Positions 1 to 64,000 of a DNA stretch of 64,000 nucleotides are shown here, in pieces. The stretch covers positions 445,365-509,364 of the forward strand of contig CP166960.1 in the NCBI GenBank assembly GCA_041447175.1, read 5' to 3'. The position numbers and the translations under genes were made by a program. How positions within the stretch are numbered: position 1 is the first letter of the stretch; each line of letters begins with the position of its first letter. The notes under the pieces were generated by a model. It had not been told where the DNA came from and did not search any database. It worked only from the letters and a program-made list of their open reading frames with translations. The stretch is from Candidatus Bathyarchaeia archaeon (GTDB lineage Archaea; Thermoproteota; Bathyarchaeia; Bathyarchaeales; Bathycorpusculaceae).

Positions 1-1521
1 GAGCCAGATGACCCCAAGCCGAGTGCACGAGGTTTCGTGTATAACTCTTACCAGACAGGTTTGACTGCCATCGAGTTCTTCTTCCATGCCATGGGCGGCA
101 GAGAAGGATTGGTTGACACTGCCGTGCGAACACAGCAGAGCGGTTACATGCAGCGTAGGCTCATCAACGCTCTTGAACATATACGCCTTGAATATGACGG
201 CACCGTGCGCGACTCTGCAGGCGATATTATTCAGTTCAAGTACGGCGAAGATGGTGTTGACCCCGCTAAAAGTGACCACGGCAAAGCTGTAAACGTCAGC
301 CGTCTTATGGACGCCATCAACATAAGCGAAGAGAAAGGTGCGCCAGCCACTGCCGATTACATCAAAAAGCAGCTGAAAGAAGTGGAAGGGCAACTGACTC
401 CCATTCTGGTGGATCAGCTTAAACAGCATTTGTCTAAAGGTAAATTCACCAAGAAAGGTGTTGACAAAGCAATCACCACAACCGCTGAGCGCTACAAACG
501 GGCTTTGATGGAGCCAGGCGAAGCGGTAGGCATCGTTGCAGCGCAGTCAATTGGTGAACCTGGCACGCAGATGACTCTCAGAACTTTCCACTATGCAGGT
601 GTCAAAGAGCAAAACGTCACTTTGGGTCTGCCACGTCTTATCGAAATTGTGGACGCTCGAAGAATCCCCTCAACCCCCATTATGACCATTTACCTTACAG
701 GTGAATACCGCAAGAGCAAAGAGGGTGCGGTTGAGATTGCGCGTCACATCATTTACACGTCGCTTGAGAATTTAGCGTCAGAGATTTACGAGGACCCCAT
801 CAACGAGGAAATCGTGGTTGAGCTTAACAAGACCATGATGGAGGACCGCGCCATAACCATTGAGGAACTTGAAGAACGCGTGGAAATACAGAACGCCACA
901 ACTAAAGCTAAAGGCGATGACGTGCTCACGGTAAAACCCAAGAAAGTGGAAACAATCAAGAAGGTGCTGGAGAAAGTCACCAACTTCCACGTTAAGGGTG
1001 TTGCTGACATTCGACGTGTTCTGGTTACTCAGGAAGAGAACGGCGAATGGGTTATCCGCACTGACGGCTCTAACCTTTCAAAGGTTCTAGAGATTCCTGG
1101 TGTTGACACCTCCCGTACGACAACCAATAACGTCCATGAGATTGCCAAAACCTTAGGCATTGAAGCAGCGAGAAATGCATTGATAAACGAAGCAAAGGGC
1201 GTGTTGGAAGAACAAGGTTTAGACGTAGATGTCCGCCACGTTATGCTTGTGGCCGATATGATGACTTCTAACGGTGAGGTACAGCAGATTGGTAGACACG
1301 GCATCAGCGGCAAGAAATCCAGTGTCTTGGCGCGGGCAGCGTTTGAAATTACGGTTCCCAACATTGTTGAAGCAGCTGTGAAAGGTGACAGTGACCCGCT
1401 GGCAGGTGTGACCGAAAACGTTATAGTTGGTCAATCTATTCCGATTGGCACTGGCCTAGTAGAGCTATACATGTCAACCTTTGAAAAGCAAAAGAATTCA
1501 GGAGGAAAAACAGAAACATGA
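1..1521 (+). CDS. rpoA: DNA-directed RNA polymerase subunit A, unsplit, 5'-truncated
   Basis: C-terminal part of the largest catalytic RNA polymerase subunit; the frame is open from base 1, so the gene begins outside the window. The first ~50 residues hold the bridge-helix region ([14 protein letters not shown]) that normally ends archaeal subunit A'. About 150 residues later comes the trigger-loop region ([20 protein letters not shown]) that normally belongs to the separate subunit A''. There is no stop between them, and the only plausible internal ATG (307) lacks a ribosome site, so A' and A'' appear fused here as in eukaryotes and some TACK archaea. The stop overlaps the start of rpl30e by 4 bp (ATGA), so they are cotranscribed. 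Confidence 0.93.
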
Positions 1522-1859
1522 TAGACATAGACAAAGCATTAGCATCAGCCGTGAAAACTGGCAAAGTTTCTTTCGGCGCCAACTCGGCATTGCTGAACGC
1601 AAAGACAGGCAAAGCTAAGATGATTGTTTTGGCTTCTAACTGTCCACAAAACATAAAAGACGAGATAGAATATTATGGTAAACTCTCAAAAGTCCCCGTT
1701 ATGACCTATAAGGGTGCTTCCATGGATTTAGCCATTGTCTGCGGAAAACTCTTCATCATCTCGGCGCTCAGCATCAGAGAACCCGGGGACAGCGAGATTC
1801 TGAAATCCGTAGAAATGGAATACTACGAAAACCCTGACATTGTTGGAGGAACCGAATGA
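1518..1859 (+). CDS. rpl30e: Ribosomal protein L30e
   Basis: 113-residue L7Ae/L30e-family ribosomal protein. It shows the typical N-terminal helix, the [10 protein letters not shown] strand, and a [11 protein letters not shown] segment near the C-terminus. The start ATG overlaps the rpoA stop, with AGGAGG about 12 nt upstream. Its place between RNA polymerase A and nusA is the classic archaeal order. The 3' end overlaps nusA by 4 bp, which indicates translational coupling. Confidence 0.93.
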
Positions 1860-2293
1860 CAACCGGCATTAAAATCACATGCGACGAAATGCGTTACATC
1901 GCTTTGTTTGAAAGCATAAGCGGCGCCAGCGTCAAAGACTGCATCATCGACGAAGCTGAATCACGTGCAATCTTTATCGTGAACCCTGGTCAAGTTGGTG
2001 TTGCCATCGGCAAGGGCGGACGAAACATCCACACCCTTGAAAAAATGACGGGCAAAAAGCATGAAATCATTGAGTACTCTGAGGACCCCGTGCAGTTCAT
2101 AAAGAACGCCCTTAAACCTGCACAGGTTCGAGAAGTGCGCATCACCGAAAAAACCGACGGCAAAAAAATGGCGGTCGTCACGATTAACCCAAAAGACAAG
2201 GGCATCGCGATAGGCAAAAACGGCAAAAACGCCGAGCGTCTGCGCTTTTTAGCAAAACGGTACTTTGACATTCAGAACGTCAGCATCACTTAG
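1856..2293 (+). CDS. nusA: NusA-like transcription termination/antitermination factor (two KH domains)
   Basis: 145-residue archaeal NusA, which consists only of two KH RNA-binding domains. Both GxxG loops are visible: GKGGRNIHTLE in the first domain and GKNGKNAERLR in the second. The bacterial N-terminal RNA polymerase-binding and S1 domains are absent, as usual in archaea. The start overlaps rpl30e by 4 bp behind GGAGG. In many archaea rps12 and rps7 follow directly; here the operon ends and a convergent gene follows. Confidence 0.92.
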   Translation: MTTGIKITCDEMRYIALFESISGASVKDCIIDEAESRAIFIVNPGQVGVAIGKGGRNIHTLEKMTGKKHEIIEYSEDPVQFIKNALKPAQVREVRITEKTDGKKMAVVTINPKDKGIAIGKNGKNAERLRFLAKRYFDIQNVSIT

Positions 2294-2370
2294 CCACCCC
2301 ACTGGGGTCACGCTAAGGGATGACGCGTCGCTTTTTGTAGTCTTAATGTTGGCGCGTTTTGTTGAACGTT

Positions 2371-2841
2371 TTATAAGTTGAGCCTTCCATTTCCTGCCTG
2401 TTTGTTTAGCTTTTTGACTGCCATTATGCTTTCTAAAAGAAACGCTGCTATGGCAATTCCTGTGATGGTCATGCCTATTGCATAGTAGGTTTTGACAACA
2501 TCGGTTTCCCATTGCCAATGAATCGCCAAAACAAACACTTCCAAAAAAAGCAGAAACGCAAAGAAGAAACAGTAAATCATTGTTCGGGGTAAAAGTTTTC
2601 TTCCAACCCAGAAAAACCCGCCTACTTTAGCTTTCTTTTTAAGAATGTATTCGCCATACTGGTTTCTTGTCAATAACCCGTCTGATTCTAAATTTTGCAG
2701 GTGCCTGTGTGCAACGCTTGGACTGCTGAGGCTTAATCCATGCATGACTTCTCGTGGACCCAATGGCTTTCTTTGTTTAGCCACGTACATGTACACGTTA
2801 AACGCGAGCCCTTCAAGCTTCTTTTCGTGGCTGTTAGGCAT
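2371..2841 (-). CDS. Winged-helix regulator with two C-terminal membrane helices
   Basis: 156 residues. Residues ~10-70 form a winged helix (GPREVMHGLSLSSPSVAHRH, then a wing ending EYILKKK). Residues ~80-140 contain two strongly hydrophobic segments, so the protein is probably a membrane-anchored DNA-binding regulator. The start ATG follows GGGGA at 8 nt. It is convergent with nusA and downstream of, but not coupled to, the SMC operon. The signal sensed is unknown. Confidence 0.75.
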   Translation of the reverse strand: MPNSHEKKLEGLAFNVYMYVAKQRKPLGPREVMHGLSLSSPSVAHRHLQNLESDGLLTRNQYGEYILKKKAKVGGFFWVGRKLLPRTMIYCFFFAFLLFLEVFVLAIHWQWETDVVKTYYAIGMTITGIAIAAFLLESIMAVKKLNKQAGNGRLNL

Positions 2842-2995
2842 AAAGGTCTTTCCCCGTTTTCCCCTTCCGAGCTTCTTCGCTTAAAAAGCCCGTTTTCTAT
2901 ATGCATTGATGTTAACTTGATGTCCAAAAACGTTTTTAGGGTTTGTGGTTCAAAACGGGGCCGCAAAGAAAATCCTTTATTTTGTGACTTCTGGG

Positions 2996-3637
2996 TTACT
3001 GACTGTTCTCTTCATCTTGCGCTTCATCTGTTTCAAGTTCTTCATCTGGTTGACTTTGTTTGGGTGTATTGTTTTCTTCTTCGCTTCTTAGCAGCAAATC
3101 AATCAATGCTTTTTCGTCCACTTCTGCGCGTGTTCGCCAATCCAGATACAACTGCTCGTTATCATCCTGTTGCAGGTAGCCATAGCGGATGTATCGGTCA
3201 AGGTTTAAGCCGACTTTCCAACCCGCGATTTTTTCTCCCAGCAATTCTTCTACGTCTCGGCGTGCAGCTTGCCCCTTTTTGCTGATGATGTAAGAGATGG
3301 TTATGGCTAAGCCTGCTAAGTCGTCTATTCGCCACCCAATCATCTTGGCTTCTTTAGGCTCTAACTCCCCACGCAGCGTCACGTAGAACCGTGCCTTATC
3401 CATCTCGTCCACTGTTGGTTTCTCAGGGTTCTTCTCCTGTTCATAAACGGTTTTAACCTGCAAATCCAGCGGCTTCAAAAAATCGTCCAGCAAATCCAAA
3501 ACCTTCGGGTAGTCTGAGCCTATGGCTTTGTGGAGTTCCCAGCCTTTAACGCCGGGTTTTTGGTGCCTCCGATAAAAAAGCATATGTGTGGCACGTTTCA
3601 TTTTCGCGGCGTATGCGCCTTTCTTTTTGGTACTCAA
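2996..3637 (-). CDS. Tandem winged-helix (KITE/Nse-like) partner of a short SMC complex
   Basis: Third gene of an SMC operon. It has two winged-helix-like regions: residues ~15-100 (WELHKAIGSDYPKVLDLLDD) and ~115-180 (YIISKKGQAARRDVEELLGE, then NLDRYIRYGYL with a wing ending YLDWRTRAEVD). An acidic, Glu/Gln-rich tail follows. This matches the kleisin-interacting tandem winged-helix (KITE) plan of ScpB, MukE and Nse1/Nse3; the function is inferred from that and from position. I place the start at TTG 3637, which overlaps the upstream stop as TTGA and has GGAG at 7 nt. A GTG at 3658 is possible but lacks a ribosome site. Confidence 0.7.
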   Translation of the reverse strand: MSTKKKGAYAAKMKRATHMLFYRRHQKPGVKGWELHKAIGSDYPKVLDLLDDFLKPLDLQVKTVYEQEKNPEKPTVDEMDKARFYVTLRGELEPKEAKMIGWRIDDLAGLAITISYIISKKGQAARRDVEELLGEKIAGWKVGLNLDRYIRYGYLQQDDNEQLYLDWRTRAEVDEKALIDLLLRSEEENNTPKQSQPDEELETDEAQDEENSQ

Positions 3638-4482
3638 CTTGATTCTCCTCTTTTCCACTTCTGCCAGCTTTCAAACGTAAGCGTTACAGGCACGGAGACA
3701 GCTTGCATGTTAAGTTTTACCGCTGGCTCCTCAAGGGGGAGGATGTAAATTTCTTCTTCCAGCGGGATTACCTCTAAGGTGGCGTACCCGTAAGTGACTA
3801 AGAAGCTGGTTATGTAGGCTCGGTGAACGGTCTGCTCGTAGGTTTCTGCACCCACCCAGTCCATATAAAGAAGTTTTCCTTCTTTACTTTCCTTTTCCGC
3901 TTTCTCCTTGAGTTCTGTCCAGAATCTATCAAGTTCGGCAGAGAACGCTTCATCTCGCAGAACATTTTGATCCACCAATTCTCCTCTACTGGCGACACCC
4001 GTTGCGACTTCAGTTACGGCTGTTTGCTCCCAGCGTTCCCTGATTGGCACAAGCGCATTCCAATACCGCATTGCGTCTGCCATGGCATGCAGGGTTATCT
4101 GCTCCTGCTCCACGATTGGGTGCCACGCCTTAAGAAACAGTTGAACCATTTCCTGTTTGTCTTTCAGGATAATTTTTTCTTCCAGCAAAAACGGGTCGGT
4201 ATACAGTGAGGTGCTACGTTGTTTAACCCACTCACTTTGCAGCTTAATCACTGATGCTAAGTGGTGGATGGCTTCGGAGTCAAGATTAAGCTCTTCAGGT
4301 TGGTCCCACGAGGGAAAATACTCCTGAACAATGCGGATGATTTCGTCAACGTTTAGAAGGAAAGGGTCTACGGTGTGGGCTTCGATGCCCCTCATCATGT
4401 CGATGACCCGTTCAAGCCGGTCCCTGCCCAGTTTCTTAGCCTCTTTTTGTTCCTTTGGGCTCTTAGGGTTTTGTGCCTGCAT
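3634..4482 (-). CDS. Kleisin-like (ScpA-related) subunit of a short SMC complex
   Basis: 282 residues between the SMC ATPase and the winged-helix protein. The N-terminal ~100 residues follow the ScpA pattern: VDPFLLNVDEIIRIVQ, then an ELNLDSEAIHHLASVIKLQS helix like the ScpA segment that binds the SMC neck. A charged linker follows, and a C-terminal winged-helix-like end (TYGYATLEVIPLEEEIYILP) that would bind the SMC cap. ATG 4482 lies one base after the SMC stop, so the genes are translationally coupled. The kleisin call rests on pattern and operon order and would need a profile search. Confidence 0.65.
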   Translation of the reverse strand: MQAQNPKSPKEQKEAKKLGRDRLERVIDMMRGIEAHTVDPFLLNVDEIIRIVQEYFPSWDQPEELNLDSEAIHHLASVIKLQSEWVKQRSTSLYTDPFLLEEKIILKDKQEMVQLFLKAWHPIVEQEQITLHAMADAMRYWNALVPIRERWEQTAVTEVATGVASRGELVDQNVLRDEAFSAELDRFWTELKEKAEKESKEGKLLYMDWVGAETYEQTVHRAYITSFLVTYGYATLEVIPLEEEIYILPLEEPAVKLNMQAVSVPVTLTFESWQKWKRGESS

Positions 4483-4483
4483 T

Positions 4484-6412
4484 TCACTGCACCTCACGCA
4501 CCATAGATTTGCCTTCCACATTCTGCACCGCAACGATGTTGGCGTTTTCCTGCGCAAACGTAACTTGGCTGGGCGTGATAACGATGTATTGGGCGTTGGC
4601 GTCTTTGATGGTTGATATGAGAATTTTGGCTATCATCTCGCGGTTGCGTGGATCCATGTGAATGTCATATTCGTCCACGGCTCGAAACGGCGACCGTACA
4701 TGCTGCTGTAGGGCTAAAAGGAAACTCATGGTTGCTGTGGTTCGCTCGCCGCCGCTTTGTGTGTATGCGTTTAAGGGCACGGGTTTTCCGCCTTTGAAGC
4801 CCACCATAATCTCCAGTCCCGCGGTTTCAATGTCCTGAGTGTTACTCAAACGGACTTCACCTGTGGCGCGGGTTTGCCCCATAATCCGCTGGTACTCGCG
4901 GTTGACGCGTTCCAACAAATCCTGCATAACGTTGCGCCAACTCTGCATGCGCGCCGAAACCTCATCGAGGGCTTTTTGGCGGTTCTCAGCCACCATCTGC
5001 GCTTTCTGCTTAAGCTCCAAAAAGAGCTTACTGTAAGACTCATATTGCCGCTCGATGTCTTCTGAGACACTGGAAAGCGCGGCGAGGTGCCCGTCGGTGA
5101 GACGAATCTCGTCTTGAATGTCTGCGACATTCTTTGTAACAGCAATTCTCGCACCAGAATGCAAGGCCTTAGCAACCGCTGCGTCCAGAGCCGTTTGAGC
5201 GTTTCTGATGGCAGATTCAAGTTTGCGGAGCTCTTTGGTTGAGTTTTCTTTTCGGAACTCTAACAGTGCCAACTGGATTTTGTGTGAAACAATTTTGAGG
5301 GTAAGTGCCTCGGCTTTCTCTTCTGCAGTGGCGATTTTAGCTTGTGCATCACTGTTTTTCTCGTGGAAACCTTTGAGCTGTTGATGGCTGTTTTCGATGA
5401 GGCGTTGAAGATTCTCAGGACGCAAAAATTCAAGTTGACCCACGGTTTTGGTGCCTTGCAACGTTTCGTTTAGCAGTTGTGCTTCAGTTAACAGCTTTTC
5501 AGCTAAGGTAACTGTTGCTTCTTCGGAGGCGATTTCATGCTCCAGTTTTAGGCGTTGTTCAAAAAGTGCTTTACCTTCGCTCTTCAGCTTGTCCTGCTGG
5601 ATGCTCTCTTTCTCCACTTGCTCTTTGTTGGTTTGGTTTTCTTTTTCGATGTGCTCCAACGTCTGCTGGAGTTTCTGTTTGTCAGCTTCAATGTCTTTTA
5701 GTGCATTTTCTTTACGTTCCACTTCTGCCCACGCGAGTTCGCGTTCCAAAAAGCGCCGCTTGGTTTGAAGCTGTTTTTTTTCTTGATATTTGTCGTATTG
5801 TTCACGCCAGTAGTTGAGGGTTTGCTCGGCGGACTCTAACAGTTTACCCACGGATTCGGATTGGCTTAGGATACGGGTTAATTTCTGCTGAGCTTGCACC
5901 ACGTTTTCGCGGAACGGCTCCAATCCGACGGCGGCTTCCACCATGTGAAGCTTGTCGGTGTTGCTTAAAAGGCTGAATTGTTCCACCATGTTCTGGTGCA
6001 TGATGATGAGCATGTTGTCGGGGTCCACGCCGAACCTGCCCAGCAGCCGCTGAACTTCCTGTTTGGTGGCGGCTTTGTTTTCCAGTTCAAACCAGTATTG
6101 TCCGTCGCGGCGGAGGTGGCGGGTGAGAAAGAGTTGGTCTTTGCTGTACTTGGCGACTGGGCGTCTGCCGTGTTGTTTACTGTTGTCTAAAACGACGGTG
6201 ACGCGAGCTTGGTCGTTGCCCCAGCGGATGAGGTTGCTGAGTTTTTTGCTGCGCTCCGTGTAGGTTTGCCCTAACGCTACCGAGATTGCCAAAAGCAAGC
6301 TGGATTTGCCTGCTCCGTTGGGTCCAACGATGAGGTTGACGCCCTGCTTAAAGGAGACTCTAGCGTATTCGTAGCTCATGAAGTTTTGAAGTATAACTTC
6401 GGATATCAGCAT
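4484..6412 (-). CDS. Short SMC-family ATPase with Smc5/6-type head motifs
   Basis: 642-residue ABC-type ATPase. Walker A is GPNGAGKSS (K36), followed by LSNLIRWGNDQARVTV, which resembles the Smc5/6 N-head. About residues 165-490 are charged coiled coil. The C-head carries QSGGERTTATMSFLLAL (from residue ~552) and Walker B in PFRAVDEYDIHMDPRNRE; the PFR...DE.D..MD..NR layout is characteristic of Smc5/Smc6. Canonical SMCs have ~1,100-1,200 residues, so the arms are short, and no ~150-residue hinge or CxxC zinc hook is seen. Head of a three-gene operon; no ribosome site at the ATG, so a leaderless transcript is likely. A coalescin-like protein is an alternative. Confidence 0.85.
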   Translation of the reverse strand: MLISEVILQNFMSYEYARVSFKQGVNLIVGPNGAGKSSLLLAISVALGQTYTERSKKLSNLIRWGNDQARVTVVLDNSKQHGRRPVAKYSKDQLFLTRHLRRDGQYWFELENKAATKQEVQRLLGRFGVDPDNMLIIMHQNMVEQFSLLSNTDKLHMVEAAVGLEPFRENVVQAQQKLTRILSQSESVGKLLESAEQTLNYWREQYDKYQEKKQLQTKRRFLERELAWAEVERKENALKDIEADKQKLQQTLEHIEKENQTNKEQVEKESIQQDKLKSEGKALFEQRLKLEHEIASEEATVTLAEKLLTEAQLLNETLQGTKTVGQLEFLRPENLQRLIENSHQQLKGFHEKNSDAQAKIATAEEKAEALTLKIVSHKIQLALLEFRKENSTKELRKLESAIRNAQTALDAAVAKALHSGARIAVTKNVADIQDEIRLTDGHLAALSSVSEDIERQYESYSKLFLELKQKAQMVAENRQKALDEVSARMQSWRNVMQDLLERVNREYQRIMGQTRATGEVRLSNTQDIETAGLEIMVGFKGGKPVPLNAYTQSGGERTTATMSFLLALQQHVRSPFRAVDEYDIHMDPRNREMIAKILISTIKDANAQYIVITPSQVTFAQENANIVAVQNVEGKSMVREVQ

Positions 6413-6771
6413 TTTTGCGTTTAGCCTCGTTAGGAGCGAAAATATTAGGTGAATTCTCTCTTATTAAAACAAATTGCACAGAAGCAGTGAAATCTCCCGC
6501 AACGTTACGGCAGTTATTTTTGTTGGCGATTCATGAATTGTCTTTGATTGTTTGGTGCATGCTCCGTTGGGTCTCGTGAAGGACAACTCTTCTGCTTTTT
6601 CTCTTTATTGTTCGGTTTAGTAATTTTGTTGATAGCTGATTTGTGGCTCAGTTGAAATTGTAACTGTTGCTTCTTGTTTTCTTCGCATGAATAATTGGGT
6701 TTTTTCTATGCATATCGATAAATATCTGCTTGTTGTACACTTTAACCCTAATTTACAGGGAGGATTCTAAA
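6413..6771 (+). other. Divergent intergenic region between SMC operon and histidine kinase
   Basis: About 360 bp without a credible gene. It is AT-rich and must hold the promoters for the leftward SMC operon and the rightward kinase. A CTAATATT stretch near 6443-6450 is a plausible TATA element for the SMC gene. The kinase ribosome site GGGAGG (6758-6763) is at the right edge. No RNA gene was recognised. Confidence 0.5.
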
Positions 6772-9700
6772 ATGCCTCATGTTAACAACGGGTCAGAAGG
6801 CTGGTTGTGTTCCCCTGAGAACAGTTTTCTGAGTCAACTATTTGCAAACATGATGGACGGATTCGCCTACTGCCGAGTAGTTTTTGATTCTGCCGGGAAG
6901 GCGGTTAATTATGTTTTCCTTGAAGTTAACTCCGCGTTTGAACGGTTAACTGGCTTAAAACGTGTGGACATTTTGGGAAAAACGGTCACTGACGCTCTTC
7001 TCGGCACCGGAAAAGACCCCTGCGAATGGATTAGGGTCGGCGAAAAAGCTACCACTACGGGGAAACCAGCGAAGTTTGAAGCATGTGATACGGCAACTGG
7101 CAAGTGGTTTTCGGTTTCCGGTTTTTCCCTAAAAAAAGGATATCTTGTCGCCATTTTCGAGGACATCACTGAACGTCGAAAGCTGGAGACTTCTCTTCGT
7201 GAAAGTGAGCGGCGGCTGAAGAGGTCACAGGAAATTGCTCATTTGGGAAGCTGGGAGCTTGACTTAGTTACTCGTAAGCTAACTTGGTCTGATGAGGTGT
7301 ACCGCATTTTTGGTTTGAAGCCGCAAGCGTTCGAAGCAACATATGACGCGTTTCTTGCGGCGGTATATCCAGACGACCGAAAAAAAGTTGATGCTGCCTA
7401 TTGTGGTTCGTTAAGTGATGATGGAAACGTCTACGAGGTTCTGCATCGGATTGTGCGCAATGATACCGGGGAAGTTCGTTACGTGCACGAGAAATGCGAG
7501 CATATTCGTGACGCCTCTGGCGTAGTTGTTCGGTCGGTTGGCATGGTGCATGACGTTACTGAACAAAAAAAAGCTGAACAGAAGCTTGCTGACAGTTTGA
7601 AACGGGAACGTTTCTTGGCTGATTTGGTGCGGAAAACTTCGGTTGCTGTCGGCGTAGCTTATCCTGATGGGCGACTGGGTCTGGTTAATTCTGCGTTTCA
7701 GGAGCTTACTGGGTACAGTGCCCAAGAGCTAAAAGATATCCGTTGGACTGATGTTTTGACGCCACCTGAATGGTGGGAGCTGGAAGCGCAAAAGCTTGCT
7801 CAACTTCAGCAGACTAAAACGCCTGTGAAGTACGAGAAAGAGTACCTGCGGAAGGATGGGTCTCGAGTGCCAATAGAGTTGGTTGTGCATCCTTTTTTTG
7901 ATGAAGCTGGTCGTGTGACGCATTATTTTGGCTTCATAACCGACATTACTCAACGTAAAAAAGCTGAAGCAGATTTGCGTGAAAGCGAAGTTAAGTATCG
8001 AACAGTTGCCGACTTCAACTATGATTGGGAGTACTGGATTGCACCCGACGGCAAGTTTGTTTATGTCTCCCCCTCATGTGAACGAATAACCGGATATCGA
8101 GCCGACGAATTCCTCCAAGACCCCGAACTCTTCACAAAAATTATTTTATCCCAAGATAAAACAAAGCTTGGCGACCACTTTGACCTCTTAGAATCCGGCA
8201 CCCCACATGAACTTGACTTCCGGATTGTAACCCGTGATGAATGCATTCGGTGGATTTCTCATGATTGTCAGACGGTGTATGATGATAAAGGCAAATGGTT
8301 GGGGCGGCGTGCCAGCAATCGAGATATAACTGAGCGCAAACATTCCGAAGAAGCATTGCTTAAGCTGAATCGTCATTTGCGGGCTATAAGCAATAGCACT
8401 CAGGCTCTTATGTATGCAAAGACTGAAGAGGCATATGCAAACAAAATCTGCGATATTCTAATCAACGACTGTGGTTATGTACTGGTTTGGGTGGGTTTTG
8501 CTGAGAACAATGAAGCAAAAACAGTTCGCCCCATTGCGTACAGTGGTTTTGACAAGGAATACATTGATGAGTTGAATGTTTCTTGGTCCCGAGATACACT
8601 GAGGGGACGGGGACCAGCGGGTATAGTTATTCGGACTGGAAAGCCTTACGTGTGTAGAAATCTGCTTGAAGACCCCTGCTTTGAGCCTTGGCGAACTAAC
8701 GCAAGTTGCAGGGGTTACAAAGCATCAATTTCTCTGCCTTTGACCTCCTTTGAAGGTGTTACTTTTGGGGTTTTATCCATTTACAGTAGAACGGTTGACC
8801 TCTTCTCAGATGAAGAAATGACGCTTCTCACCGAATTAGCCCACGACTTTGCTTATGGTATTGCAGTGATCCGTCTTCGCAAAGAAAGAGAAAGAACGTA
8901 TGAGCTAATGCGAAGACAAGCGGCGCTAATTGACCTTAACCCAAATGCCATAATAACTCGAAAGATAGATGGAACGATAACGTTTTGGAATCGCGGCGCC
9001 GAGACGTTGTATGGGTGGACCCGCAAAGAAGCTGTGGGCAATAACATTAACTTGCTTCTTAAAACTAAGTTGCCCCAATCACTACAATCCATAATCGAAG
9101 CTATCAATCTGTATAAACATTGGTCGGGTGAAATTCTGCATTACGCCAAGGACGGGAGGGAGCTTGTGATGCAAAGTTACTGGTTGGCTAAGTTCAACCA
9201 AAATGGCGAAATCTCCGAGTTAATAGAATCTAACGTTGATGTTACCGACCGTAAACAGATGCAAATTAAGCTTGAAGAATACAGCGCACACTTGGAGGAG
9301 CTTGTGCATGACCGTACCATCCAGCTTAGAGACGCAGAACGTTTAACAGCCATCGGCGAAACTGCAGGCATGGTCGGACACGACCTCAGGAATCCGCTTC
9401 AAACCGTCATCGGTGAGGCTTTTCTGGCAAAGGAAGAAGTAAAGCACCTGCCTGACAGCCCCACGAGACGCAACCTTGAAGAAAATATTGGAATAATTGC
9501 GGAGCAAATTGGTTACATGGATAAAATCGTTTCTGACCTGCAAGACTTTGTACGACCCATCATTCCCGACAAGAAATCGGTGAACCTATCAAAGCTTTTG
9601 ATAGCGTCCCTTGACCAGATAAATCTGCCAAATAACGTTAAAGTCCAAACTAACATCAGCGAAAACATTCCTCCAGTTATGGTGGATAGCCAATTACTTA

Positions 9701-10014
9701 AGCGGGTTTTCTTTAACCTGTTCACAAATGCAGTTCAAGCAATGCCTAACGGGGGTAAGCTCACAATAAACGCCTTCGTTAAGAAGAATGATAAAGGGAA
9801 GAACCGTGTTCAGTTAGAAGTTGAAGACACAGGCGAAGGAATACCTGAAAGCATTAAACCAAAAATTTTCAGACCGCTGTTTACAACTAAATCCAAAGGG
9901 CAAGGTTTCGGCTTAGCGGTCTGTCGGCGTGTCATCGAAGCCCACGGTGGAATCATACTTTTTGATAGCCAAGAAGGGCGTGGGACTCGGTTTATTGTGG
10001 AGCTTCCCGCGTAA
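6772..10014 (+). CDS. Multi-PAS/GAF sensor histidine kinase
   Basis: 1,080-residue probably cytosolic sensor kinase with no evident membrane segment. Domain order is approximate: PAS ~20-130, PAS/PAC ~145-265, PAS ~270-395, PAS ~405-525, GAF ~540-690, PAS ~710-830, a short coiled coil, the phosphoacceptor helix with H870 in GHDLRNPLQ, and an ATPase domain with the N box FNLFTNAVQA and G boxes DTGEGIPE and GQGFGLAVCRR. There is no receiver domain and no response regulator adjacent, so it probably signals to a partner encoded elsewhere. ATG 6772 is chosen because GGGAGG precedes it by 8 nt; the frame also opens at TTG 6730. Confidence 0.92.
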   Translation: MPHVNNGSEGWLCSPENSFLSQLFANMMDGFAYCRVVFDSAGKAVNYVFLEVNSAFERLTGLKRVDILGKTVTDALLGTGKDPCEWIRVGEKATTTGKPAKFEACDTATGKWFSVSGFSLKKGYLVAIFEDITERRKLETSLRESERRLKRSQEIAHLGSWELDLVTRKLTWSDEVYRIFGLKPQAFEATYDAFLAAVYPDDRKKVDAAYCGSLSDDGNVYEVLHRIVRNDTGEVRYVHEKCEHIRDASGVVVRSVGMVHDVTEQKKAEQKLADSLKRERFLADLVRKTSVAVGVAYPDGRLGLVNSAFQELTGYSAQELKDIRWTDVLTPPEWWELEAQKLAQLQQTKTPVKYEKEYLRKDGSRVPIELVVHPFFDEAGRVTHYFGFITDITQRKKAEADLRESEVKYRTVADFNYDWEYWIAPDGKFVYVSPSCERITGYRADEFLQDPELFTKIILSQDKTKLGDHFDLLESGTPHELDFRIVTRDECIRWISHDCQTVYDDKGKWLGRRASNRDITERKHSEEALLKLNRHLRAISNSTQALMYAKTEEAYANKICDILINDCGYVLVWVGFAENNEAKTVRPIAYSGFDKEYIDELNVSWSRDTLRGRGPAGIVIRTGKPYVCRNLLEDPCFEPWRTNASCRGYKASISLPLTSFEGVTFGVLSIYSRTVDLFSDEEMTLLTELAHDFAYGIAVIRLRKERERTYELMRRQAALIDLNPNAIITRKIDGTITFWNRGAETLYGWTRKEAVGNNINLLLKTKLPQSLQSIIEAINLYKHWSGEILHYAKDGRELVMQSYWLAKFNQNGEISELIESNVDVTDRKQMQIKLEEYSAHLEELVHDRTIQLRDAERLTAIGETAGMVGHDLRNPLQTVIGEAFLAKEEVKHLPDSPTRRNLEENIGIIAEQIGYMDKIVSDLQDFVRPIIPDKKSVNLSKLLIASLDQINLPNNVKVQTNISENIPPVMVDSQLLKRVFFNLFTNAVQAMPNGGKLTINAFVKKNDKGKNRVQLEVEDTGEGIPESIKPKIFRPLFTTKSKGQGFGLAVCRRVIEAHGGIILFDSQEGRGTRFIVELPA

Positions 10015-10165
10015 CCTTTCACTCTTTTAGGATTAAGACACTTTGCCTTAAATGTAAACATCAGAGCACACGTTTACTTCCCATGAAAACATCAACTAAG
10101 AAATCGTTATGAAAACAATATAGCCTAGAACAACCATAGGCGCTTCGAAGAGGCGTACTCTACAG

Positions 10166-10828
10166 TTGCTGGTTGCAGGAATCGACGAAGCTGGAAGAGG
10201 CTGCGTAATTGGGCCACTAGTTGTCGCAGGATTAGCCGTCCAAGAAAAAAATATTGCCACCTTATCAGAGTTAGGTGTTAAAGACTCAAAACTTCTGCAC
10301 GCCAAAAAACGCGAGGAACTTGTTCCAAAAATCTTGCACTTAGTTGAAAAACATTTTGTGATGAAGGTTTCTCCGCTGGAAATCGACCGCGCCGTTGAAA
10401 GCAAACGCAGGCTTCACAAGTTGAACCGGCTTGAAGCGGAAACAATGGCGCGAATCGTAACGGAACTGGAACCTGACGTTGTTTACGTTGATGCCGCAGA
10501 TGTTGTAGCGGAACGGTTTGGGCAACACATAATGGAAGCCTCAACCTTCAAAACCCGCATTGTGAGCGAACATAAAGCCGACCAAAAATACACTGTGGTC
10601 TCCGCTGCAAGCATCATAGCCAAAGTTGAACGCGACAACACCGTTGCTGCTTTGCGAAGCGAATTTGGGGATTTCGGCACGGGGTACTTGGGTGACCCCA
10701 AAACCAAATTTTTCCTCATTCAATGGTTAAAAACAAACTTTGATTACCCTAATTGTGTACGCCAATCTTGGAAACCTGCAAAACAAGCCAAAGCTCAGCG
10801 GCACCTTAAACAGCAGACCCTTTTTTAA
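10166..10828 (+). CDS. rnhB: Ribonuclease HII
   Basis: 220-residue RNase HII, which cleaves the RNA strand of RNA-DNA hybrids and single ribonucleotides in DNA. Signature: GIDEAGRGCVIGPLVVAG at the N-terminus, with the acidic residues of the DEAGRG motif. A later ...YVDAAD segment and the SIIAKVERD motif complete the catalytic pattern. The start appears to be TTG 10166, since the DEAGRG motif begins only six codons later. It stands alone and is convergent with the broken regulator gene. Confidence 0.93.
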   Translation: MLVAGIDEAGRGCVIGPLVVAGLAVQEKNIATLSELGVKDSKLLHAKKREELVPKILHLVEKHFVMKVSPLEIDRAVESKRRLHKLNRLEAETMARIVTELEPDVVYVDAADVVAERFGQHIMEASTFKTRIVSEHKADQKYTVVSAASIIAKVERDNTVAALRSEFGDFGTGYLGDPKTKFFLIQWLKTNFDYPNCVRQSWKPAKQAKAQRHLKQQTLF

Positions 10829-11747
10829 AGTTTGGCGACAGGTTCCTCAGCTGAACGCATTTCCGATAACTCATCTAAATGGATACACAAAATGTCTTTG
10901 GCTGACGGTTCGTTTCTCTCCGTGACCAAAACAGGATAAGCCACTATAACTTTGCATATGCTTAAAATCTCGTTGACACGTTCATCAAGGAATTTCTCCC
11001 ATCCAGCCGCCACTGCCCCCAAAACCGCCAGCCGCTCTTCGGGCACGTTCAAAATGAAATCGAAGGGGCAGATGTACCTGGGAAATGTCGCAGTAGGCAA
11101 ATTTATGGAATACTTTTTTGAGCATACGCTGCTCCTCCATGGTCCGCTTTGATTTTCGCAGTAAACAGTGCCCGTTGCTTTTGAGTGGGTTGTAGTACGT
11201 CTATGGGTTTAGCAACTGGAACACCAAGTGCCTTTGCAAGGTTGTAGGCAGAAGCCACTGACGCCTTCGCCATTCCCCGTTCGTAGCCGTACAATGTCCT
11301 GCGGGAAACCCCAACAAGCTCTGCAAGCTTTCCTATCGAAAAATCACGTTCTTTACGCCGCTGCTCAACCAGCATGCCATCAACTTTCACCGAGTAGCCT
11401 CCTGGGTCTGCATAATCAGTGGAAACGCGGTATGTTCAGCAACATTGCGCAGCGCCTTGGGCATAACCACAAAAACGGAGTAGCGTGAATAAACCGTGTC
11501 ATCTTCCAGCATATATTGTGACCGCTGGCTGACAACAAGAGCTGCAGCAGAAACACGGTCAGCAATAACTTTGAGTTCGCGGCTTTCCTTAGCGGAGAAG
11601 GCATTCACCTCAGAGTAAACCTTCACTAAAGCTAATCGGTCACCTTTTTTGGCTGCAAAATCAAAACAGCTGCTCCGAGAACAACAAATTTGGGAAACCT
11701 CAAACTCGAGTCGACTAACGCTACCCTAAAGTGACAGCGTTTTCCAT
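10825..11747 (-). pseudogene. Archaeal HTH transcriptional regulator, broken by three frameshifts
   Basis: Matches a known ~310-residue archaeal HTH regulator family, but the pieces lie in different frames. The N-terminal fragment starts at ATG 11747. The middle continues through CSRSSCFDFAAKKGDRLALV (no start codon of its own) and LVKVYSEVNAF. A shift near 11405-11420 gives GGYSVKVDG and the HTH (IGKLAELVGVSRRTLYGYER). A third shift at a run of six A (11113-11118 on the minus strand) leads to the C-terminal domain (CPFDFILNVPEE...FLDERVNEIL). The summed length (~307 codons) equals an intact member. All other long genes here are uninterrupted, which favours real decay over poor assembly, although a homopolymer error is possible at one site. 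Confidence 0.75.
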
Positions 11748-11887
11748 CTCCCAATAATTAATGAGGCTGTAACACCAAAAAATTCAGTGCATCAAGAAAT
11801 ATAAGTCATACTTGCAAAGCTGGAACATCAAATTTAAAAAAGACTGTAAAAAATAAAGAAACCGCCAGAGAAATGGTTTGTCAAAAT

Positions 11888-12583
11888 TTATCTTTGAGCC
11901 ACAATCATCGCGTGTGCAATATCATACGGCTCCAAATCCACCACTTGCACCACGTGGAACCCGCGGTTTTTGAGTACTTTGGCTTCCATCTGGTAAACCT
12001 CCGCGGGCGCTTTGGATACGTCAATGCTTTGGGACTTTACTGCCAGCAGTACCCAGCCGCCCTCCTTGAGGAAAACGTCGGCGTTGTCTGCCAAAACCTT
12101 TGCTTGCTCAGGTTGTGCAATGTCGCAGTATAGTTCGTCCATTTTGCCCGAGATGAACATGCTGTACTTTTGGGGCATACGCGCATCAGCCAAAAACGGC
12201 GACATATTCGTCCGGTAAGCAACCACGTTAGTCACCAAGTCGCGTAGGCTACGCTGCGCAAACTCTACACAGTAAACCTGTCCCTCTTCGCCGACTATGT
12301 CGCTGATGTGGCTTGGTGTGGTTCCCGAAGCTGCACCCAAATACAAAACACGATGTCCAGCCGCAAACGGAACCGTCTTTAGCCCCTTCAGAATTGCGCC
12401 TGCCAGCTTGCTGCGAAACGCGTCCCACACACGGTACTCTACGCCGCCTACACGGAGCAGCCGCTCACCGTACACGTTTCGTCCAAGCGCAAAATTTTTC
12501 GTAGCTAACCGCTTCGCACCATCCTCCAAAACAACCTGGAAGATTTCCGCAAAATCGGGATGCGGTTTGACTTTAATCTGCAC
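11888..12583 (-). CDS. flpA: Fibrillarin, rRNA/tRNA 2'-O-methyltransferase
   Basis: 231-residue SAM-dependent methyltransferase of C/D box RNPs. N-terminal strands include KNFALGRNVYGERLL and EYRVWDAFRSKLAGAILKGL. The SAM site is VLYLGAASGTTPSHISDIVG, and the catalytic region includes DELYCDIAQPEQAKVL and LLAVKSQSID. I start it at GTG 12583, where the protein begins VQIKVKPHPDF like other archaeal fibrillarins. The frame is open further upstream, but that part lies in the RG-rich 3' end of nop5 and is its shadow. It overlaps nop5 by 11 bp, so the two are cotranscribed. Confidence 0.94.
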   Translation of the reverse strand: MQIKVKPHPDFAEIFQVVLEDGAKRLATKNFALGRNVYGERLLRVGGVEYRVWDAFRSKLAGAILKGLKTVPFAAGHRVLYLGAASGTTPSHISDIVGEEGQVYCVEFAQRSLRDLVTNVVAYRTNMSPFLADARMPQKYSMFISGKMDELYCDIAQPEQAKVLADNADVFLKEGGWVLLAVKSQSIDVSKAPAEVYQMEAKVLKNRGFHVVQVVDLEPYDIAHAMIVAQR

Positions 12584-13943
12584 GACTGCTTGGTCTCCGT
12601 TGCTTGTCGCCTTTGTAGTCGCGGCGGTTTTTGTCTTTGAATCTGCCGCCCTGTCGATCGCCACCGCGGAATCTGCCGCCGCCCCGTTTGTCCCTAAAGC
12701 CTCCGCCGCTTTTTCCTGCGCGGAAGTCTCTGCGGTCACGGAATTCCCGGGGGCGTTCTTGGAATTGGCGAGGTTTCTGCTCTTTCAATGGTGGTGGTTC
12801 AGGGTATTTCTGGCGGATTTCTTCGATGCGTTTGTCAAGGGCTTTTTTGAGTTTGTTACCCACGTATTCACCGTTGAAGGCGTCAATGCGTACCGCGATG
12901 GCGAGTTTGCCTGCGATGGCACGTGCGATTTTGCCGCGTTGCCACTTTTTCGCGTCGTGCACCAAGGTGTGCTGGAAAATCAAGCCGTGTTTAGGTGGAC
13001 GTGCACCCGTTTTTATGCTGCGAAACAGTGCCTTTTCTGCGCCTAAAACCTGCATGGTGCTTGCGGGGCGGCGGGACAAGTTTTGTAGTCCACCTGCGAT
13101 GGCTATGAGTCTTGCGCCCAGCAGTGAGCCGACGATGGTTTTGGTGTTAGGCGCAACTTCCTCCATGGTGTTCTCCAGGTAGGTTTCCATGTTTTCGCGG
13201 AGATGGTACATGTCAAGGATGTTGCGGCTAAGCGCTTGGACCTGTGCAAGGTCGGTTTCAGATAGGTCTGCGCCCATGCTGGATTCGGCTATGCGGTTGA
13301 TTTGTTCAGTTTTATTTTTCGGGAGGTCCTCTTTTTCAAGGGCTTCTAATGAGAAGTTTTCTCGTGTGCCAAGGTCAAGAACTAAGCGTGCGTAGGTTTC
13401 ATGTTTCTCGACCAGTCGGTCCAGTTCAGGGTAATGTACACCGTACCACTCGCGGAGTCTGCCCATGAACAAGTTTAAGGTGCGGTCAAGGTCGTCAAGG
13501 GTTTGTATTGCCTGGGCGATGATTAGGTCACGTTTTTGTGTTTCTCCTTTCACTTGGAGTTTGGCAACTTCTACGCTGACGTTATGGACCCAAAGGTTTA
13601 GGTCCTTGGCGTCTTTGGCAAAGCCGGTTTGGATGGCGATTTCCTGCATGTGACTATGTGCGCTTTGGACGTTTTGGGGAGATGCAGTTTCGGTGGCTAC
13701 GCCAAGTTTGGTTTGGGCTTGGCTGGCTACTGCTTGGTTTTCAAACGCGAAGGCGTCATACCCGCTTATTTGGAGCTGTTCAATTAAGGCTTGGGCTTCT
13801 TCAGAAAGTGTGTCCGGTTCTATTTTTGCGATTTTTTTGGCTGCTGCCTGTGGCTTTTTGGGGTACACCTTGCTTGCGGCTACTTTGCCGTCTTCGTCGA
13901 AAGCCACAACGCCGAAGGGAAACTGGATAAGGATTGCTTTCAT
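12573..13943 (-). CDS. nop5: Nop5 (Nop56/58), C/D box RNP scaffold, with RGG-like tail
   Basis: 456-residue scaffold that joins fibrillarin to L7Ae on C/D guide RNAs. The N-terminal domain is followed by a coiled coil (~120-240) and the Nop domain (~250-370: PNTKTIVGSLLGARLIAIAG, then LSRRPASTMQVLGAEKALF and PPKHGLIFQH). The last ~65 residues are an Arg/Gly/Asp/Lys-rich low-complexity tail (for example SGGGFRDKRGGGRFRGGDR). ATG 13943 begins the MKAILIQFPFG strand; 14 extra codons upstream look spurious. The 3' end overlaps flpA. Confidence 0.94.
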   Translation of the reverse strand: MKAILIQFPFGVVAFDEDGKVAASKVYPKKPQAAAKKIAKIEPDTLSEEAQALIEQLQISGYDAFAFENQAVASQAQTKLGVATETASPQNVQSAHSHMQEIAIQTGFAKDAKDLNLWVHNVSVEVAKLQVKGETQKRDLIIAQAIQTLDDLDRTLNLFMGRLREWYGVHYPELDRLVEKHETYARLVLDLGTRENFSLEALEKEDLPKNKTEQINRIAESSMGADLSETDLAQVQALSRNILDMYHLRENMETYLENTMEEVAPNTKTIVGSLLGARLIAIAGGLQNLSRRPASTMQVLGAEKALFRSIKTGARPPKHGLIFQHTLVHDAKKWQRGKIARAIAGKLAIAVRIDAFNGEYVGNKLKKALDKRIEEIRQKYPEPPPLKEQKPRQFQERPREFRDRRDFRAGKSGGGFRDKRGGGRFRGGDRQGGRFKDKNRRDYKGDKQRRPSSRAD

Positions 13944-14017
13944 CGTGATGGTCAACCTGTTAGTGTCACAAACGTAGTATTCCACACTGTTTGCTAATAA
14001 ATAGTTGCTGTATTGGT

Positions 14018-14728
14018 TTATTCTTTGTATGGGGTGGTTAGGATTTGTTTGACTTTGTTGGTTATTACTGGTCCTAATCCGTTGACGGTTTTGCTCCAGT
14101 CATCTACGTTAATGAGCGCGTTCTGCGGCGTCTGATATGACTTGAGGATAGCTGTAGCTTTTTCCCTGCCCACATTTGGCAAACTCGCAACAAAGTACAG
14201 TTGCGCCTCTGAAACCGTGTCATAATTCTTAAACGCATGCACCACAGGTGAGCGTTTCTCCACAACCTGCTCTTGACGCGCCGCAACGTAAAGAAAATCA
14301 ATGGTTTCTTTCTGGCTAGCAGTATTCACCATGGCAACACCATTTTTGGCGATGTTAAACATGGCGCCCCAAATGGCAGTGGGCTGGATTTTGCTGAACT
14401 TGTAAATCATGGGCATGTACCCCTCAATGAGCAGTAGCGATTTGGGGTAGGCTTCTTTGAGGCGGAAAATCTGTTCAAACAGGTACCTGCGGGTCAGCGT
14501 GTAGACGAAGTCTTGGACGGTTTTGCGTTCCACTGCACACTGGTCGCTGAGGACGTAGTCGCCTTTTTCAAGGTTCTCTGATTTGACGGTGACGCCTTTT
14601 TCGCGCAGTCCTTTGACTATTTTGGCTGCGCTGCTGGCTTCGCGGCAATCCACGATTATGGTGGGTTCTTCGGGGTCGCCTTGTTTTTTTTCTTTCGTGA
14701 ATGGAATGAGCGTTTCGGTGCCTGACAT
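14018..14728 (-). CDS. xpf: XPF/ERCC4-type structure-specific endonuclease, helicase-less
   Basis: 236 residues. The ERCC4 nuclease domain (~20-150) has the catalytic pattern GDYVLSDQCAVERKTVQDF (the ERKxxxD motif). It is followed by tandem helix-hairpin-helix segments (ASLPNVGREKATAILKSY, and NGLGPVITNKVKQIL). This is the short TACK-archaeal form that lacks the Hef helicase and normally works as a dimer with PCNA on flaps, forks and 3'-tailed junctions. Oriented with nop5-flpA but 75 bp away from nop5, with no coupling. Confidence 0.9.
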   Translation of the reverse strand: MSGTETLIPFTKEKKQGDPEEPTIIVDCREASSAAKIVKGLREKGVTVKSENLEKGDYVLSDQCAVERKTVQDFVYTLTRRYLFEQIFRLKEAYPKSLLLIEGYMPMIYKFSKIQPTAIWGAMFNIAKNGVAMVNTASQKETIDFLYVAARQEQVVEKRSPVVHAFKNYDTVSEAQLYFVASLPNVGREKATAILKSYQTPQNALINVDDWSKTVNGLGPVITNKVKQILTTPYKE

Positions 14729-14905
14729 GTCACTTCAACTCGCAAGGAACCATTTATGCTTTGGGTGACGTTAATTTTGTTTTGCTCCCACTCGAAGAGA
14801 CAGACCATTGCCCCATTGACTGTAGACTGAGTTTCTTGTTTTACATTTCCAAAAGGTGGTGTCTACCAAAAATTTAGCTGAATAACAAGAGAAAAAGAGG
14901 TTATG

Positions 14906-15877
14906 TTATTTTTGCTTGTTCATCAGTAGCAATGGTAGTCCTGTGAATAGGAAAATCAGGCACCACAGGTAGGGGTTGTGAGGGACAATCATCTCATACC
15001 ACGCGGAACGGTTAACGGCAAACCCCCCCGCAACAAAGTAAACCGCTACTGCAAAGGCAAAGTAGCTGCCAAAAGCCACGCTGACGGCACCCACGCGTTT
15101 GAGGTTTATCGGGTTAGGCTGTTTTTTGATAGCTGGATACGCAACTGCCAACCCAAACACTGCAATCAAAAACAACCCAAACACCGAGGAAGCGAAGCCT
15201 AAAAAGTTCATGGGCTCCAGCACCAAATCCACTCCCCATGTGCCTATCATGCCTGCCCACTGCATCGTGGAGTTAAACCAGAAAACCACAAACAAATACG
15301 CCACCGCGACAATGCCGCTCCACCGCAAAAGCTCTGCCTTCGCTGCGTCGTGAACGACAAGGGACCGCAACTTAAACAGCACCGGAGGCATCACCAGCAC
15401 CATGGCTAAACATGCCACGCCCGCAACAAAGAAAACCTCTGGCACGGGGGTTACCTCAAAGTACCAGACGTTGCCTCCTGTGGATGGGAACACCAATCCC
15501 AGCCACGCAGATGGGATAAACATGAGGAAGTAGCCTGCTTCTAAAGCCAGCGCGGCGGCGAGTTTGCGGCGAATTTGTGGCCACGCTTGGTTACCTTTTC
15601 GCCAAAACAGGAATGCACAGTAGACCGCAAGGATGCTTGCGCCAAAGCGAAGGACGCTGCCTACGCCTCCGCCGAGTTCACTGGAGTAGAAGGTGGCTAT
15701 CCACCATGGCATCTCCATCAGGGCAGAGTATGTGGGAAAATTGCTGATGAGTTCATTGGCAAAATAGTAGCTTATGATTACGTCGTATAAGGCAAGAACA
15801 AAATATGCGCAGACTGCAATCAGGATTAGAAGTGCGGGTGAAAACCATTTCTGTTTAGCCTCTGGGTCCATGCTCAT
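14906..15877 (-). CDS. Multi-pass membrane protein of unknown function
   Basis: 323 residues with about eight hydrophobic helices (for example FSPALLILIAVCAYFVLALY near the N-terminus) and short charged loops. No catalytic motif is recognised. ATG 15877 is preceded by AGGTG at about 8 nt. The frame extends 29 codons further upstream, but those are polar and lack a ribosome site. It lies 112 bp after another membrane protein gene on the same strand; a joint transcript is possible. Confidence 0.75.
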   Translation of the reverse strand: MSMDPEAKQKWFSPALLILIAVCAYFVLALYDVIISYYFANELISNFPTYSALMEMPWWIATFYSSELGGGVGSVLRFGASILAVYCAFLFWRKGNQAWPQIRRKLAAALALEAGYFLMFIPSAWLGLVFPSTGGNVWYFEVTPVPEVFFVAGVACLAMVLVMPPVLFKLRSLVVHDAAKAELLRWSGIVAVAYLFVVFWFNSTMQWAGMIGTWGVDLVLEPMNFLGFASSVFGLFLIAVFGLAVAYPAIKKQPNPINLKRVGAVSVAFGSYFAFAVAVYFVAGGFAVNRSAWYEMIVPHNPYLWCLIFLFTGLPLLLMNKQK

Positions 15878-15989
15878 TTTGTACACCTGTTTTTGTTTAG
15901 GTGACTGTGGTTCTAATGGTTCACTGTGGAACAGTTTGTTCCTACAGCGGAACAGCATCCCCAAAATTTTTGATAACTCAAGAGGCCAG

Positions 15990-16685
15990 TTAATGATGGA
16001 GGTCTTCGTATTCTGTTTTGAGTTTAAGCCAGATTTTTCCTATCGCTGACCCAAAACTTGTGAAAACCGTAACAACTAACGTTTCGATGAGGACAAGATT
16101 TGCTGCGGTTAACCACTGCGGGTTATCAATCACGAAAATAGTGATGGCTGCCGCGAAGTAAAGCCCCACAAACCCCATGGCAAGCTGAGCGATATGCAGA
16201 AATTTCCGAGCCTGACATGCTTTTGCCTTAAGCCATCTCACCCAACGAAAAGTTAGTCGGTTCACATCAGGCAAATCGTCCAGCACCAGCGAGAGCCCTC
16301 CCAACATGAAGAACCGTCCAACGTTAACCGAAAGATTGGTGGAGTTTATCAGAAACATGTTGAGAAGCGAAACCGACGTGCCTAGCATGATCCAAACTGC
16401 TGAGAGGAACATGACAAAGAATCCGTAAACGTAGTGATGGAACCATAAGCGTCCTGTGTGGACCTTGCCAAAGTTTGCTGAAGGGAAAATATTCAAAATC
16501 GCCGCCACTATAAGCAGCCAAAAAAGGGCGCCACTGTGCACGTAAGGCGCGAAGGGTTCCCAGTGTGGGTATGCAGCATAGTAGCCTGACAGGATGCCTA
16601 CGGCATAGGAAATGGTGACTAACGCATTAAAAATTAAGAATATACCCAAGATTTTGCGGCCGTAAACCGATATTGCGCGGTGCAC
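15990..16685 (-). CDS. Multi-pass membrane protein of unknown function
   Basis: 231 residues, start GTG. About six hydrophobic helices are visible, including ILGIFLIFNALVTISYAVG and FVGLYFAAAITIFVI. His residues occur together in RLWFHHYVYGF. No family was recognised. It is first in a leftward pair with the next membrane gene and divergent from the NERD gene, sharing a ~230-bp AT-rich upstream region. Confidence 0.72.
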   Translation of the reverse strand: MHRAISVYGRKILGIFLIFNALVTISYAVGILSGYYAAYPHWEPFAPYVHSGALFWLLIVAAILNIFPSANFGKVHTGRLWFHHYVYGFFVMFLSAVWIMLGTSVSLLNMFLINSTNLSVNVGRFFMLGGLSLVLDDLPDVNRLTFRWVRWLKAKACQARKFLHIAQLAMGFVGLYFAAAITIFVIDNPQWLTAANLVLIETLVVTVFTSFGSAIGKIWLKLKTEYEDLHH

Positions 16686-16916
16686 TAGTCGAAATCCACC
16701 CTTTTTTGCATCTCGATTTGTATGGGTTTAATGCATTATAGTTTGTGGTGAACCCTTTAATTCTGTTATGGTTTTTTGCTCCTAAACGGAAGGTGCATAA
16801 TCGAAAATCTGGGTTCACACGAGTTGTCCACAACCACTTTTCCGCCAAATGTCCTTGCATCTTGAGCGTTATCGGGAATCGGCATACTGAAATACTTTGA
16901 CGCCTGTTTGCTTACA

Positions 16917-17642
16917 ATGCGCAAGCTCAAGTCATCCAACAATTACCTGCGGAATCAAACTTGGAAAAACCTGTCAGCAACCATTCTATGCATCGTCGGG
17001 TTTGTGGCTCTTGTTTTTTTGGCTGCCTTCGAAAAGTTGGTGGGTTGGAGTTGGCCCGTGGATTTTTTTGAGCTTGCGGCTTTGTTGGGCTCCTTGGTTC
17101 CTTTGGGTGGAGCCTTTTTTTTCTGGGGCAAATACCGTGTTTTCAAAGGGGGCTTGGAGGGAGAAAAACGTGTAGCTAAAACTTTAAGCTCAGCATTATC
17201 CAACAAGTTTTACCTGCTAAGCGGTGTGGCTTTTGGACGTGGCGACGTCGACCAAATTGTGGTTGGACCTAACGGCGTGTTTGTGCTTGAAACCAAAAAT
17301 TGGAGCGGCAAAATAGGCTGTTCTGGAGATGATTGGCAAAGAAACAAGGGTGGCAAATTCAAAGGTAGCCCAAGCATGCAGCTTAAACGTAACGTTTCCC
17401 AAGTTAAAACGGTAATCGGCAATTCAGAATTCAAAGCGTTAAATATTCCTGTTGTGGGAATTCTTGTCTTTGCAAACAGGCACGCTGACCTGCATTTAAA
17501 CCGTCCAACCGTCGCCGTAACTAAACTGGATAAGTTAGTTCGGTACATACTGCAGTTTCCCGAAAGAGACGACTTTTCAGGTAACCTGCCTCGGCAGCTT
17601 GGGAAAGAGCTTCTTAAAAATGCCCGTAAATCAAGCACCTGA
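16917..17642 (+). CDS. NERD-domain protein with N-terminal membrane hairpin
   Basis: 241 residues. Two membrane helices (~20-75) precede a NERD (nuclease-related) domain: EGEKRVAKTLSSALSNKFYL, then GDVDQIVVGPNGVFVLETKN with the D...E.K pattern of the PD-(D/E)xK fold. This could be a membrane-tethered nuclease or a nucleic-acid-binding remnant; NERD proteins are experimentally poorly defined. ATG 16917 is preferred over TTG 16908. Confidence 0.82.
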   Translation: MRKLKSSNNYLRNQTWKNLSATILCIVGFVALVFLAAFEKLVGWSWPVDFFELAALLGSLVPLGGAFFFWGKYRVFKGGLEGEKRVAKTLSSALSNKFYLLSGVAFGRGDVDQIVVGPNGVFVLETKNWSGKIGCSGDDWQRNKGGKFKGSPSMQLKRNVSQVKTVIGNSEFKALNIPVVGILVFANRHADLHLNRPTVAVTKLDKLVRYILQFPERDDFSGNLPRQLGKELLKNARKSST

Positions 17643-17765
17643 CTCTCTCATCCCATCTAAACATTTGTTGTTGGCAGTGATTGTTCTTGTTTTTTCCGCT
17701 TTGAAATAACAAAAAATAAATTAATGTTGGCGTAGCCTACAGTTACAATTTGAGGGGGCTCTATA

Positions 17766-18851
17766 GTGTCGGAAGTAGTGCAGAATGGAACAGACATATC
17801 CCGTTTCCTACATGACACTCTGCGTTTGGATATGTTGACCAGCGACATTCTTGCTTCCGTTATCGTGTTCTCTATCGTTGCCGTTATTGGCTGGGTGGCT
17901 TACTACATTTTCAGCCGATATTTCTGTGCGTGGGCAAGCAAAACAGAAACCACCCTCGATGACAAAATTCTACAAAGCATAAAATACACCTCAATTATTT
18001 TAGTTGTTGTTATCGGCAGCTACAACGCACTTACCTCCTTAACCTTTCTGGCAGACTATTTCACAACAATATTCCAAATCTTCATCGTCTTATCCGTTCT
18101 TCTTGTTTCATACGCCATCACCCGCGTATCCAACGTCGTTGCAGACTGGTACTCACATAGGCAGACCCAGCGGAACGCGGACTTAAACAACCACATGTTT
18201 TTCGTGTTCAAAAAAATCATCCAAATACTGGTTATGCTGAGTGCGTTACTTGTAATCCTGTATGCGTTAAACATCGACTTGTCTGGTGTTGTTGTCGGTT
18301 TAGGTGTGGGAGGCATCGCCGTCGCTTTGGCAGTACAAAACACGTTAAGCGACGTGATGAGTGCTTTCTCCATATATTTTGACAAACCGTTTGAAATCGG
18401 CGACTTTATCGTGGTGGGTGAGCATGCAGGTACGGTAACTGCAATAGGCATGAAATCCACAAGGGTCAAGCTGCTTCAAGGTGAAGAACTTGTTCTGTCC
18501 AACCAAACGTTAACTTCTGCACAGATACGAAACTTCAAGAAACTGCAAAAGCGGCGCGTCGTCTTCAAATTCGGCGTCGTGTACAGTACGCCTCTGGTCA
18601 AACTCAAAAAGATTCCCGATATTGTACGCGGAATAATCAACAACATTGAGTTTGCGGACTTGGATCGAGTGCACTTCTGTGAGTTTGGTGACTTCGCCCT
18701 GAAATTTGAAGTAGTCTACTACGTTGTTGTAGGTGACTACAACAAGTACATGGATACGCAGCAGGCAATTTACTTTGCCATTAAGGACGCTTTCGAGAAG
18801 GAAGGCATAGAGATGGCGTTCCCAACTCAAACCCTCTTCCTCAACAAATAG
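17766..18851 (+). CDS. mscS: MscS-family small-conductance mechanosensitive channel
   Basis: 361 residues. Several N-terminal membrane helices lead into the pore helix and the beta domain signature: LSGVVVGLGVGGIAVALAVQ, NTLSDVMSAFSIYFDKPFEI and GDFIVVGEHAGTVTAIGMKS. The glycine/alanine pattern of the pore helix is intact. The protein probably releases solutes on hypo-osmotic shock. Start GTG 17766, preceded by GAGGGGGC. Confidence 0.93.
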   Translation: MSEVVQNGTDISRFLHDTLRLDMLTSDILASVIVFSIVAVIGWVAYYIFSRYFCAWASKTETTLDDKILQSIKYTSIILVVVIGSYNALTSLTFLADYFTTIFQIFIVLSVLLVSYAITRVSNVVADWYSHRQTQRNADLNNHMFFVFKKIIQILVMLSALLVILYALNIDLSGVVVGLGVGGIAVALAVQNTLSDVMSAFSIYFDKPFEIGDFIVVGEHAGTVTAIGMKSTRVKLLQGEELVLSNQTLTSAQIRNFKKLQKRRVVFKFGVVYSTPLVKLKKIPDIVRGIINNIEFADLDRVHFCEFGDFALKFEVVYYVVVGDYNKYMDTQQAIYFAIKDAFEKEGIEMAFPTQTLFLNK

Positions 18852-18891
18852 CCGTCTTTTTCTTTTTGTTGCTTGAACTTTGCTGCGTGTA

Positions 18892-18958
18892 GACCCCTCT
18901 ATAGGTTCTGCATAGAATTGTTATTTGGCTGCTAATAGACGGCAAATAGGTTCGCGTT
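18892..18958 (+). repeat. 67-bp dispersed intergenic element, copy 1
   Basis: Lies in the 317-bp gap between mscS and the AIM24 gene and is matched by 42453-42519 in the same orientation, 57 of 67 bases identical without gaps. The shared core starts CCCCTCTATAGGTTCTGCA and continues to CGCGTT. Both copies keep an ATTTG...CAAAT stem around TGCTAATAG. It carries no open frame. It could be a small RNA, a regulatory element or a miniature mobile element. The rest of the gap shows nothing recognisable. Confidence 0.75.
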
Positions 18959-19168
18959 AGCCTTTGAGACGCTACCTATCTACTTGGTGTTTAGGGTTTG
19001 GAGGAATTCTTTTATGGTCAATATTTGGTTTTTCTTGCAGTGACCTATTTTTAGAATGCGGTTATCACGTTTGTTCTCCTACGTTACTTCTGGAACCAAT
19101 CTTAATGAATTGGGCAATCGTAAACCTCAAAAGCTCATGTCTTCACTCATAGGTGGGGATGAACAGAC

Positions 19169-19864
19169 TTGAAGTACGAAATTAAATACAAGCCATCATA
19201 CGCCCTGCTTGTCGTGAACTTGGATCAAGGCGAAACCATAACCGCTGAATCTGGCTCCATGACCTACATGGACCCTAGCATTGAGGCACACACTCGTAAA
19301 CGTGAAAAAAGCTTCTGGGGCAGCCTCGGATTAAGCTTCATTGGCGGACAAAGCTTCTGGGTCAATGACTACACAGCAACCAGACCTAACGCCGAAGCAG
19401 GCTTTGTCGCCGCGCCCGTGGGGGACATCGAAAAAATCGAAGTTAAACCTGGACAAGGTTACATCATCCAAAAATCCTCCTACATCGCCAGCACTCAGGG
19501 CATCGACTTAGACATCAAATGGGAAGGCTTCAGCAAGGGCTTGTTCGGACAGGGCTTGTTTATGATTAAAGCCACAGGTGAAGGCCAGCTTTTCATTAAC
19601 ACGTTTGGCGCCATCGATACTCACACTCTGCAAGCGGGGCAGACGCTTATTGTGGACAACTTCCACCTGGTTGCGTTCAGTGACAGTTGCAGCTACAAAG
19701 TCACCAAATTCGGCGGACTAAAAGAGACTCTGCTTGGCGGCGAGGGCTTGGTCACCCAGATTACGGGACCTGGAGACGTACACATCCAAACAAAGAACAT
19801 GAAGGAATTTGTGGACTGGCTCTGGACGCTGATAGAACCCCGCGTGCAAAGCAAAGCCCGCTAA
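19169..19864 (+). CDS. AIM24 / TIGR00266 family protein
   Basis: 231 residues of the all-beta AIM24 family. Signature regions: YALLVVNLDQGETITAESGS, then SFWGSLGLSFIGGQSFWVND and GDIEKIEVKPGQGYIIQKSS. The family is widespread, forms double beta-barrel trimers, and has no established biochemical role in archaea. Start TTG 19169 follows GTGGGGATG. The stop overlaps the convergent deoA stop. Confidence 0.88.
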   Translation: MKYEIKYKPSYALLVVNLDQGETITAESGSMTYMDPSIEAHTRKREKSFWGSLGLSFIGGQSFWVNDYTATRPNAEAGFVAAPVGDIEKIEVKPGQGYIIQKSSYIASTQGIDLDIKWEGFSKGLFGQGLFMIKATGEGQLFINTFGAIDTHTLQAGQTLIVDNFHLVAFSDSCSYKVTKFGGLKETLLGGEGLVTQITGPGDVHIQTKNMKEFVDWLWTLIEPRVQSKAR

Positions 19865-21408
19865 CTCCCCTTATTGTTTTCTTTTTTTGTTTTAAGTGGA
19901 TACTGCCCCAACAGCATTTGTTCGTCAGGTTTGCGACTCAAAACCACAGGCTCCAACTTCTCTGCCAAAGCCAGCGCATTCTCCAGCTTGCTTGGACGCT
20001 CCGCATACACTTCAAACAGCACATCGCCTTTGGACACTGCATCCCCCAGCTTGGCTTTAAGCAGAATTCCCGCGCCCGCCTCTTTTGGGGTTCCTGCCGC
20101 CCGCGACACCTGCACGATGCCCTCCGTTTTAATCCACAAAACCCGCCCCTTTTCTTTGGCGTAAACTGCCGCATGTTCAGGTCCAACGGGTATGTCTTCG
20201 GGTTTGATGTTTGGGCTTCCCCCTTGGGCCTCAATGATTTCTCGCAGTTTGCATTCTGCTTTGCCTGAAAGCAGCATTTCTTGGGCTTTCTGGCGACCGT
20301 TCTTTTCCCCTGCTAACTCAAAGAGTATGCCTGCGATGCTGACGGCTTTGTCATGTACATCTGGGGGTCCGTTGCCCATGAGGGTGTTGAGGGCTTCGCG
20401 GGCTTCCAAAGCTGGTCCAATGCCGCATCCCAACGGTTGGTCCCCAAACGTTAACGCGCACTGCACACCAATACCTAAATGTTCACCTAGGTGCACAAAA
20501 TCCGCCGCCAACGTGTACGCTTCGGTGGGCGTCTTGATTTTTGCGCCCATACCCATGGGAATATCCACCACCAGATGGGTTGCACCTATGGCTTTCTTTT
20601 TGCTCATGATGGAGGGCAAAAGCATCGGGTCAATTCCCAAGGGATACTCCACTCTGATGAGCAGGTCATCGGCAGGTGCAAGTTCAAGAGCACCGCCCCA
20701 AACCAAACAGCCACCCGTCTTCTTCACCACCCGCTTAATCTCCTCAATCTCAAGGTTAACCGGGCAGAGAGTTTCCACGCGGTCAGCAGTTCCAGCGGGC
20801 GAAGTGATGGCACGCGACGAGGTCTTAGGAATCGTAAAGCCCGCTGCCGCCACAATGGGCACCAGTATCATGCTGGTTTTGTCGCCTGGAATGCCACCGA
20901 TGCTGTGCTTGTCAAGAATGGGCGGTTTTCCAAAGTTGAGGGTTTTGCCCGTCTCTACCATGGCGCGGCTCATGGCTTCAGTTTCGCTCATGCTTAACCC
21001 ATAAACTTTGAGCGCTGTGACAAACGCCGAGATTTCAATGTCACTTAAATGCTGCTCCACCACGTCCTTGACGATGGTAAAAATTTCTTCGTTTCGCAGC
21101 CGCTGACCTCGCAGTTTAGCTCGAATGTTGCCCAGTGATTCAGGCATCGGAGCCAACTGAACATCTACGGTTTCGCCGCCAGTGACGCCCAGAGCGTGGG
21201 CGATTTCGAGGTAAAACCAGATGCGGTCGGCAGGAAAATCCGAAGCCAAGTTGGCTATGGCAATGACTTCTTTGCCGCCGTATGAAAGTTTGACGCGGTC
21301 AGAGGAATGGACGCCTAGCAAGGCGGCGGTTTCATCGTTTAAAATGACGATTCGTTTGCCGCCTGTGGTTATGTTCAAGACACCAGCGATAAGTTCCATG
21401 AGCTTCAC
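19861..21408 (-). CDS. deoA: AMP phosphorylase
   Basis: 515 residues. It converts AMP plus phosphate to adenine and ribose-1,5-bisphosphate, the first step of the archaeal AMP pathway that feeds RuBisCO. The ~85-residue N-terminal domain is typical of AMP phosphorylases and absent from bacterial thymidine phosphorylases. The catalytic core shows GKPPILDKHSIGGIPGDKTS and the SSRAITSPAGTADRVE region. Start GTG 21408 or ATG 21399. The pathway partners rbcL and e2b2 lie within 6 kb. Convergent overlap of stops with the AIM24 gene. Confidence 0.93.
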   Translation of the reverse strand: MKLMELIAGVLNITTGGKRIVILNDETAALLGVHSSDRVKLSYGGKEVIAIANLASDFPADRIWFYLEIAHALGVTGGETVDVQLAPMPESLGNIRAKLRGQRLRNEEIFTIVKDVVEQHLSDIEISAFVTALKVYGLSMSETEAMSRAMVETGKTLNFGKPPILDKHSIGGIPGDKTSMILVPIVAAAGFTIPKTSSRAITSPAGTADRVETLCPVNLEIEEIKRVVKKTGGCLVWGGALELAPADDLLIRVEYPLGIDPMLLPSIMSKKKAIGATHLVVDIPMGMGAKIKTPTEAYTLAADFVHLGEHLGIGVQCALTFGDQPLGCGIGPALEAREALNTLMGNGPPDVHDKAVSIAGILFELAGEKNGRQKAQEMLLSGKAECKLREIIEAQGGSPNIKPEDIPVGPEHAAVYAKEKGRVLWIKTEGIVQVSRAAGTPKEAGAGILLKAKLGDAVSKGDVLFEVYAERPSKLENALALAEKLEPVVLSRKPDEQMLLGQYPLKTKKENNKGS

Positions 21409-21564
21409 ACGTTGCGGTTCTATGTGGGTAGGAAGGGGTAGTTAAATGTTTCAAGAACCAGTGTTCACAAGAGCAAATGTTTCTACTGTAGCTCGAAAAC
21501 TGGATTTGAATCGAAAAGATGCGCTAGGAAAGAAGGGAAACGGTTGTCGGCGTCAACCTTTGTT

Positions 21565-23019
21565 TTAGTCGTGTTTTGTTTTGTTCATTACATGAGAGAG
21601 GATTTCTGGGAATCCAATCAGCAAACACACAATCAGCCCTTCGGTTGTTTCGCCAATGTAGAGCAGGCACGTTGCCAAGACGATGAGCGCCCAGATGGGG
21701 AAATACATGTAGCAGAATCGGCTGCGCGAGATAACCTTCTGCTTAAACCCAGTAAACAAGGCACCAAACGTCAGCAGGTACATCCCAAACAGGGTAACCA
21801 TGACGGCAACTTCAAAACTGACAGCTTCAGTTAAGTAAGACATTCCAATCAGCGACGAACCCAACAGCGGGAAAAGCACAACCAAAAACGTGCCACTCAC
21901 GTAAACGCTGGTTTCTTTTCGGAAGGGCGAAACTATCGGCAGCGACCGCAGCAGCCCCGCTTTCTCGATGATGGCAAGTTTGCTGCTCATGACCGAAACG
22001 TACTCGTCAAGGTGCTCCTGCATATACGCCTGCGCATCCAACAGCCCCCGCAGGTACTGCACCGACGCCCAGGGTCTCACATCCAAGTGACCAACAGCTA
22101 TGTCTGTGACTTCTTTGGACTGGTAAACCGCGTCAAATCTCTTGAGGCTTTCCACGGCTTCTATGACCTGCTTTATCTCAACCTCCCGCGGCATGCTTCT
22201 CGCAAAAGAAACCAAAGCCGAAACAACATGCGGTGCGTTAAACCAGGAAAGCCGCTGGTCCAAGCCTTCGCCAAAGTACTTTAAAGTATAGTTTTCGTTG
22301 ACGGTGCGCCAAGTGCCGTTTTCCTTGAATTCCGACAGGAACGAATCGAGCGCTTTCTTGTAGTTTTTGGGTTTTTCTCCTAACTGGAACAGCACGGTCA
22401 CGGCTTGGCAGGTGCTGGCATTGTTTATTTCCTGCATATTCCCCGAGAATCCCCAACGCCCCGTGTTCTTGTCCTGCGCGAGCTTAAGCCATGCAATTCC
22501 GCTTTCCAAAGCAGCCTCTATTTTTTCTTCGTGGAAAACCGTGTTTACCTGTTTTAGCGCCAAAAGAGTGAACGCGGTTGCCGACACAAGGCTGTCCTCA
22601 TATTTCCATATGCCCCAGCCGTAGTCGTCGTTTTGGTTCTCTAAAAGCCAGTCTTTGGCTTTTTTGACGGCTTCACTCGTTTCAGGTTCCTCAAGGAAGA
22701 AGGAAAGCGCCAAAATCGCCATGGCGGTAGTGTCGACAAAACTGTTGCCTTTGTTGATGAGGGGCCAGCCGTCGCCGTAGTCGCCGCCGAGGTTGCGGTG
22801 CCGCAGAAGCCACTGTTTGGTTTTCTGAACGCGTTTATCGGTGGGTGGCAGGATTTGGTATTTGAGCAGTGTGTAGAGTGTTTCGGAGGTGGTCCACACG
22901 CCGCCTTGGTCGTTGGGTTTTTCAGCTGGGAAACCTCCGTCGTCGTTGTCGCCGGGCTTGTTGATTTGCCAGCTAAGCACTTCAGCTTGTTTGCGTTTTA
23001 CCCAGTCGGAGTATATCAA
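21565..23019 (-). CDS. Prenyltransferase/squalene-cyclase-repeat toroid protein with C-terminal membrane domain
   Basis: 484 residues. Residues ~25-330 are helical repeats of the alpha/alpha toroid type seen in squalene-hopene cyclases and prenyltransferases (GGVWTTSETLYTLLKYQI; SFVDTTAMAILALSFFLEEP; SLVSATAFTLLALKQV; NASTCQAVTVLFQLG). Residues ~365-480 hold about four membrane helices. I do not see the cyclase DxDD acid motif, so enzymatic cyclisation is doubtful; a binding or scaffold role facing the membrane is possible. It lies between deoA and rbcL, but nothing in the sequence ties it to AMP metabolism. Confidence 0.72.
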   Translation of the reverse strand: MIYSDWVKRKQAEVLSWQINKPGDNDDGGFPAEKPNDQGGVWTTSETLYTLLKYQILPPTDKRVQKTKQWLLRHRNLGGDYGDGWPLINKGNSFVDTTAMAILALSFFLEEPETSEAVKKAKDWLLENQNDDYGWGIWKYEDSLVSATAFTLLALKQVNTVFHEEKIEAALESGIAWLKLAQDKNTGRWGFSGNMQEINNASTCQAVTVLFQLGEKPKNYKKALDSFLSEFKENGTWRTVNENYTLKYFGEGLDQRLSWFNAPHVVSALVSFARSMPREVEIKQVIEAVESLKRFDAVYQSKEVTDIAVGHLDVRPWASVQYLRGLLDAQAYMQEHLDEYVSVMSSKLAIIEKAGLLRSLPIVSPFRKETSVYVSGTFLVVLFPLLGSSLIGMSYLTEAVSFEVAVMVTLFGMYLLTFGALFTGFKQKVISRSRFCYMYFPIWALIVLATCLLYIGETTEGLIVCLLIGFPEILSHVMNKTKHD

Positions 23020-23174
23020 AGGTTACCACTGTTTTGTAGCGTGATGAAATCCGCTGTTGAATTCTCCAAAAATAGAGTTGACTGGATTATTAAAGCTTAA
23101 TTATTACGGGTCCTGATTGAAAGACAGGGTTTTTAAGCAAAAACGCCTCCCTATTTGCAGGAGAACCGACCGTT

Positions 23175-24398
23175 TTGAAGTACACAGACTTTGTAGACCT
23201 AACCTACAAACCTAAAGATTCAGATTTACTCTGCACTTTCACTTTGGAACCCGACGGCATGACCTTCATGGAAGCAGCAGGCGCCATCGCGGCGGAAAGC
23301 AGCGTCGGCACATGGACCGAACTCACCACCGAAAAACCCTACGTCAAAAAACTCGCCGCCCACGTCTACTCCCTAACGGACGGCACCGCCAAAATTGCCT
23401 ACCCCCTCGAACTCTTCGAAGATGGCAACATGCCCAACATTCTTAGCAGCGTCGCAGGCAACGTGTTCGGGCTAAAAGCACTACGAAACCTCAAACTCAT
23501 GGACCTGCAACTGCCCGCCGAACTGACTAAGAGCTTCAAGGGTCCCCGCTACGGCATCGAAGGCATCCGTAAACTCCTCAACGTCCAAGACCGCCCACTG
23601 GTCGGTACCATCATCAAACCGAAGCTGGGGCTCAAATCTGAGGACCACGCAGAAGTCGCCTACGAAGCGTGGGCAGGCGGCTGCGATATAGTCAAAGACG
23701 ACGAGAACTTGAGCAGCCAAAAATTCAACCCGTTTGAGGAGCGGCTTCACGCGACGCTGGACGCCCGAGACCGTGCTGAAGCGGAAACCGGCGAGAAAAA
23801 AGTGTACATGATTAACATTACGGCTGAAATGGAGACGATGATGGAACGCGCGGACATGGTGATTGACCACGGCGGCAGATACGTCATGGTCGACATCCTC
23901 ACCTGCGGCTGGAGCGCACTGCAAACCCTGCGCAAGCAGGACTACCGACTGGTGATTCACGCACACAGGGCAGGACACGCAGCCTTCACCAAGAACCCCC
24001 TGCACGGCATCGCAATGCGTCCCATAGCGGCGGTTGCCCGAGCCATAGGCGTAGACCAACTTCACGTCGGAACCGTCGTAGGCAAAATGAGCGAAACCAA
24101 AACGGAAGTGATGGAAAACATTGACGCCTGCAAAGCCCCCATGCACGGACTCAAACCGGTTATGCCTGTAGCTTCCGGCGGCGTCCACCCACGGCTTGTG
24201 CCCGCGCTGCTGGAGGTTTTCGGCAAAGACGTGGTTATCCAAGCGGGCGGAGGCATCCACGGGCACCCCGACGGCACCAAGACTGGCGCGTTGGCGATGC
24301 GGCACGCGGTCGACGCGGCACTGCAAGGCATCAGTCTCGAAGAGTACGCGAAAGAGCATGTGGAGTTACGCGGCGCACTGGAAACCTGGAAAGCATAA
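23175..24398 (+). CDS. rbcL: Ribulose-1,5-bisphosphate carboxylase, form III
   Basis: 407-residue archaeal RuBisCO that carboxylates ribulose-1,5-bisphosphate to two 3-phosphoglycerate. Active-site elements are complete: GTIIKPKLGL (K148, K150), the carbamylated lysine in DIVKDDE (K174, D176, E177), IHAHRAGHAA, loop-6 lysine in VGTVVGKMSE, VASGGVHP and QAGGGIHGHPDG. The N-terminus is short, as in form III enzymes. With deoA and e2b2 it forms the AMP degradation pathway rather than a Calvin cycle; I see no phosphoribulokinase here. TTG start at 23175 with AGGAG 11 nt upstream and a TTTTTAAG promoter-like element near 23127. Confidence 0.95.
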   Translation: MKYTDFVDLTYKPKDSDLLCTFTLEPDGMTFMEAAGAIAAESSVGTWTELTTEKPYVKKLAAHVYSLTDGTAKIAYPLELFEDGNMPNILSSVAGNVFGLKALRNLKLMDLQLPAELTKSFKGPRYGIEGIRKLLNVQDRPLVGTIIKPKLGLKSEDHAEVAYEAWAGGCDIVKDDENLSSQKFNPFEERLHATLDARDRAEAETGEKKVYMINITAEMETMMERADMVIDHGGRYVMVDILTCGWSALQTLRKQDYRLVIHAHRAGHAAFTKNPLHGIAMRPIAAVARAIGVDQLHVGTVVGKMSETKTEVMENIDACKAPMHGLKPVMPVASGGVHPRLVPALLEVFGKDVVIQAGGGIHGHPDGTKTGALAMRHAVDAALQGISLEEYAKEHVELRGALETWKA

Positions 24399-24421
24399 AT
24401 TCAGGGGAACTCCATCCCCTT

Positions 24422-24880
24422 TTAGTTCGTTTTTTTCTTGCGGGGAATCCCTTGTACAGCTTCAATCAGTTTTGCTCCCGCGGGGTCTTTTGCGATTTGC
24501 TCTAAAATCAAGCCCACAAATGGTTCCTGCTTGGTCCGTGAAGGCGTCTCATACATGCCGCCTTGCCCCGTGCGGGCTACATATAGGAAGTCTTCGATGG
24601 GCAACCCAAAATGCGCCCCCTTATCCTGCAGCGTCGTGATGTAGCAGAGACAACGGCTACGGCGTGGAGGTTCAAGACGGTACCGATGCCCAAACGCACG
24701 CCCTGCCCTGCGGTTGATTAAGACGGTGTTTTTTGTGGCTAACGACAAAACCGCCTGCCACAGGGCGTAGCAGGATGTGCCTTCGACGGCACAGACGCGG
24801 CAGAATTTTGCCTTTCTGTTACCTCGCCAAAATGAACAGAAGATAGTGTCCATCTCAGGCTTAGAACTAACCTTCTCCAA
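24422..24880 (-). CDS. Cys-rich hypothetical protein beside RuBisCO
   Basis: 152 residues, family not recognised. Cysteines cluster at the N-terminus (IFCSFWRGNRKAKFCRVCAV, TSCYALW) and again in RSRCLCYITTL, suggesting a metal site. The C-terminal ~55 residues are ordinary helical sequence (EPFVGLILEQIAKDPAGAKL). Start TTG 24880; ATG 24853 is an alternative without a nearby ribosome site. It lies between convergent rbcL and the upstream e2b2 gene on the same strand (23-bp gap), so it may be cotranscribed with e2b2. Confidence 0.6.
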   Translation of the reverse strand: MEKVSSKPEMDTIFCSFWRGNRKAKFCRVCAVEGTSCYALWQAVLSLATKNTVLINRRAGRAFGHRYRLEPPRRSRCLCYITTLQDKGAHFGLPIEDFLYVARTGQGGMYETPSRTKQEPFVGLILEQIAKDPAGAKLIEAVQGIPRKKKTN

Positions 24881-24903
24881 ACCATTCTGCCGCCTAAATT
24901 TAA

Positions 24904-25824
24904 TTATTCAAAGACCCATGGGTAGACTCTGTGCATAACCTCTGCCACCGACTGGGGCGTGATGATGCCTTCTTCGCAGATTAACCCGCTAATCAGGTCC
25001 CGCGGCGTCACGTCAAAGGCGGGGTTGCGCACGGTCAGTTCGGCTGGGGCTTCTTTCCAGACTTCGTTGCGGCTGCGCTCCTCAATCCGCTCGTACTCGC
25101 CGTAGAGGGTGGCGGGGTCGAATTTGAGCAGTTCCGACACGGCGTAGAAGGGTTTGCGGGCTTCATGCGCCAAAACCGCAATCGCCGATGACCCAATCTT
25201 GTTGACGATGTTGCCCTCCGACGTGATGGCGTCGGCGCCGACAACCACCAAGTCCACATTATGCATAAGTGACCGCGTAGCTGAATCCACGATGAACGTG
25301 GTCTTTAACCCCAGCCCAAGCAGTTCCTTGGCGGTTATCCTGCCTTGAAACGCGGGTCGGGTCTCCGTGCAAACCACCTCGAAGCTTTTCCCGTCCGCCT
25401 TCGCCTTTGCCAGCATGTTGGTGACGGTGGAGCTGTGGCAATGCGTGAACACGGTCGAGCCGTCGCGGATGCGTTTGGAGCCGATTTCGGCAATGCGTTC
25501 CTTGGAGGCAGCAAGGTTCTGTTGGAATTTTTGGGCGCTAAAAGAAACCAAGTTGGCGAGTTCAATGACTTTGCGTTCGTCACTGTCCTCCACCTGCGTG
25601 ATGACCCAGCGGACGGCGTTGCGCATCAGCGGCTCAGTCTCTCTTGCGGCAAACAGTAGGTCGCGGGCTTGGCAAAGCTCAGCAAGAAACTCTTTGCGGG
25701 TTGTGGCTTGGGTGTTTTCGGCTAAGGTTTGGTAAGCATTTAGGGCGGCTATGGCAACGTTTCGGGCGCCCTGCACTTGAAGCCTGTGAATTTTCTCTGC
25801 GGTTTCGGCGACGGATTCGTTCAT
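24904..25824 (-). CDS. e2b2: Ribose-1,5-bisphosphate isomerase
   Basis: 306 residues, homologous to eIF2B alpha/beta/delta. It isomerises ribose-1,5-bisphosphate to ribulose-1,5-bisphosphate, linking deoA to rbcL. Recognisable regions: GSTVFTHCHSSTVTNMLAKA, EVVCTETRPAFQGRITAKEL, VDLVVVGADAITSEGNIVNK and the C-terminal DLISGLICEEGIITP. I place the start at ATG 25824, where the family's N-terminal helix begins; upstream codons overlap the divergent GH3 promoter. A related eIF2B-like or methylthioribose-1-phosphate isomerase is less likely given the context. Confidence 0.88.
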   Translation of the reverse strand: MNESVAETAEKIHRLQVQGARNVAIAALNAYQTLAENTQATTRKEFLAELCQARDLLFAARETEPLMRNAVRWVITQVEDSDERKVIELANLVSFSAQKFQQNLAASKERIAEIGSKRIRDGSTVFTHCHSSTVTNMLAKAKADGKSFEVVCTETRPAFQGRITAKELLGLGLKTTFIVDSATRSLMHNVDLVVVGADAITSEGNIVNKIGSSAIAVLAHEARKPFYAVSELLKFDPATLYGEYERIEERSRNEVWKEAPAELTVRNPAFDVTPRDLISGLICEEGIITPQSVAEVMHRVYPWVFE

Positions 25825-25872
25825 GGGGGTCACTTTAAGAACGGTGTTTGTGGGATTATTTGGATGGCGAAA

Positions 25873-25880
25873 CATATAAG
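25873..25880. promoter_or_regulatory. Possible shared divergent TATA box (e2b2 / GH3-like gene)
   Basis: CATATAAG read rightward, CTTATATG leftward. It lies about 38 nt before the proposed GTG of the GH3-like gene and about 50 nt before the e2b2 ATG. Only about 90 bp separate the two starts, so both promoters must be packed here. Position-based inference. Confidence 0.45.
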
Positions 25881-25913
25881 GTGATTGAGACAACCTGCTC
25901 TGAGGGACGCAAC

Positions 25914-27062
25914 GTGTTGCCTGAGGATGAGTTCATTGATGCCAGCACTATTCTGCAGAGGTTTGTGGGTCCATGGTATGAATCACTTAAAGACCCTGCG
26001 AAAGCGCAGGAGTTGGCTTTGTGGGATCTGCTCAAAAAATACGGTGTTACGGACTATGGTAAAACGCATAACGCCCCTCAGACCTCCAGCATTACGGATT
26101 ACCAGAAAAATTTTCCCATAACCGACTACTACGGCTACCAACCCTACTTTTCCAAAGTCAAAGAAGGCAACTATCAAGCCTTTCTTTCTGAGGCGCCTGA
26201 ATGTTGGGTCATGACCCGCGGTTCCACAGGCAAACAATCTAAAGTCCTTCCCGCTACCCCCACGCATCTGCGGCAGATTTTCCTCTGCGGCGCCCGAGCA
26301 ATCATCCACTTTGCCATGCGCACGGAGAACTTTGAGGTGTTGACGGGAAACATTTTGAACTTGAATTTTCCCAGCAGCGTCCATACCCTGAACCAGAATG
26401 GTGCGGAGATGAATTACGGGTACAGTTCAGGCACTTACGCGCGGCTTAACCCCATGCTTAGCCAAGTTAGCTTGTTGCCGCGGCAGGAAGACATCGACGC
26501 GTTAGGCTCAGGCATCAGCAAGGCGGACTGGGAGCGGCGTTTTGAGTTGGCGTATCAGCAAGCGTTGGAACAAAACGTCGTCGCCACCATGGGCGTTACC
26601 CCAGTTGTGTTAGCGTTTGCTAAATACGTGCAGCGTAGGCACGGCAAAACACCCGCTGACCTCTGGAAGTTCCAAGCCTTATTCTGCACGAGCGTACGCA
26701 AAATCCAATTCAAATACGGACCCGTGTTGCAGAAGTACTTTGGCAAAGCTCCAATCGTGGAGATGTACACGGCTACGGAAGGCGTTTTTGGACAGCAATA
26801 CGATGACTTGCCCTATATCACGCCAAACTATGACGCTTACTTTTTTGAGGTTGCCTTGGGTAACCGAGTGGTGCCGTTGCATGAACTCAAACGGGGTCAA
26901 TGGGGCAAACTTATAGTCTCAAGTTGCATGTTGCCCCGCTACGACATCGGCGACATGGTTGAAGCGGCGGGAAAAAACTATTTCCGCATCTTTGGCAGAA
27001 ACAACCTGTGGACGCTTTTGGAGCATCGGCTGTATCGGCTGTTTGTTGGGTGGCTCATCTAA
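25914..27062 (+). CDS. GH3-like adenylate-forming enzyme, short form
   Basis: 382 residues of the GH3 (auxin-responsive promoter) acyl-adenylate family. Motifs: TRGSTGKQSK (phosphate loop), MYTATEGVFGQQ and PRYDIGDMV. Homologues usually have 500-600 residues with a mobile C-terminal domain that completes acyl transfer to an amine; this protein stops at FGRNNLWTLLEHRLYRLF..., so that domain is missing or reduced. GTG 25914 is chosen for its GAGGG at 7 nt; an upstream TTG at 25848 is possible. Substrate unknown. The 3' end overlaps the convergent zinc-ribbon gene by 8 bp. Confidence 0.8.
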   Translation: MLPEDEFIDASTILQRFVGPWYESLKDPAKAQELALWDLLKKYGVTDYGKTHNAPQTSSITDYQKNFPITDYYGYQPYFSKVKEGNYQAFLSEAPECWVMTRGSTGKQSKVLPATPTHLRQIFLCGARAIIHFAMRTENFEVLTGNILNLNFPSSVHTLNQNGAEMNYGYSSGTYARLNPMLSQVSLLPRQEDIDALGSGISKADWERRFELAYQQALEQNVVATMGVTPVVLAFAKYVQRRHGKTPADLWKFQALFCTSVRKIQFKYGPVLQKYFGKAPIVEMYTATEGVFGQQYDDLPYITPNYDAYFFEVALGNRVVPLHELKRGQWGKLIVSSCMLPRYDIGDMVEAAGKNYFRIFGRNNLWTLLEHRLYRLFVGWLI

Positions 27063-27459
27063 CGTTAGGTGAGGGGTGCCGTTTGCGTGCAGTCATAGCC
27101 ATGTAGACAGCAACGATTATTATTGCAACTCCTACCACCAAAAGTATTAATGGGCCTTCAAAGTTGGAGGGTATGAAGTTGATTGCACGTAAGTAAGCCA
27201 AAAGCCCAATAACTATGACAATTATGCCTCCTATTAGCCATCCGACAAAGCCGGACTCGCCTTTTTCGTGTTTTTCACCTTTTTCAGGCTCGTTTTTTTC
27301 TTGTTTTTCGCCTTTCTCTGATTTTTCGTCTTTGTGGTAACTCGGCGGTGGAGGTGGCGGAGTAGGTCTGGGTGCTTCCATTTTCAGGGGTGCACCGCAT
27401 CGAGGGCAGAAGGTCATGTTTTCTTCAACTTGGTTGCCGCATTTGGGGCAGTAAGGCAT
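27055..27459 (-). CDS. Zinc-ribbon protein with two membrane helices
   Basis: 134 residues. An N-terminal zinc ribbon (YCPKCGNQVEENMTFCPRCG) is followed by a Pro run and a highly charged Lys/Glu linker (~40-70). Two C-terminal membrane helices follow (GGIIVIVIGLLAYL and LLVVGVAIIIVAVYM). ATG 27459 has AGGTGA at 5 nt. Such proteins are common in archaea and their role is unknown. Confidence 0.8.
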   Translation of the reverse strand: MPYCPKCGNQVEENMTFCPRCGAPLKMEAPRPTPPPPPPSYHKDEKSEKGEKQEKNEPEKGEKHEKGESGFVGWLIGGIIVIVIGLLAYLRAINFIPSNFEGPLILLVVGVAIIIVAVYMAMTARKRHPSPNVR

Positions 27460-27586
27460 ACTTTTCACCTGGTCTCTAGTTGACTATTGAATGCGTAAGT
27501 ATTTAAAATATTCACTTAGGATATGCCTATAAAAAGTGTTATATCTTTAAGCCTCTGAATAGAAATTAGGCAAGGAGAAGCGGAAT

Positions 27587-28090
27587 ATGACTCAAACCCA
27601 CGATACACGCGTTCACAAGAAACGCAGCGAAAGCCCCGTTGTTACGGCAGTATCCGTTGGGGGCTTTTTCATCGTGGTGGGCTTAGTTTTCGCCATGAAC
27701 CCGGGTTTGATTCAAAGCATCGGTGACTTCTTTACCGACTTAACTTTAAAGGCAACCCCCTTCTTTGGTAACTCCCACTTTGCTCTACCCGCCCCCGAAA
27801 ACCCTGCTGCCCATGAAACTCTCTACAACGCGATCTTGCAGTTTGACATAAGCATCGGCATCTTGCAAGTTATTCTGTTAGCGTTTAGGCTGATGCTTCA
27901 ATCGCGTACGGGAAGAATCGCTGAAACCGTGGGTGACTTGGTGTTCTGGTTTGGCGCCGCTTACTTGGTGAGCACTTTTCTTCTGGTGGGAACGTTAGCG
28001 GCATGGTTCCAGTACTGGGCAGCGTTAATTGTGGTGGTCGGCTTCTCCATAATTGCCCGAGGCATAGTTTACTTGGCAAAAAACCATTAA
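27587..28090 (+). CDS. Small multi-pass membrane protein
   Basis: 167 residues with about four membrane helices (VSVGGFFIVVGLVFAMNPG; ISIGILQVILLAFRLML; DLVFWFGAAYLVSTFLL; ALIVVVGFSIIARGIVYL). No family was recognised. ATG 27587 has AAGGAGA about 7 nt upstream. It is divergent from the zinc-ribbon gene across an AT-rich 127-bp region that contains TATA-like stretches. Confidence 0.75.
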   Translation: MTQTHDTRVHKKRSESPVVTAVSVGGFFIVVGLVFAMNPGLIQSIGDFFTDLTLKATPFFGNSHFALPAPENPAAHETLYNAILQFDISIGILQVILLAFRLMLQSRTGRIAETVGDLVFWFGAAYLVSTFLLVGTLAAWFQYWAALIVVVGFSIIARGIVYLAKNH

Positions 28091-28103
28091 CCCTTGAGCG
28101 GTG

Positions 28104-28838
28104 TTACTCTTTTTTGAATTGCCACCAAAGCTTAAACACCTGTTTGCCCATGTTGTAGCTGTCCTCAAACAGGTTCACTTTGGTTTTACCCCCGCTTTTC
28201 CACTCAACCGCAATCTCTTTTATTTTGCATCCTTCACGGGCAGCCCTAACCAGAAACTCGGTGTCCCAGAACCAGTGATTTGCCCGTACCTCCCCAATCA
28301 GTTTCAGGGTCGGTTCACGTTTGAAGCCTTTAAAGCCGCATTGGTGGTCTCGAAGCTTGGAGCCTAACATTTGCCGCACCAAAAAGTTGTAGCTTTTGCT
28401 GCTTATGCTTCTGCGTAAAGTCCGTTCCACTTTGCTGTCAGGCAACATGCGGGAACCCGTGGAAAAGTCGTAGCCCTCAACCGAGATTGCCTCTACCAGT
28501 GGGCGAAGAAATTTGAGGTCAGTGGCTAAATCTAAATCCATGTAAACCAAAACTTTGCCCCTGCTTTGTCGGAATGCGTTGTTGAGGGCGGTTCCCCTTC
28601 CCAGTCGTTGTTCTCCGTGGATGTGTTTTACGTAGGGGTATTTTTGGGTGAGTTCTTCGGCGCGTTCAGCGGTTCCGTCGGTGCTGCCGTCCTCGGCGAT
28701 TATGATTTCGTAGCTGCGGGTGAACTGGTTGAGGACTTCGGTGGTTTTTTCCACAGCGTCATCTAAGTAACCTACTTCGTTGTAGGCGGGAAACACCACT
28801 GAAACGTCTACGGTTTGGGGGTTGTTTGGTTTTGTCAT
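28104..28838 (-). CDS. Family 2 glycosyltransferase, dolichyl-phosphate sugar synthase type
   Basis: 244 residues of the GT2/Alg5-DPM1 type: VVFPAYNEVGYLDDAVEK, IIAEDGSTDGTAERAEEL, the DLDLATD metal site (D-x-D) and DHQCGFKGF. It probably transfers glucose or mannose from a nucleotide sugar to dolichyl phosphate, supplying donors for the membrane transferases upstream in the same operon. ATG 28838 overlaps the PMT stop as ATGA. No C-terminal membrane helices, so a cytosolic-face enzyme. Confidence 0.88.
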   Translation of the reverse strand: MTKPNNPQTVDVSVVFPAYNEVGYLDDAVEKTTEVLNQFTRSYEIIIAEDGSTDGTAERAEELTQKYPYVKHIHGEQRLGRGTALNNAFRQSRGKVLVYMDLDLATDLKFLRPLVEAISVEGYDFSTGSRMLPDSKVERTLRRSISSKSYNFLVRQMLGSKLRDHQCGFKGFKREPTLKLIGEVRANHWFWDTEFLVRAAREGCKIKEIAVEWKSGGKTKVNLFEDSYNMGKQVFKLWWQFKKE

Positions 28839-30736
28839 GGCGCAAAGAACCAGCTTGGGAACCATTTCAGGTCATGTATATAAGAGATTGAAGTGGGCAT
28901 GCCCGAGATTACGGGGTAGAACACTGCAAACAGCACAACCACGGCTGCAAAGAGGGCGATGGTGACTATTTTCCCTTTTCGGCTGTTCCAATGTTGATTG
29001 ATTAAGTAAGCGGTGGCTAAGCAGAGGAAAGGCACGCTCACGTAGAAGTGGTAGATGAAGGTGACTCGGGATATGAACACGTAGGGAATCCACGAGAAAA
29101 AGAACATCGTCGCAATGAATATGGCTGATATGTCCCATTTCCGTCCTACCTGCTGCGGTTGGGCTTCAGGTTCTTCAGACTGCATGTTGAGGGTTTTGGT
29201 GGGTGCGTTAAGGGTTTGCTCTGTTTCGTCTGCTGGGGCTGCAGGTGGAGTATCCATGGCTGGAACAGGAGTCAGGTCAGGTTCATTTCGGTGGGTTAAC
29301 CGTTTCTTTAAACCTTGTAAGAGTTCTTTTCCGCGAATAGCTCTCTCCGTCACTATGAGTATTGCGCCAAAGCCCACCCACCAAACCGCAGGGTTCCCCA
29401 TGACTGAGATGGTTGAGTCTATGCTGTTGGGCAAGTAGGTTATGTCCAGCCAGAGGGGCACATATCCATGGGTGGCAACCATGAAGGGCCAACTCCACCA
29501 CGCTGAAGCAAAATCGTGAGTCGCCACAAGAGTAGAATGATAATTGTACATGGCGAACTGCAGGTCGATGACGCCGTTGCCGTAGGTGCCTATGAAGGGG
29601 CGCCCAGTTAGCATGTCGGGTATGTACATCAAGAAGTACATGCCAACGCCTAACCCGATAAACCCAAGCAGCAGCAGGAAGGGGTGGTCAAACAGCGCCG
29701 CGTATTTTCGTCCCAAATTTGTCTTTAACCTCGATACATCTCTTATTCTAAGTGCCACCAGAAGCATCAGCATGCCCACGGCGCCGTATAAGGCAACCCA
29801 CTTGGTTGAGAAACTTAGGAAAAAGAACATCACTGCCCCAAACAAAGGCCAAACAGACGTGCTCCAGCCCTTCTTAACGACGTTAGAGAAGTAGATGAAG
29901 AAGAACAGTTGCGCGACAAGGGCAAAGAACACGACGTAGGTGTCGGCGGTTCCCATGCGTGCCATGGTGAAATGCATGAAGTCAAAGGTTAACAGGAAAG
30001 CAGCGGCAAAGGCGCCAATCCATGTGCCAAACAGACGTTTGCCCAGCAGGTACATGACGGGAATCATGAGGGTGCCAAAGATTACTCCAATCAGGCGCCA
30101 CCCGAACGGGCTGAACCCGAACACGACGATGCCTGCGGCTTGGATAAGTTTGCCCAGCGGCGGGTGGGTCCATTCGTAGGGTGACTGCAGATGCAGATAT
30201 TGGCGTGCGGTGCGAACAAAGTAGATTTCGTCAAAGTAGGTTTGTCCCATGTAGGTGGCTGGTAAGTGAACTTTGGTTTGTTCGTCGATGAGGTTTTGTA
30301 GGTCAGGGTTAACGTTTTCTAAGCCTGTTATTTGGGTGATGTTTAGCAGTTGGCTGTTTGTGTCGGCGACTGCAATTTCCGCTATGATGGGGTTAGCAGA
30401 TGAGGACTCAAAGTCAACCCTAAGGTGTTGGGTGGCTTGGTTAATTTTTACTTCGTTCCATTTGTAGTAATCAGTAAATGTTGCTCCAGAGGTAACCAGT
30501 TGCCAGTTGTCAGGTGAACCTGAATAAACCGTCACGTTGTAGGAGCCGTCTTCAAGCAGAAAATTAAGTGAACCCACATACTGCGACTCATCCAAAGTTA
30601 AGTAGAAACTTTGCCCATTGGAGAACGTGGCAGTCGACGTTGGGGTTTGGGTGTAGCCAAGGCTCCACGTAGACATTCCAAAGAATACGATGGACAGCAC
30701 CGCAATTGTTAGCAGGTCTCTCTTGGTTATCTGCAT
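28835..30736 (-). CDS. PMT-family (GT39) dolichyl-phosphate-mannose protein mannosyltransferase
   Basis: 633-residue GT-C transferase. After the first membrane helix it has an extracellular segment (~30-170), then the conserved loop YFDEIYFVRTARQYL with the DE motif, and YEWTHPPLGKLIQAAGIVVF, the classic PMT loop. About 10-12 membrane helices follow; residues ~455-535 form a cytosolic Pro/Glu-rich linker. It should move mannose from a lipid carrier to surface proteins. ATG 30736 follows GGAG and is one base after the upstream stop. Confidence 0.88.
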   Translation of the reverse strand: MQITKRDLLTIAVLSIVFFGMSTWSLGYTQTPTSTATFSNGQSFYLTLDESQYVGSLNFLLEDGSYNVTVYSGSPDNWQLVTSGATFTDYYKWNEVKINQATQHLRVDFESSSANPIIAEIAVADTNSQLLNITQITGLENVNPDLQNLIDEQTKVHLPATYMGQTYFDEIYFVRTARQYLHLQSPYEWTHPPLGKLIQAAGIVVFGFSPFGWRLIGVIFGTLMIPVMYLLGKRLFGTWIGAFAAAFLLTFDFMHFTMARMGTADTYVVFFALVAQLFFFIYFSNVVKKGWSTSVWPLFGAVMFFFLSFSTKWVALYGAVGMLMLLVALRIRDVSRLKTNLGRKYAALFDHPFLLLLGFIGLGVGMYFLMYIPDMLTGRPFIGTYGNGVIDLQFAMYNYHSTLVATHDFASAWWSWPFMVATHGYVPLWLDITYLPNSIDSTISVMGNPAVWWVGFGAILIVTERAIRGKELLQGLKKRLTHRNEPDLTPVPAMDTPPAAPADETEQTLNAPTKTLNMQSEEPEAQPQQVGRKWDISAIFIATMFFFSWIPYVFISRVTFIYHFYVSVPFLCLATAYLINQHWNSRKGKIVTIALFAAVVVLFAVFYPVISGMPTSISYIHDLKWFPSWFFAP

Positions 30737-30737
30737 T

Positions 30738-31991
30738 TTATGTCTCCCGTGATTTGGCGAAGTCCCCATTTGATGGCTTTAAAGTTGGACTGAGGCTTAA
30801 CCGTGGTTTGCCCCGTAGCTCGCCTATCATCAGTACGAGAACGTATAGGAACGCTATTAAATTAATCAAGCTTACTGTTACCATCACAAGGTCACCTGAC
30901 ATTATGAACGTACCAGCGTTCAGAAAATCCAGCACATATGCCTGATTAACAAAACACGTTGCCGTTAAAACCACATACAACGGGCGGGTCCTTTTAAGAA
31001 GCGGAAACATCAAAGCCAACATCGCCATCGCGGGGAACAAGTATCGCTCATGAATTCGTGTGGGAAACATGAAGAAACCAAAAAACAGCACGAATGCGGC
31101 GAAGAAGATAAGCAGTTCCCGATTGCTGGGCGCCCGTTTATGCACCAGATATATTGTGAAAAGCGCCAAGGCTCCAAACATTGCCCAACCCGCGATGAAC
31201 GTCCAAAGTACGTCGGGAACCCACATGCCCCCAAAACCCCACACGTTAAACGCGTTAAGCGTCGTGAATTGGTAGCCGCCGTAAGCACCAAAATAGATGT
31301 CCGTCAAGAAAGTAACTGGGTTGCTCCACTCAAACGGCAAAATCACCGCAAACACCGTAGCCGCTGCAACCAGAACCGACGTAACCAGACCTTTCCAGTC
31401 GGTTTTCCTCCAAACTAAAAAGAAAAACAGCGGCGCTAAAGCGATGCTTTGGGGTTTGGTCAAGATTCCTAGCATAAACGCCACCACCGATAGTTTAGGC
31501 TTCGAATAGAAAACCAAGATTAGGGATAAGACGAGGAAGAATGTGTAGATAGCGTCGAATTGTCCCCAAACTGCCGTGTTGAAGATGACGGCGGGGTTAA
31601 ACGCGTAAAGCGCGGTGCCTATCAGCGCCAGTTTAAAGTTGGATTGCTTTCGAACAAAAGCGAATATAAGAAACGCCGTTGCCATGTCAAAAAGGTTTGC
31701 TGGCAACTTCATAACATAAGTGAAAGCGGTTGTCCCAAATACGGCAAGATGTTCAGCTAAGGAGCCAAACATCCAGAAGAAGTAAATGTTAAACGGCGGA
31801 TAATCACACCACGTTTGCAAGTAGAAAGCTCTTAACCCGTAATTTGCTGCTGTCTGGAACCAAATCATGAAGTCAACCGTGTCAATCTTTGCGTATCCTT
31901 GATGAGAGAAAAACACCAGCCGAACCAAGAACGCAACCAAAAGCAGCACTGCAACGGTGGTTAACTCTCGTTTTGTGAACGGAATCTTCAT
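30738..31991 (-). CDS. GT-C membrane glycosyltransferase
   Basis: 417 residues with ~10-11 membrane helices. A lumenal loop resembles the GT87/GT-C mannosyltransferase pattern (IDTVDFMIWFQTAANYGLRA, then WCDYPPFNIYFFW). A later LTKPQSIALAPLFFF and a RIHERYLFPAMAMLAL segment fit the same families. First gene of a leftward operon with the PMT and GT2 genes, so the three probably build or attach surface glycans. Confidence 0.82.
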   Translation of the reverse strand: MKIPFTKRELTTVAVLLLVAFLVRLVFFSHQGYAKIDTVDFMIWFQTAANYGLRAFYLQTWCDYPPFNIYFFWMFGSLAEHLAVFGTTAFTYVMKLPANLFDMATAFLIFAFVRKQSNFKLALIGTALYAFNPAVIFNTAVWGQFDAIYTFFLVLSLILVFYSKPKLSVVAFMLGILTKPQSIALAPLFFFLVWRKTDWKGLVTSVLVAAATVFAVILPFEWSNPVTFLTDIYFGAYGGYQFTTLNAFNVWGFGGMWVPDVLWTFIAGWAMFGALALFTIYLVHKRAPSNRELLIFFAAFVLFFGFFMFPTRIHERYLFPAMAMLALMFPLLKRTRPLYVVLTATCFVNQAYVLDFLNAGTFIMSGDLVMVTVSLINLIAFLYVLVLMIGELRGKPRLSLSPTLKPSNGDFAKSRET

Positions 31992-32086
31992 TTTGGCTGC
32001 TCCTTACTGGTAAGCAGCTTCTTTTAAATAAAAGAGTTTTCGAAAAAATGCTAACCCGCAGAATCAGGTTAACCGTTGAACACGCA

Positions 32087-33364
32087 TTATTTCCAGCTAA
32101 AGTAGCCTTCTTGAGTTGCCGCCTGAACGTTTGACCCCGCGATAAGTGTCGTGTTTTGGCTTTGGTCCCACATGATAGACAAGTACCTGCCGTTCATAGA
32201 CCAGTTGCAGCTACCATAGTCGGTCGCTCCCGCAGCGTTTGCCATGTCATGGAAGGTCACGTAAAAGTCACTGGCGTCGCAGTTGCTGCTCCATTGAATG
32301 TTCCAAGTGAACAGGTAGTCGCTGTCTCTTTGATAGTAAGTGAAGTTGTCTCCTAACCAGCCCGCCGCGGATTGCTCAGCTTTGGTCTGGTTGAGCCATC
32401 GGTCCAGCATAACTTGAATGAAGTATTCGCCTAAGCGGTCGGATTTCTGGTTATAGCTGTTGGTAATCTGGCTCCAATTGTCTTCGGCAAGCGTCGGCGA
32501 ATTTACGGGTTGGGCGGTTTGGTTCTCAAAGTACATGTCGGGGTGAAGAATCTGCGCTGTGGTTGCGGGCATGTTCTGGTAGGCGTCGTTTACGGTTTGC
32601 CAGCCGCCGCTGTCATGAAGCGCATTGACAAAGATTTTGCCTTTGTCGTAGGGGAAGAAGTTGAGCTGCCAGATGCTGTCGGGCATCGGGTGGATGGCGT
32701 TTAAGGCGGGGTTGTTTAGAAGGAAAACGGGTATGTTGTTGACCATCATCATGGAGTCTTCAGTGGCGACTGCGTCGTTTCCGTAGTTTTCAATGAAGTA
32801 GTCCCCCATGTACGAGGCGTCCCCCTCAATCAACGCCGTACGTGCCTTGTCCGCGTCAAACGTTGTCGCATACGGAAGGTTAGGCTGCCAAACATGCGTG
32901 AGTTCATGCACAAAGGTGGCTTCCGCGTCAGGCAAGTTGAACGGGTCAAAGTTTTCTTTAATAACGTATATGTCGTTTCCCAGTGTTGCGGCGCCCCAGT
33001 TTGCCGTCCAGTCAACCGTGGCTTGGTAGAGGCTGTCGGTTTCGTTAATTATGAACAGGGTTTTGTAGATGTTTTCTTGCCTCTGAATAAGCGCCAAGTT
33101 TGCATTCGCCGACGTTGTGCCCCACCGGTCCACCGCATCCTGCTTTGTTATCACGTAAAGGTGCACGTTGTTAGGCAATGTTACGTTACGGATTTGCTCC
33201 ACTAACGTTTTGGCGTTTTGGAAGTCTTTTTGGGCTTGCGCCGTATAAGAGTCGATGTCAACGGTGTGCAGAATTTGGGCTACAGCAAAGGCGCTAACCA
33301 GAAGGGCTGCAATAAAGATGGTTGCCACGAAGGCAATTGTTTTCTTGTTTTTCACGTGAAGCAC
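32087..33364 (-). CDS. Secreted or membrane-anchored HExxH metallopeptidase-like protein
   Basis: 425 residues. An N-terminal hydrophobic segment (TIAFVATIFIAALLVSAFAV) acts as signal or anchor. A zinc site is suggested by HELTHVWQ, with EGDASYMGDYF ~35 residues later as a possible third ligand, as in gluzincin-type peptidases. Several NxT/S sequons suggest a glycosylated extracellular protein, which fits the glycosylation operon next door. Start GTG 33364 or 33355. Its assignment to a named peptidase family is open. Confidence 0.68.
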   Translation of the reverse strand: MLHVKNKKTIAFVATIFIAALLVSAFAVAQILHTVDIDSYTAQAQKDFQNAKTLVEQIRNVTLPNNVHLYVITKQDAVDRWGTTSANANLALIQRQENIYKTLFIINETDSLYQATVDWTANWGAATLGNDIYVIKENFDPFNLPDAEATFVHELTHVWQPNLPYATTFDADKARTALIEGDASYMGDYFIENYGNDAVATEDSMMMVNNIPVFLLNNPALNAIHPMPDSIWQLNFFPYDKGKIFVNALHDSGGWQTVNDAYQNMPATTAQILHPDMYFENQTAQPVNSPTLAEDNWSQITNSYNQKSDRLGEYFIQVMLDRWLNQTKAEQSAAGWLGDNFTYYQRDSDYLFTWNIQWSSNCDASDFYVTFHDMANAAGATDYGSCNWSMNGRYLSIMWDQSQNTTLIAGSNVQAATQEGYFSWK

Positions 33365-33586
33365 CAGACGGCACGGTTACCTTTAAAGTTGGGTTTTGGT
33401 GAAATAAAGTTTGCTCCAAAACTTCAAAGTTTCTTCCTCGCCGAAAAGGCTTTGTGCCTTAAGCTGGTTACCTTGGGTGTTTGTGGTGGCTTGAAGAATC
33501 AAACAACAAACACGGCAACTTTGTTGTTTCTTTAGTGCTGTTTAAATATAAGTGTTGGAATTCTAACTGTGCAAGAGGATAATCGA

Positions 33587-34027
33587 ATGGGTTCAAAGTC
33601 ACCACGAGGCGAGTTCGCAGCTCGAAAGCTCCAGAACAAACGGAAAGACTTCCGTTGGAGCGACAGATACTATAACCGACGCATGCTTATGCTAGACGAG
33701 AAAGTTGACCCCATGCAAGGTGCACCTCAATCTAGGGGTATCGTTCTGGAGAAAGTAGGCGTCGAATCCAAGCAGCCTAACAGTGCCGTACGCAAATGCG
33801 TAAGGACACAATTAATTAAAAACGGAAGAGTCATCAGCGCCTTTCTGCCCGGCGACGGCGCCCTTAACGTTGTTGATGAACACGACGAAGTCGTCGTAGA
33901 AGGCATCGGCGGCACCCGCGGAGGCGCCATGGGAGACATTCCTGGTGTTCGGTGGAAGGTCGTTATGGTTAACGGCGTATCTCTTAACGAGCTTGTCTAC
34001 GGAAGGAAACAGAAACCCGCAAGGTGA
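33587..34027 (+). CDS. rps12: Ribosomal protein S12 (uS12)
   Basis: 146 residues of the decoding-centre protein uS12. Signature: [20 protein letters not shown] and the later [20 protein letters not shown] 33587 has GAGG at 8 nt. It forms an operon with rps7, whose ribosome site overlaps its stop. In many archaea it follows nusA; here it is 31 kb away. Confidence 0.95.
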
Positions 34028-34032
34028 GCATG

Positions 34033-34638
34033 ATGAGCACAACAACAACCACCCCAGCCGCACCTGCCGCTCCAGCAGACATCAAACTTTTCGAGAAATG
34101 GAGCTTTAAAGAAATCAAAGTTAACGACCTCGGCTTGGCACGTTACATGAATTTAACCCCGATGGTTGCCCCCCACAGCATGGGTAGACATGAACACCAA
34201 CGTTTCCGCAAGGCAAACGTGAACGTCGTTGAACGGGTCATCAACAACCTTATGCGCCCCGGCAAAAACAGCGGTAAAAAAGCCAAATGCACAAACATTG
34301 TCAAGCAAGCCTTTGAAATCATCAACCTCCGCACAGGCAAAAACCCCGTGGAGGTACTGGTGCGCGCTGTTGAAAACAGTGCCCCCTGCGAGGACACCAC
34401 ACGCATCAGCTACGGTGGAGTTGTCTACCACTTATCCGTGGATGTTGCACCCCAACGCCGCGTCGACTTGGCAGTCCGCCACATCACCGCAGGCGCAAGA
34501 GCAGCCTCAATTAACACGCCAAAATCCATTGAGGAATGCTTAGCTGATGAGCTTGTGCTTGCCGCAAACAACGACATAAAGAGCGCAGGCGTAGCTAAAC
34601 GGCACGAAATTGAACGCGTAGCTCAAAGCAGCAGATAA
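34033..34638 (+). CDS. rps7: Ribosomal protein S7 (uS7)
   Basis: 201 residues of uS7, the head-organising 30S protein. Recognisable: PGKNSGKKAKCTNIVKQAFE, EVLVRAVENSAPCEDTTRIS and the C-terminal VAKRHEIERVAQSSR. A Thr/Ala/Pro-rich N-terminal extension is present. AGGTGA (34021-34026), which includes the rps12 stop, is 6 nt before ATG 34033; GTG 34024 and ATG 34030 are alternatives. Confidence 0.94.
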   Translation: MSTTTTTPAAPAAPADIKLFEKWSFKEIKVNDLGLARYMNLTPMVAPHSMGRHEHQRFRKANVNVVERVINNLMRPGKNSGKKAKCTNIVKQAFEIINLRTGKNPVEVLVRAVENSAPCEDTTRISYGGVVYHLSVDVAPQRRVDLAVRHITAGARAASINTPKSIEECLADELVLAANNDIKSAGVAKRHEIERVAQSSR

Positions 34639-34679
34639 ACGCGTTTCTTTTCTTCTTTCCTTTTTCTTGCAAGAACTTG

Positions 34680-35861
34680 TTATTTAGTGTGGATTTCTAC
34701 GATGTCGCCGTCTTCTAACGCAAACGTTAACCCAACTTTTTGTGGGCTAAAAACCAGCCTTTTTGCCCAAACTCTGGCGTATGCGAAGTTGTGCACAAAT
34801 TCCCCATGAATGCTTTTAGCTAAATCCTGCAGGGTGGCTCCTTTTGTTAGCGTGAAGGGTTTGTTGCTGGGTTCACGTTTGCTTGGTTCCTTGGTGTAGA
34901 TGCGTATGATTTCCATTGTGTCAAAGATGGCGTCTCCCAGCTTATCCATGCCCAGTTTTTGTTGGCAAGAGATGGCGATAATCGGGAGTTTGCCGTTCAC
35001 AAACTGCGTCAGCCGCTGAAGATTGGCTTTGGCACCGGGCATATCCAGCTTGTTTGCAACAACCAATGTTTGCTTGAACATGGATGTTTGGAAGATGGTT
35101 TCTTCGATGTCTTCAAAGCTGACTTCACCGCTTATCTTAACAATCGCGTCGTTTATGCGGTAGCTTCGAAGCAGCTCCTCCACTTCCTTCATGTTACAGT
35201 CCAACAGCTTGCCTACAAGAACAATCCGCAGGGCGGTGCCTGTGTGTTTTCGGTCAATTTCCACTTTACCTTTAGGCTTGGTGGTAGCTATACGAGCTTT
35301 CTCTAGTTCTCCCAAAAGCAACTGAAGCTGCCACACAGGGTCACTACTGAGGTCAACCATCAAGATTAAGCCATCAGCGTTACGAGCCGAAGAGATAGTT
35401 TGAGTTCCCCAAAGTTTTCCATCAGCTGAACCTTCAGTAATCGCCGGAGTTTCCAAAATCTGCAGCTGAATATCTTTGTAGTTCATGATGCTGGGAACAG
35501 GGTCACGTGAAGTATATGGAACAGGCGAAACTTCAACTTTAGCATTTGTCACGGCGGCTAACAGGCTGCTTTTACCCACATTAGTCATGCCCAGCAATGC
35601 AATCTGTGCGGAGCCTCCTTTTTCAATGAAAAATTTGGGTCCGCCGCTTCTTAAGCCAACGCGTTTAGCTTTCTTGTCGTCTAAATCCTGACGGATTACT
35701 GCCATTTTCTTTTTTACTTGTCCTCGAAGCTTTAGTGTGCCTTTATGCTGGGGAACTGCCGCTAAAAACTCTTGGTATTTCTTCAGCTTCAGTTTTGGGT
35801 CATTGGTGGCTTCTACTTCAGCCCATTTGTCTTTTGCTTCGGGAGGCAAGTTAGTAGGCAT
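34680..35861 (-). CDS. DRG/Obg-type GTPase with C-terminal TGS domain
   Basis: 393 residues. A basic helical N-terminus is followed by the G1 motif in LLGMTNVGKSSLLAAVTN, a G3-like VLETPAITEG region (ILETPAI replaces canonical DxxG), NKLD as G4 (VVANKLDMPG) and AISCQQKLG as G5. The TGS domain occupies the last ~70 residues (ending LEDGDIVEIHTK). Related to DRG-type, ribosome-associated GTPases; the atypical G3 element is notable. Convergent with rps7. Confidence 0.85.
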   Translation of the reverse strand: MPTNLPPEAKDKWAEVEATNDPKLKLKKYQEFLAAVPQHKGTLKLRGQVKKKMAVIRQDLDDKKAKRVGLRSGGPKFFIEKGGSAQIALLGMTNVGKSSLLAAVTNAKVEVSPVPYTSRDPVPSIMNYKDIQLQILETPAITEGSADGKLWGTQTISSARNADGLILMVDLSSDPVWQLQLLLGELEKARIATTKPKGKVEIDRKHTGTALRIVLVGKLLDCNMKEVEELLRSYRINDAIVKISGEVSFEDIEETIFQTSMFKQTLVVANKLDMPGAKANLQRLTQFVNGKLPIIAISCQQKLGMDKLGDAIFDTMEIIRIYTKEPSKREPSNKPFTLTKGATLQDLAKSIHGEFVHNFAYARVWAKRLVFSPQKVGLTFALEDGDIVEIHTK

Positions 35862-35986
35862 AATGTTTCCGTTAGAGTAGTATATTTTCAGCTTAAATAC
35901 AATTTCTAATCTATCAGTAAAAATTTTCCCTCAGATAACCAGCGTCAGGAGCCAATGTTGATTTAATCACCCAAAAAACCCGCTGT

Positions 35987-36328
35987 TTAGTTCATCCTTC
36001 CAGATTCGGCGGCTAGTTTTTCGGCAAGTTCCGCTCCCTTTACAGTGAGCTTGTACACGCGGTACGTGTTACGGTGGGTATACTTAATTTTTGACTTCAC
36101 CAGATTAGATCTTTTAAGAAAACCCAAGTTTTTCTGGTCCCTGTTCGCGTCTGCTTGCCGAGTTCCTTCCATCCAGACTAAAACTTCCAATTGCTCCAGT
36201 TCAGAAATCTTCAAAAGTAGCCCCTTTATTCGCGGCAGATCCTCTTCAAGCTGCTCTTTTTCCTTTCTAAAGTTTTCTTGAGCAATCATGTCTAGTTCTG
36301 CCTTTAAATCTGTTGACAACAATAACAC
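35987..36328 (-). CDS. Small winged-helix-like protein with coiled-coil N-terminus
   Basis: 113 residues. The N-terminal half is a charged helix (ENFRKEKEQLEEDLPRIKG); the C-terminal half resembles a winged helix (LGFLKRSNLVKSKIKYTHRN, then YRVYKLTVKGAELAEKL). A TATA-like TTAAATAG (36351-36358, minus strand) is 26 nt before GTG 36328, so a leaderless start there is likely; ATG 36289 is an alternative. Probably a regulator; not assigned to a named family. Confidence 0.62.
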   Translation of the reverse strand: MLLLSTDLKAELDMIAQENFRKEKEQLEEDLPRIKGLLLKISELEQLEVLVWMEGTRQADANRDQKNLGFLKRSNLVKSKIKYTHRNTYRVYKLTVKGAELAEKLAAESGRMN

Positions 36329-36580
36329 CAAATAATCAAAGTTGCTAACCCTATTTAAGCAAACCAGCCATCAAAAACCCGTGCATCCTGTGAGGAGGAG
36401 TTTTCTGTCATTTTTTGGTTATTCTCTATCGGATTTATAGGTGTTTTTTGTTTTAGTAAACGGTTTTGTTGCTTGTGTTGTAAAGGTTAGGCGGTATAAT
36501 AAACTTAAAATAATTGGAGGACTGATGTGTTAACGAAATCACTAAAATTTAAGGAAACTCAAAAGTAGAGGAATGTAAAG

Positions 36581-37885
36581 ATGAGCAAAAGCGAGAAACC
36601 CCACATTAACCTCATCATCATGGGGCACGTTGACCACGGAAAATCCACCACAACCGGCCACCTGCTCTACGATGCAGGAGCAATTGATGAAAGAACAATC
36701 AAAGCTTACCAAGAAGAAGCAGATAAAATGGGTAAAGGCACCTTCAAATTTGCATGGGTGTTGGACAACCTCAAAGAAGAACGCGAACGAGGTGTCACCA
36801 TTGACCTTCGATTTCTACAGTTCCAAACTAAAAAATACAACTACACCGTTATTGATGCCCCTGGACACAGAGACTTCGTAAAGAACATGATTACAGGTGC
36901 AAGCCAAGCAGATGCTTGTGTACTTTTCTGCTCTGCTAAGAAAGGCGAATTTGAAGCAGGCATTGGTCCAGGCGGCCAAACACGTGAACACGCTTTCTTG
37001 GCTTTCACTTTGGGTATTCGTCAAGCAATAGTCGCAGTTAACAAGATGGATGACATATCTGTTAACTACAGCAAAGAGCGATATGACGAAATCAAGAACG
37101 AAGTTAGCCGCATGTTACGAATGGTCGGCTTCAAGGTTGACAAAGTAAACTTTGTTCCAGTTTCAGGCTGGACTGGCGAAAACCTCGTCAATAGAAGCGA
37201 CAAGATGCCCTGGTACACTGGTCCAACCCTTATTGAAGCATTAGACATGCTCGAAACACCCGCTAAACCAACAAACAAACCCTTGCGTATTCCAATTCAG
37301 GACGTCTACACAATCACAGGCATCGGCACCGTTCCAGTCGGCAGAGTTGAAACTGGTGTCCTTAAAGCAGGCGACAAACTCATCTTCATGCCAAGCAACA
37401 AGACCGCTGAAGTAAAATCCATCGAAATGCACCACTCTTCAATACCCACGGCTGAACCAGGCGACAACATCGGCATGAGCGTCAGAGGCATCGCAAAGAA
37501 CGAAGTTCACCGCGGAGACGTTGCAGGTGCAGTATCTGCTCCCCCAACAGTCGCAAAAGAATTCATCGGACAAATCATCGTTATCTACCATCCAACTGCA
37601 ATCGCAGCCGGCTACACACCTGTTTTGCACTACCACACTGGACAAATTGCTTGCCGCTTCACCGAACTGCTGAAAAAGATTGACCCACGCACTGGACAAG
37701 TCACCGAAGAGCATCCAAGCTTCATCAAGACTGGTGACGCCGCATGGGTCCGCATGGAACCGCTTCACCCTATCGCTGTCGAAACCTACCTAGAATTCCC
37801 TGAACTCGGACGCTTCGCCGTCAGAGACATGGGCACAACAGTCGCCGCAGGCGTAATCAAAGAAGTGACCAAGAAGGGTCCATAA
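36581..37885 (+). CDS. tuf: Translation elongation factor 1A (aEF-1A)
   Basis: 434-residue GTPase that delivers aminoacyl-tRNA to the ribosome. G1 GHVDHGKSTTTGHLLYDAG, effector region RERGVTIDL, G3 DAPGHRDFVKNM, G4 NKMD, then the two beta-barrel domains. Ribosome site AGAGGAAT precedes the ATG. The ~250-bp upstream region has an AT-rich GGTATAATAAAC element and a tiny SD-ATG-TGT-TAA reading frame at 36516-36533. Not adjacent to rps10. Confidence 0.96.
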   Translation: MSKSEKPHINLIIMGHVDHGKSTTTGHLLYDAGAIDERTIKAYQEEADKMGKGTFKFAWVLDNLKEERERGVTIDLRFLQFQTKKYNYTVIDAPGHRDFVKNMITGASQADACVLFCSAKKGEFEAGIGPGGQTREHAFLAFTLGIRQAIVAVNKMDDISVNYSKERYDEIKNEVSRMLRMVGFKVDKVNFVPVSGWTGENLVNRSDKMPWYTGPTLIEALDMLETPAKPTNKPLRIPIQDVYTITGIGTVPVGRVETGVLKAGDKLIFMPSNKTAEVKSIEMHHSSIPTAEPGDNIGMSVRGIAKNEVHRGDVAGAVSAPPTVAKEFIGQIIVIYHPTAIAAGYTPVLHYHTGQIACRFTELLKKIDPRTGQVTEEHPSFIKTGDAAWVRMEPLHPIAVETYLEFPELGRFAVRDMGTTVAAGVIKEVTKKGP

Positions 37886-38061
37886 ACCCTCCTTCATTTT
37901 TTGTTTTGAATCTTTTTTTGCATTGTTTATTATCATTTATAGAACAATTTTTTGTTTGTTCTGTTTTTTAAGCGTGAATTGTTGTTGCCCCTTGTAGCCA
38001 CATATTCTTAATAGTTGTCTGCAGCATTCTTGTTTTCAGTCTCCACGAGGAGGAAAATAGT

Positions 38062-38247
38062 ATGCAGTCAGAAATTCGCCGCGTAAGACGGCCCTTAACC
38101 AACAATGAATTAGATATCCTATTCATACGAAAGGACACGTCCGAAGATTTGAAGGGAGTTATCCAAAAAATTTCCCTCGAACATGTATCCATAGAAGAGA
38201 GGCGTAAGGAAGCCAATAAACCCCTTTATCTTGTGAGGTACGAGTAG
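38062..38247 (+). CDS. Small conserved-looking basic protein, unknown
   Basis: 61 residues, rich in Arg, Lys and Glu, with no membrane segment (LTNNELDILFIRKDTSEDLK; ERRKEANKPLYLVRYE). A strong ribosome site CGAGGAGGAAAA precedes the ATG, which supports translation. It lies downstream of EF-1A in the same direction, separated by 176 bp. Function unknown; it is not S10. Confidence 0.6.
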   Translation: MQSEIRRVRRPLTNNELDILFIRKDTSEDLKGVIQKISLEHVSIEERRKEANKPLYLVRYE

Positions 38248-38481
38248 CCGAGCGCGACTGTAACCTTCACACCTTTTGAATAGTTTACTTTGTGCCATTT
38301 TTTATTTTTGACGTAATGTAGCCTCCTTTTGCTTAAAATTGATTTTTCTGTTTTTTAACAGGGCTTTCTTTCCACCAAAAATCACTAACCAAAACCTTGT
38401 TTTTTGTTGTTGCTTTGTGGCAATCACATATTGTTTTAAGGCATAACCGCCAATATCGATAAACTAGGTCGAGGAAGGAGT

Positions 38482-38805
38482 ATGAATCCTCAATTATGCA
38501 TCTTAAAAGTAAAACCTACAAAAGATTACACAGCCAAAAAAGTCCTCCGCTTCGCCATTGTGGATCAAGACCGCGATAAAGTGTACCCCGCAAACTTTGT
38601 TTGCATTCTGCCACAACACATGAGCCCCGCAAATGCCGATTCAAGCGTCTTCTCCAAAACGTTTAAGGAACAACGCATAGAAGTCGCAAAAAAGCTTCTA
38701 AACGACGCCTTACAAAAAGAGACTGACCCCGCCGTCAAAAAAGAGATAAAAAACCGACTAAAACAGCTTGCTCCAAAACCTTGGCAACCAAGAAACTACC
38801 CCTAA
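38482..38805 (+). CDS. Hypothetical protein, 107 residues
   Basis: An N-terminal beta-rich part (QLCILKVKPTKDYTAKKVLR; KVYPANFVCILPQ) is followed by a basic helix (EQRIEVAKKLLNDALQKETD). The ribosome site GAGGAAGGAG stands just before the ATG. No family was recognised. The ~230-bp gap before it shows only AT-rich sequence. Confidence 0.65.
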   Translation: MNPQLCILKVKPTKDYTAKKVLRFAIVDQDRDKVYPANFVCILPQHMSPANADSSVFSKTFKEQRIEVAKKLLNDALQKETDPAVKKEIKNRLKQLAPKPWQPRNYP

Positions 38806-38967
38806 CCCCCTTCACATAAAACATCGCTGTCCCAAACTGGGCAGCCTGCCAGCTTTCCCTACTCAAGTTTCTATTTGTAAACGGGTCTAGTCGAAAAGAG
38901 CCGTAACTGCTTCTCCTTTGGACTCTACACTGCTGCGTTTCGTGTATGCTAACGATTAGGAATGGTC

Positions 38968-38983
38968 AAGTTTGCACAAACTT
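38968..38983. promoter_or_regulatory. 16-bp perfect palindrome upstream of LSm promoter
   Basis: AAGTTTG-CA-CAAACTT is a perfect dyad, ending 21 bp before the TATA-like TTTATA at 39005-39010. This is the usual spacing for an upstream operator or activator site in archaea. Function is inferred from symmetry and position only. Confidence 0.45.
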
Positions 38984-39033
38984 CACTTCCCTCTTCATAA
39001 AACTTTTATAGGTCGTGTTGGGTTGTGAAAGGT

Positions 39034-39303
39034 ATGCATCCCAATTCATTTGATCACGGTGCCATGATGGAACCAAGCAAAAAACCCCTAAACGTCCTCA
39101 TCAAGCAGCTCAACGGTAACATTGAAGTTGTCCTAAAGAACGGCTGTGAATACAAAGGCAAAATGATAAAAGTTGACGGCCACATGAACATCCTGCTGGA
39201 AGGCGCAACCGAATACAAAGATGAACAAATGCTCACCAACTACGGCAACGTGTTGCTACGCGGAAACAACGTCCTCTACATCGTCCTCGAAGGCAGACAC
39301 TAA
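39034..39303 (+). CDS. Sm-like archaeal protein (SmAP/LSm)
   Basis: 89 residues with Sm1 (NVLIKQLNGNIEVVLKNGCE, GHMNILLEGA) and Sm2 (NYGNVLLRGNNVLYIVL) motifs. It forms heptameric rings that bind U-rich RNA. TTTATA at 39005-39010 lies ~26 nt before ATG 39034, which supports a leaderless start there rather than GTG 39025. L37e, a frequent neighbour of LSm genes, is absent. Confidence 0.92.
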   Translation: MHPNSFDHGAMMEPSKKPLNVLIKQLNGNIEVVLKNGCEYKGKMIKVDGHMNILLEGATEYKDEQMLTNYGNVLLRGNNVLYIVLEGRH

Positions 39304-39308
39304 GGCGC

Positions 39309-40208
39309 CTAAAACTCCAACGCCTCAGTTTCTCCCAATACAAACTCAACTGCACCTTTTAAGCCGACTTTGAGCCTGAATCTGCGGGCAAAAAAATCCA
39401 GCACATTTTTAACATCTCGATCCAGCTTTTCCTGCGCATTTGGATGCGTTCTCAAAACAAACTGTGGCCAATCAATAATCAACACGTGCATATCTGGCTT
39501 CAAAATGATGTTGTATTCACTTAAGTCGCCATGAACCACACCCGCATCCAAAAACGCACGCCGCACATTGAACAGAATCTCCCTCAAAACTGCCGCTGCA
39601 TCTTCAATTTTTCGCCATTTACTCAATTCGCCCCCTTCAATGACGCCCATAACAATTGTATGCCTGTTCTGATAAATAGGCTCGGGCACCGCAACTTGGT
39701 ATCGGTGAACAAGGTTTAGGGCTTCAAACTCTTTTTCTGCTGCCAAACGGCTCTGAAACAGCCAGCCCGCACGGTCAAGCATGTATCCTCGTTTGCGTCT
39801 GGTTTGCCGAAAACTTATCCTGCCCAACCTGTGAAACTTTACCGCGACACGTGTTCCTTGGGGGGTTAACGCATCAAAAACATCCGCTTCTTTGCCTACG
39901 CCCAGCGGTTTGCCAAACGCTTGGAGCACTTGTGCTTTGACCATTGCGTTGATGGCTAAGCAGTCGTATGCTGAGTAGTTAATGGTGTAGCCGACGTATC
40001 CGCCTTGCATTCGGTAAATTAAGCCAAGCTTGTCTAGTCGGTCCAGTTCATAGTCGATGCGGTCCATGGGCACCTTGGCATATTTCTGGATTTGTCCAGG
40101 CGGAACGTATTCACGTTTACTCATGCCTGTCTCGATGAGCTGCAGGGTTCGCAGGTCCTCTGGCGTGAGGTTTCGAAATATGCTTACGGCAACTTCCGCA
40201 GACGACAT
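39309..40208 (-). CDS. rio2: Rio2 serine kinase, ribosome biogenesis
   Basis: 299 residues. The N-terminal winged helix (~10-85) is followed by an atypical kinase: the ATP loop LGVGKEADVFDAL, AVKFHRLGR with the ATP-binding Lys, the catalytic GVVHGDLSEYNIIL and IIDWPQFV. Matures the 40S/30S subunit. ATG 40208 (MSSAEVAVSIF) is preferred; 35 upstream codons look non-coding. Confidence 0.92.
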   Translation of the reverse strand: MSSAEVAVSIFRNLTPEDLRTLQLIETGMSKREYVPPGQIQKYAKVPMDRIDYELDRLDKLGLIYRMQGGYVGYTINYSAYDCLAINAMVKAQVLQAFGKPLGVGKEADVFDALTPQGTRVAVKFHRLGRISFRQTRRKRGYMLDRAGWLFQSRLAAEKEFEALNLVHRYQVAVPEPIYQNRHTIVMGVIEGGELSKWRKIEDAAAVLREILFNVRRAFLDAGVVHGDLSEYNIILKPDMHVLIIDWPQFVLRTHPNAQEKLDRDVKNVLDFFARRFRLKVGLKGAVEFVLGETEALEF

Positions 40209-40356
40209 ACTTGAAAGATATGTTTCTATGCTTATAAGAATAGATTTTGGTCGGTTTGGGGGTTTGCTTATATTCTGGTTTGTGACCCTAACCTTATTAG
40301 GTACCGGCTGCACGTTAATTGAACCTTACCCAGAGTTATCCAGTTAGGTTTTGGGC

Positions 40357-41061
40357 ATGTCAGTAGACCAAGAAAACGTCACAAAAGTCCTTTCAGTGTT
40401 GTCACACCGAATTCGCCGAGAGATTCTTCTAATTCTACGTGACAAAGGCGAAAGCAGCTTCACTGACCTCATGAACGCCCTAAACGTGGACACCGGCAAG
40501 CTGAGTTTTCACATTCGCAGTTTGCAGCCCTTTCTTGAGCAGACCGAAAACGGAAAATACACGCTTAGTAGAGCAGGCGAAGATGCCGTGCGCGTCATCC
40601 GTGATGTGGAGTCGTGGGCTGAAGTTGCCGATGTGGACCGGAAGGCGTCTTCGTTGCCTTTGGCGTCGTTTGCGAAGCGGTCCTTTGCTTTTTTGGTGGA
40701 TTTCTCGATTATGTTTGCGCTTGCTCTGCTGTTTTTGCTTGAAGCCTTCATCTCGATGGTTACTGCGAACTGGTTTGTTGTTACCGTGAATGTGTTGTTT
40801 GTGGCTTTGGGGATTTTGTGGGTTTACTCAACGCTTCTGGAGGGCTTTAACGGGCAGAGCATTGGAAAAAGCCTGTTCGGGTTAAAAGTGGTGCAGACTG
40901 ATGGCCGAAAACTTTCCTATGACCATGCGGCGGTGCGTAATTTTGGGAAGGTGCTTTTGCCCTTTGATTTGTTCTTTGGGTGGATGCTTAACGACCGCCG
41001 CTTCATTCGGTACTTTGACAAGTTTGCGGGAACAACCGTCATTGACCTACGAAAACATTAA
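40357..41061 (+). CDS. Winged-helix protein fused to an RDD membrane domain
   Basis: 234 residues. The ArsR-like winged helix at ~10-80 (SHRIRREILLILRDKGESSF, LSFHIRSLQPFLEQ) is followed by an RDD domain (SFAKRSFAFLVDFSIMFALA; GQSIGKSLFGLKVVQTDGR). The RDD part has three to four membrane helices. The architecture suggests a membrane-bound transcription regulator or a transporter-linked sensor. Its stop overlaps the convergent thiI stop. Confidence 0.85.
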   Translation: MSVDQENVTKVLSVLSHRIRREILLILRDKGESSFTDLMNALNVDTGKLSFHIRSLQPFLEQTENGKYTLSRAGEDAVRVIRDVESWAEVADVDRKASSLPLASFAKRSFAFLVDFSIMFALALLFLLEAFISMVTANWFVVTVNVLFVALGILWVYSTLLEGFNGQSIGKSLFGLKVVQTDGRKLSYDHAAVRNFGKVLLPFDLFFGWMLNDRRFIRYFDKFAGTTVIDLRKH

Positions 41062-42260
41062 TCCCGTTTGAGGTCAACAACCACCGTCGCCGCCAACGCC
41101 GCCTTCACCATTTCGGTGATGTTTAAGGCTGCTTCCGCGTCTTTAACCATGTTTAATCGTGCCTGTGTTGAGGGCATGGAGGGCGCGGCGGTGCAGCCTT
41201 GCTCTTTTTTGATGGAGATTTCGTAGGTGCCGATTTTTTTGGCTAAAGCTTCTGTTTCCAGCTTATCAAACCCGAGCAGGGGGCGGTGGATGGGCATCTG
41301 CGTTGCGGCTTGGTCGATAACAAAGAGGTTGTGCATGGTTTGGCTGGCTTGCTCGCCCACTGCCTCCCCAGTGACTATGCCTAGGGCGTTTTCTTTTTGG
41401 GCGATTTCTTGGGCGATGCGGTACATGAGGCGCTTGCAGAGCAGGCACGTGAATTTTGCGGGGGTTTTTTGCTGTATAGTTTTGATGTTTTCACCGTTGG
41501 GCACAATGTACATTTTACGAATTTTTCCCGCGCTCCACTGGCTGAGTTGTTGGGCGTTTTCAATGGCTTTCTGCCTTGCGTGCTCGTCGGTGTAGGGGGT
41601 GTTGTCGATGTAGATGGGAGTTGGGGGACTGCCGCGTTTGAGGGTAAGCCAGCAGGCAACTGGGCTGTCGATTCCGCCGCTGAGCAGGCACACGGTTTTA
41701 GCTTGGGTGCCCACGGGGAAGCCTCCTGAAGCTTGGATTGTTTGGGTGTAGACGTAGGCTTCTTGTTCGCGGATTTCCACGGTGAGGGTGATTTGGGGGG
41801 TGGTGAGGTTGACTTTTGGGTTTTTCTGCTGCAGGTGGCTAAGGATTTGTTCGCCGAGCATGCGGCAGATGTCTTGGCTGGTGTAGGGGTGGGTTCCGAC
41901 GCGGTGGCAACGAACCGCAAACGTCGTGTTCTCTTCGATGGCTTCTTCGGCGGCTTGGAGGGCGGTTTGGGTAATGTCGGCGGTTTCCGCGGTGGTTTGT
42001 TTGGCTGGGGAGAGGCTGCTTATGCCAAAAACCCTTGTGAGCGCCTGTGCGGTTTGTGCGGCTTTGGGGGTTTGGATGTAGATTCTGCCCCTCATGCGCA
42101 CGAGCTTGGCGGGTTTAAGGTCTTGGGCTTCGAGGGTGTACTTGATGTTTTCGAGGAGTTGCTTTTGGTAAATGCGTTTGGTCCATTCGCTTTTTACGCC
42201 TGTCTCGCCGCTAAACCTGACAATAACTGTATCTGCCTGCGTGATAATCCTGACCTGCAC
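41058..42260 (-). CDS. thiI: tRNA 4-thiouridine synthetase ThiI
   Basis: 400 residues. N-terminal ferredoxin-like domain and THUMP domain (~60-170) are followed by the PP-loop pyrophosphatase domain with CLLSGGIDSPVACW. Cysteines in KFTCLLCKRLMY are present and could take part in sulfur transfer. There is no rhodanese domain. Makes s4U8 in tRNA and may serve thiamine synthesis. Start GTG 42260 begins VQVRIITQADTVIVRF; the frame stays open to 42602, but that Arg-rich extension overlaps the 67-bp repeat and is not credible. Confidence 0.93.
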   Translation of the reverse strand: MQVRIITQADTVIVRFSGETGVKSEWTKRIYQKQLLENIKYTLEAQDLKPAKLVRMRGRIYIQTPKAAQTAQALTRVFGISSLSPAKQTTAETADITQTALQAAEEAIEENTTFAVRCHRVGTHPYTSQDICRMLGEQILSHLQQKNPKVNLTTPQITLTVEIREQEAYVYTQTIQASGGFPVGTQAKTVCLLSGGIDSPVACWLTLKRGSPPTPIYIDNTPYTDEHARQKAIENAQQLSQWSAGKIRKMYIVPNGENIKTIQQKTPAKFTCLLCKRLMYRIAQEIAQKENALGIVTGEAVGEQASQTMHNLFVIDQAATQMPIHRPLLGFDKLETEALAKKIGTYEISIKKEQGCTAAPSMPSTQARLNMVKDAEAALNITEMVKAALAATVVVDLKRD

Positions 42261-42452
42261 ACTTTTAATGTGGGAACAAGCCGCTACTGGAGATTTAACA
42301 GTTATGGCACCAAACTCCCGTTTCTGTTTGCATCCGTTTACAGAAACCCCCCATGGTGCTTTGGGTGGGTAGGCTACGTTTCGAGTAGACCCCTTCCTCT
42401 CTACGCTTTCCCAGTTCCGATGCTCTGACCGCAGATTCTGTCTGTATCGACC

Positions 42453-42519
42453 CTCCCCTCTATAGGTTCTGCAATGAATTACTATTTGGATGCTAATAGG
42501 CGGCAAATATGTCCGCGTT
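42453..42519 (+). repeat. 67-bp dispersed intergenic element, copy 2
   Basis: Second copy of the element at 18892-18958 (57/67 identical, same orientation). It sits in the ~530-bp gene-free stretch 42261-42788, upstream of thiI and next to the transposase-remnant island. The ATTTG...CAAAT arms are preserved while intervening bases vary, which hints at structure. The rest of this gap is AT-rich with no recognised gene. Confidence 0.75.
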
Positions 42520-42788
42520 TCTCCTGTTGCATTGGGCACTTTCTCAGAATAGCCCAAAACAAAAAATGCCTTTTCTTTCTGAACTTCACCTCCACAAATC
42601 ACGGCTTTTCACCAACCAAAACCTGTATGCTGTGGCTTAATAATCATTGCAAAATTTAGAAATTCATAAATTTACAAATTGAGATTAATGCTTTTACTTA
42701 AATAAATTTGCTGGTGTTGCATCAAAACATGAGCCACGCCCTCAAAGACCCAATATAACAAAAGGATGTAAAGTGAATGAATATGTGA

Positions 42789-42992
42789 ATCCGTGACAGA
42801 AAAAAAATCATCCAAGGACTAAAACGCACAAACATACTCAAAGGCTACAGACTATTCCACAACTACATACGAACACACGAAAGTCTAAACGGCAAAACAC
42901 CCGCTGAAGCATGCGGAATAACTGTGGAAGGCGAGAACAAGTGGAAAACTTTGATACAGAACGCTAGTAAGAAGAACCGAGAAATAAGGTAA
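42789..42992 (+). pseudogene. Transposase C-terminal remnant (DDE, IS6/IS240-like)
   Basis: 67 codons, preceded by an in-frame TGA. They encode the C-terminal end of an rve/DDE-type transposase: IRDRKKIIQGLKRTN, HNYIRTHESLNGKTPAEACG, ENKWKTLIQNAS. The catalytic core is gone. It is closely similar to the remnant at 44077-44292 on the other strand. Confidence 0.8.
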
Positions 42993-42999
42993 TTTGAAA

Positions 43000-43467
43000 C
43001 TATGCCTTTTTACAGTAAGTGCAGGGGCGTCTTTTTTTGCAGTGTTTCTGGGCTTCATTCCAGTTATCTCTAACTTTCTGCAAGTATCCTTCTGTTATGT
43101 CTTTCAATTCAACTTCTCTGTAATTGGTGTATAAGATGTTGAGCCATCCTGTTGTATTTTCTTTTTCTCCACATTTTAACAGGTCTTGAGGCACATTTTT
43201 TGCAGATTGAAATTGAAAACAAATGTCATCCTTCCTAATCTCAGGACGAAGAATTATGCAGACTTTCTCTCCTCGTTCATCCCTTAAACCATAATACCAA
43301 CAGACATGATTGCGCTTAGTATGCACTCTGGACTCGTAGATTATTAGTTCAGGGATTTTGTCGAGAAACTGTTTGCATTTAATGGCATACTCCCGATAAT
43401 GTTCAATTTGGAAATACCAGTCCTGAAGAGGAGTCGCAGAAGTAACTTTTAGGCATTCATTACTCAT
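43000..43467 (-). CDS. Unknown protein in transposon-remnant island
   Basis: 155 residues, no family recognised. Basic and Cys-rich at the C-terminus (HCKKRRPCTYCKKA), with a central region DWYFQIEHYREYAIKCKQFL and WYYGLRDERGEKVCIILRPE. ATG 43467 has GGGGA at 6 nt; codons further upstream overlap short direct repeats. Base composition is more AT-rich than the core genes, in keeping with acquired DNA. Confidence 0.6.
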   Translation of the reverse strand: MSNECLKVTSATPLQDWYFQIEHYREYAIKCKQFLDKIPELIIYESRVHTKRNHVCWYYGLRDERGEKVCIILRPEIRKDDICFQFQSAKNVPQDLLKCGEKENTTGWLNILYTNYREVELKDITEGYLQKVRDNWNEAQKHCKKRRPCTYCKKA

Positions 43468-43525
43468 AATAATCCCCAATTGCCAAGTATTTCTACAATT
43501 TGCCTTAAGAATCTTTTTGCGGCGC

Positions 43526-43640
43526 TTATCAACCGAAATTTGACATGGAAAAACCCCAAGAATTTTCATGTTGGTTTATCAACCGACTTTTGACAGCAAA
43601 CCCCGAAACTCACTCATCAACCGAAGACTTGAAAGAACCC
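43526..43640. repeat. Three imperfect tandem repeats
   Basis: TTATCAACCGA...TTGACA...AAACCCC occurs at 43526 and 43576, and a weaker TCATCAACCGA...TTGA at ~43615. Spacing is ~50 and ~38 bp. They lie just upstream of the 43467 start, so they could be binding sites for a regulator or remnants of a duplication. Confidence 0.5.
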
Positions 43641-43730
43641 TCATCAGGGTTCTGTTAACTTAGCATGGGATGGGAAACTCTGTTAACTGTCGTGGGATGA
43701 ACATTTCCCCCAAGAAGAGCCTCATAACCC

Positions 43731-44030
43731 TCACGAAGAGTCTTCAACTAATTTCTTTCCATCTTCTGTCAAGCTATAGAAAGCGTATCCCTTTGCTTCA
43801 GTTAATTTCTGAACAAAACCTTCATTGATTAATTTATCAAATTCTTTGTTAAATTGGTTGTCTGTAAGGTCTTTGCATATACGGATTCTTTGATTTTTTT
43901 CGTTACATAATGGTTCTACGCTTAGTCCTAATGCAACACAGCATTCACGATGAATGTGAATTCGACAACAGGAATCATAACTTAGTTGGCGTAGAATTGT
44001 TTGTCTTATGACTTCGCTATTATCTGACAT
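43731..44030 (-). CDS. Small winged-helix protein in IS-derived unit
   Basis: 99 residues. The C-terminal part reads as a winged helix (NQFNKEFDKLINEGFVQKLT, YAFYSLTEDGKKLVED). The N-terminal part has three cysteines (SCCRIHIHRECC) that might bind metal. It lies inside the inverted-repeat unit next to a transposase remnant. Possibly a passenger regulator. Confidence 0.6.
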   Translation of the reverse strand: MSDNSEVIRQTILRQLSYDSCCRIHIHRECCVALGLSVEPLCNEKNQRIRICKDLTDNQFNKEFDKLINEGFVQKLTEAKGYAFYSLTEDGKKLVEDSS

Positions 44031-44076
44031 AACCCTTCAAAAATAAAGTGGAAATTCTGAATAAAAAAATATTGGT

Positions 44077-44292
44077 TTACTTAGAAGCGTTTTGGATTAT
44101 GGTTTTCCACTTGTTCTTTCCTTCAACGATTATTCCGCATGCTTCCGCTGGAGTCTTTCCATCTAAAGATAAGTGAGGTCGTACATAGTTGTGGTAAATC
44201 TGGTAGCCTTTGAGAATATCCGTATCTTTGGTTTTGAGTAAAAGCGAGAGATTCAGTATCCCACGATAATTAACATGAACCCCTAATCCCAC
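44077..44292 (-). pseudogene. Transposase C-terminal remnant, second copy
   Basis: Encodes ILKGYQIYHNYVRPHLSLDG, KTPAEACGIIVEG and NKWKTIIQNASK, the same C-terminal end as the remnant at 42789 but in opposite orientation. The first ~25 codons do not resemble the family, so the gene was joined after an internal deletion. No catalytic residues remain. Confidence 0.78.
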
Positions 44293-44463
44293 AACAAGTT
44301 AACAGAACCCTCATCAGCAATATTTAAAAGGAGCTTAAAAATTTGTAAACCTTTCGTTTTTGGTCCATTGAGTGACGTTCTTTTCAGAGACTGCCTTTTT
44401 GGGTGGTTGTGGATATGTTCTTATAGGGTTTTGTGGTTGGTTTTTGTGTAGGAGTTTTGGAGT

Positions 44464-44889
44464 TTGACTTCTATTCCTGTCATCGGCGAGTTGACGGTTA
44501 TGAATGTGCTGTTTTTCTTGATGGGCTTCATAATCCTGTGGGTCTTGGTTTCCGTTCCCGTCTATTTAGCAGGTAAAGTCGTCACTTCCGGGCAATCTAC
44601 GTTGGGCGATGCCATGATAGCCACCGTGTTTGGTCCCATAGTGTACGTGGTCACGTTGCTGGTTGTGGATTTGCTCTTCAGCTCTATTCTTGGTTCCACC
44701 GCGTACATTGTGGCGTTGGTTTTGGCGTTCATCGCTTGGTTGGGCGTCTTCAAAATAAGCTTTGGCACCGGCTGGCTGGGCTCGTTAGCCATCGCCCTGC
44801 TGGCAATCCTTGTGTACGCCGCCATAAGCACCCTGTTTGGCATACTGCTGGACGTGGTGATTCCCGCGCCGTTCTTTCCAAAATTCTAA
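44464..44889 (+). CDS. Small multi-pass membrane protein
   Basis: 141 residues, start TTG, with four hydrophobic helices (VLFFLMGFIILWVLVSVPVY; ATVFGPIVYVVTLLVVDLL; AYIVALVLAFIAWLGVF; SLAIALLAILVYAAIST). Few charged residues; no family was recognised. First gene beyond the transposase island. Confidence 0.7.
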   Translation: MTSIPVIGELTVMNVLFFLMGFIILWVLVSVPVYLAGKVVTSGQSTLGDAMIATVFGPIVYVVTLLVVDLLFSSILGSTAYIVALVLAFIAWLGVFKISFGTGWLGSLAIALLAILVYAAISTLFGILLDVVIPAPFFPKF

Positions 44890-44957
44890 CCGCCCCCGCA
44901 TGCTACATGTATGGAGTATGCTGAGGGCTACGGAAAACAGAAGCCGCGTTGTTTGGC

Positions 44958-45356
44958 TTAACCTTGGTAGATGGTTGCGGTTTTGAGTGCTTCCAGAAGC
45001 GTCTGCACCTGAAGGGAAGTTAGCTCGCATTTTTCGGAGCTTTTCAGGAAGGGGAATTTTTCGTTGGCGTTTTTGATTATGTGCAGGTTTTCCCAGATGA
45101 GTTTGATGTTGCCTGAAAAGGAGTGGCTGTTAATTTCGCTTAGCCAGGTGCCTGTTTCAATTCGCGTGGCGCCCTCGCTTGCCGCCGTGAAGGGACCTAC
45201 CAGCGATTGGTTTTGGGGGTTGTACATGAAGAGCACCGAGCCCTTTTTGATGGTTTCCACTTCGCCTTTGTGAGTGTCCGTGCACGTGTAGAGGCGTCTG
45301 CTAACGCATTGCCCAAAGGTTTTCTGGTCACAGAAAAGAACAAATCCTGAATACAT
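44958..45356 (-). CDS. DCD-domain-like protein
   Basis: 132 residues. The sequence GFVLFCDQKTFGQCVSRRLY, KKGSVLFMYNPQNQSLVGPF and the following TAASEG follow the pattern of the DCD (development and cell death) fold best known in plants and found in some archaea. It belongs to the wider PUA/YTH-like group, so RNA or modified-base binding is a guess. GCTTATAAG at ~45380-45388 lies ~28 nt upstream of ATG 45356, indicating leaderless transcription. Confidence 0.65.
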   Translation of the reverse strand: MYSGFVLFCDQKTFGQCVSRRLYTCTDTHKGEVETIKKGSVLFMYNPQNQSLVGPFTAASEGATRIETGTWLSEINSHSFSGNIKLIWENLHIIKNANEKFPFLKSSEKCELTSLQVQTLLEALKTATIYQG

Positions 45357-45521
45357 AAGAAAACACTGGTTTAAGCTGCTTATAAGAATACTGCGCAGAG
45401 CCTCTATAAACTAAATAGTGCCCTTTTTGCTGTACGTAGACCATTCTGGTGGCAGTAGTTTGGGGCATTAATGCTTTTAAGGTTCCTTCACAGAAATAGT
45501 CTAGTGTGTGAGGGATACTTC

Positions 45522-46010
45522 TTGATTGAACAAGAAACAAAAATTTTGAAGCTCATGAGCGAAATCACGGGGCGCATGGACATGACAGAGTTCGCCAAAA
45601 AAACCGACCTGACCCCTAACCAGATTGTTGGGCACATGCAGCAGCTCGCCAAAGAGGGCTTTCTCCGAAAAGTCGGCGGAGGCTACGCCCTGACCGCGAA
45701 GGCGAAAAAAGTCCTCAAAGCCTCCGAGCCAGTGCCTGAAAACCTCAAATTCCAGTTCTACGTCGCATTGGGTCAACCACTTAATGTTTGGGCGGGAAGC
45801 ATCCAAGAGTTCCTTGAGGTAATCCCAACCGTGGATGCTGCTTCACTGGAGTTCCACGTTGGCAGGGACGATTTTGAGAATTGGCTTCGAAACGCCGTGG
45901 GTGATGCCGACTTCGCAGAGGAGCTGGCAAAACTCAAAAGCAACAACCCCAAAGGCGAAGAGCTTAGAGCAGCAATTCTTGCTGCCGCCCAAAAAAACAA
46001 CTACTTGTAA
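45522..46010 (+). CDS. Winged-helix regulator with extra C-terminal domain
   Basis: 162 residues. Winged helix at ~5-65 (MTEFAKKTDLTPNQIVGHMQ, FLRKVGGGYALTAKAKKVL). The second part (~75-160; GQPLNVWAGSIQEFLEVIPT, EFHVGRDDFENWLRNAVGD) resembles a small helical domain linked to archaeal HTH proteins. TTG 45522 is chosen for GAGGG at 7 nt; an earlier start within the same frame is possible. Confidence 0.72.
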   Translation: MIEQETKILKLMSEITGRMDMTEFAKKTDLTPNQIVGHMQQLAKEGFLRKVGGGYALTAKAKKVLKASEPVPENLKFQFYVALGQPLNVWAGSIQEFLEVIPTVDAASLEFHVGRDDFENWLRNAVGDADFAEELAKLKSNNPKGEELRAAILAAAQKNNYL

Positions 46011-46015
46011 GGCAG

Positions 46016-46486
46016 TTACTCTTTTTTCGTTTTTTCTTCCTCCAACCTTAACCACCACTGCGGCAGTTTCGGTTTGTCTATCCTTTCCCATGTGTCGTAG
46101 GGTTTAATGTCTAATACAGGTGTGTCGTTGAAGGCGTCTAATCCGCGCACCGTCAAAACATTGCCCTCCACTTTAAGCAGCTCCACCAACGTGAGACCGA
46201 TTGAGTTGGGATGGAGGTTGGTTCTTGCCGCGAACACGCCGACCAAGGGCAAATCGCTTCTGCCTCGGGGGTGCACGTGAAGCGTTTGGGTCTTTTCTTG
46301 GGGAATTTGGTGCATCCAAAACAGCACGTAAATGTGGGAGTAGTCGGTTATGCCGTCGAGGGCGGGTTGCAGTTGGGGGTCAATTACGATTTCGGCGGTT
46401 CGGGTTTTGTCTCTAACTTGGCTGCCGATGGCTTGGGTCTTTATGTAGCCTATGGGTTTTAGGGTTATAGTTGTGGGAGAAGACAC
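46016..46486 (-). CDS. trmO: tRNA t6A37 N6-methyltransferase TrmO
   Basis: 156 residues of the TrmO/YaeB beta-barrel family, which uses S-adenosylmethionine to methylate t6A37 in tRNA. Recognised by ITLKPIGYIKT, YSHIYVLFWMH and the signature HPRGRSDLPLVGVFAARTNL followed by HPNSIGLTLVELL. Convergent with the preceding regulator gene (5-bp gap). Confidence 0.9.
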   Translation of the reverse strand: MSSPTTITLKPIGYIKTQAIGSQVRDKTRTAEIVIDPQLQPALDGITDYSHIYVLFWMHQIPQEKTQTLHVHPRGRSDLPLVGVFAARTNLHPNSIGLTLVELLKVEGNVLTVRGLDAFNDTPVLDIKPYDTWERIDKPKLPQWWLRLEEEKTKKE

Positions 46487-46518
46487 GTTTTTCCCTCACA
46501 GTTGGAGGCGACTGAACC

Positions 46519-46526
46519 TATATAAG
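46519..46526 (+). promoter_or_regulatory. TATA box of ugpQ (leaderless start)
   Basis: TATATAAG centred 26 nt before ATG 46549, with no ribosome site between, predicts a leaderless mRNA. Confidence 0.6.
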
Positions 46527-46548
46527 GCTTCAACCAGCCAGCATTGGT

Positions 46549-47208
46549 ATGCTGAAAGTGGGTCACCGAGGCGCAAGAGCCTACGAGCCTGAAAACACCT
46601 TGCGCAGCTTCCAAAAAGCCATCGAACTGGGCGCTGATGCAGTAGAGTTGGATGTGCGCAAAACCAAAGACGGAGAAATCGTTGTCATCCACGATGCAGA
46701 CGTGAAACGCACCACTAACGGCAAAGGCTTAGTCAGCGAACTCACCCTCCAAGAAATAAAACGCCTAAAAACCGACAAGGACGAGCACATCCCCACCTTA
46801 GCGGAAGTCTTTGACCTGTTGGGCAAGCGAGTAAAGATTTTTGTTGAACTCAAAGAAGCAGGGTTAGAAGAGCAGCTTTTGGCGTTAATCCAAAAGAAGG
46901 ACCTTTTGGCGAATGTGGTTGTGGTGAGTTTTCTGGAGGACGCCTTGGCAAAGGTTAAGGCGCTTAACCCCCAAATTGAAACGGGGCTGATTTATGTGAA
47001 GCATAAAAACCCGATTAAAGCCGCGTTGGCTTTGAAGGTGCAGTGGCTGGTGACGCTTTACCGGTTTACGCATACGGCTAACGTGCAAAAAGCCCACGAG
47101 AACGGGTTGCAGGTTCTGGTTTGGACGGTGAACACGGCTGAGGAAGCCGAGGTGATGGCTAAGAAGGGTGTAGATGGTATAGCCAGCGACAAACCCGACA
47201 TACTCTAA
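46549..47208 (+). CDS. ugpQ: Glycerophosphodiester phosphodiesterase
   Basis: 219-residue GDPD TIM barrel that hydrolyses glycerophosphodiesters to glycerol phosphate and an alcohol. Motifs: GHRGARAYEPENTLRSFQKA with the catalytic His and metal Glu, AVELDVRKTKDGEIVVIHDA, FVELKEAG, and the C-terminal WTVNTAEEAEVMAKKGVDGI. Short, as in other archaeal members; cytosolic. Confidence 0.93.
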   Translation: MLKVGHRGARAYEPENTLRSFQKAIELGADAVELDVRKTKDGEIVVIHDADVKRTTNGKGLVSELTLQEIKRLKTDKDEHIPTLAEVFDLLGKRVKIFVELKEAGLEEQLLALIQKKDLLANVVVVSFLEDALAKVKALNPQIETGLIYVKHKNPIKAALALKVQWLVTLYRFTHTANVQKAHENGLQVLVWTVNTAEEAEVMAKKGVDGIASDKPDIL

Positions 47209-47274
47209 ACTTTATACACGTTAAGGATACAAAAAATTTATCAGTTTAGAACCCAATGTGGGCTGGGGACTTTG

Positions 47275-48066
47275 ATGTCGTTTGAATCAGGAAAAACCTT
47301 GGGAAAAATCAGCAGTTTACTAACCGTGATTTTACCCGTGATAGTGGTGCCCTTAGTTGTCCTTTTCATGTTCTTGGCGGTACCTGTGTCTTCAACGGGG
47401 GCAATCTTACCCGCTTTCGTGTTACCTTACGTTGCCCTTGCAGGTTTAGGGCTGGTCAGCTTCATCCTCTTCCTTTTAGCCATGCACAACCTATCAAAAT
47501 ACTACAATCGACCTGCAATCTTCAAAAACGTCCTATACGGAATTATCGTGAATATTGTTGGCGTAATTGTTGTTTTAGTGGTGGAATCTGCTTTCCTCAC
47601 CATCGTTACAAGGCAAGTTCACGTTGACGTACCTAATGCTCTATCTAATGGTCCCTTAGCCGTTTCTTCAGTGCAATCAGTGTTCTTACCCGTCGTGTCG
47701 CTGCTGCTGACCGTGTTCATTTTCGGCATCATTTCAGCATTCTTTTACATGCGCGCCTTCAACGCTTTAAGCGAAGAATCAGGCGTAACCGCATTCAGAA
47801 CCGCTGGGGTGCTGTACCTAATTGGCACTGTTTTAACCCTCGTCATGGTGGGTGCCTTGCTGGTTTGGGTTGCTTGGATTTTTGTGGCGATAGGTTTCTT
47901 CTCACTAAACTCCTCCCCCAAAACGGCGCCAGTAACCTCCACTAACTCCTCAGCCGAACAGCTTTCCTCCTCTACTTCGCAAATGAAATATTGTACGTAC
48001 TGTGGAGCACCAAACAACACCGACGATATCTACTGTAACCGCTGCGGAAGAAGCCTCACAACCTAA
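47275..48066 (+). CDS. DUF996-like membrane protein with C-terminal zinc ribbon
   Basis: 263 residues. About six membrane helices (~12-215) are followed by a Ser/Thr linker and a zinc ribbon at the end (YCTYCGAPNNTDDIYCNRCG). The membrane part resembles archaeal DUF996 proteins. ATG 47275 has GGGGA at 6 nt. A T-rich tract follows the stop and may terminate transcription. Confidence 0.75.
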   Translation: MSFESGKTLGKISSLLTVILPVIVVPLVVLFMFLAVPVSSTGAILPAFVLPYVALAGLGLVSFILFLLAMHNLSKYYNRPAIFKNVLYGIIVNIVGVIVVLVVESAFLTIVTRQVHVDVPNALSNGPLAVSSVQSVFLPVVSLLLTVFIFGIISAFFYMRAFNALSEESGVTAFRTAGVLYLIGTVLTLVMVGALLVWVAWIFVAIGFFSLNSSPKTAPVTSTNSSAEQLSSSTSQMKYCTYCGAPNNTDDIYCNRCGRSLTT

Positions 48067-48303
48067 GCGGCTAAGTCGCCTCTTTTTTGTCTTTTCGATG
48101 TGATGTTTCTTTTTCTCTCGAATTCTGCGCTTGTGGTCAAAAAGTTTTCTTCTCTTTGCCCTCAACGGGATATTACAAGAAACGACATGTGCTTGGGGTG
48201 GACTCAGAGGTTAATAAGCCGCAAAAACCACTGAGGTATTGGTGGAGCGCAAGAGAAGGAGAAGGCTTCCATCACACCCACTTCTGGCGGGTCCCAGGCA
48301 AGT

Positions 48304-48753
48304 CTATAAGACCACGCCACCCATGGGTAGCGCTTCCGGCGGGTAGCGCCCCATGGCATCCAATATTTCTTCGGTTAAGGTTTTTTTGCCGAGGTTCCGA
48401 ACGAAGTCGGATGCTACGACGATGCCGACTAGCTTGTTTTGTTTGACGACTGGGAGTCGTCGGATTTGGTTTTTGGACATGAGTCGCGCGGCTTCTTTCA
48501 ATGAGACGTCGGGTTCGACGATGACAAGGTTTTTGGTCATGATTTCGGAGACTTTGACGTTGTGAGGAAGGTTTTGGGCGACGATTCGGCGTACGATATC
48601 TCTTTCAGTGACCATGCCTACGGGGGTTTCGTCTTCCACGATGACGAGGCAGCCGATGGCTTTGGTGTTCATGAGTTGGGCGGCTTCCAGAACGGTTTTG
48701 TCCTCCGTTATGGTGATGACGTTTTTGGTCATGATGTCTTTAACTGATGGCAT
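48304..48753 (-). CDS. Tandem CBS-domain protein
   Basis: 149 residues made of two CBS motifs: VKDIMTKNVITITEDKTVLE, then VGMVTERDIVRRI in the first, and SEIMTKNLVIVEPDVSLKEA, then VGIVVASDFVRNL in the second. Such stand-alone pairs bind adenine nucleotides or similar ligands and act as sensors. The partner protein is unknown. Confidence 0.9.
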   Translation of the reverse strand: MPSVKDIMTKNVITITEDKTVLEAAQLMNTKAIGCLVIVEDETPVGMVTERDIVRRIVAQNLPHNVKVSEIMTKNLVIVEPDVSLKEAARLMSKNQIRRLPVVKQNKLVGIVVASDFVRNLGKKTLTEEILDAMGRYPPEALPMGGVVL

Positions 48754-48836
48754 AAGTTCATTGAGGACAGTTTGGAGATAAAAGGATTTTTGCTAAGACT
48801 CAGGACGCAAACAAGGGTCCTTGGTCTTGGCAGTTG

Positions 48837-50531
48837 TTATGCAGTGTGGTTTTTAGGGGTGTCTTCTTGTGTTTCTTGTCCGTTAACGTAGTTTTTGCCT
48901 CTTAACGCGGAGCAGGCTGCTGCGATGAAGCACATGATGGCGCCAATGTAAAAGGCTTCCTGCAGGGCAACCATGAACGGCGACGAAATCGCTGTAGGGA
49001 AGAATACGGTTCCCGTGATGTAGTTGTAGGTGTTAGGCGGGATGGATGCCACCAAAGCTTGCGGCACCCCTTGCAGGATGGTTCCGATGGGGTTGTAGCC
49101 TAAAAACGCCCCGAAAAGTGCTCCTGCTGCGGGAGTAGATGCAAAGACTTGCCCCACCTGAGCGGGTGCGCCCGCAGTTGTCACGGCAGTGGATAGGGCT
49201 CCTGGGAGGGTGGCGGTTAGGGATATGATGATTATGGCGAAGAATATGCCTTGGCTGATGGTTTGTCCGCAGTTCTGCAGGGTTGCCCGCATGCCTGAGG
49301 CGACGCCGCGGTGTTCAGGTGGAACCGAATTCATGATGGATGCCATGTTGGGTGAGAAGAATATGCCGTTGCCTAAGCCTAGTACAAACAGGATTGCTGC
49401 GAAGGGCAAGTAATCAAAGTTGACTGGCAGCAACGCGAACAGTAAGAAGGCTACTCCAGAGATTATCATGCCTGCAGTGGAGAGGGTGCGGGCGCCGTGT
49501 TTGTCGCTGAGCCAGCCGCTGATTGGTCCTGTCAGGGCGATGCCTAGCGACATGGGTATCATGAATATGCCTGCCCAGAAGGGGGTGTCCTCGTAGCTGA
49601 AGCCATGCAGGGGTAGCCAGATGCCTTGAAGCAGAACAATGAGCATTATCATGACGCCTCCGCGTGCCATGGCGCCAAGGAACCCTGCAAAGTTGCCCAT
49701 GCTGAAACTTCTTATTTTGAACAGGTCCAAGCGGAACATGGGGTCAGGGGCACGTTTTTCAATGAATGGAAACGCGATGAGCAGGGCAATTCCAGTGACA
49801 AGTGAGCCGATGACCCATGGGCTGCCCCAACCCATTGGTGAGTCGCCGTAGGGGACCAGCCCGTAAGTGATGCCCACCAGCAGTAGGGTTAGACCTACAC
49901 CGAAGGTTATGTTGCCCCATAAGTCCATTTTCTGGTGGCGTCTAACGGTGCCTTGTTCTTTGAGTTTCCAGTACGACCAGACTGTGCCCGCAATGCCCAC
50001 TGGGACGCTGACAAGGAAGACTAGTCGCCAGTCATAAACTGCCAAAACACCGCCCAGAACCAATCCGACCAGGGAGCCTGCGAGGAAGGCAACTTGGTTT
50101 ATGCCCAAGGCTTTGCCGCGTTCGTTTGCGGGGAACGCGTCGGTTATGATGGCGGCGCTGTTGGCGAAGAGGAAGGCTGCGCCGATGCCTTGGATTATGC
50201 GGAAGACTATGATTTCGATGGCGCCTAAGTCGCCTTGGTTAGGCGTTAGAAATAGTAGGATTGAGCCCACCGTGAATATGGCAAATCCAAGGTTGTAGAG
50301 GCGTACTCTGCCGAACATGTCGCTGATTCGGCCAAATGTCACCAGCAAAGTGGCGGTGACGATGCTGTAGCCGAACATGACCCACAGCAGGTACTGGAAA
50401 CTGTTGAAGGGGTCAATGTTTATGCCTCGAAAAATGCTGGGCAAAGCAATAAGGACGATGGTGCTGTCGATGGACGCCATGAGGACGCCCAGAGTCGTGT
50501 TTGATAGAGCTACCCATTTGTATTGAACCAT
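48837..50531 (-). CDS. MFS transporter, DHA2 (14-helix drug:H+ antiporter) type
   Basis: 564 residues with about 14 membrane helices. N-terminal motif MASIDSTIVLIALPSIF (motif D1) and the loop VTFGRISDMFGRVRLYNLG (motif A) mark an EmrB/QacA-type exporter; FPANERGKALGINQVAFLAG is motif C-like. Probably exports drugs or organic anions by proton antiport. Single gene with its own ATG. Confidence 0.9.
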   Translation of the reverse strand: MVQYKWVALSNTTLGVLMASIDSTIVLIALPSIFRGINIDPFNSFQYLLWVMFGYSIVTATLLVTFGRISDMFGRVRLYNLGFAIFTVGSILLFLTPNQGDLGAIEIIVFRIIQGIGAAFLFANSAAIITDAFPANERGKALGINQVAFLAGSLVGLVLGGVLAVYDWRLVFLVSVPVGIAGTVWSYWKLKEQGTVRRHQKMDLWGNITFGVGLTLLLVGITYGLVPYGDSPMGWGSPWVIGSLVTGIALLIAFPFIEKRAPDPMFRLDLFKIRSFSMGNFAGFLGAMARGGVMIMLIVLLQGIWLPLHGFSYEDTPFWAGIFMIPMSLGIALTGPISGWLSDKHGARTLSTAGMIISGVAFLLFALLPVNFDYLPFAAILFVLGLGNGIFFSPNMASIMNSVPPEHRGVASGMRATLQNCGQTISQGIFFAIIIISLTATLPGALSTAVTTAGAPAQVGQVFASTPAAGALFGAFLGYNPIGTILQGVPQALVASIPPNTYNYITGTVFFPTAISSPFMVALQEAFYIGAIMCFIAAACSALRGKNYVNGQETQEDTPKNHTA

Positions 50532-50767
50532 AATGTCGCCAGGTTAAACTTGAAGTTTAAGCTGCACTCAGCTGTATTATTCACTGCCATGTATTCAGAG
50601 AAGATATAAACCTTCCGAGCCAACTTGCCCCAGAACCACAACTAACTGTGAAGACAGCGTCAGCAGCCTTCCTTTTTGATTGGTGGCTTTTTGGGCGCAA
50701 ACGTTTTAGGACAGCATCCCCCTTTGCATACTCTTTAAACGCCACCATTGCACATTATGGCGTACGG

Positions 50768-51958
50768 ATGGGAAACCAAGGATTGAATGGAAAACCGCTT
50801 GTCTCCATAGTCAGCGCAGGCTTATCCAAATTCGGCAAACACGAAGGACTCTACGCCCGAGAACTCTTCAGCTACGCAGCCAAAGAAGCTTTTGACCGCT
50901 GCCCTAAACTGGAACCCAAACGCGACGTGAAAGCCATGTTCATCGGGCACATGGGCGAAGCCTACGAACATCAAGGACACACAGGCTCGGCAGTTGCTGA
51001 CTGGGCAGGGCTTTTGGGTGTTGCCGCCACACGAACCGAAGCCGCATGCGCCTCAAGTGGAGCAGCCCTGCGGTCGGGTATTTTTGCGGTTCTTTCGGGC
51101 TTAGCCGATGTGGTTATTGTGGGAGGTGTGGAGAAAATGACTCACAGAAGCACCAGCGAAGTAACCGAATACCTTGCTATGGCTTCCGATTACCCGTTTG
51201 AACAGTTCCACGGCATCACTTTTCCAGGTTTATTTGCGTTGATGGCGACGGCGCATATGAACGCTTACGGAACAACACAGGAGCAAATGGCAAAGGTCGC
51301 CGTGAAAAACCACCACAACGCAAGCCTCAACCCAAAAGCGCACCTGCAAAAAGAGATAACCGTTGACAAGGTCATGGAGTCTAAGATGGTGGCATGGCCT
51401 TTCAAAATGTATGATTGCTCTCTGATTACTGACGGCGCCAGCTGCGTGGTGCTTGCCAAGCCCGAGTTAGCCGCCAAATACACCGACCAACCAGTGCACA
51501 TAGTTGGTTCGGGACAAGCCAGCGACACCATCGGCTTGTACGAACGCAAAAGCCTAACCAGCCTGCAAGCCACCAAAACCGCAGCAAAAACCGCCTACGA
51601 CATGGCAGCCGTATCCCCCGCGCAGGTTCAGGTGGCAGAAGTTCACGACTGCTTCACTTACGCTGAGCTTATGGCGTACGAGGACCTTGGATTCTGTCCT
51701 GTCGGCGAAAGTGGAGCGCTGATTGACAGCGGCGAAACCTGCCTCGGCGGACGCTTGCCCGTGAATACCAGCGGAGGCTTAAAAGCCAAGGGGCATCCCG
51801 TGGGAGCCACTGGAACTGCGCAAGTTTACGAGATTTATCTGCAGTTGACTGGGCAAGCCGAAAAACGCCAAGTCAAAGACGCCAAGTTGGGCTTAACCCA
51901 TAACGTTGGCGGTTCAGGTGCCACTGCAACCGTACACCTCTATAGGAGCGACGCTTAA
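50768..51958 (+). CDS. Thiolase (acetyl-CoA acyltransferase family, SCP-x type)
   Basis: 396 residues. Cysteine nucleophile in TEAACASSGAALRSG, the VAEVHDCFTYAELMAYEDLG region, and C-terminal NTSGGLKAKGHPVGATGTAQ with the catalytic His. Archaeal thiolases of this type pair with a DUF35 protein, which follows with a one-base overlap; the pair condenses or cleaves acyl-CoA, for example acetoacetyl-CoA for isoprenoids. HMG-CoA synthase, a frequent third member, is not adjacent. ATG 50768 is chosen; 40 upstream codons look non-coding. Confidence 0.9.
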   Translation: MGNQGLNGKPLVSIVSAGLSKFGKHEGLYARELFSYAAKEAFDRCPKLEPKRDVKAMFIGHMGEAYEHQGHTGSAVADWAGLLGVAATRTEAACASSGAALRSGIFAVLSGLADVVIVGGVEKMTHRSTSEVTEYLAMASDYPFEQFHGITFPGLFALMATAHMNAYGTTQEQMAKVAVKNHHNASLNPKAHLQKEITVDKVMESKMVAWPFKMYDCSLITDGASCVVLAKPELAAKYTDQPVHIVGSGQASDTIGLYERKSLTSLQATKTAAKTAYDMAAVSPAQVQVAEVHDCFTYAELMAYEDLGFCPVGESGALIDSGETCLGGRLPVNTSGGLKAKGHPVGATGTAQVYEIYLQLTGQAEKRQVKDAKLGLTHNVGGSGATATVHLYRSDA

Positions 51959-52359
51959 TGAGTACCCAAGTGCCCTTTACAATTGAGCAGTTCTACAAGT
52001 TTCTTGCTGAAGGCAAGTTGATGGCGGCAAAATGCCAAAAATGCGGAAAAATCCACCTGCCCCCCAGACCCATGTGCGACAACTGCTATGGCCAAGATTT
52101 TGTGTGGATGGAGGTTTCAGGCAAAGGCAAACTACTAACCTACACAACAATTCATGTGGCGCCGCAGCAGTTTCAATCGTTGGTGCCATACACGGTGGGG
52201 ATTGTGGAGTTAGAAAACGGGTTAAAGCTGCCCGGCATGATTTCAGGCATACCCCCAGAAGCCGTGAAGATAGGCATGGCGCTGAAGGTGGAGTTCAAAG
52301 CCTGTGACGTGGGGCAGACATGGCCACAGTGGCAACGGTACTGCTTCAAACTCACCTAA
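51958..52359 (+). CDS. DUF35 zinc-ribbon/OB-fold acyl-CoA partner protein
   Basis: 133 residues. Rubredoxin-like zinc ribbon (AKCQKCGKIHLPPRPMCDNC) then an OB fold (GKGKLLTYTTIHVAPQQF). Family members channel acyl-CoA to thiolases. The start overlaps the thiolase stop (TAATG), so expression is coupled. Confidence 0.92.
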   Translation: MSTQVPFTIEQFYKFLAEGKLMAAKCQKCGKIHLPPRPMCDNCYGQDFVWMEVSGKGKLLTYTTIHVAPQQFQSLVPYTVGIVELENGLKLPGMISGIPPEAVKIGMALKVEFKACDVGQTWPQWQRYCFKLT

Positions 52360-52460
52360 CTTTGCGTTTTATTTAACGTTTTTGCCTATCTGTGGTGAAC
52401 CGCAATTTTTATTTACCATGTAATAGAGTTTTTTGTTGAGGTATCTGCACGAACAAACTC

Positions 52461-52949
52461 GTGCTTTTAACGTTGTCAATTATTATTGTTGCGACGGCGC
52501 TTATCGAAGCTGTAATTTTTTTGCGCGTCTACCGTTTTCCATTCATCTACGTTACTTTTCTTGGTTTAACTTTCCCCTTGTCTCATTGGATTGGCTGGGC
52601 AGGCGCCCTATACATCATCATCACAAGCCCAATTCAACCCATTGTGAAACGAAAAGCTCCACAGCGCTTCCGCACCTTTTTATCCGTCCACATGATTGGG
52701 AATTCTTTGGCGTTTCTGCTAGTTTCCATCCATTTTGCACAGCAAATAACCCGACCAGCATCAAATTATCCTGACCTCGGCACCGGCATAGCCCTCTACG
52801 TAGCAACAACCCTTCTGGTAGCAACAGGTATCGTTCTTTATGCTGGTATGACCAAAAAATACTCCAAATCACTGCGTTTTCTACACCCCGCCTTTGCCAT
52901 AGCATTTTACTTGATTATACTAGTTCACATCCTCAAAGGAATCCTCTGA
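52461..52949 (+). CDS. Membrane protein with intramembrane histidines
   Basis: 162 residues, start GTG, about five membrane helices. Histidines lie within or next to helices (FLSVHMIGNSLAFLL; LVSIHFAQQ; RFLHPAFAIAFY; IILVHILKG), a layout like b-type cytochromes. Haem binding is inferred from spacing only. No family was recognised. Confidence 0.65.
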   Translation: MLLTLSIIIVATALIEAVIFLRVYRFPFIYVTFLGLTFPLSHWIGWAGALYIIITSPIQPIVKRKAPQRFRTFLSVHMIGNSLAFLLVSIHFAQQITRPASNYPDLGTGIALYVATTLLVATGIVLYAGMTKKYSKSLRFLHPAFAIAFYLIILVHILKGIL

Positions 52950-53028
52950 GTTAGTTTAATGCTTCACAATGATAGCTTGGTCGCCATAAGTCCAGTGATG
53001 GTTATTGAACAAAAAGGAAACTGTGGCT

Positions 53029-53367
53029 TTATCCGAAAATAAAGCCCAAAATTAAGCCTATTATGAAACCGATACCCAGCGGAAGCATTCCAAAGAGCAG
53101 AATTGCTTCTTGAGCGGCAATTGGTCCGTATTGTTCTACTAGTCCGCTCAGAGTGCTTAGACTTAAGCCGAAGAAGCCAAAGTATGCGATGACTGTGACG
53201 ATTACGCCGGCTATGATTGCCCATTTGAGAACTTTTTTGATGAGGTAGCCCACGACTAAGCCAATGATTAACGGAATAGCCATGACTGCTATGGTTGGAA
53301 GCCCGCCCAATGAACCCGTGATGCGCCCTAAAAGGTCGCTGATTAAATCTAAGGGTAGAATCACCAT
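53029..53367 (-). CDS. Small membrane protein, FUN14-like appearance
   Basis: 112 residues with three hydrophobic Gly-rich helices (VMAIPLIIGLVVGYLIKKVL; WAIIAGVIVTVIAYFGFFGL; LLFGMLPLGIGFIIGLILGF). AGGTGA lies 10 nt before ATG 53367. The pattern (GYLIKKVLKWAIIAG, then a final Gly-rich helix) is reminiscent of FUN14-family proteins, but this is uncertain. Confidence 0.6.
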   Translation of the reverse strand: MVILPLDLISDLLGRITGSLGGLPTIAVMAIPLIIGLVVGYLIKKVLKWAIIAGVIVTVIAYFGFFGLSLSTLSGLVEQYGPIAAQEAILLFGMLPLGIGFIIGLILGFIFG

Positions 53368-53528
53368 TTTACAGAATTCACCTCGCCTGAAACCACATCA
53401 TGCTGCGTTTGTGAACTCTATTGGACTCCGTGAGACTTATGCTTTGCCGTAAAACTAAAGTGCGTTTAGGCGTCAAAGGAAAACCCCAAAATATCCCATC
53501 AACGTAACTTTTTGCAAAGGCGAAAATA

Positions 53529-55316
53529 ATGACCTCCAACCCCGAAATAACCTGGGAACTAACTGAACTCTTCCAAAACGAATCCGACCCAAAAATCAAC
53601 CAATCCATTGCCCAAGTTCAAGCTTTGGCAGACACATTTGAAAACATGTACCGCGGAAAAATCGCCCAACTAACCCCAAATGCCCTGCTGCAATGCCTGC
53701 GGGAGCTGGAAACCTTCGAAGAAAAAATCGGCAACATCTCCCTTTACGCCAGCCTTGCCTTCTCCGCCAACATGACCCTGCCGCAGACGCAGGCACTCTA
53801 CGACCGAATCAACAAGCTGGAAGCCCAGCTAAGCAAGCAGCTGGCGTTTTTCTCGCTGGAGCTGGGTGCGCTGGTGAAAGACAAACCCATAGTCGTGGCT
53901 GAATCGGCTTTGTCGGATTATCGGCACATGCTGGAGCGTGTCCAACGCCGCGTAAAACACCAACTCAGCGAGGTGGAGGAGCAGCTTATCATCGATAAAG
54001 ACCAGTTTGGGGTGCAGGCATGGCAGGAACTGCAGAGCAAGTGGCTTAGCACCCGCACTTTTACTGTTACAGTAACAGGCAAAGAAAAAAGCCTCAGCTA
54101 CGGGGAAGCCAACGGGCTGCTCCCCCACCCCGACAGAGCAACACGGGAGTCCGCTAACCGCGCCATCTATGGGTTGCTGGGTAAAGACGGCGAAATTTTT
54201 GCTTCTGCCCTGCGCAGCATTTGTAACGACTGGGTTGTCATGTCACAGCGCCGCAAGTACACCTCGCCCATGGAGTCCAGCTTACTAAGCAACGACACCC
54301 AGCAACAAATCATAGACAACCTGCTCAGCGCAGTGGAAGCCAACGTTGGCATGTTTCGCCGCTACCTCACGCTGAAAGCCCAACTTATGAGGTTGCCTGT
54401 GCTGGGCAACCACGACATCGTTGCTCCACTAACTGACTTGCCTGAACAGAAATTCACCTTTGAAGAAGCCAAAGACAAAGTTATCCGAGCCTATAACCGC
54501 TTCAGCCCAAAATACGCCACTGCGGTTAAAGAAATGTTTGAGAAACGCCGCATTGATGCTTCACCGCGGTTTGGCAAACGTAACGGCGCGTTTTGTGCAG
54601 GATACTACACGGGCAAATCCGCCTTCATACTGCAAAGCTTCACTGGCTCACTGGGCGACGTGTTCACATTAGCCCACGAATTGGGGCACGCCACCCACGA
54701 CTACTACGCCTCACTCAGCCAGCCCCTCATGAACACCAGCATCCCCTCAATTGTGGCGGAAACCGCCTCCATATTTGGGGAACTGCTGCTGACAGACCTG
54801 CTTTTGGACGAAGCCAAATCTGACGCGGACCGCAAAGCCGTGCTCTGCTTGGTTCTGGATGAGGCAGGGCAGACGACTTTTCAAGTGACGGCGCGGGTTT
54901 GGTTTGAGCAGGCACTTTACGCCTCCATTGAACACGGGGAATACCTTGATTACTCCACCATCTGCCGCCACTGGACCACCGCCCGAAACCGCATCTTCGG
55001 CGACGCAGTCACATGGCTGCCTGAAATGGACGCGGAGTGGACCATGAAGCCCCACTACTACATGTCCAATTACCGCTTCTACAACTACCCCTACACCTAC
55101 GCCCAAATGTTCGTCTTCGCCCTGTACGAGCGGTACCTGCAAGAAGGCGGCGTATTTGTGCCCAAACTGGAAACAGCGTTGTCAGCAGGCAGCAGCGTTT
55201 CTCCGCTGGAAATCGGAAAAATTTTGGGCTTAGACGTTGCGGACGAGGGGTTTTGGCAGCTGGGTTTGGGCAGGTTTGGGCATTTTGTGGCTGAACTGGA
55301 AAAAACCCTAACCTAA
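53529..55316 (+). CDS. pepF: Oligoendopeptidase F (M3 family)
   Basis: 595-residue cytosolic zinc oligopeptidase. The zinc site HELGHATHDY and the downstream Glu in SIVAETASIFGELL are intact. The C-terminal motif PHYYMSNYRFYNYPYTYAQ is typical of M3B enzymes. Preceded by AAGGCGAAAATA. The stop overlaps the convergent flavodiiron stop. Confidence 0.93.
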   Translation: MTSNPEITWELTELFQNESDPKINQSIAQVQALADTFENMYRGKIAQLTPNALLQCLRELETFEEKIGNISLYASLAFSANMTLPQTQALYDRINKLEAQLSKQLAFFSLELGALVKDKPIVVAESALSDYRHMLERVQRRVKHQLSEVEEQLIIDKDQFGVQAWQELQSKWLSTRTFTVTVTGKEKSLSYGEANGLLPHPDRATRESANRAIYGLLGKDGEIFASALRSICNDWVVMSQRRKYTSPMESSLLSNDTQQQIIDNLLSAVEANVGMFRRYLTLKAQLMRLPVLGNHDIVAPLTDLPEQKFTFEEAKDKVIRAYNRFSPKYATAVKEMFEKRRIDASPRFGKRNGAFCAGYYTGKSAFILQSFTGSLGDVFTLAHELGHATHDYYASLSQPLMNTSIPSIVAETASIFGELLLTDLLLDEAKSDADRKAVLCLVLDEAGQTTFQVTARVWFEQALYASIEHGEYLDYSTICRHWTTARNRIFGDAVTWLPEMDAEWTMKPHYYMSNYRFYNYPYTYAQMFVFALYERYLQEGGVFVPKLETALSAGSSVSPLEIGKILGLDVADEGFWQLGLGRFGHFVAELEKTLT

Positions 55317-56548
55317 ACCGCGCTGGTCTTGGCAAACGCCCGCTCCGCAAGTGCCCTGCCAAGCTCCCTAACTTTTTCTAAATCCGCCTCGGTGGGGCTG
55401 CCGTAAACGGGAAGCGGTTTGCCGACCACTTCAAAGCCCAACTCCGCCAGTTCTGAGGCGAGTTTTCTGGTGGCTTCGCCGCTCCACCCAAAACTCCCAA
55501 ACACGCTGGCGCAGCGGTCGGAGAACTTTTTCACCCGCAGCAAATTCACAAAATCCGCCACTTTCGGAAAAACCTCATGTTCATACGTTGGAGAAGCCAC
55601 CACAATGGCGGGCGACTCAACCAGTGCAGTTAACGCATCAACGGGGTCTGCCTCCGAAAGATTAAAGCTTACAACGCTGCCGCCTGCCTCAGCTACGCCT
55701 TTTCCGAGGGCGCTTAGGCATTTTGCGGTTAAGCCGTACATGCTGCCGTAAGCGGCAACCACGGTTTTCTTGTAGCTACCCTTGCTCCACGCAGTCCACT
55801 GCCGAAGAGTCTGCTTTGCGCCTGTAGTGTAAACGGGTCCGTGGCTGGGCGCCAAAAACTCAAACTCCAACCCCATCCGCTCAAACTTCTCCACCGCCTT
55901 AACAACCCAATCCCGCTGCCCATTAAAAACAGAAGCAAAATACTTCTGTGAACAACCGCAGACATTCTGCGCAGCCACATTCATGTCCGACTCCAAAATG
56001 GCGCCGTCAGGCAACTTCTTAAACGAGCCAAACGCGTCACAACAAAACAGCACCTTATCCTCGGGTAGGTAGGTGCTCATGGTTTCGGGCCAATGCAGCC
56101 ACGGCGTCTGCAAAAACCGCAGGGTTTTGTTTCCCAGCGAAATCTCCACATCATCGCCCTTCACCAGTTCAGCGGTAGGGTTGGTGCCGTAGAATTTTCT
56201 GAATATGGTTTGGGCAATGGGGGTGAAGACGAGTTTAATGTTGGGGGCTTTTTTGAGAAGTTGGGGGATGGCGCCTGTGTGGTCGGGCTCCATGTGGTTA
56301 ACGACGAGGTAGTCGAGTTTGGAGATGTCAGTTAGCTGGCTGATTTTATCAAAGTGCTCCTCCGCTTTTTTCTCGTGGACGCAGTCGATGAGCGCGGTTT
56401 TCTCGGAGCCTTGGACGAGGTAGGAGTTGTAGGAGACGCCTTCGGGGATGCTCCAGAGCCCTTCAAAGAGGGGGGTTTGGGTGTCGTTGACGCCTACCCA
56501 GTGGACGTCGGCGGTGAGGGGGAGGGGTTTGGGGTTTGCCTTTGACAT
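55313..56548 (-). CDS. fprA: Flavodiiron protein (O2/NO reductase, FprA-type)
   Basis: 411 residues. Metallo-beta-lactamase-like diiron domain with NHMEPDHTGAIP, the TPWLHWPETM and CCDAFGSF ligands, and APSHGPVY. A flavodoxin domain follows (VVAAYGSMYGLTAKCLSALG). Reduces oxygen or nitric oxide, commonly with F420H2 or rubredoxin as donor in archaea, indicating an anaerobe with oxidative-stress defence. ATG 56548 has GAGG at 8 nt. Confidence 0.93.
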   Translation of the reverse strand: MSKANPKPLPLTADVHWVGVNDTQTPLFEGLWSIPEGVSYNSYLVQGSEKTALIDCVHEKKAEEHFDKISQLTDISKLDYLVVNHMEPDHTGAIPQLLKKAPNIKLVFTPIAQTIFRKFYGTNPTAELVKGDDVEISLGNKTLRFLQTPWLHWPETMSTYLPEDKVLFCCDAFGSFKKLPDGAILESDMNVAAQNVCGCSQKYFASVFNGQRDWVVKAVEKFERMGLEFEFLAPSHGPVYTTGAKQTLRQWTAWSKGSYKKTVVAAYGSMYGLTAKCLSALGKGVAEAGGSVVSFNLSEADPVDALTALVESPAIVVASPTYEHEVFPKVADFVNLLRVKKFSDRCASVFGSFGWSGEATRKLASELAELGFEVVGKPLPVYGSPTEADLEKVRELGRALAERAFAKTSAV

Positions 56549-56677
56549 AACTTTAGCCTCGTGGAATCTTGTGTGTGTTGGTTGGCAGGTGATTTTAACC
56601 TTTGCACCCATACGCATTGCGGCAAATAGTTAATAAGACAGCAAACGGAAAGACTGTAGCCGAAAGACCAAACACGG

Positions 56678-56807
56678 GCTACGGTAACCAAGCTAGGTCA
56701 AAGGTGAAGGACTCAAGATCAACGTTTGGCCGGCAGGTCTGGCCCCAGACGGATGGGATATCCTTTCCCGCAGGGGTTCGCAGGTTCGAATCCTGCCCGT
56801 AGCACCA
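56678..56807 (+). tRNA. tRNA-Leu(CAA) with anticodon-loop intron and encoded CCA
   Basis: Acceptor GCTACGG (56678-56684) pairs with CCGTAGC (56797-56803). The D stem is ACC/GGT. Anticodon stem AAGGA/TCCTT encloses the loop CTCAAGA; the anticodon CAA is at 56714-56716. A ~42-nt intron lies at about 56718-56759, after position 37. The long variable arm (CCC-GCA-GGG) fits leucine. T arm GCAGG-TTCGAAT-CCTGC, discriminator A, and CCA encoded at 56805-56807. Its 3' end is the attachment site of the integrated element. Confidence 0.88.
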
Positions 56808-56808
56808 T
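56780..56808 (+). repeat. attL, 3' part of tRNA-Leu
   Basis: 29 bp, from the T stem (GCAGGTTCGAATCC...) through the encoded CCA plus one base. Identical to 62368-62396. Being inside the tRNA, it keeps that gene intact. Confidence 0.88.
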
Positions 56809-57706
56809 CACCGCAACCCATAGCACTTTACAAGAAATTTTAGACATAGCCATAAACATGAAAGTCAATGGAGCCGCCGAAAGCACAATCATGTGCACCG
56901 TAAGACGCTTAAAATTCCTAAACAAAAATACAAGTTTAGATATCCCACAAATCTGCAGAGAATACATAATCAATTACAATGCAACCAACGCTTACAAAGA
57001 AGGTTTAGCAACAGCATATAACCGCTACATCAAATACTACGACCTAAAATGGGAAATGCCCTATTTTCAAAAAGAAGAAAGACTACCAAACGTGCCAAGC
57101 ACAGAAGAAGCAAACACTATAATATCTTCATTTCAAAGAAAATGGGCAACAATATTTACCATTCTGAAGGAAACAGGATTAAGACCAATAGAGTTACACA
57201 GAACCACACTCAAAAACATAGATTTAGAAAAAGGCACAATTAACGCAAAAGCATGCAAAAGAGGCAATCCGCGAATCCTAAAACTAACCGACAATACATT
57301 AGCTTTACTTAAAACATACATTACAGAAACCACAAGTAAACAACTATTCCCAAGTTCAGGAGACCAATGCAGAGCATGGACAAAAGGCAGAAAACGCACA
57401 GCTAAAAAACTTAACCGACCTGAACTAACCAAATACAGACTATACGACCTAAGACACTATTTTGCAACAATGCTCTATGCAAAAACCAAAGACATACTCT
57501 TAGTCAAACAGCAATTAGGGCACAAACGAATCGAGCACACCCTAATTTACACGCACTTAATCAACTTCGCAAACGATGAATACATCTCAAGAACTGTACA
57601 ACTCGGAACACCAACAACACTAAAAGAAATATGCGAATTAGCCGAAGCAGGCTTCACAAAATTCACGGAGATAGATGGTTACCAGATATTCAGAAAATCT
57701 AAGTAA
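56780..57706 (+). CDS. int: Tyrosine recombinase (integrase), main part, int(C)
   Basis: About 308 codons of the integrase. The frame runs from the attachment site (GSNPARST) through an N-terminal SAM-like domain into the catalytic domain. Catalytic pattern: Arg in TGLRPIELHR, RLYDLRHYFATML (boxed R..H/R region), LGHKRIEHTLIYTH with the nucleophile Tyr. In the integrated state it has no proper start of its own: upstream the frame reads into the tRNA gene. The real 5' end is at 62323-62367 at the other end of the element, so a complete gene exists only in the excised circle. This is SSV-type partitioning. Confidence 0.88.
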   Translation, partial: AGSNPARSTITATHSTLQEILDIAINMKVNGAAESTIMCTVRRLKFLNKNTSLDIPQICREYIINYNATNAYKEGLATAYNRYIKYYDLKWEMPYFQKEERLPNVPSTEEANTIISSFQRKWATIFTILKETGLRPIELHRTTLKNIDLEKGTINAKACKRGNPRILKLTDNTLALLKTYITETTSKQLFPSSGDQCRAWTKGRKRTAKKLNRPELTKYRLYDLRHYFATMLYAKTKDILLVKQQLGHKRIEHTLIYTHLINFANDEYISRTVQLGTPTTLKEICELAEAGFTKFTEIDGYQIFRKSK

Positions 57707-57775
57707 ATCAATTTTTTAACCCAAAATACCTAAAGGCTATAAACTAATCAACACAAAAAAAGATAGGTTACAAAT

Positions 57776-58432
57776 ATGGTCAACAGAATTGATAGTAATC
57801 GCGTCAACAACGAATGTAAAAAAGGCGAAGCTGTATTTTACGAGACGCGTTTTCATGAATCAGTGGCAGATTCAACAGGACAGGAATTAAAAAAGAAATT
57901 TATAGAGTATTTTCAAGAAGTTTCAAAACTTGATGATGATAGACTTCTAGTATTAACAGCCGAGTTATTGATGGAAAACGCAATTGATAACTACCTATCT
58001 GCTCTAATGCCCAATTATAACGATGAGATAGGTAATAACGAGTTAATTGATATATACTCAAAAATTATGTTTGCTAAATCGTTAAGATTTTCACCCCCAA
58101 AACATTTCGCTGGAGCAGACACTATAAGAAAAATTAGAAATGCATTTGTCCATTATCTGGAAGTACGTAAATTTGAAGACTTAGACAGCGCAGCAGTAAA
58201 AACAAACAAGAATTTGTTAAAAAAAATGAAGGATAATTTGAGAGAATTTTTACCAAACAATACTAAACCTCAATCGCCTAGAGAAGACTTCAAATCGTTA
58301 GCACTCTATGTAATTTTAGGAATAAATAGTTATGCGATAAGTATTCGCTCAATAAACTTGCTAGTCCGAAGTGATAATTTCTTAACCATACTCTGGGCTT
58401 TTTTAGATAAACAGGAAAATAACGTAGAATAA
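57776..58432 (+). CDS. HEPN/MltR-like helical protein in integrated element
   Basis: 218 residues, mostly helical. The segment IRKIRNAFVHYLE carries an RNxxxH motif, and the region before it (IDIYSKIMFAKSLRFSPPKH) resembles MltR/DUF4145-type proteins. HEPN RNases use this motif for RNA cleavage, so a toxin, defence or regulator role is conceivable but unproven. No obvious antitoxin lies next to it. Confidence 0.6.
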   Translation: MVNRIDSNRVNNECKKGEAVFYETRFHESVADSTGQELKKKFIEYFQEVSKLDDDRLLVLTAELLMENAIDNYLSALMPNYNDEIGNNELIDIYSKIMFAKSLRFSPPKHFAGADTIRKIRNAFVHYLEVRKFEDLDSAAVKTNKNLLKKMKDNLREFLPNNTKPQSPREDFKSLALYVILGINSYAISIRSINLLVRSDNFLTILWAFLDKQENNVE

Positions 58433-58530
58433 ATATCCTCACTTCGCATAATAAACAAGGTTCCACTTGCGTCTCTACTCAATGGCACACGTAAGTAAAA
58501 AATACGCAAACAATGGACTGTTTACTTAAT

Positions 58531-58626
58531 CTTTTGACTTTTGAGGCGAGGCGTTGCTTCGCTTCCGCCTCGCCAAACGAACCGCGAAAGCCAAACGATA
58601 TGTCAAAAGCGAAAAAAGCCTCAAAA
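58531..58626. repeat. Nested inverted repeats between convergent element genes
   Basis: Three arm pairs: CTTTTGAC (58531-58538) with GTCAAAAG (58602-58609); TTTTGAGGC (58539-58547) with GCCTCAAAA (58618-58626); GGCGAGGCG (58545-58553) with CGCCTCGCC (58566-58574, 12-nt loop). The arms are partly exclusive, so alternative folds are possible. Could be a bidirectional terminator or a replication origin of the rolling-circle element. Confidence 0.6.
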
Positions 58627-58675
58627 AGTTATGCCCAATTGTAAAAAGTGGGAAAGAAACAACCGTATCAAACAG

Positions 58676-59032
58676 TTACCGTTGGCTATTCATGGGTTGT
58701 TGGAAAGGCAAAGCAGACGAGATTTTAACGTAGGGAATCAATGGAAGGTTAGGGTAACGCTTCTGAACATCAAGAACTTTCTCGGCAGCTTTACGAATCT
58801 TTTTGTAGTCACCAGCAGTAACAGACATGACCGTTAAGTCACCCTTCAAATCTACCACTTCAACCTCGTACAGTTTGCTTGGTTTACCATTATAAGAGCT
58901 GTCCACAGGCTTTGGACGCTTCAAGACAATGAAAACCAACTCATTCTTTGGAAGGAAATTCTTTTCACCCTCAAGCAAAGAACCGAACTCTTCAACACTC
59001 GCATCTAAATCTTTAGTATCTTTAACGCTCAT
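58676..59032 (-). CDS. Small element protein, unknown
   Basis: 118 residues. The central part (ELVFIVLKRPKPVDSSYNGK; LYEVEVVDLKGDLTVMSVTA) is beta-rich and might be an OB-like fold. Last of three genes in the Rep operon; its ATG directly follows the upstream stop, with GAGGGGGTGA as ribosome site. A role in replication or single-strand binding is only a guess. Confidence 0.65.
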   Translation of the reverse strand: MSVKDTKDLDASVEEFGSLLEGEKNFLPKNELVFIVLKRPKPVDSSYNGKPSKLYEVEVVDLKGDLTVMSVTAGDYKKIRKAAEKVLDVQKRYPNLPLIPYVKISSALPFQQPMNSQR

Positions 59033-59320
59033 TCAAATTTCACCCCCTCTCTCCGTACGGTAATTAGGTGAGCAAAATTCTACCTCGATTTCTAAATCAG
59101 CACAAAAATGAAACTCTAAGTAATCCTGATAACAAACAGGCAAAACAGCCTTAGAATAGTAGAACCTTTTTACGAAAAAAGTGTGCCTAAAAGCACCCTG
59201 CTTAAACGTCAACTCAAGAACAGGCGAATAAACATCATAATGAATAACCACTTCTAAATGAGGAAGCGAAAAGACTTTTTCGCCAAGACAATGAGCATTA
59301 GAGAGGGAACACTCATTCAT
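59033..59320 (-). CDS. Small element protein, unknown
   Basis: 95 residues, beta-rich, with five cysteines spread along its length (ECSLSNAHCLGEK; LPVCYQDYLEFHFCADLEIE). It overlaps rep by 8 bp (ATGAATGA) and precedes the 118-residue gene without a gap, so all three are one transcript. No family was recognised. Confidence 0.62.
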   Translation of the reverse strand: MNECSLSNAHCLGEKVFSLPHLEVVIHYDVYSPVLELTFKQGAFRHTFFVKRFYYSKAVLPVCYQDYLEFHFCADLEIEVEFCSPNYRTERGGEI

Positions 59321-60269
59321 AGTGACCCCTCACTTTAGATGCTTCAATCCATTTTACAGAACCGTCGCTATCGTACAAGTCATCCTCATATTCCTCAACC
59401 CACCATTGAGCATCAAGTGGGTCACCTAAACCAACGTACTTAACGGGAACCAAATCGTGACCGCAAATAGGGCAAACATGCTTTTTCTTACGCTCCCCCG
59501 CTACAAGCTTATGCTTAGTGTAAGCACAGACTCCAACCCATGAGCCGACATGAGAACGAATCTTTCCGTGAATTATTGTAGCATGGTTAAGCTGATAGTA
59601 GGCAGTTCCAAAAACGGTTTTACGAGCACCTTTAACCTTGACGATATATCCATCCTTCAAGTTTAAGCGACGAGTAACACCCTCAAAGCCCGAACAGTTC
59701 CAGCAATCAAGCTTTGATTTTTTGCAGCCACGACAAGCACCATAACCGCCATCTAAGAAGCCTAAAAAATGGAAATGCGGCGCATAAAACCAACGAGCTA
59801 ATTCTCCTAAATAAGATTCATTAGCTCTATGGTAGCGTTGAGCATGAAAAATCATGAAGCCACCCATGAAGCCGCGGTCTTTAGCAGCTTTCAGAGCTTT
59901 TACCTTGAGCTTCTCATAGGGTAAACCATAGTCAGACTGTGGACATGAAACGATGATGTGTTCAGGGCAACCGAATTTTACATAGAACGGCTTAAACTGT
60001 TGCTCTACTCTATCTGCTTGCTTGATAGCCCAACGTCTAAAACAGACGGGACACTCAGGGCGGTCACAACTGTGATAAACACGCCTAATGAAAACCTTGC
60101 CAGAATGGTTAACGCCATCCAGAGTTATTAAACGGTGTAAATCCTCGCGCAAACAGCCGACATGACCCATGAATTGACCGCATTTATCATCCTTCTGTTT
60201 GCCGTCACCAACTCGACGATAACCGAATTTTTGCATAGAATCTATTTCAGGAACAGTCCTAACCGTCAA
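59313..60269 (-). CDS. rep: HUH-type rolling-circle replication initiator (Rep)
   Basis: 318 residues. An N-terminal zinc-finger-like region CDRPECPVCFRRWAIKQADR resembles haloarchaeal plasmid Reps. The HUH motif is in WFYAPHFHFLGFLDGG. A following CRGCKKSKLDCWNC is a second metal site. Putative tyrosine motif GTAYYQLNHATI. A C-terminal HVCPICGH zinc ribbon is also present. It should nick the double-strand origin and start rolling-circle replication of the excised element. Start TTG 60269; ATG 60236 is an alternative. Confidence 0.82.
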   Translation of the reverse strand: MTVRTVPEIDSMQKFGYRRVGDGKQKDDKCGQFMGHVGCLREDLHRLITLDGVNHSGKVFIRRVYHSCDRPECPVCFRRWAIKQADRVEQQFKPFYVKFGCPEHIIVSCPQSDYGLPYEKLKVKALKAAKDRGFMGGFMIFHAQRYHRANESYLGELARWFYAPHFHFLGFLDGGYGACRGCKKSKLDCWNCSGFEGVTRRLNLKDGYIVKVKGARKTVFGTAYYQLNHATIIHGKIRSHVGSWVGVCAYTKHKLVAGERKKKHVCPICGHDLVPVKYVGLGDPLDAQWWVEEYEDDLYDSDGSVKWIEASKVRGHYE

Positions 60270-60405
60270 TTGTCACACAACCCCCAACTCACCAAGCTTG
60301 AAACCGCTAACCAGATTAACCACCAAACAACAGTGACAAGAAACTATTATATACATAAAACGACACTATTACATAAAAAAATGAAACCTCTTATTGGTGA
60401 CTTTA

Positions 60406-61269
60406 ATGACCAATATTAAAACTTCAGACGAAGAAGAAATAAATTATATTACCTCAAAAAGCCCAATACGAGAACAAGCATTTTACACGATTATGAGACA
60501 ATCAGGGCTTTCTCCAAACATGATTAAACAACTGAAAATTAGCGACATAGACCTGACCACTGAGACGCCCTGTAAAATTAATCTTTATACGGTGGCATTC
60601 ATAGGTGAGGAAGCAAAAAAATACACAATCCAATACCTGAATAGTAGAAATAACAAAACCCCTGAAAGTCTTTTGTTTATTCTTCATAGCTCGGACAAAG
60701 AAATCAACACCAAAGATGTTAGCAGAAGTTTTAGACGATTAGCTGAAGAGTACGAAAAGACCAAAGTAATTAACTGTACGAAAAAGCTGAAACTATTTGA
60801 TTTAGTGAAGTTCTACAGAAGAAACGCCAAAATCTATTTGAAAGCACTAAAAGAAAACACTGGAAAAAGCGATGTTTTTTACAGAAAGCTATACGAAGAA
60901 AAAGCGCAACCTTTCTTAGAAATTGAAACCTTAACAATGCGAGAGATTGAAATTCAACAGCATAAAAAAGAGATAAAAGAACTCAATGAACGGCTTGAAA
61001 GAATAGAACAAGTAATTTTTCCCAAGACCCGAAGAATTACAAACGTTGCCGCAGAAGTCAAAAAAATCGAGAAATGGATAGAAAAGCATCCCGAAGAAGC
61101 TAAGGCAGATGAAGAATGGTACGATAGAAAAGTTAGAGAATCTGAGGAAGTTGAGAAGCTAATGAAGAAAGACCCATGGCATTATGCTTGTTATATTGTG
61201 CAGATGCATGATAAAATGAAAACTATTGAGTACATGCTTCAATCAAAATCTAAATCCAACGAAAAATGA
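60406..61269 (+). CDS. Degenerate tyrosine-recombinase-like protein with coiled-coil tail
   Basis: 287 residues. The N-terminal ~150 follow a tyrosine recombinase fold (REQAFYTIMRQSGLSPNMIK; KDVSRSFRRLAEEY; LKLFDLVKFYRRNAK), but the first catalytic Arg (normally GLRP) is Ser and the GH box is missing. A coiled coil follows (IQQHKKEIKELNERLERIEQ) with a helical C-terminus. Probably a catalytically dead DNA-binding protein. ATG 60406 has GGTGA at 5 nt; divergent from rep. Confidence 0.72.
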   Translation: MTNIKTSDEEEINYITSKSPIREQAFYTIMRQSGLSPNMIKQLKISDIDLTTETPCKINLYTVAFIGEEAKKYTIQYLNSRNNKTPESLLFILHSSDKEINTKDVSRSFRRLAEEYEKTKVINCTKKLKLFDLVKFYRRNAKIYLKALKENTGKSDVFYRKLYEEKAQPFLEIETLTMREIEIQQHKKEIKELNERLERIEQVIFPKTRRITNVAAEVKKIEKWIEKHPEEAKADEEWYDRKVRESEEVEKLMKKDPWHYACYIVQMHDKMKTIEYMLQSKSKSNEK

Positions 61270-61484
61270 GGGAAAAAGCGTCGCCCTCCCCTTATTGGTC
61301 ACCCGACGCAGACATAGCAGAGAACACGTAGTGGAGGCAAAGGGGACTTCACTTTCTCTCCTACCGTACCCTCGTTGTAGTTAGGTCAGCGATTTGAAAA
61401 AAATGTACCAAAAAATACAATCCTAATATTGCAAAATACAAGAGCACACTTAATTTATAAATTAAAATCGTCTACTTTCAAACC

Positions 61485-62198
61485 ATGACAAGCAACGGCA
61501 TTAGGACTCTGACAAATTACCTTGAACTTGAAAAACAGACTGAGAAACGTTCCCTTGTTAATTACAGAAACCTATTGATTTCTTACAGGGAAAGCTTTAA
61601 TGTTTTATCAAAGACATTGGACTTTATTCTAAGAAACCAATCATCAGTTAATCAGCTTCCAACAATACTAACAATGTGTAGGTTAGTCGGTACTTTGCAA
61701 TCTTTGAGAATCTTGACTCTGAAAGGTTATTATTTTAAGGTTCGTGTACTCCAAAGGAATTTTCTTGAAAGTTTAGGGTTGTGCGCTTATCTGAAAGACA
61801 ACCCCGAAAAAGTTTGTCTTATCGCCCAGAAAAAATTAAATGTTTCGAGTTCACAACTATTTAAATATAGTCACAGGATTTTTTCTGAGGAGAAGAATGA
61901 GCATTTAGAAAAAATATTTGGGCAAAATTACGCAGATTTATGTAATTATGTCCATGGGAACTTGGAGGGTACATTGAAGGGTATTTCTGCTGGATTTGAA
62001 GACCAAAAGGAAAATGGTTTCGAGGTACATTTTACAGTACCTTCAGAACCTTCGGCTGAAGAATTAAGCAATTTAGCAGTTTACCCAATTATTGCTATCC
62101 TTGGATTACAATACTGCTTCCACGATATCTTGTCAGCCAAACAAACTAAAGACCTTATGAATACTATATACAAAGGCTTACTTGCTTTCAAAAACTAA
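61485..62198 (+). CDS. DUF5677-like helical protein in integrated element
   Basis: 237 residues, helical. A RVLQRNFLESLGLCAYLKDN segment and the later LCNYVHGNLEG fit the DUF5677-type pattern (R..ES...YL..NPE, then Y.H). Function unknown. It follows a ~215-bp gene-free stretch ending in an AT-rich promoter-like region. Second helical accessory gene of the element. Confidence 0.6.
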   Translation: MTSNGIRTLTNYLELEKQTEKRSLVNYRNLLISYRESFNVLSKTLDFILRNQSSVNQLPTILTMCRLVGTLQSLRILTLKGYYFKVRVLQRNFLESLGLCAYLKDNPEKVCLIAQKKLNVSSSQLFKYSHRIFSEEKNEHLEKIFGQNYADLCNYVHGNLEGTLKGISAGFEDQKENGFEVHFTVPSEPSAEELSNLAVYPIIAILGLQYCFHDILSAKQTKDLMNTIYKGLLAFKN

Positions 62199-62322
62199 TG
62201 TCAAAACTAAAATAAAGGTTTTTTAGGAATCACGCCACCGCAGACATCGACCACAGGGGTCGAGTCTCGCACCCCAAAGCTTAAAGCTAGAAACCAACAA
62301 TAACTCAAATAGGTTTTAGACT

Positions 62323-62367
62323 ATGAGCCAAGAGATAAGAGAACCTCAGAAATCAGTAAGCCGTAAG
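62323..62367 (+). CDS. int: Integrase N-terminal fragment, int(N), at right end
   Basis: ATG 62323 opens a frame (MSQEIREPQKSVSRK) that enters attR in the same phase as int(C) at attL (GSNPARST). When the two att copies recombine, this start and its promoter are joined to the integrase body, giving one continuous gene. In the integrated state it runs into chromosomal DNA. Confidence 0.78.
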
Positions 62368-62396
62368 GCAGGTTCGAATCCTGCCCGTAGCACCAT
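62368..62396 (+). repeat. attR, duplicated tRNA-Leu 3' end
   Basis: Second copy of the 29-bp att core. The upstream sequence does not fold into a tRNA, so this is only the displaced 3' end, not a gene. Confidence 0.88.
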
Positions 62397-62530
62397 TGTC
62401 TGTAATAAACACAATTTTTAACTATCGTAAAATAATTAACGGAATCGAAACCTAATAGTTCTGAAGACAAGATGATACGAACGGTAGCTAATAAAAAAAG
62501 ACGCCGAAGTTCTTGGGATTTCTTCATTTG

Positions 62531-62893
62531 TCACAAGATAACTATGTCGCCATGGTCTAACGCTTGAATGTATTTTGTGACAACGTCCATGTCTATTTCC
62601 AGGTTGCTATCTGCAAAAACAACTACGTCGCCTATGCTTTTCAGGAAACCTGTTTTCACGGCATAGCCTTTGTCGTTATTCTCGTTATAACTGATTATCT
62701 TCACGTGGCCATTCTTTCTAGCATAATGAAGTGCTTTCAGCAAAGTGTTATCTTTGCTGTCGTCATCGATAACTACGATTTCGTAATCCCGATTTTCGCG
62801 TTCGAATGCATCATTTAGGTTGATGAGGGCAGATTCGATAAAGTTTCCCTCGTTAAAGGCTGGAACTACAACGGATAGTTCGACTTGTCCCAT
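62531..62893 (-). pseudogene. Truncated family 2 glycosyltransferase
   Basis: 120 residues. N-terminal half of a GT2 enzyme (ELSVVVPAFNEGNFIESALI; VVIDDDSKDNTLLKALHYA; DVVVFADSNLEIDMD) that stops at a TGA before the acceptor half. The usual DxD is replaced by ADSN. Members need ~220 or more residues, so this is probably a remnant. It ends 135 bp from attR, so the integration itself did not cut it. Confidence 0.65.
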
Positions 62894-63155
62894 TTCGCCA
62901 TCGCCCTTCACTTTGATTCTACTTTTACGCGCCTATTTACATTCACGGTTGAATTTCGATATAAGAACTGCGGTGAAACTTGGAACTCTCCTTCAAAATT
63001 CGGTTATAGTCCGGCGCTGATGACGCTTTGTTATTTGTATTCTTTTTCGATTCTTGCTTTGTTTTCTGCTTTTATTTTTGTGACTGGTTCCAGCGTGTTT
63101 TTGTGTTGTTTGTTACGTGGTTTTCTTTTTAGGTTAGCCGTAAACCTTATTTTAT

Positions 63156-63179
63156 CGATATTATCAATCGATAATATCG
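63156..63179. promoter_or_regulatory. Perfect 10-bp inverted repeat upstream of Nudix gene
   Basis: CGATATTATC-AATC-GATAATATCG, ending 9 bp before GTG 63189 and 21 bp before ATG 63201. The AT-rich arms overlap where a TATA box would lie, so a repressor bound here could block transcription. Function is inferred from position. Confidence 0.55.
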
Positions 63180-63200
63180 TGTAGGGGCGTGTTTAGCACA

Positions 63201-63695
63201 ATGAAAAAAGCAGTTAACCGGGTGACACCTACTCATCTGCTGCATTCTGCGGGGCAGTTTAAAGAAATGCAAAAGAAACCCCGCTGGCGGAGGTATCTGC
63301 GATTCCGGAAGCGGCGAAGAGGAACCGCTGTAGTTGATACTTCAAAAGGAATACTAGTTGTAAGTGAAGATGGCAAAACATATCATTTGCCCGGCGGCGC
63401 TGCAAAAAACGGCGAAAGCCGTAAAGACGCCGCAATAAGAGAGTTAGAGGAGGAAACTGGACTAAAAGCCACGGACTATTCCTACCTTTTTGATTGTGCC
63501 AGTCGCATTCATCGTGACATAAACGGCGGCTTCTACCAAGACACTCACAAAGTGTACCTGACCAAAGTTTCTGGTGTTGCCGCGCCTAAAAATGAAATTA
63601 AGCATGTTGCTTACACAACTGACTCCAACGTGAACTTGTCTGGGACTACAAAAAAAATAATTGCAAAATACCTCGAGGGAAGGGTTCAAACCTGA
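63201..63695 (+). CDS. Nudix hydrolase
   Basis: 164 residues. The Nudix box is complete (GGAAKNGESRKDAAIRELEE then ETGL), in a domain at ~45-150 after a basic N-terminus (KKPRWRRYLRFRKRRRG). Substrate cannot be told from sequence. ATG 63201 is chosen; GTG 63189 is an in-frame alternative. Preceded by a perfect inverted repeat and followed by a Tfx-type regulator. Confidence 0.88.
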   Translation: MKKAVNRVTPTHLLHSAGQFKEMQKKPRWRRYLRFRKRRRGTAVVDTSKGILVVSEDGKTYHLPGGAAKNGESRKDAAIRELEEETGLKATDYSYLFDCASRIHRDINGGFYQDTHKVYLTKVSGVAAPKNEIKHVAYTTDSNVNLSGTTKKIIAKYLEGRVQT

Positions 63696-63760
63696 ATGCT
63701 CCAAAAAAATGCGCTTCACCGCAAATCCCGATTAAATGTAATGGCAAAACGGCAGAAAAC

Positions 63761-64000
63761 ATGATTGTTACTGTGCAACAGGTAGCTTATGCAATTCCTG
63801 AGAAAACGTGTGGAATTCAGATGAGGAGCCGCACCAATTTTACTTTCCGTCAAATGGAGGTTTTACGCTTAAGAAAACGGGGCTTTACGCAGGAGAAGGT
63901 GGCTAAGATGCTTGGCACTAGCCGAGAAAACATTAGTATTATTGAACGAAACGCCTACAAAGTTTTCTGGGCTGCACAGGCAACCATTGAAGCCTTCAAG
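63761..64000 (+). CDS. Tfx-type HTH DNA-binding protein, 3' end outside window
   Basis: 80 codons to the window edge without a stop. From codon 21 (ATG 63821) the protein reads RSRTNFTFRQMEVLRLRKRG, FTQEKVAKMLGTSRENISII and ERNAYKVFWAAQATI, the basic HTH of the Tfx family known from methanogens. ATG 63821 is the more probable start. Confidence 0.85.
   Translation, partial: MIVTVQQVAYAIPEKTCGIQMRSRTNFTFRQMEVLRLRKRGFTQEKVAKMLGTSRENISIIERNAYKVFWAAQATIEAFK

Follow-up and report, generated by a model that had tools for sequence, protein, structure and literature searches.

A three-gene SMC-kleisin-KITE operon of Bathyarchaeia and its relationship to the Smc5/6 core

Smc5/6 is the least understood of the eukaryotic SMC complexes, and its origin is open. 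The window analyzed here, a 64,000-nucleotide stretch of a Bathyarchaeia genome, carries consecutive minus-strand genes for an SMC-family ATPase, a kleisin and a KITE subunit, and raises the question of which SMC complex this trio belongs with. We conclude that the trio very probably specifies an archaeal SMC-kleisin-KITE complex in which each subunit is homologous to its counterpart in the Smc5/6 core (Smc5/Smc6-Nse4-Nse1/Nse3), and which is paralogous to the Smc-ScpA-ScpB system of the same genome. With a single motor gene and a single KITE gene, a minimal archaeal Smc5/6 of three genes would open both the ancestral function and the duplication of subunits to testing. It would also show that whole complexes, in prokaryotes already, were divided by the split between Smc1–4 and Smc5–6.

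A coupled operon and its distribution

The trio is translationally coupled and is read on the minus strand from window position 6412 to 2996. The SMC-family ATPase gene (6412-4484, minus strand, 642 aa) is separated by a 1-bp gap after its stop codon from the kleisin gene (4482-3634, minus strand, 282 aa), whose own stop codon overlaps the TTG start of the KITE gene (3637-2996, minus strand, 213 aa from TTG) within a TTGA at 3634..3637 on the same strand. These coordinates bear out both junctions of the head-to-tail arrangement described in the sequence-only reading. The TTG at 3637 fits as the KITE start, with an alternative GTG upstream at 3658 in the list of open reading frames, and an identical kleisin/KITE TTG overlap is found in related loci L056, L058 and L059. 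No fourth gene, a JetD Toprim nuclease included, was found in the operon of the window.

Most of 60 homologous loci, from approximately 24 families, display the SMC-kleisin-KITE gene order at near-zero spacing. Across 201 genomes, the SMC gene was found in 93, the kleisin gene in 91, the KITE gene in 90 and all three in 89, the trio occurring separately from Smc-ScpA-ScpB. Because the gene order recurs at such spacing and the trio co-occurs genome-wide, the operon is confirmed as real, far beyond chance. Distance matrices of the three proteins are correlated (r 0.85-0.91). The KITE gene occurs once per genome; genome G000 has one SMC gene of the trio family, its nearest other SMC being a canonical SMC. 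When genome contigs were scanned for relatives, nearly all of the best 80 of 373 matches were titled Bathyarchaeota.

Affinities of the three subunits

The ATPase motifs are intact and comprise a Walker A (GPNGAGKS), a signature (QSGGER), a Walker B/D-loop (FRAVDEYDIHMDP) and an ITP motif; the signature and Walker B motifs quoted beforehand, QSGGERTTATMSFLLAL and PFRAVDEYDIHMDPRNRE, were confirmed in the SMC protein. The ATPase had been proposed to be closer to Smc5/Smc6 than to ScpAB-type SMC, and the profile comparisons and phylogeny agree. Smc5 and Smc6 were the top PDB matches of the window ATPase alone. A profile of 40 family members scored 231.6 bits against Smc5 and 229.3 against Smc6, followed by Smc2 (158.6), Smc3 (131.6), Smc1 (120.6) and Smc4 (113.6), whereas a profile of the phylum's canonical SMC gave the reverse ranking, with Smc2 at 426.6 bits, Smc3 at 412.2, Smc4 at 373.7, Smc1 at 357.9, Smc5 at 127.5 and Smc6 at 94.9. 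Rad50-like outgroups were added since an unrooted tree failed to place Smc5/6. In the resulting Rad50-rooted tree, sampled with only one Smc6 (on a very long branch), two Smc5, one Smc2 and one Smc3, the trio ATPases grouped with Smc5/6 at 97.1/100. Two alternative topologies were rejected by the AU test (p=0.025-0.029) and were not rejected by the SH test. Assignment of the trio ATPase to ASRP/ClsN is not supported, as the NCBIfam ASRP model gives 62.7 bits where its cut-off is 300. No SMC_hinge match was detected in the trio SMC proteins, in which 214-325 residues separate the invariant W202 and W492, corresponding to arms of approximately 107-160 residues each.

Single-protein scans with Pfam, NCBIfam, PADLOC and PHROGs left the window kleisin and KITE almost unmatched, so family profiles were needed, and significance for these two subunits comes from family members and profiles rather than from the window proteins alone. 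The kleisin consists of a helical N-terminal domain and a C-terminal winged helix of the Nse4 type. Pfam Nse4_C was matched by 37 of 51 family members (best E 3.5e-7), the window kleisin itself matching weakly (E 0.0064), and the four best PDB matches of the family profile were all Nse4 (E 7e-5). A genome-wide Nse4_C search gave matches in 32 of 200 genomes, all of them within trio kleisin genes when coordinates were compared, and in 0 of 14 control genomes. Nse4 chains occupied Foldseek ranks 1-2 for the AlphaFold model of the kleisin, with a modest E of 3e-3, and VIA-align gave Z scores of 9.3, 9.1 and 9.0 against Nse4. By profile and predicted model, the C-terminal domain of the kleisin is thus Nse4-like in sequence and structure. 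Of the earlier description of a kleisin with an ScpA-like N-terminus, the kleisin identity stands; the N-terminal region aligns weakly with ScpA (E 0.074).

Among 50 KITE members, the two most frequent Pfam families were MAGE/Nse3 (17 members) and Nse1 (10 members); the window KITE itself did not match Pfam MAGE. Genome-wide, the eukaryotic MAGE model returned 7 weak matches at E<=0.01, 6 in trio KITE proteins and one unrelated outside the trio. The KITE alignment profile yielded nothing meaningful against PDB, and fold comparison was informative instead. The top matches of the AlphaFold model were chains of the Nse1-Nse3-Nse4 complex, with Nse3 and Nse1 best (Foldseek E 3.4e-5; VIA Z 13.1 over 174 residues), in keeping with the tandem winged-helix KITE that had been read from the sequence. 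Trio KITE proteins contain at most 2 cysteines (median 0) and carry no RING. A search for zf-Nse (Nse2) gave no match in 62 genomes, but none in any control either. Family matches and the model indicate that the trio KITE resembles Nse1/Nse3 rather than ScpB, and the Smc5/6 link therefore reaches the kleisin and KITE, further than had been claimed. The best matches did not fall to Rad50 or RecF, and both partners have the kleisin or winged-helix character anticipated for them.

These comparisons bear on the reading of the trio as a diverged Smc-ScpA-ScpB condensin, in which truncated versions of the usual archaeal proteins would resemble Smc5/6 by convergence or through generic SMC similarity. 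The gene order is that of the canonical operon located elsewhere in this genome (SMC of 1182 aa, ScpA, ScpB), and the C-terminal domain of the kleisin aligns with ScpA by profile (E 1.3e-5, 73 columns), as does, weakly, the N-terminal region noted above. However, the canonical system is separately present in the same genome, its profiles rank Smc1-4 and Rad21 first (its ScpA profile matching ScpA, Rad21 and CAP-H2 and no Nse4), profile comparison of KITE with ScpB gives a probability of 0.9%, and the tree and AU tests put the ATPase with Smc5/6. The condensin reading is largely refuted and keeps hardly any probability.

Neighborhood and proposed role

In 25 of the 60 loci, drawn from many families, the trio has a gene for an Lhr-type helicase (950 aa) nearby, usually convergent and adjoining the KITE gene; in the window, helicase and trio are not adjacent. 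The helicase has DEAD_assoc and WH_Lhr domains and scores 489.7 bits with PRK13767, under the model cut-off of 849. No nuclease cluster, JetD-like nucleases included, was found among the recurrent neighbors of the 60 loci. No relatives were found in viral contigs with the ATPase query, in plasmids with the KITE query or in phages with the kleisin query.

It is hypothesized that the trio forms a complex acting on DNA as an ATP-driven clamp or motor, with a likely role, like that of Smc5/6, in maintaining or folding the chromosome and/or repairing DNA. By analogy with the family, the SMC protein would form a homodimer in which the heads of two copies sandwich ATP. The kleisin would bridge this dimer asymmetrically, with the helical N-terminal domain contacting one neck and the C-terminal winged helix contacting the other head. 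KITE proteins bound to the kleisin would shut the clamp over DNA resting on the engaged heads, and hydrolysis of ATP would then open or move the clamp. Since the short arms leave no space for a hinge, a compact clamp is proposed, and a second SMC dimer contact, if any, would be at the coiled-coil tips. The apparent absence of the hinge challenges the requirements for an SMC motor.

A Wadjet-like (JetABC) complex defending against plasmids or viruses would have the same SMC-kleisin-KITE composition, and the window KITE does show one weak PADLOC match to JetB (E 0.0048) and a structural match of its model to a JetABC chain (Z 9.0); human Smc5/6, moreover, takes part in restricting extrachromosomal DNA (PMC10586767). 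Against defense, the window operon lacks a JetD-type nuclease and no nuclease cluster is among the recurrent neighbors; the trio is single-copy and broadly distributed, with congruent distances of its three proteins; its conserved neighbor is an Lhr-type helicase; and the ATPase was not found in viral contigs, the KITE in plasmids or the kleisin in phages. The ATPase, in addition, groups with Smc5/6, and its PADLOC matches are generic AAA/SMC families. We consider a Wadjet-like complex improbable. Of the roles offered by the sequence-only reading for a minimal archaeal Smc5/6 relative, namely folding, repair or anti-plasmid defense, the last is the weakest and is unlikely, because no JetD-like neighbor recurs and the parts searched were not found in viral contigs, plasmids or phages; the Smc5/6 relationship itself holds.

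Within the preferred Smc5/6-like reading, the complex could be specialized for repair of fork or recombination intermediates rather than for chromosome folding, partnered with the Lhr-type helicase. The recurrent helicase neighbor favors this variant, and genomes that also carry canonical SMC would divide labor. Neighborhood is not function, however, and in the window itself the helicase gene does not adjoin the trio. Of 35 trio-bearing genomes examined, 18 yielded no detectable hinge-bearing SMC, a pattern suggestive of a general chromosome role in those genomes. We hold the repair variant as a serious possibility, with somewhat more doubt than belief.

Because all three trio proteins best match Smc5/6 parts, the data suggest that the Smc5/6 core predates eukaryotes. 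A broader proposal, for and against which we are evenly divided, is that the whole core (motor, Nse4-type kleisin and unduplicated Nse1/Nse3-type KITE) was archaeal before eukaryotes, that Smc5 with Smc6 and Nse1 with Nse3 are duplicates of single ancestral subunits, and that in several archaeal families the hinge-less version is the sole SMC-kleisin complex and organizes the chromosome.

Comparison with known systems

Coalescin ClsN and the other archaea-specific SMC-related proteins (ASRP) are, like the trio ATPase, archaeal SMC-superfamily ATPases outside canonical SMC; PMC9389158 mentions no kleisin for them. Wadjet JetABCD and MukBEF share the SMC-kleisin-KITE architecture; the trio differs from JetABCD in having no JetD nuclease, and the model of its KITE resembles Nse1/3 more closely than it does MukE, JetB or ScpB.

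Archaeal Smc-ScpA(-ScpB) has the same operon order. Its SMC is approximately 1180 aa long with a hinge, whereas the trio SMC has 642 aa and no detected hinge, and its profiles point to Smc1-4 and Rad21 whereas those of the trio point to Smc5/6 and Nse4. The trio partners did not match the Pfam ScpA or ScpB families. Archaeal ScpA has been reported not to bind ScpB (PMC7055376). The view published there, of archaeal Smc complexes as generally devoid of KITE subunits, is qualified by the trio KITE.

The Smc5/6 affinity of the ATPase is already known: archaeal SMCs grouping with eukaryotic SMC5/6 were reported by Yoshinaga and Inagaki (2021), as cited in PMC9389158, and these "SMC5/6-related" proteins are very probably the same ATPase family as the trio SMC. 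The word "kleisin" is absent from PMC9389158, and the literature on SMC5/6-related SMCs, to the extent available, treats the ATPase only. We found no publication that describes the kleisin and KITE partners, a preprint from 2024 on the roots of SMC in prokaryotes lying outside this scope. The trio has one SMC gene, presumably for a homodimer, where Smc5/6 has Smc5 and Smc6; one KITE gene without a RING, where Smc5/6 has a RING-bearing Nse1 and Nse3; and much shorter arms without a detected hinge. It is alike in head sequence, including PFR before Walker B, the DEFD/MDPxNR stretch and the ITP motif, in the Nse4-type C-terminal winged helix of its kleisin, and in a tandem winged-helix KITE of the Nse1/Nse3 type.

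Organization and conservation of the operon

Three coupled genes on the minus strand of the window (6412-2996), hereafter the trio, encode an SMC-type ATPase (642 aa; 6412-4484), a kleisin (282 aa; 4482-3634) that begins after a 1-bp gap, and a KITE protein (213 aa; 3637-2996) whose TTG start overlaps the kleisin stop as TTGA. This coupled layout had been proposed by the sequence-only reading and agrees with the ORF positions. The source genome is a single contig of 2.73 Mb. Neighbors in the window are an rpoA''-L30e-NusA operon and a PAS/histidine-kinase-like ORF, the neighbors being identified by eye. An ORF downstream of the KITE gene (2371-2841, minus strand) encodes a 156-aa protein that has a winged helix (IclR/LexA-like HTH) and apparent membrane segments and is absent from the recurrent neighbor clusters listed.

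Adjacency and order of the trio genes are near-constant across 60 homologous loci of the same phylum, with spacings of a few bases. Of 201 genomes searched genome-wide, 89 encode the complete trio, against individual totals of 93 for the SMC, 91 for the kleisin and 90 for the KITE; drafts with contig ends are among the small number that have an incomplete trio. Pairwise protein distances among the three subunits are correlated (r = 0.85-0.91). All three genes are also retained in family f34, where the kleisin and KITE genes lie some kilobases from the SMC gene on the opposite strand, and at locus L081 (one genome of family f15), where the kleisin-KITE pair is divergent from the SMC gene. Within the window's own family, the three genes are jointly missing from genomes G080, G094, G148 and G166. 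An Lhr-type helicase gene (DEAD_assoc, WH_Lhr) is found near the trio in 25/60 loci, mostly convergent and directly after the KITE gene. Upstream of the SMC gene, 21/60 loci encode a conserved protein of ~230 aa, mostly divergently transcribed (e.g. L039:6848-7543, minus strand), that had no match in Pfam or NCBIfam and is a possible additional partner.

Relationship of the subunits to Smc5/6

Searched alone against all PDB sequences, the window ATPase matched Smc5 best (E 9e-31), followed by Smc6 and prokaryotic Smc. A 40-member trio-ATPase profile scored Smc5 at 232 bits and Smc6 at 229, ahead of Smc2 (159), Smc3 (132), Smc1 (121) and Smc4 (114), whereas the control, a canonical SMC profile of the same phylum, ranked Smc2 (427), Smc3 (412), Smc4 (374) and Smc1 (358) before Smc5 (127) and Smc6 (95). 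In alignments, the trio ATPase and Smc5/6 share a PFR preceding Walker B and a DEFD/MDPxNR stretch that canonical SMCs lack, and at the position of the canonical VSLK/VTLK they carry ITP, or LTP in the case of Smc6. A maximum likelihood tree of head domains was rooted with Rad50-like proteins; its eukaryotic sampling is thin (sequences taken from PDB alignments) and Smc2 and Smc3 are represented by the N-terminal head only, and in it Smc5/6 groups with the trio (SH-aLRT 97.1, UFBoot 100) opposite canonical SMC with Smc2/Smc3 (92.7/97). The AU test rejected trees in which either Smc5/6 or the trio joined canonical SMC (p 0.025, 0.029); the SH test did not.

The trio SMC is short-armed, with 442-562 residues from Walker A to the signature and only 214-325 between the invariant Trp202 and Trp492. 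SMC_hinge matched the canonical SMC but no part of the trio SMC from the same genomes, and the trio SMC has no zinc-hook CxxC. The arm tip may carry a very small dimerization element.

Pfam Nse4_C matched 37/51 trio kleisins (best 3.5e-7) and was by far the commonest family among them. Against PDB, the first four matches of the trio-kleisin profile were Nse4 chains (E 7e-5), with ScpA following weakly; the canonical ScpA profile found ScpA, Rad21 and CAP-H2, and Nse4 was absent from its matches. In the reverse search, the Pfam eukaryotic Nse4 model matched 32/200 genomes and 0/14 control genomes, and comparison with gene coordinates placed all of the matches within trio kleisin genes. The AlphaFold model of the kleisin (pLDDT 82) combines an N-terminal helical domain with a winged helix at the C terminus. 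Structurally it is closest to three chains of Nse4 (Foldseek E 3e-3; VIA Z 9.3, 9.1, 9.0), followed by the ScpA C-domain.

Among KITE members, MAGE/Nse3 (17/50) and Nse1 (10/50) were the commonest Pfam families; E-values for single proteins were weak, at best 1.2e-4 and 2.2e-4, respectively. The KITE is modeled as a tandem winged helix (AlphaFold, pLDDT 86) closest to chains of the Nse1-Nse3-Nse4 complex and MAGE-G1-Nse1 (Foldseek E 3e-5 to 1e-4; VIA Z 13.1 over 174 residues, rmsd 3.9), which outrank MukE, JetB and ScpB. Profile comparison of the trio KITE with archaeal ScpB showed no similarity, and the trio KITE has no RING.

Coexistence with the canonical SMC system

The window's genome also has a canonical operon of a hinge-bearing 1182-aa SMC, ScpA and ScpB, 1.4 Mb from the trio SMC. 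The trio and a hinge-bearing SMC occur together in 17 of the 61 phylum genomes checked, the hinge-bearing SMC alone in 9 and neither in 17. In a further 18, G017 among them, the trio is present but no hinge-bearing SMC was detected; the trio may therefore be the sole SMC-kleisin complex in several families.

In several lineages the canonical SMC locus lies only ~10-16 kb from the trio SMC: G016 C7, G027 C5, G059 C5 and G015/G031 (family f15). The f15 canonical SMC (1303-1306 aa; e.g. L232:5655-9572, minus strand) contains an apparent intein directly after the Walker A GSGK (junction GRNGSGK/CIAPWTII), TIGR01445 intein_Nterm matching at the model's cut-off and the SMC match resuming at residue 200.

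Predicted function and comparison with known complexes

By analogy with the established mechanism of SMC-kleisin complexes, and given its intact ATPase motifs, the trio would act as an ATP-driven DNA clamp. A role in chromosome folding or repair is suggested; one in defense is less likely. Queries with the trio ATPase against viral contigs, the KITE against plasmids and the kleisin against phages returned no relative.

An archaeal 'SMC5/6-related' ATPase has already been published (PMC9389158, citing Yoshinaga & Inagaki 2021), and it has been argued that Smc complexes in archaea are without KITE subunits (PMC7055376). The literature searched, which did not include a 2024 preprint on where SMC complexes have their roots among prokaryotes, yielded no description of archaeal Nse4- or Nse1/3-type partners, so priority is uncertain. 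The simplest reading is that the trio is a predicted complex, an archaeal homolog of the Smc5/6 core as a whole, differing from it in having one motor and one KITE, each of which resembles both members of the eukaryotic pair.
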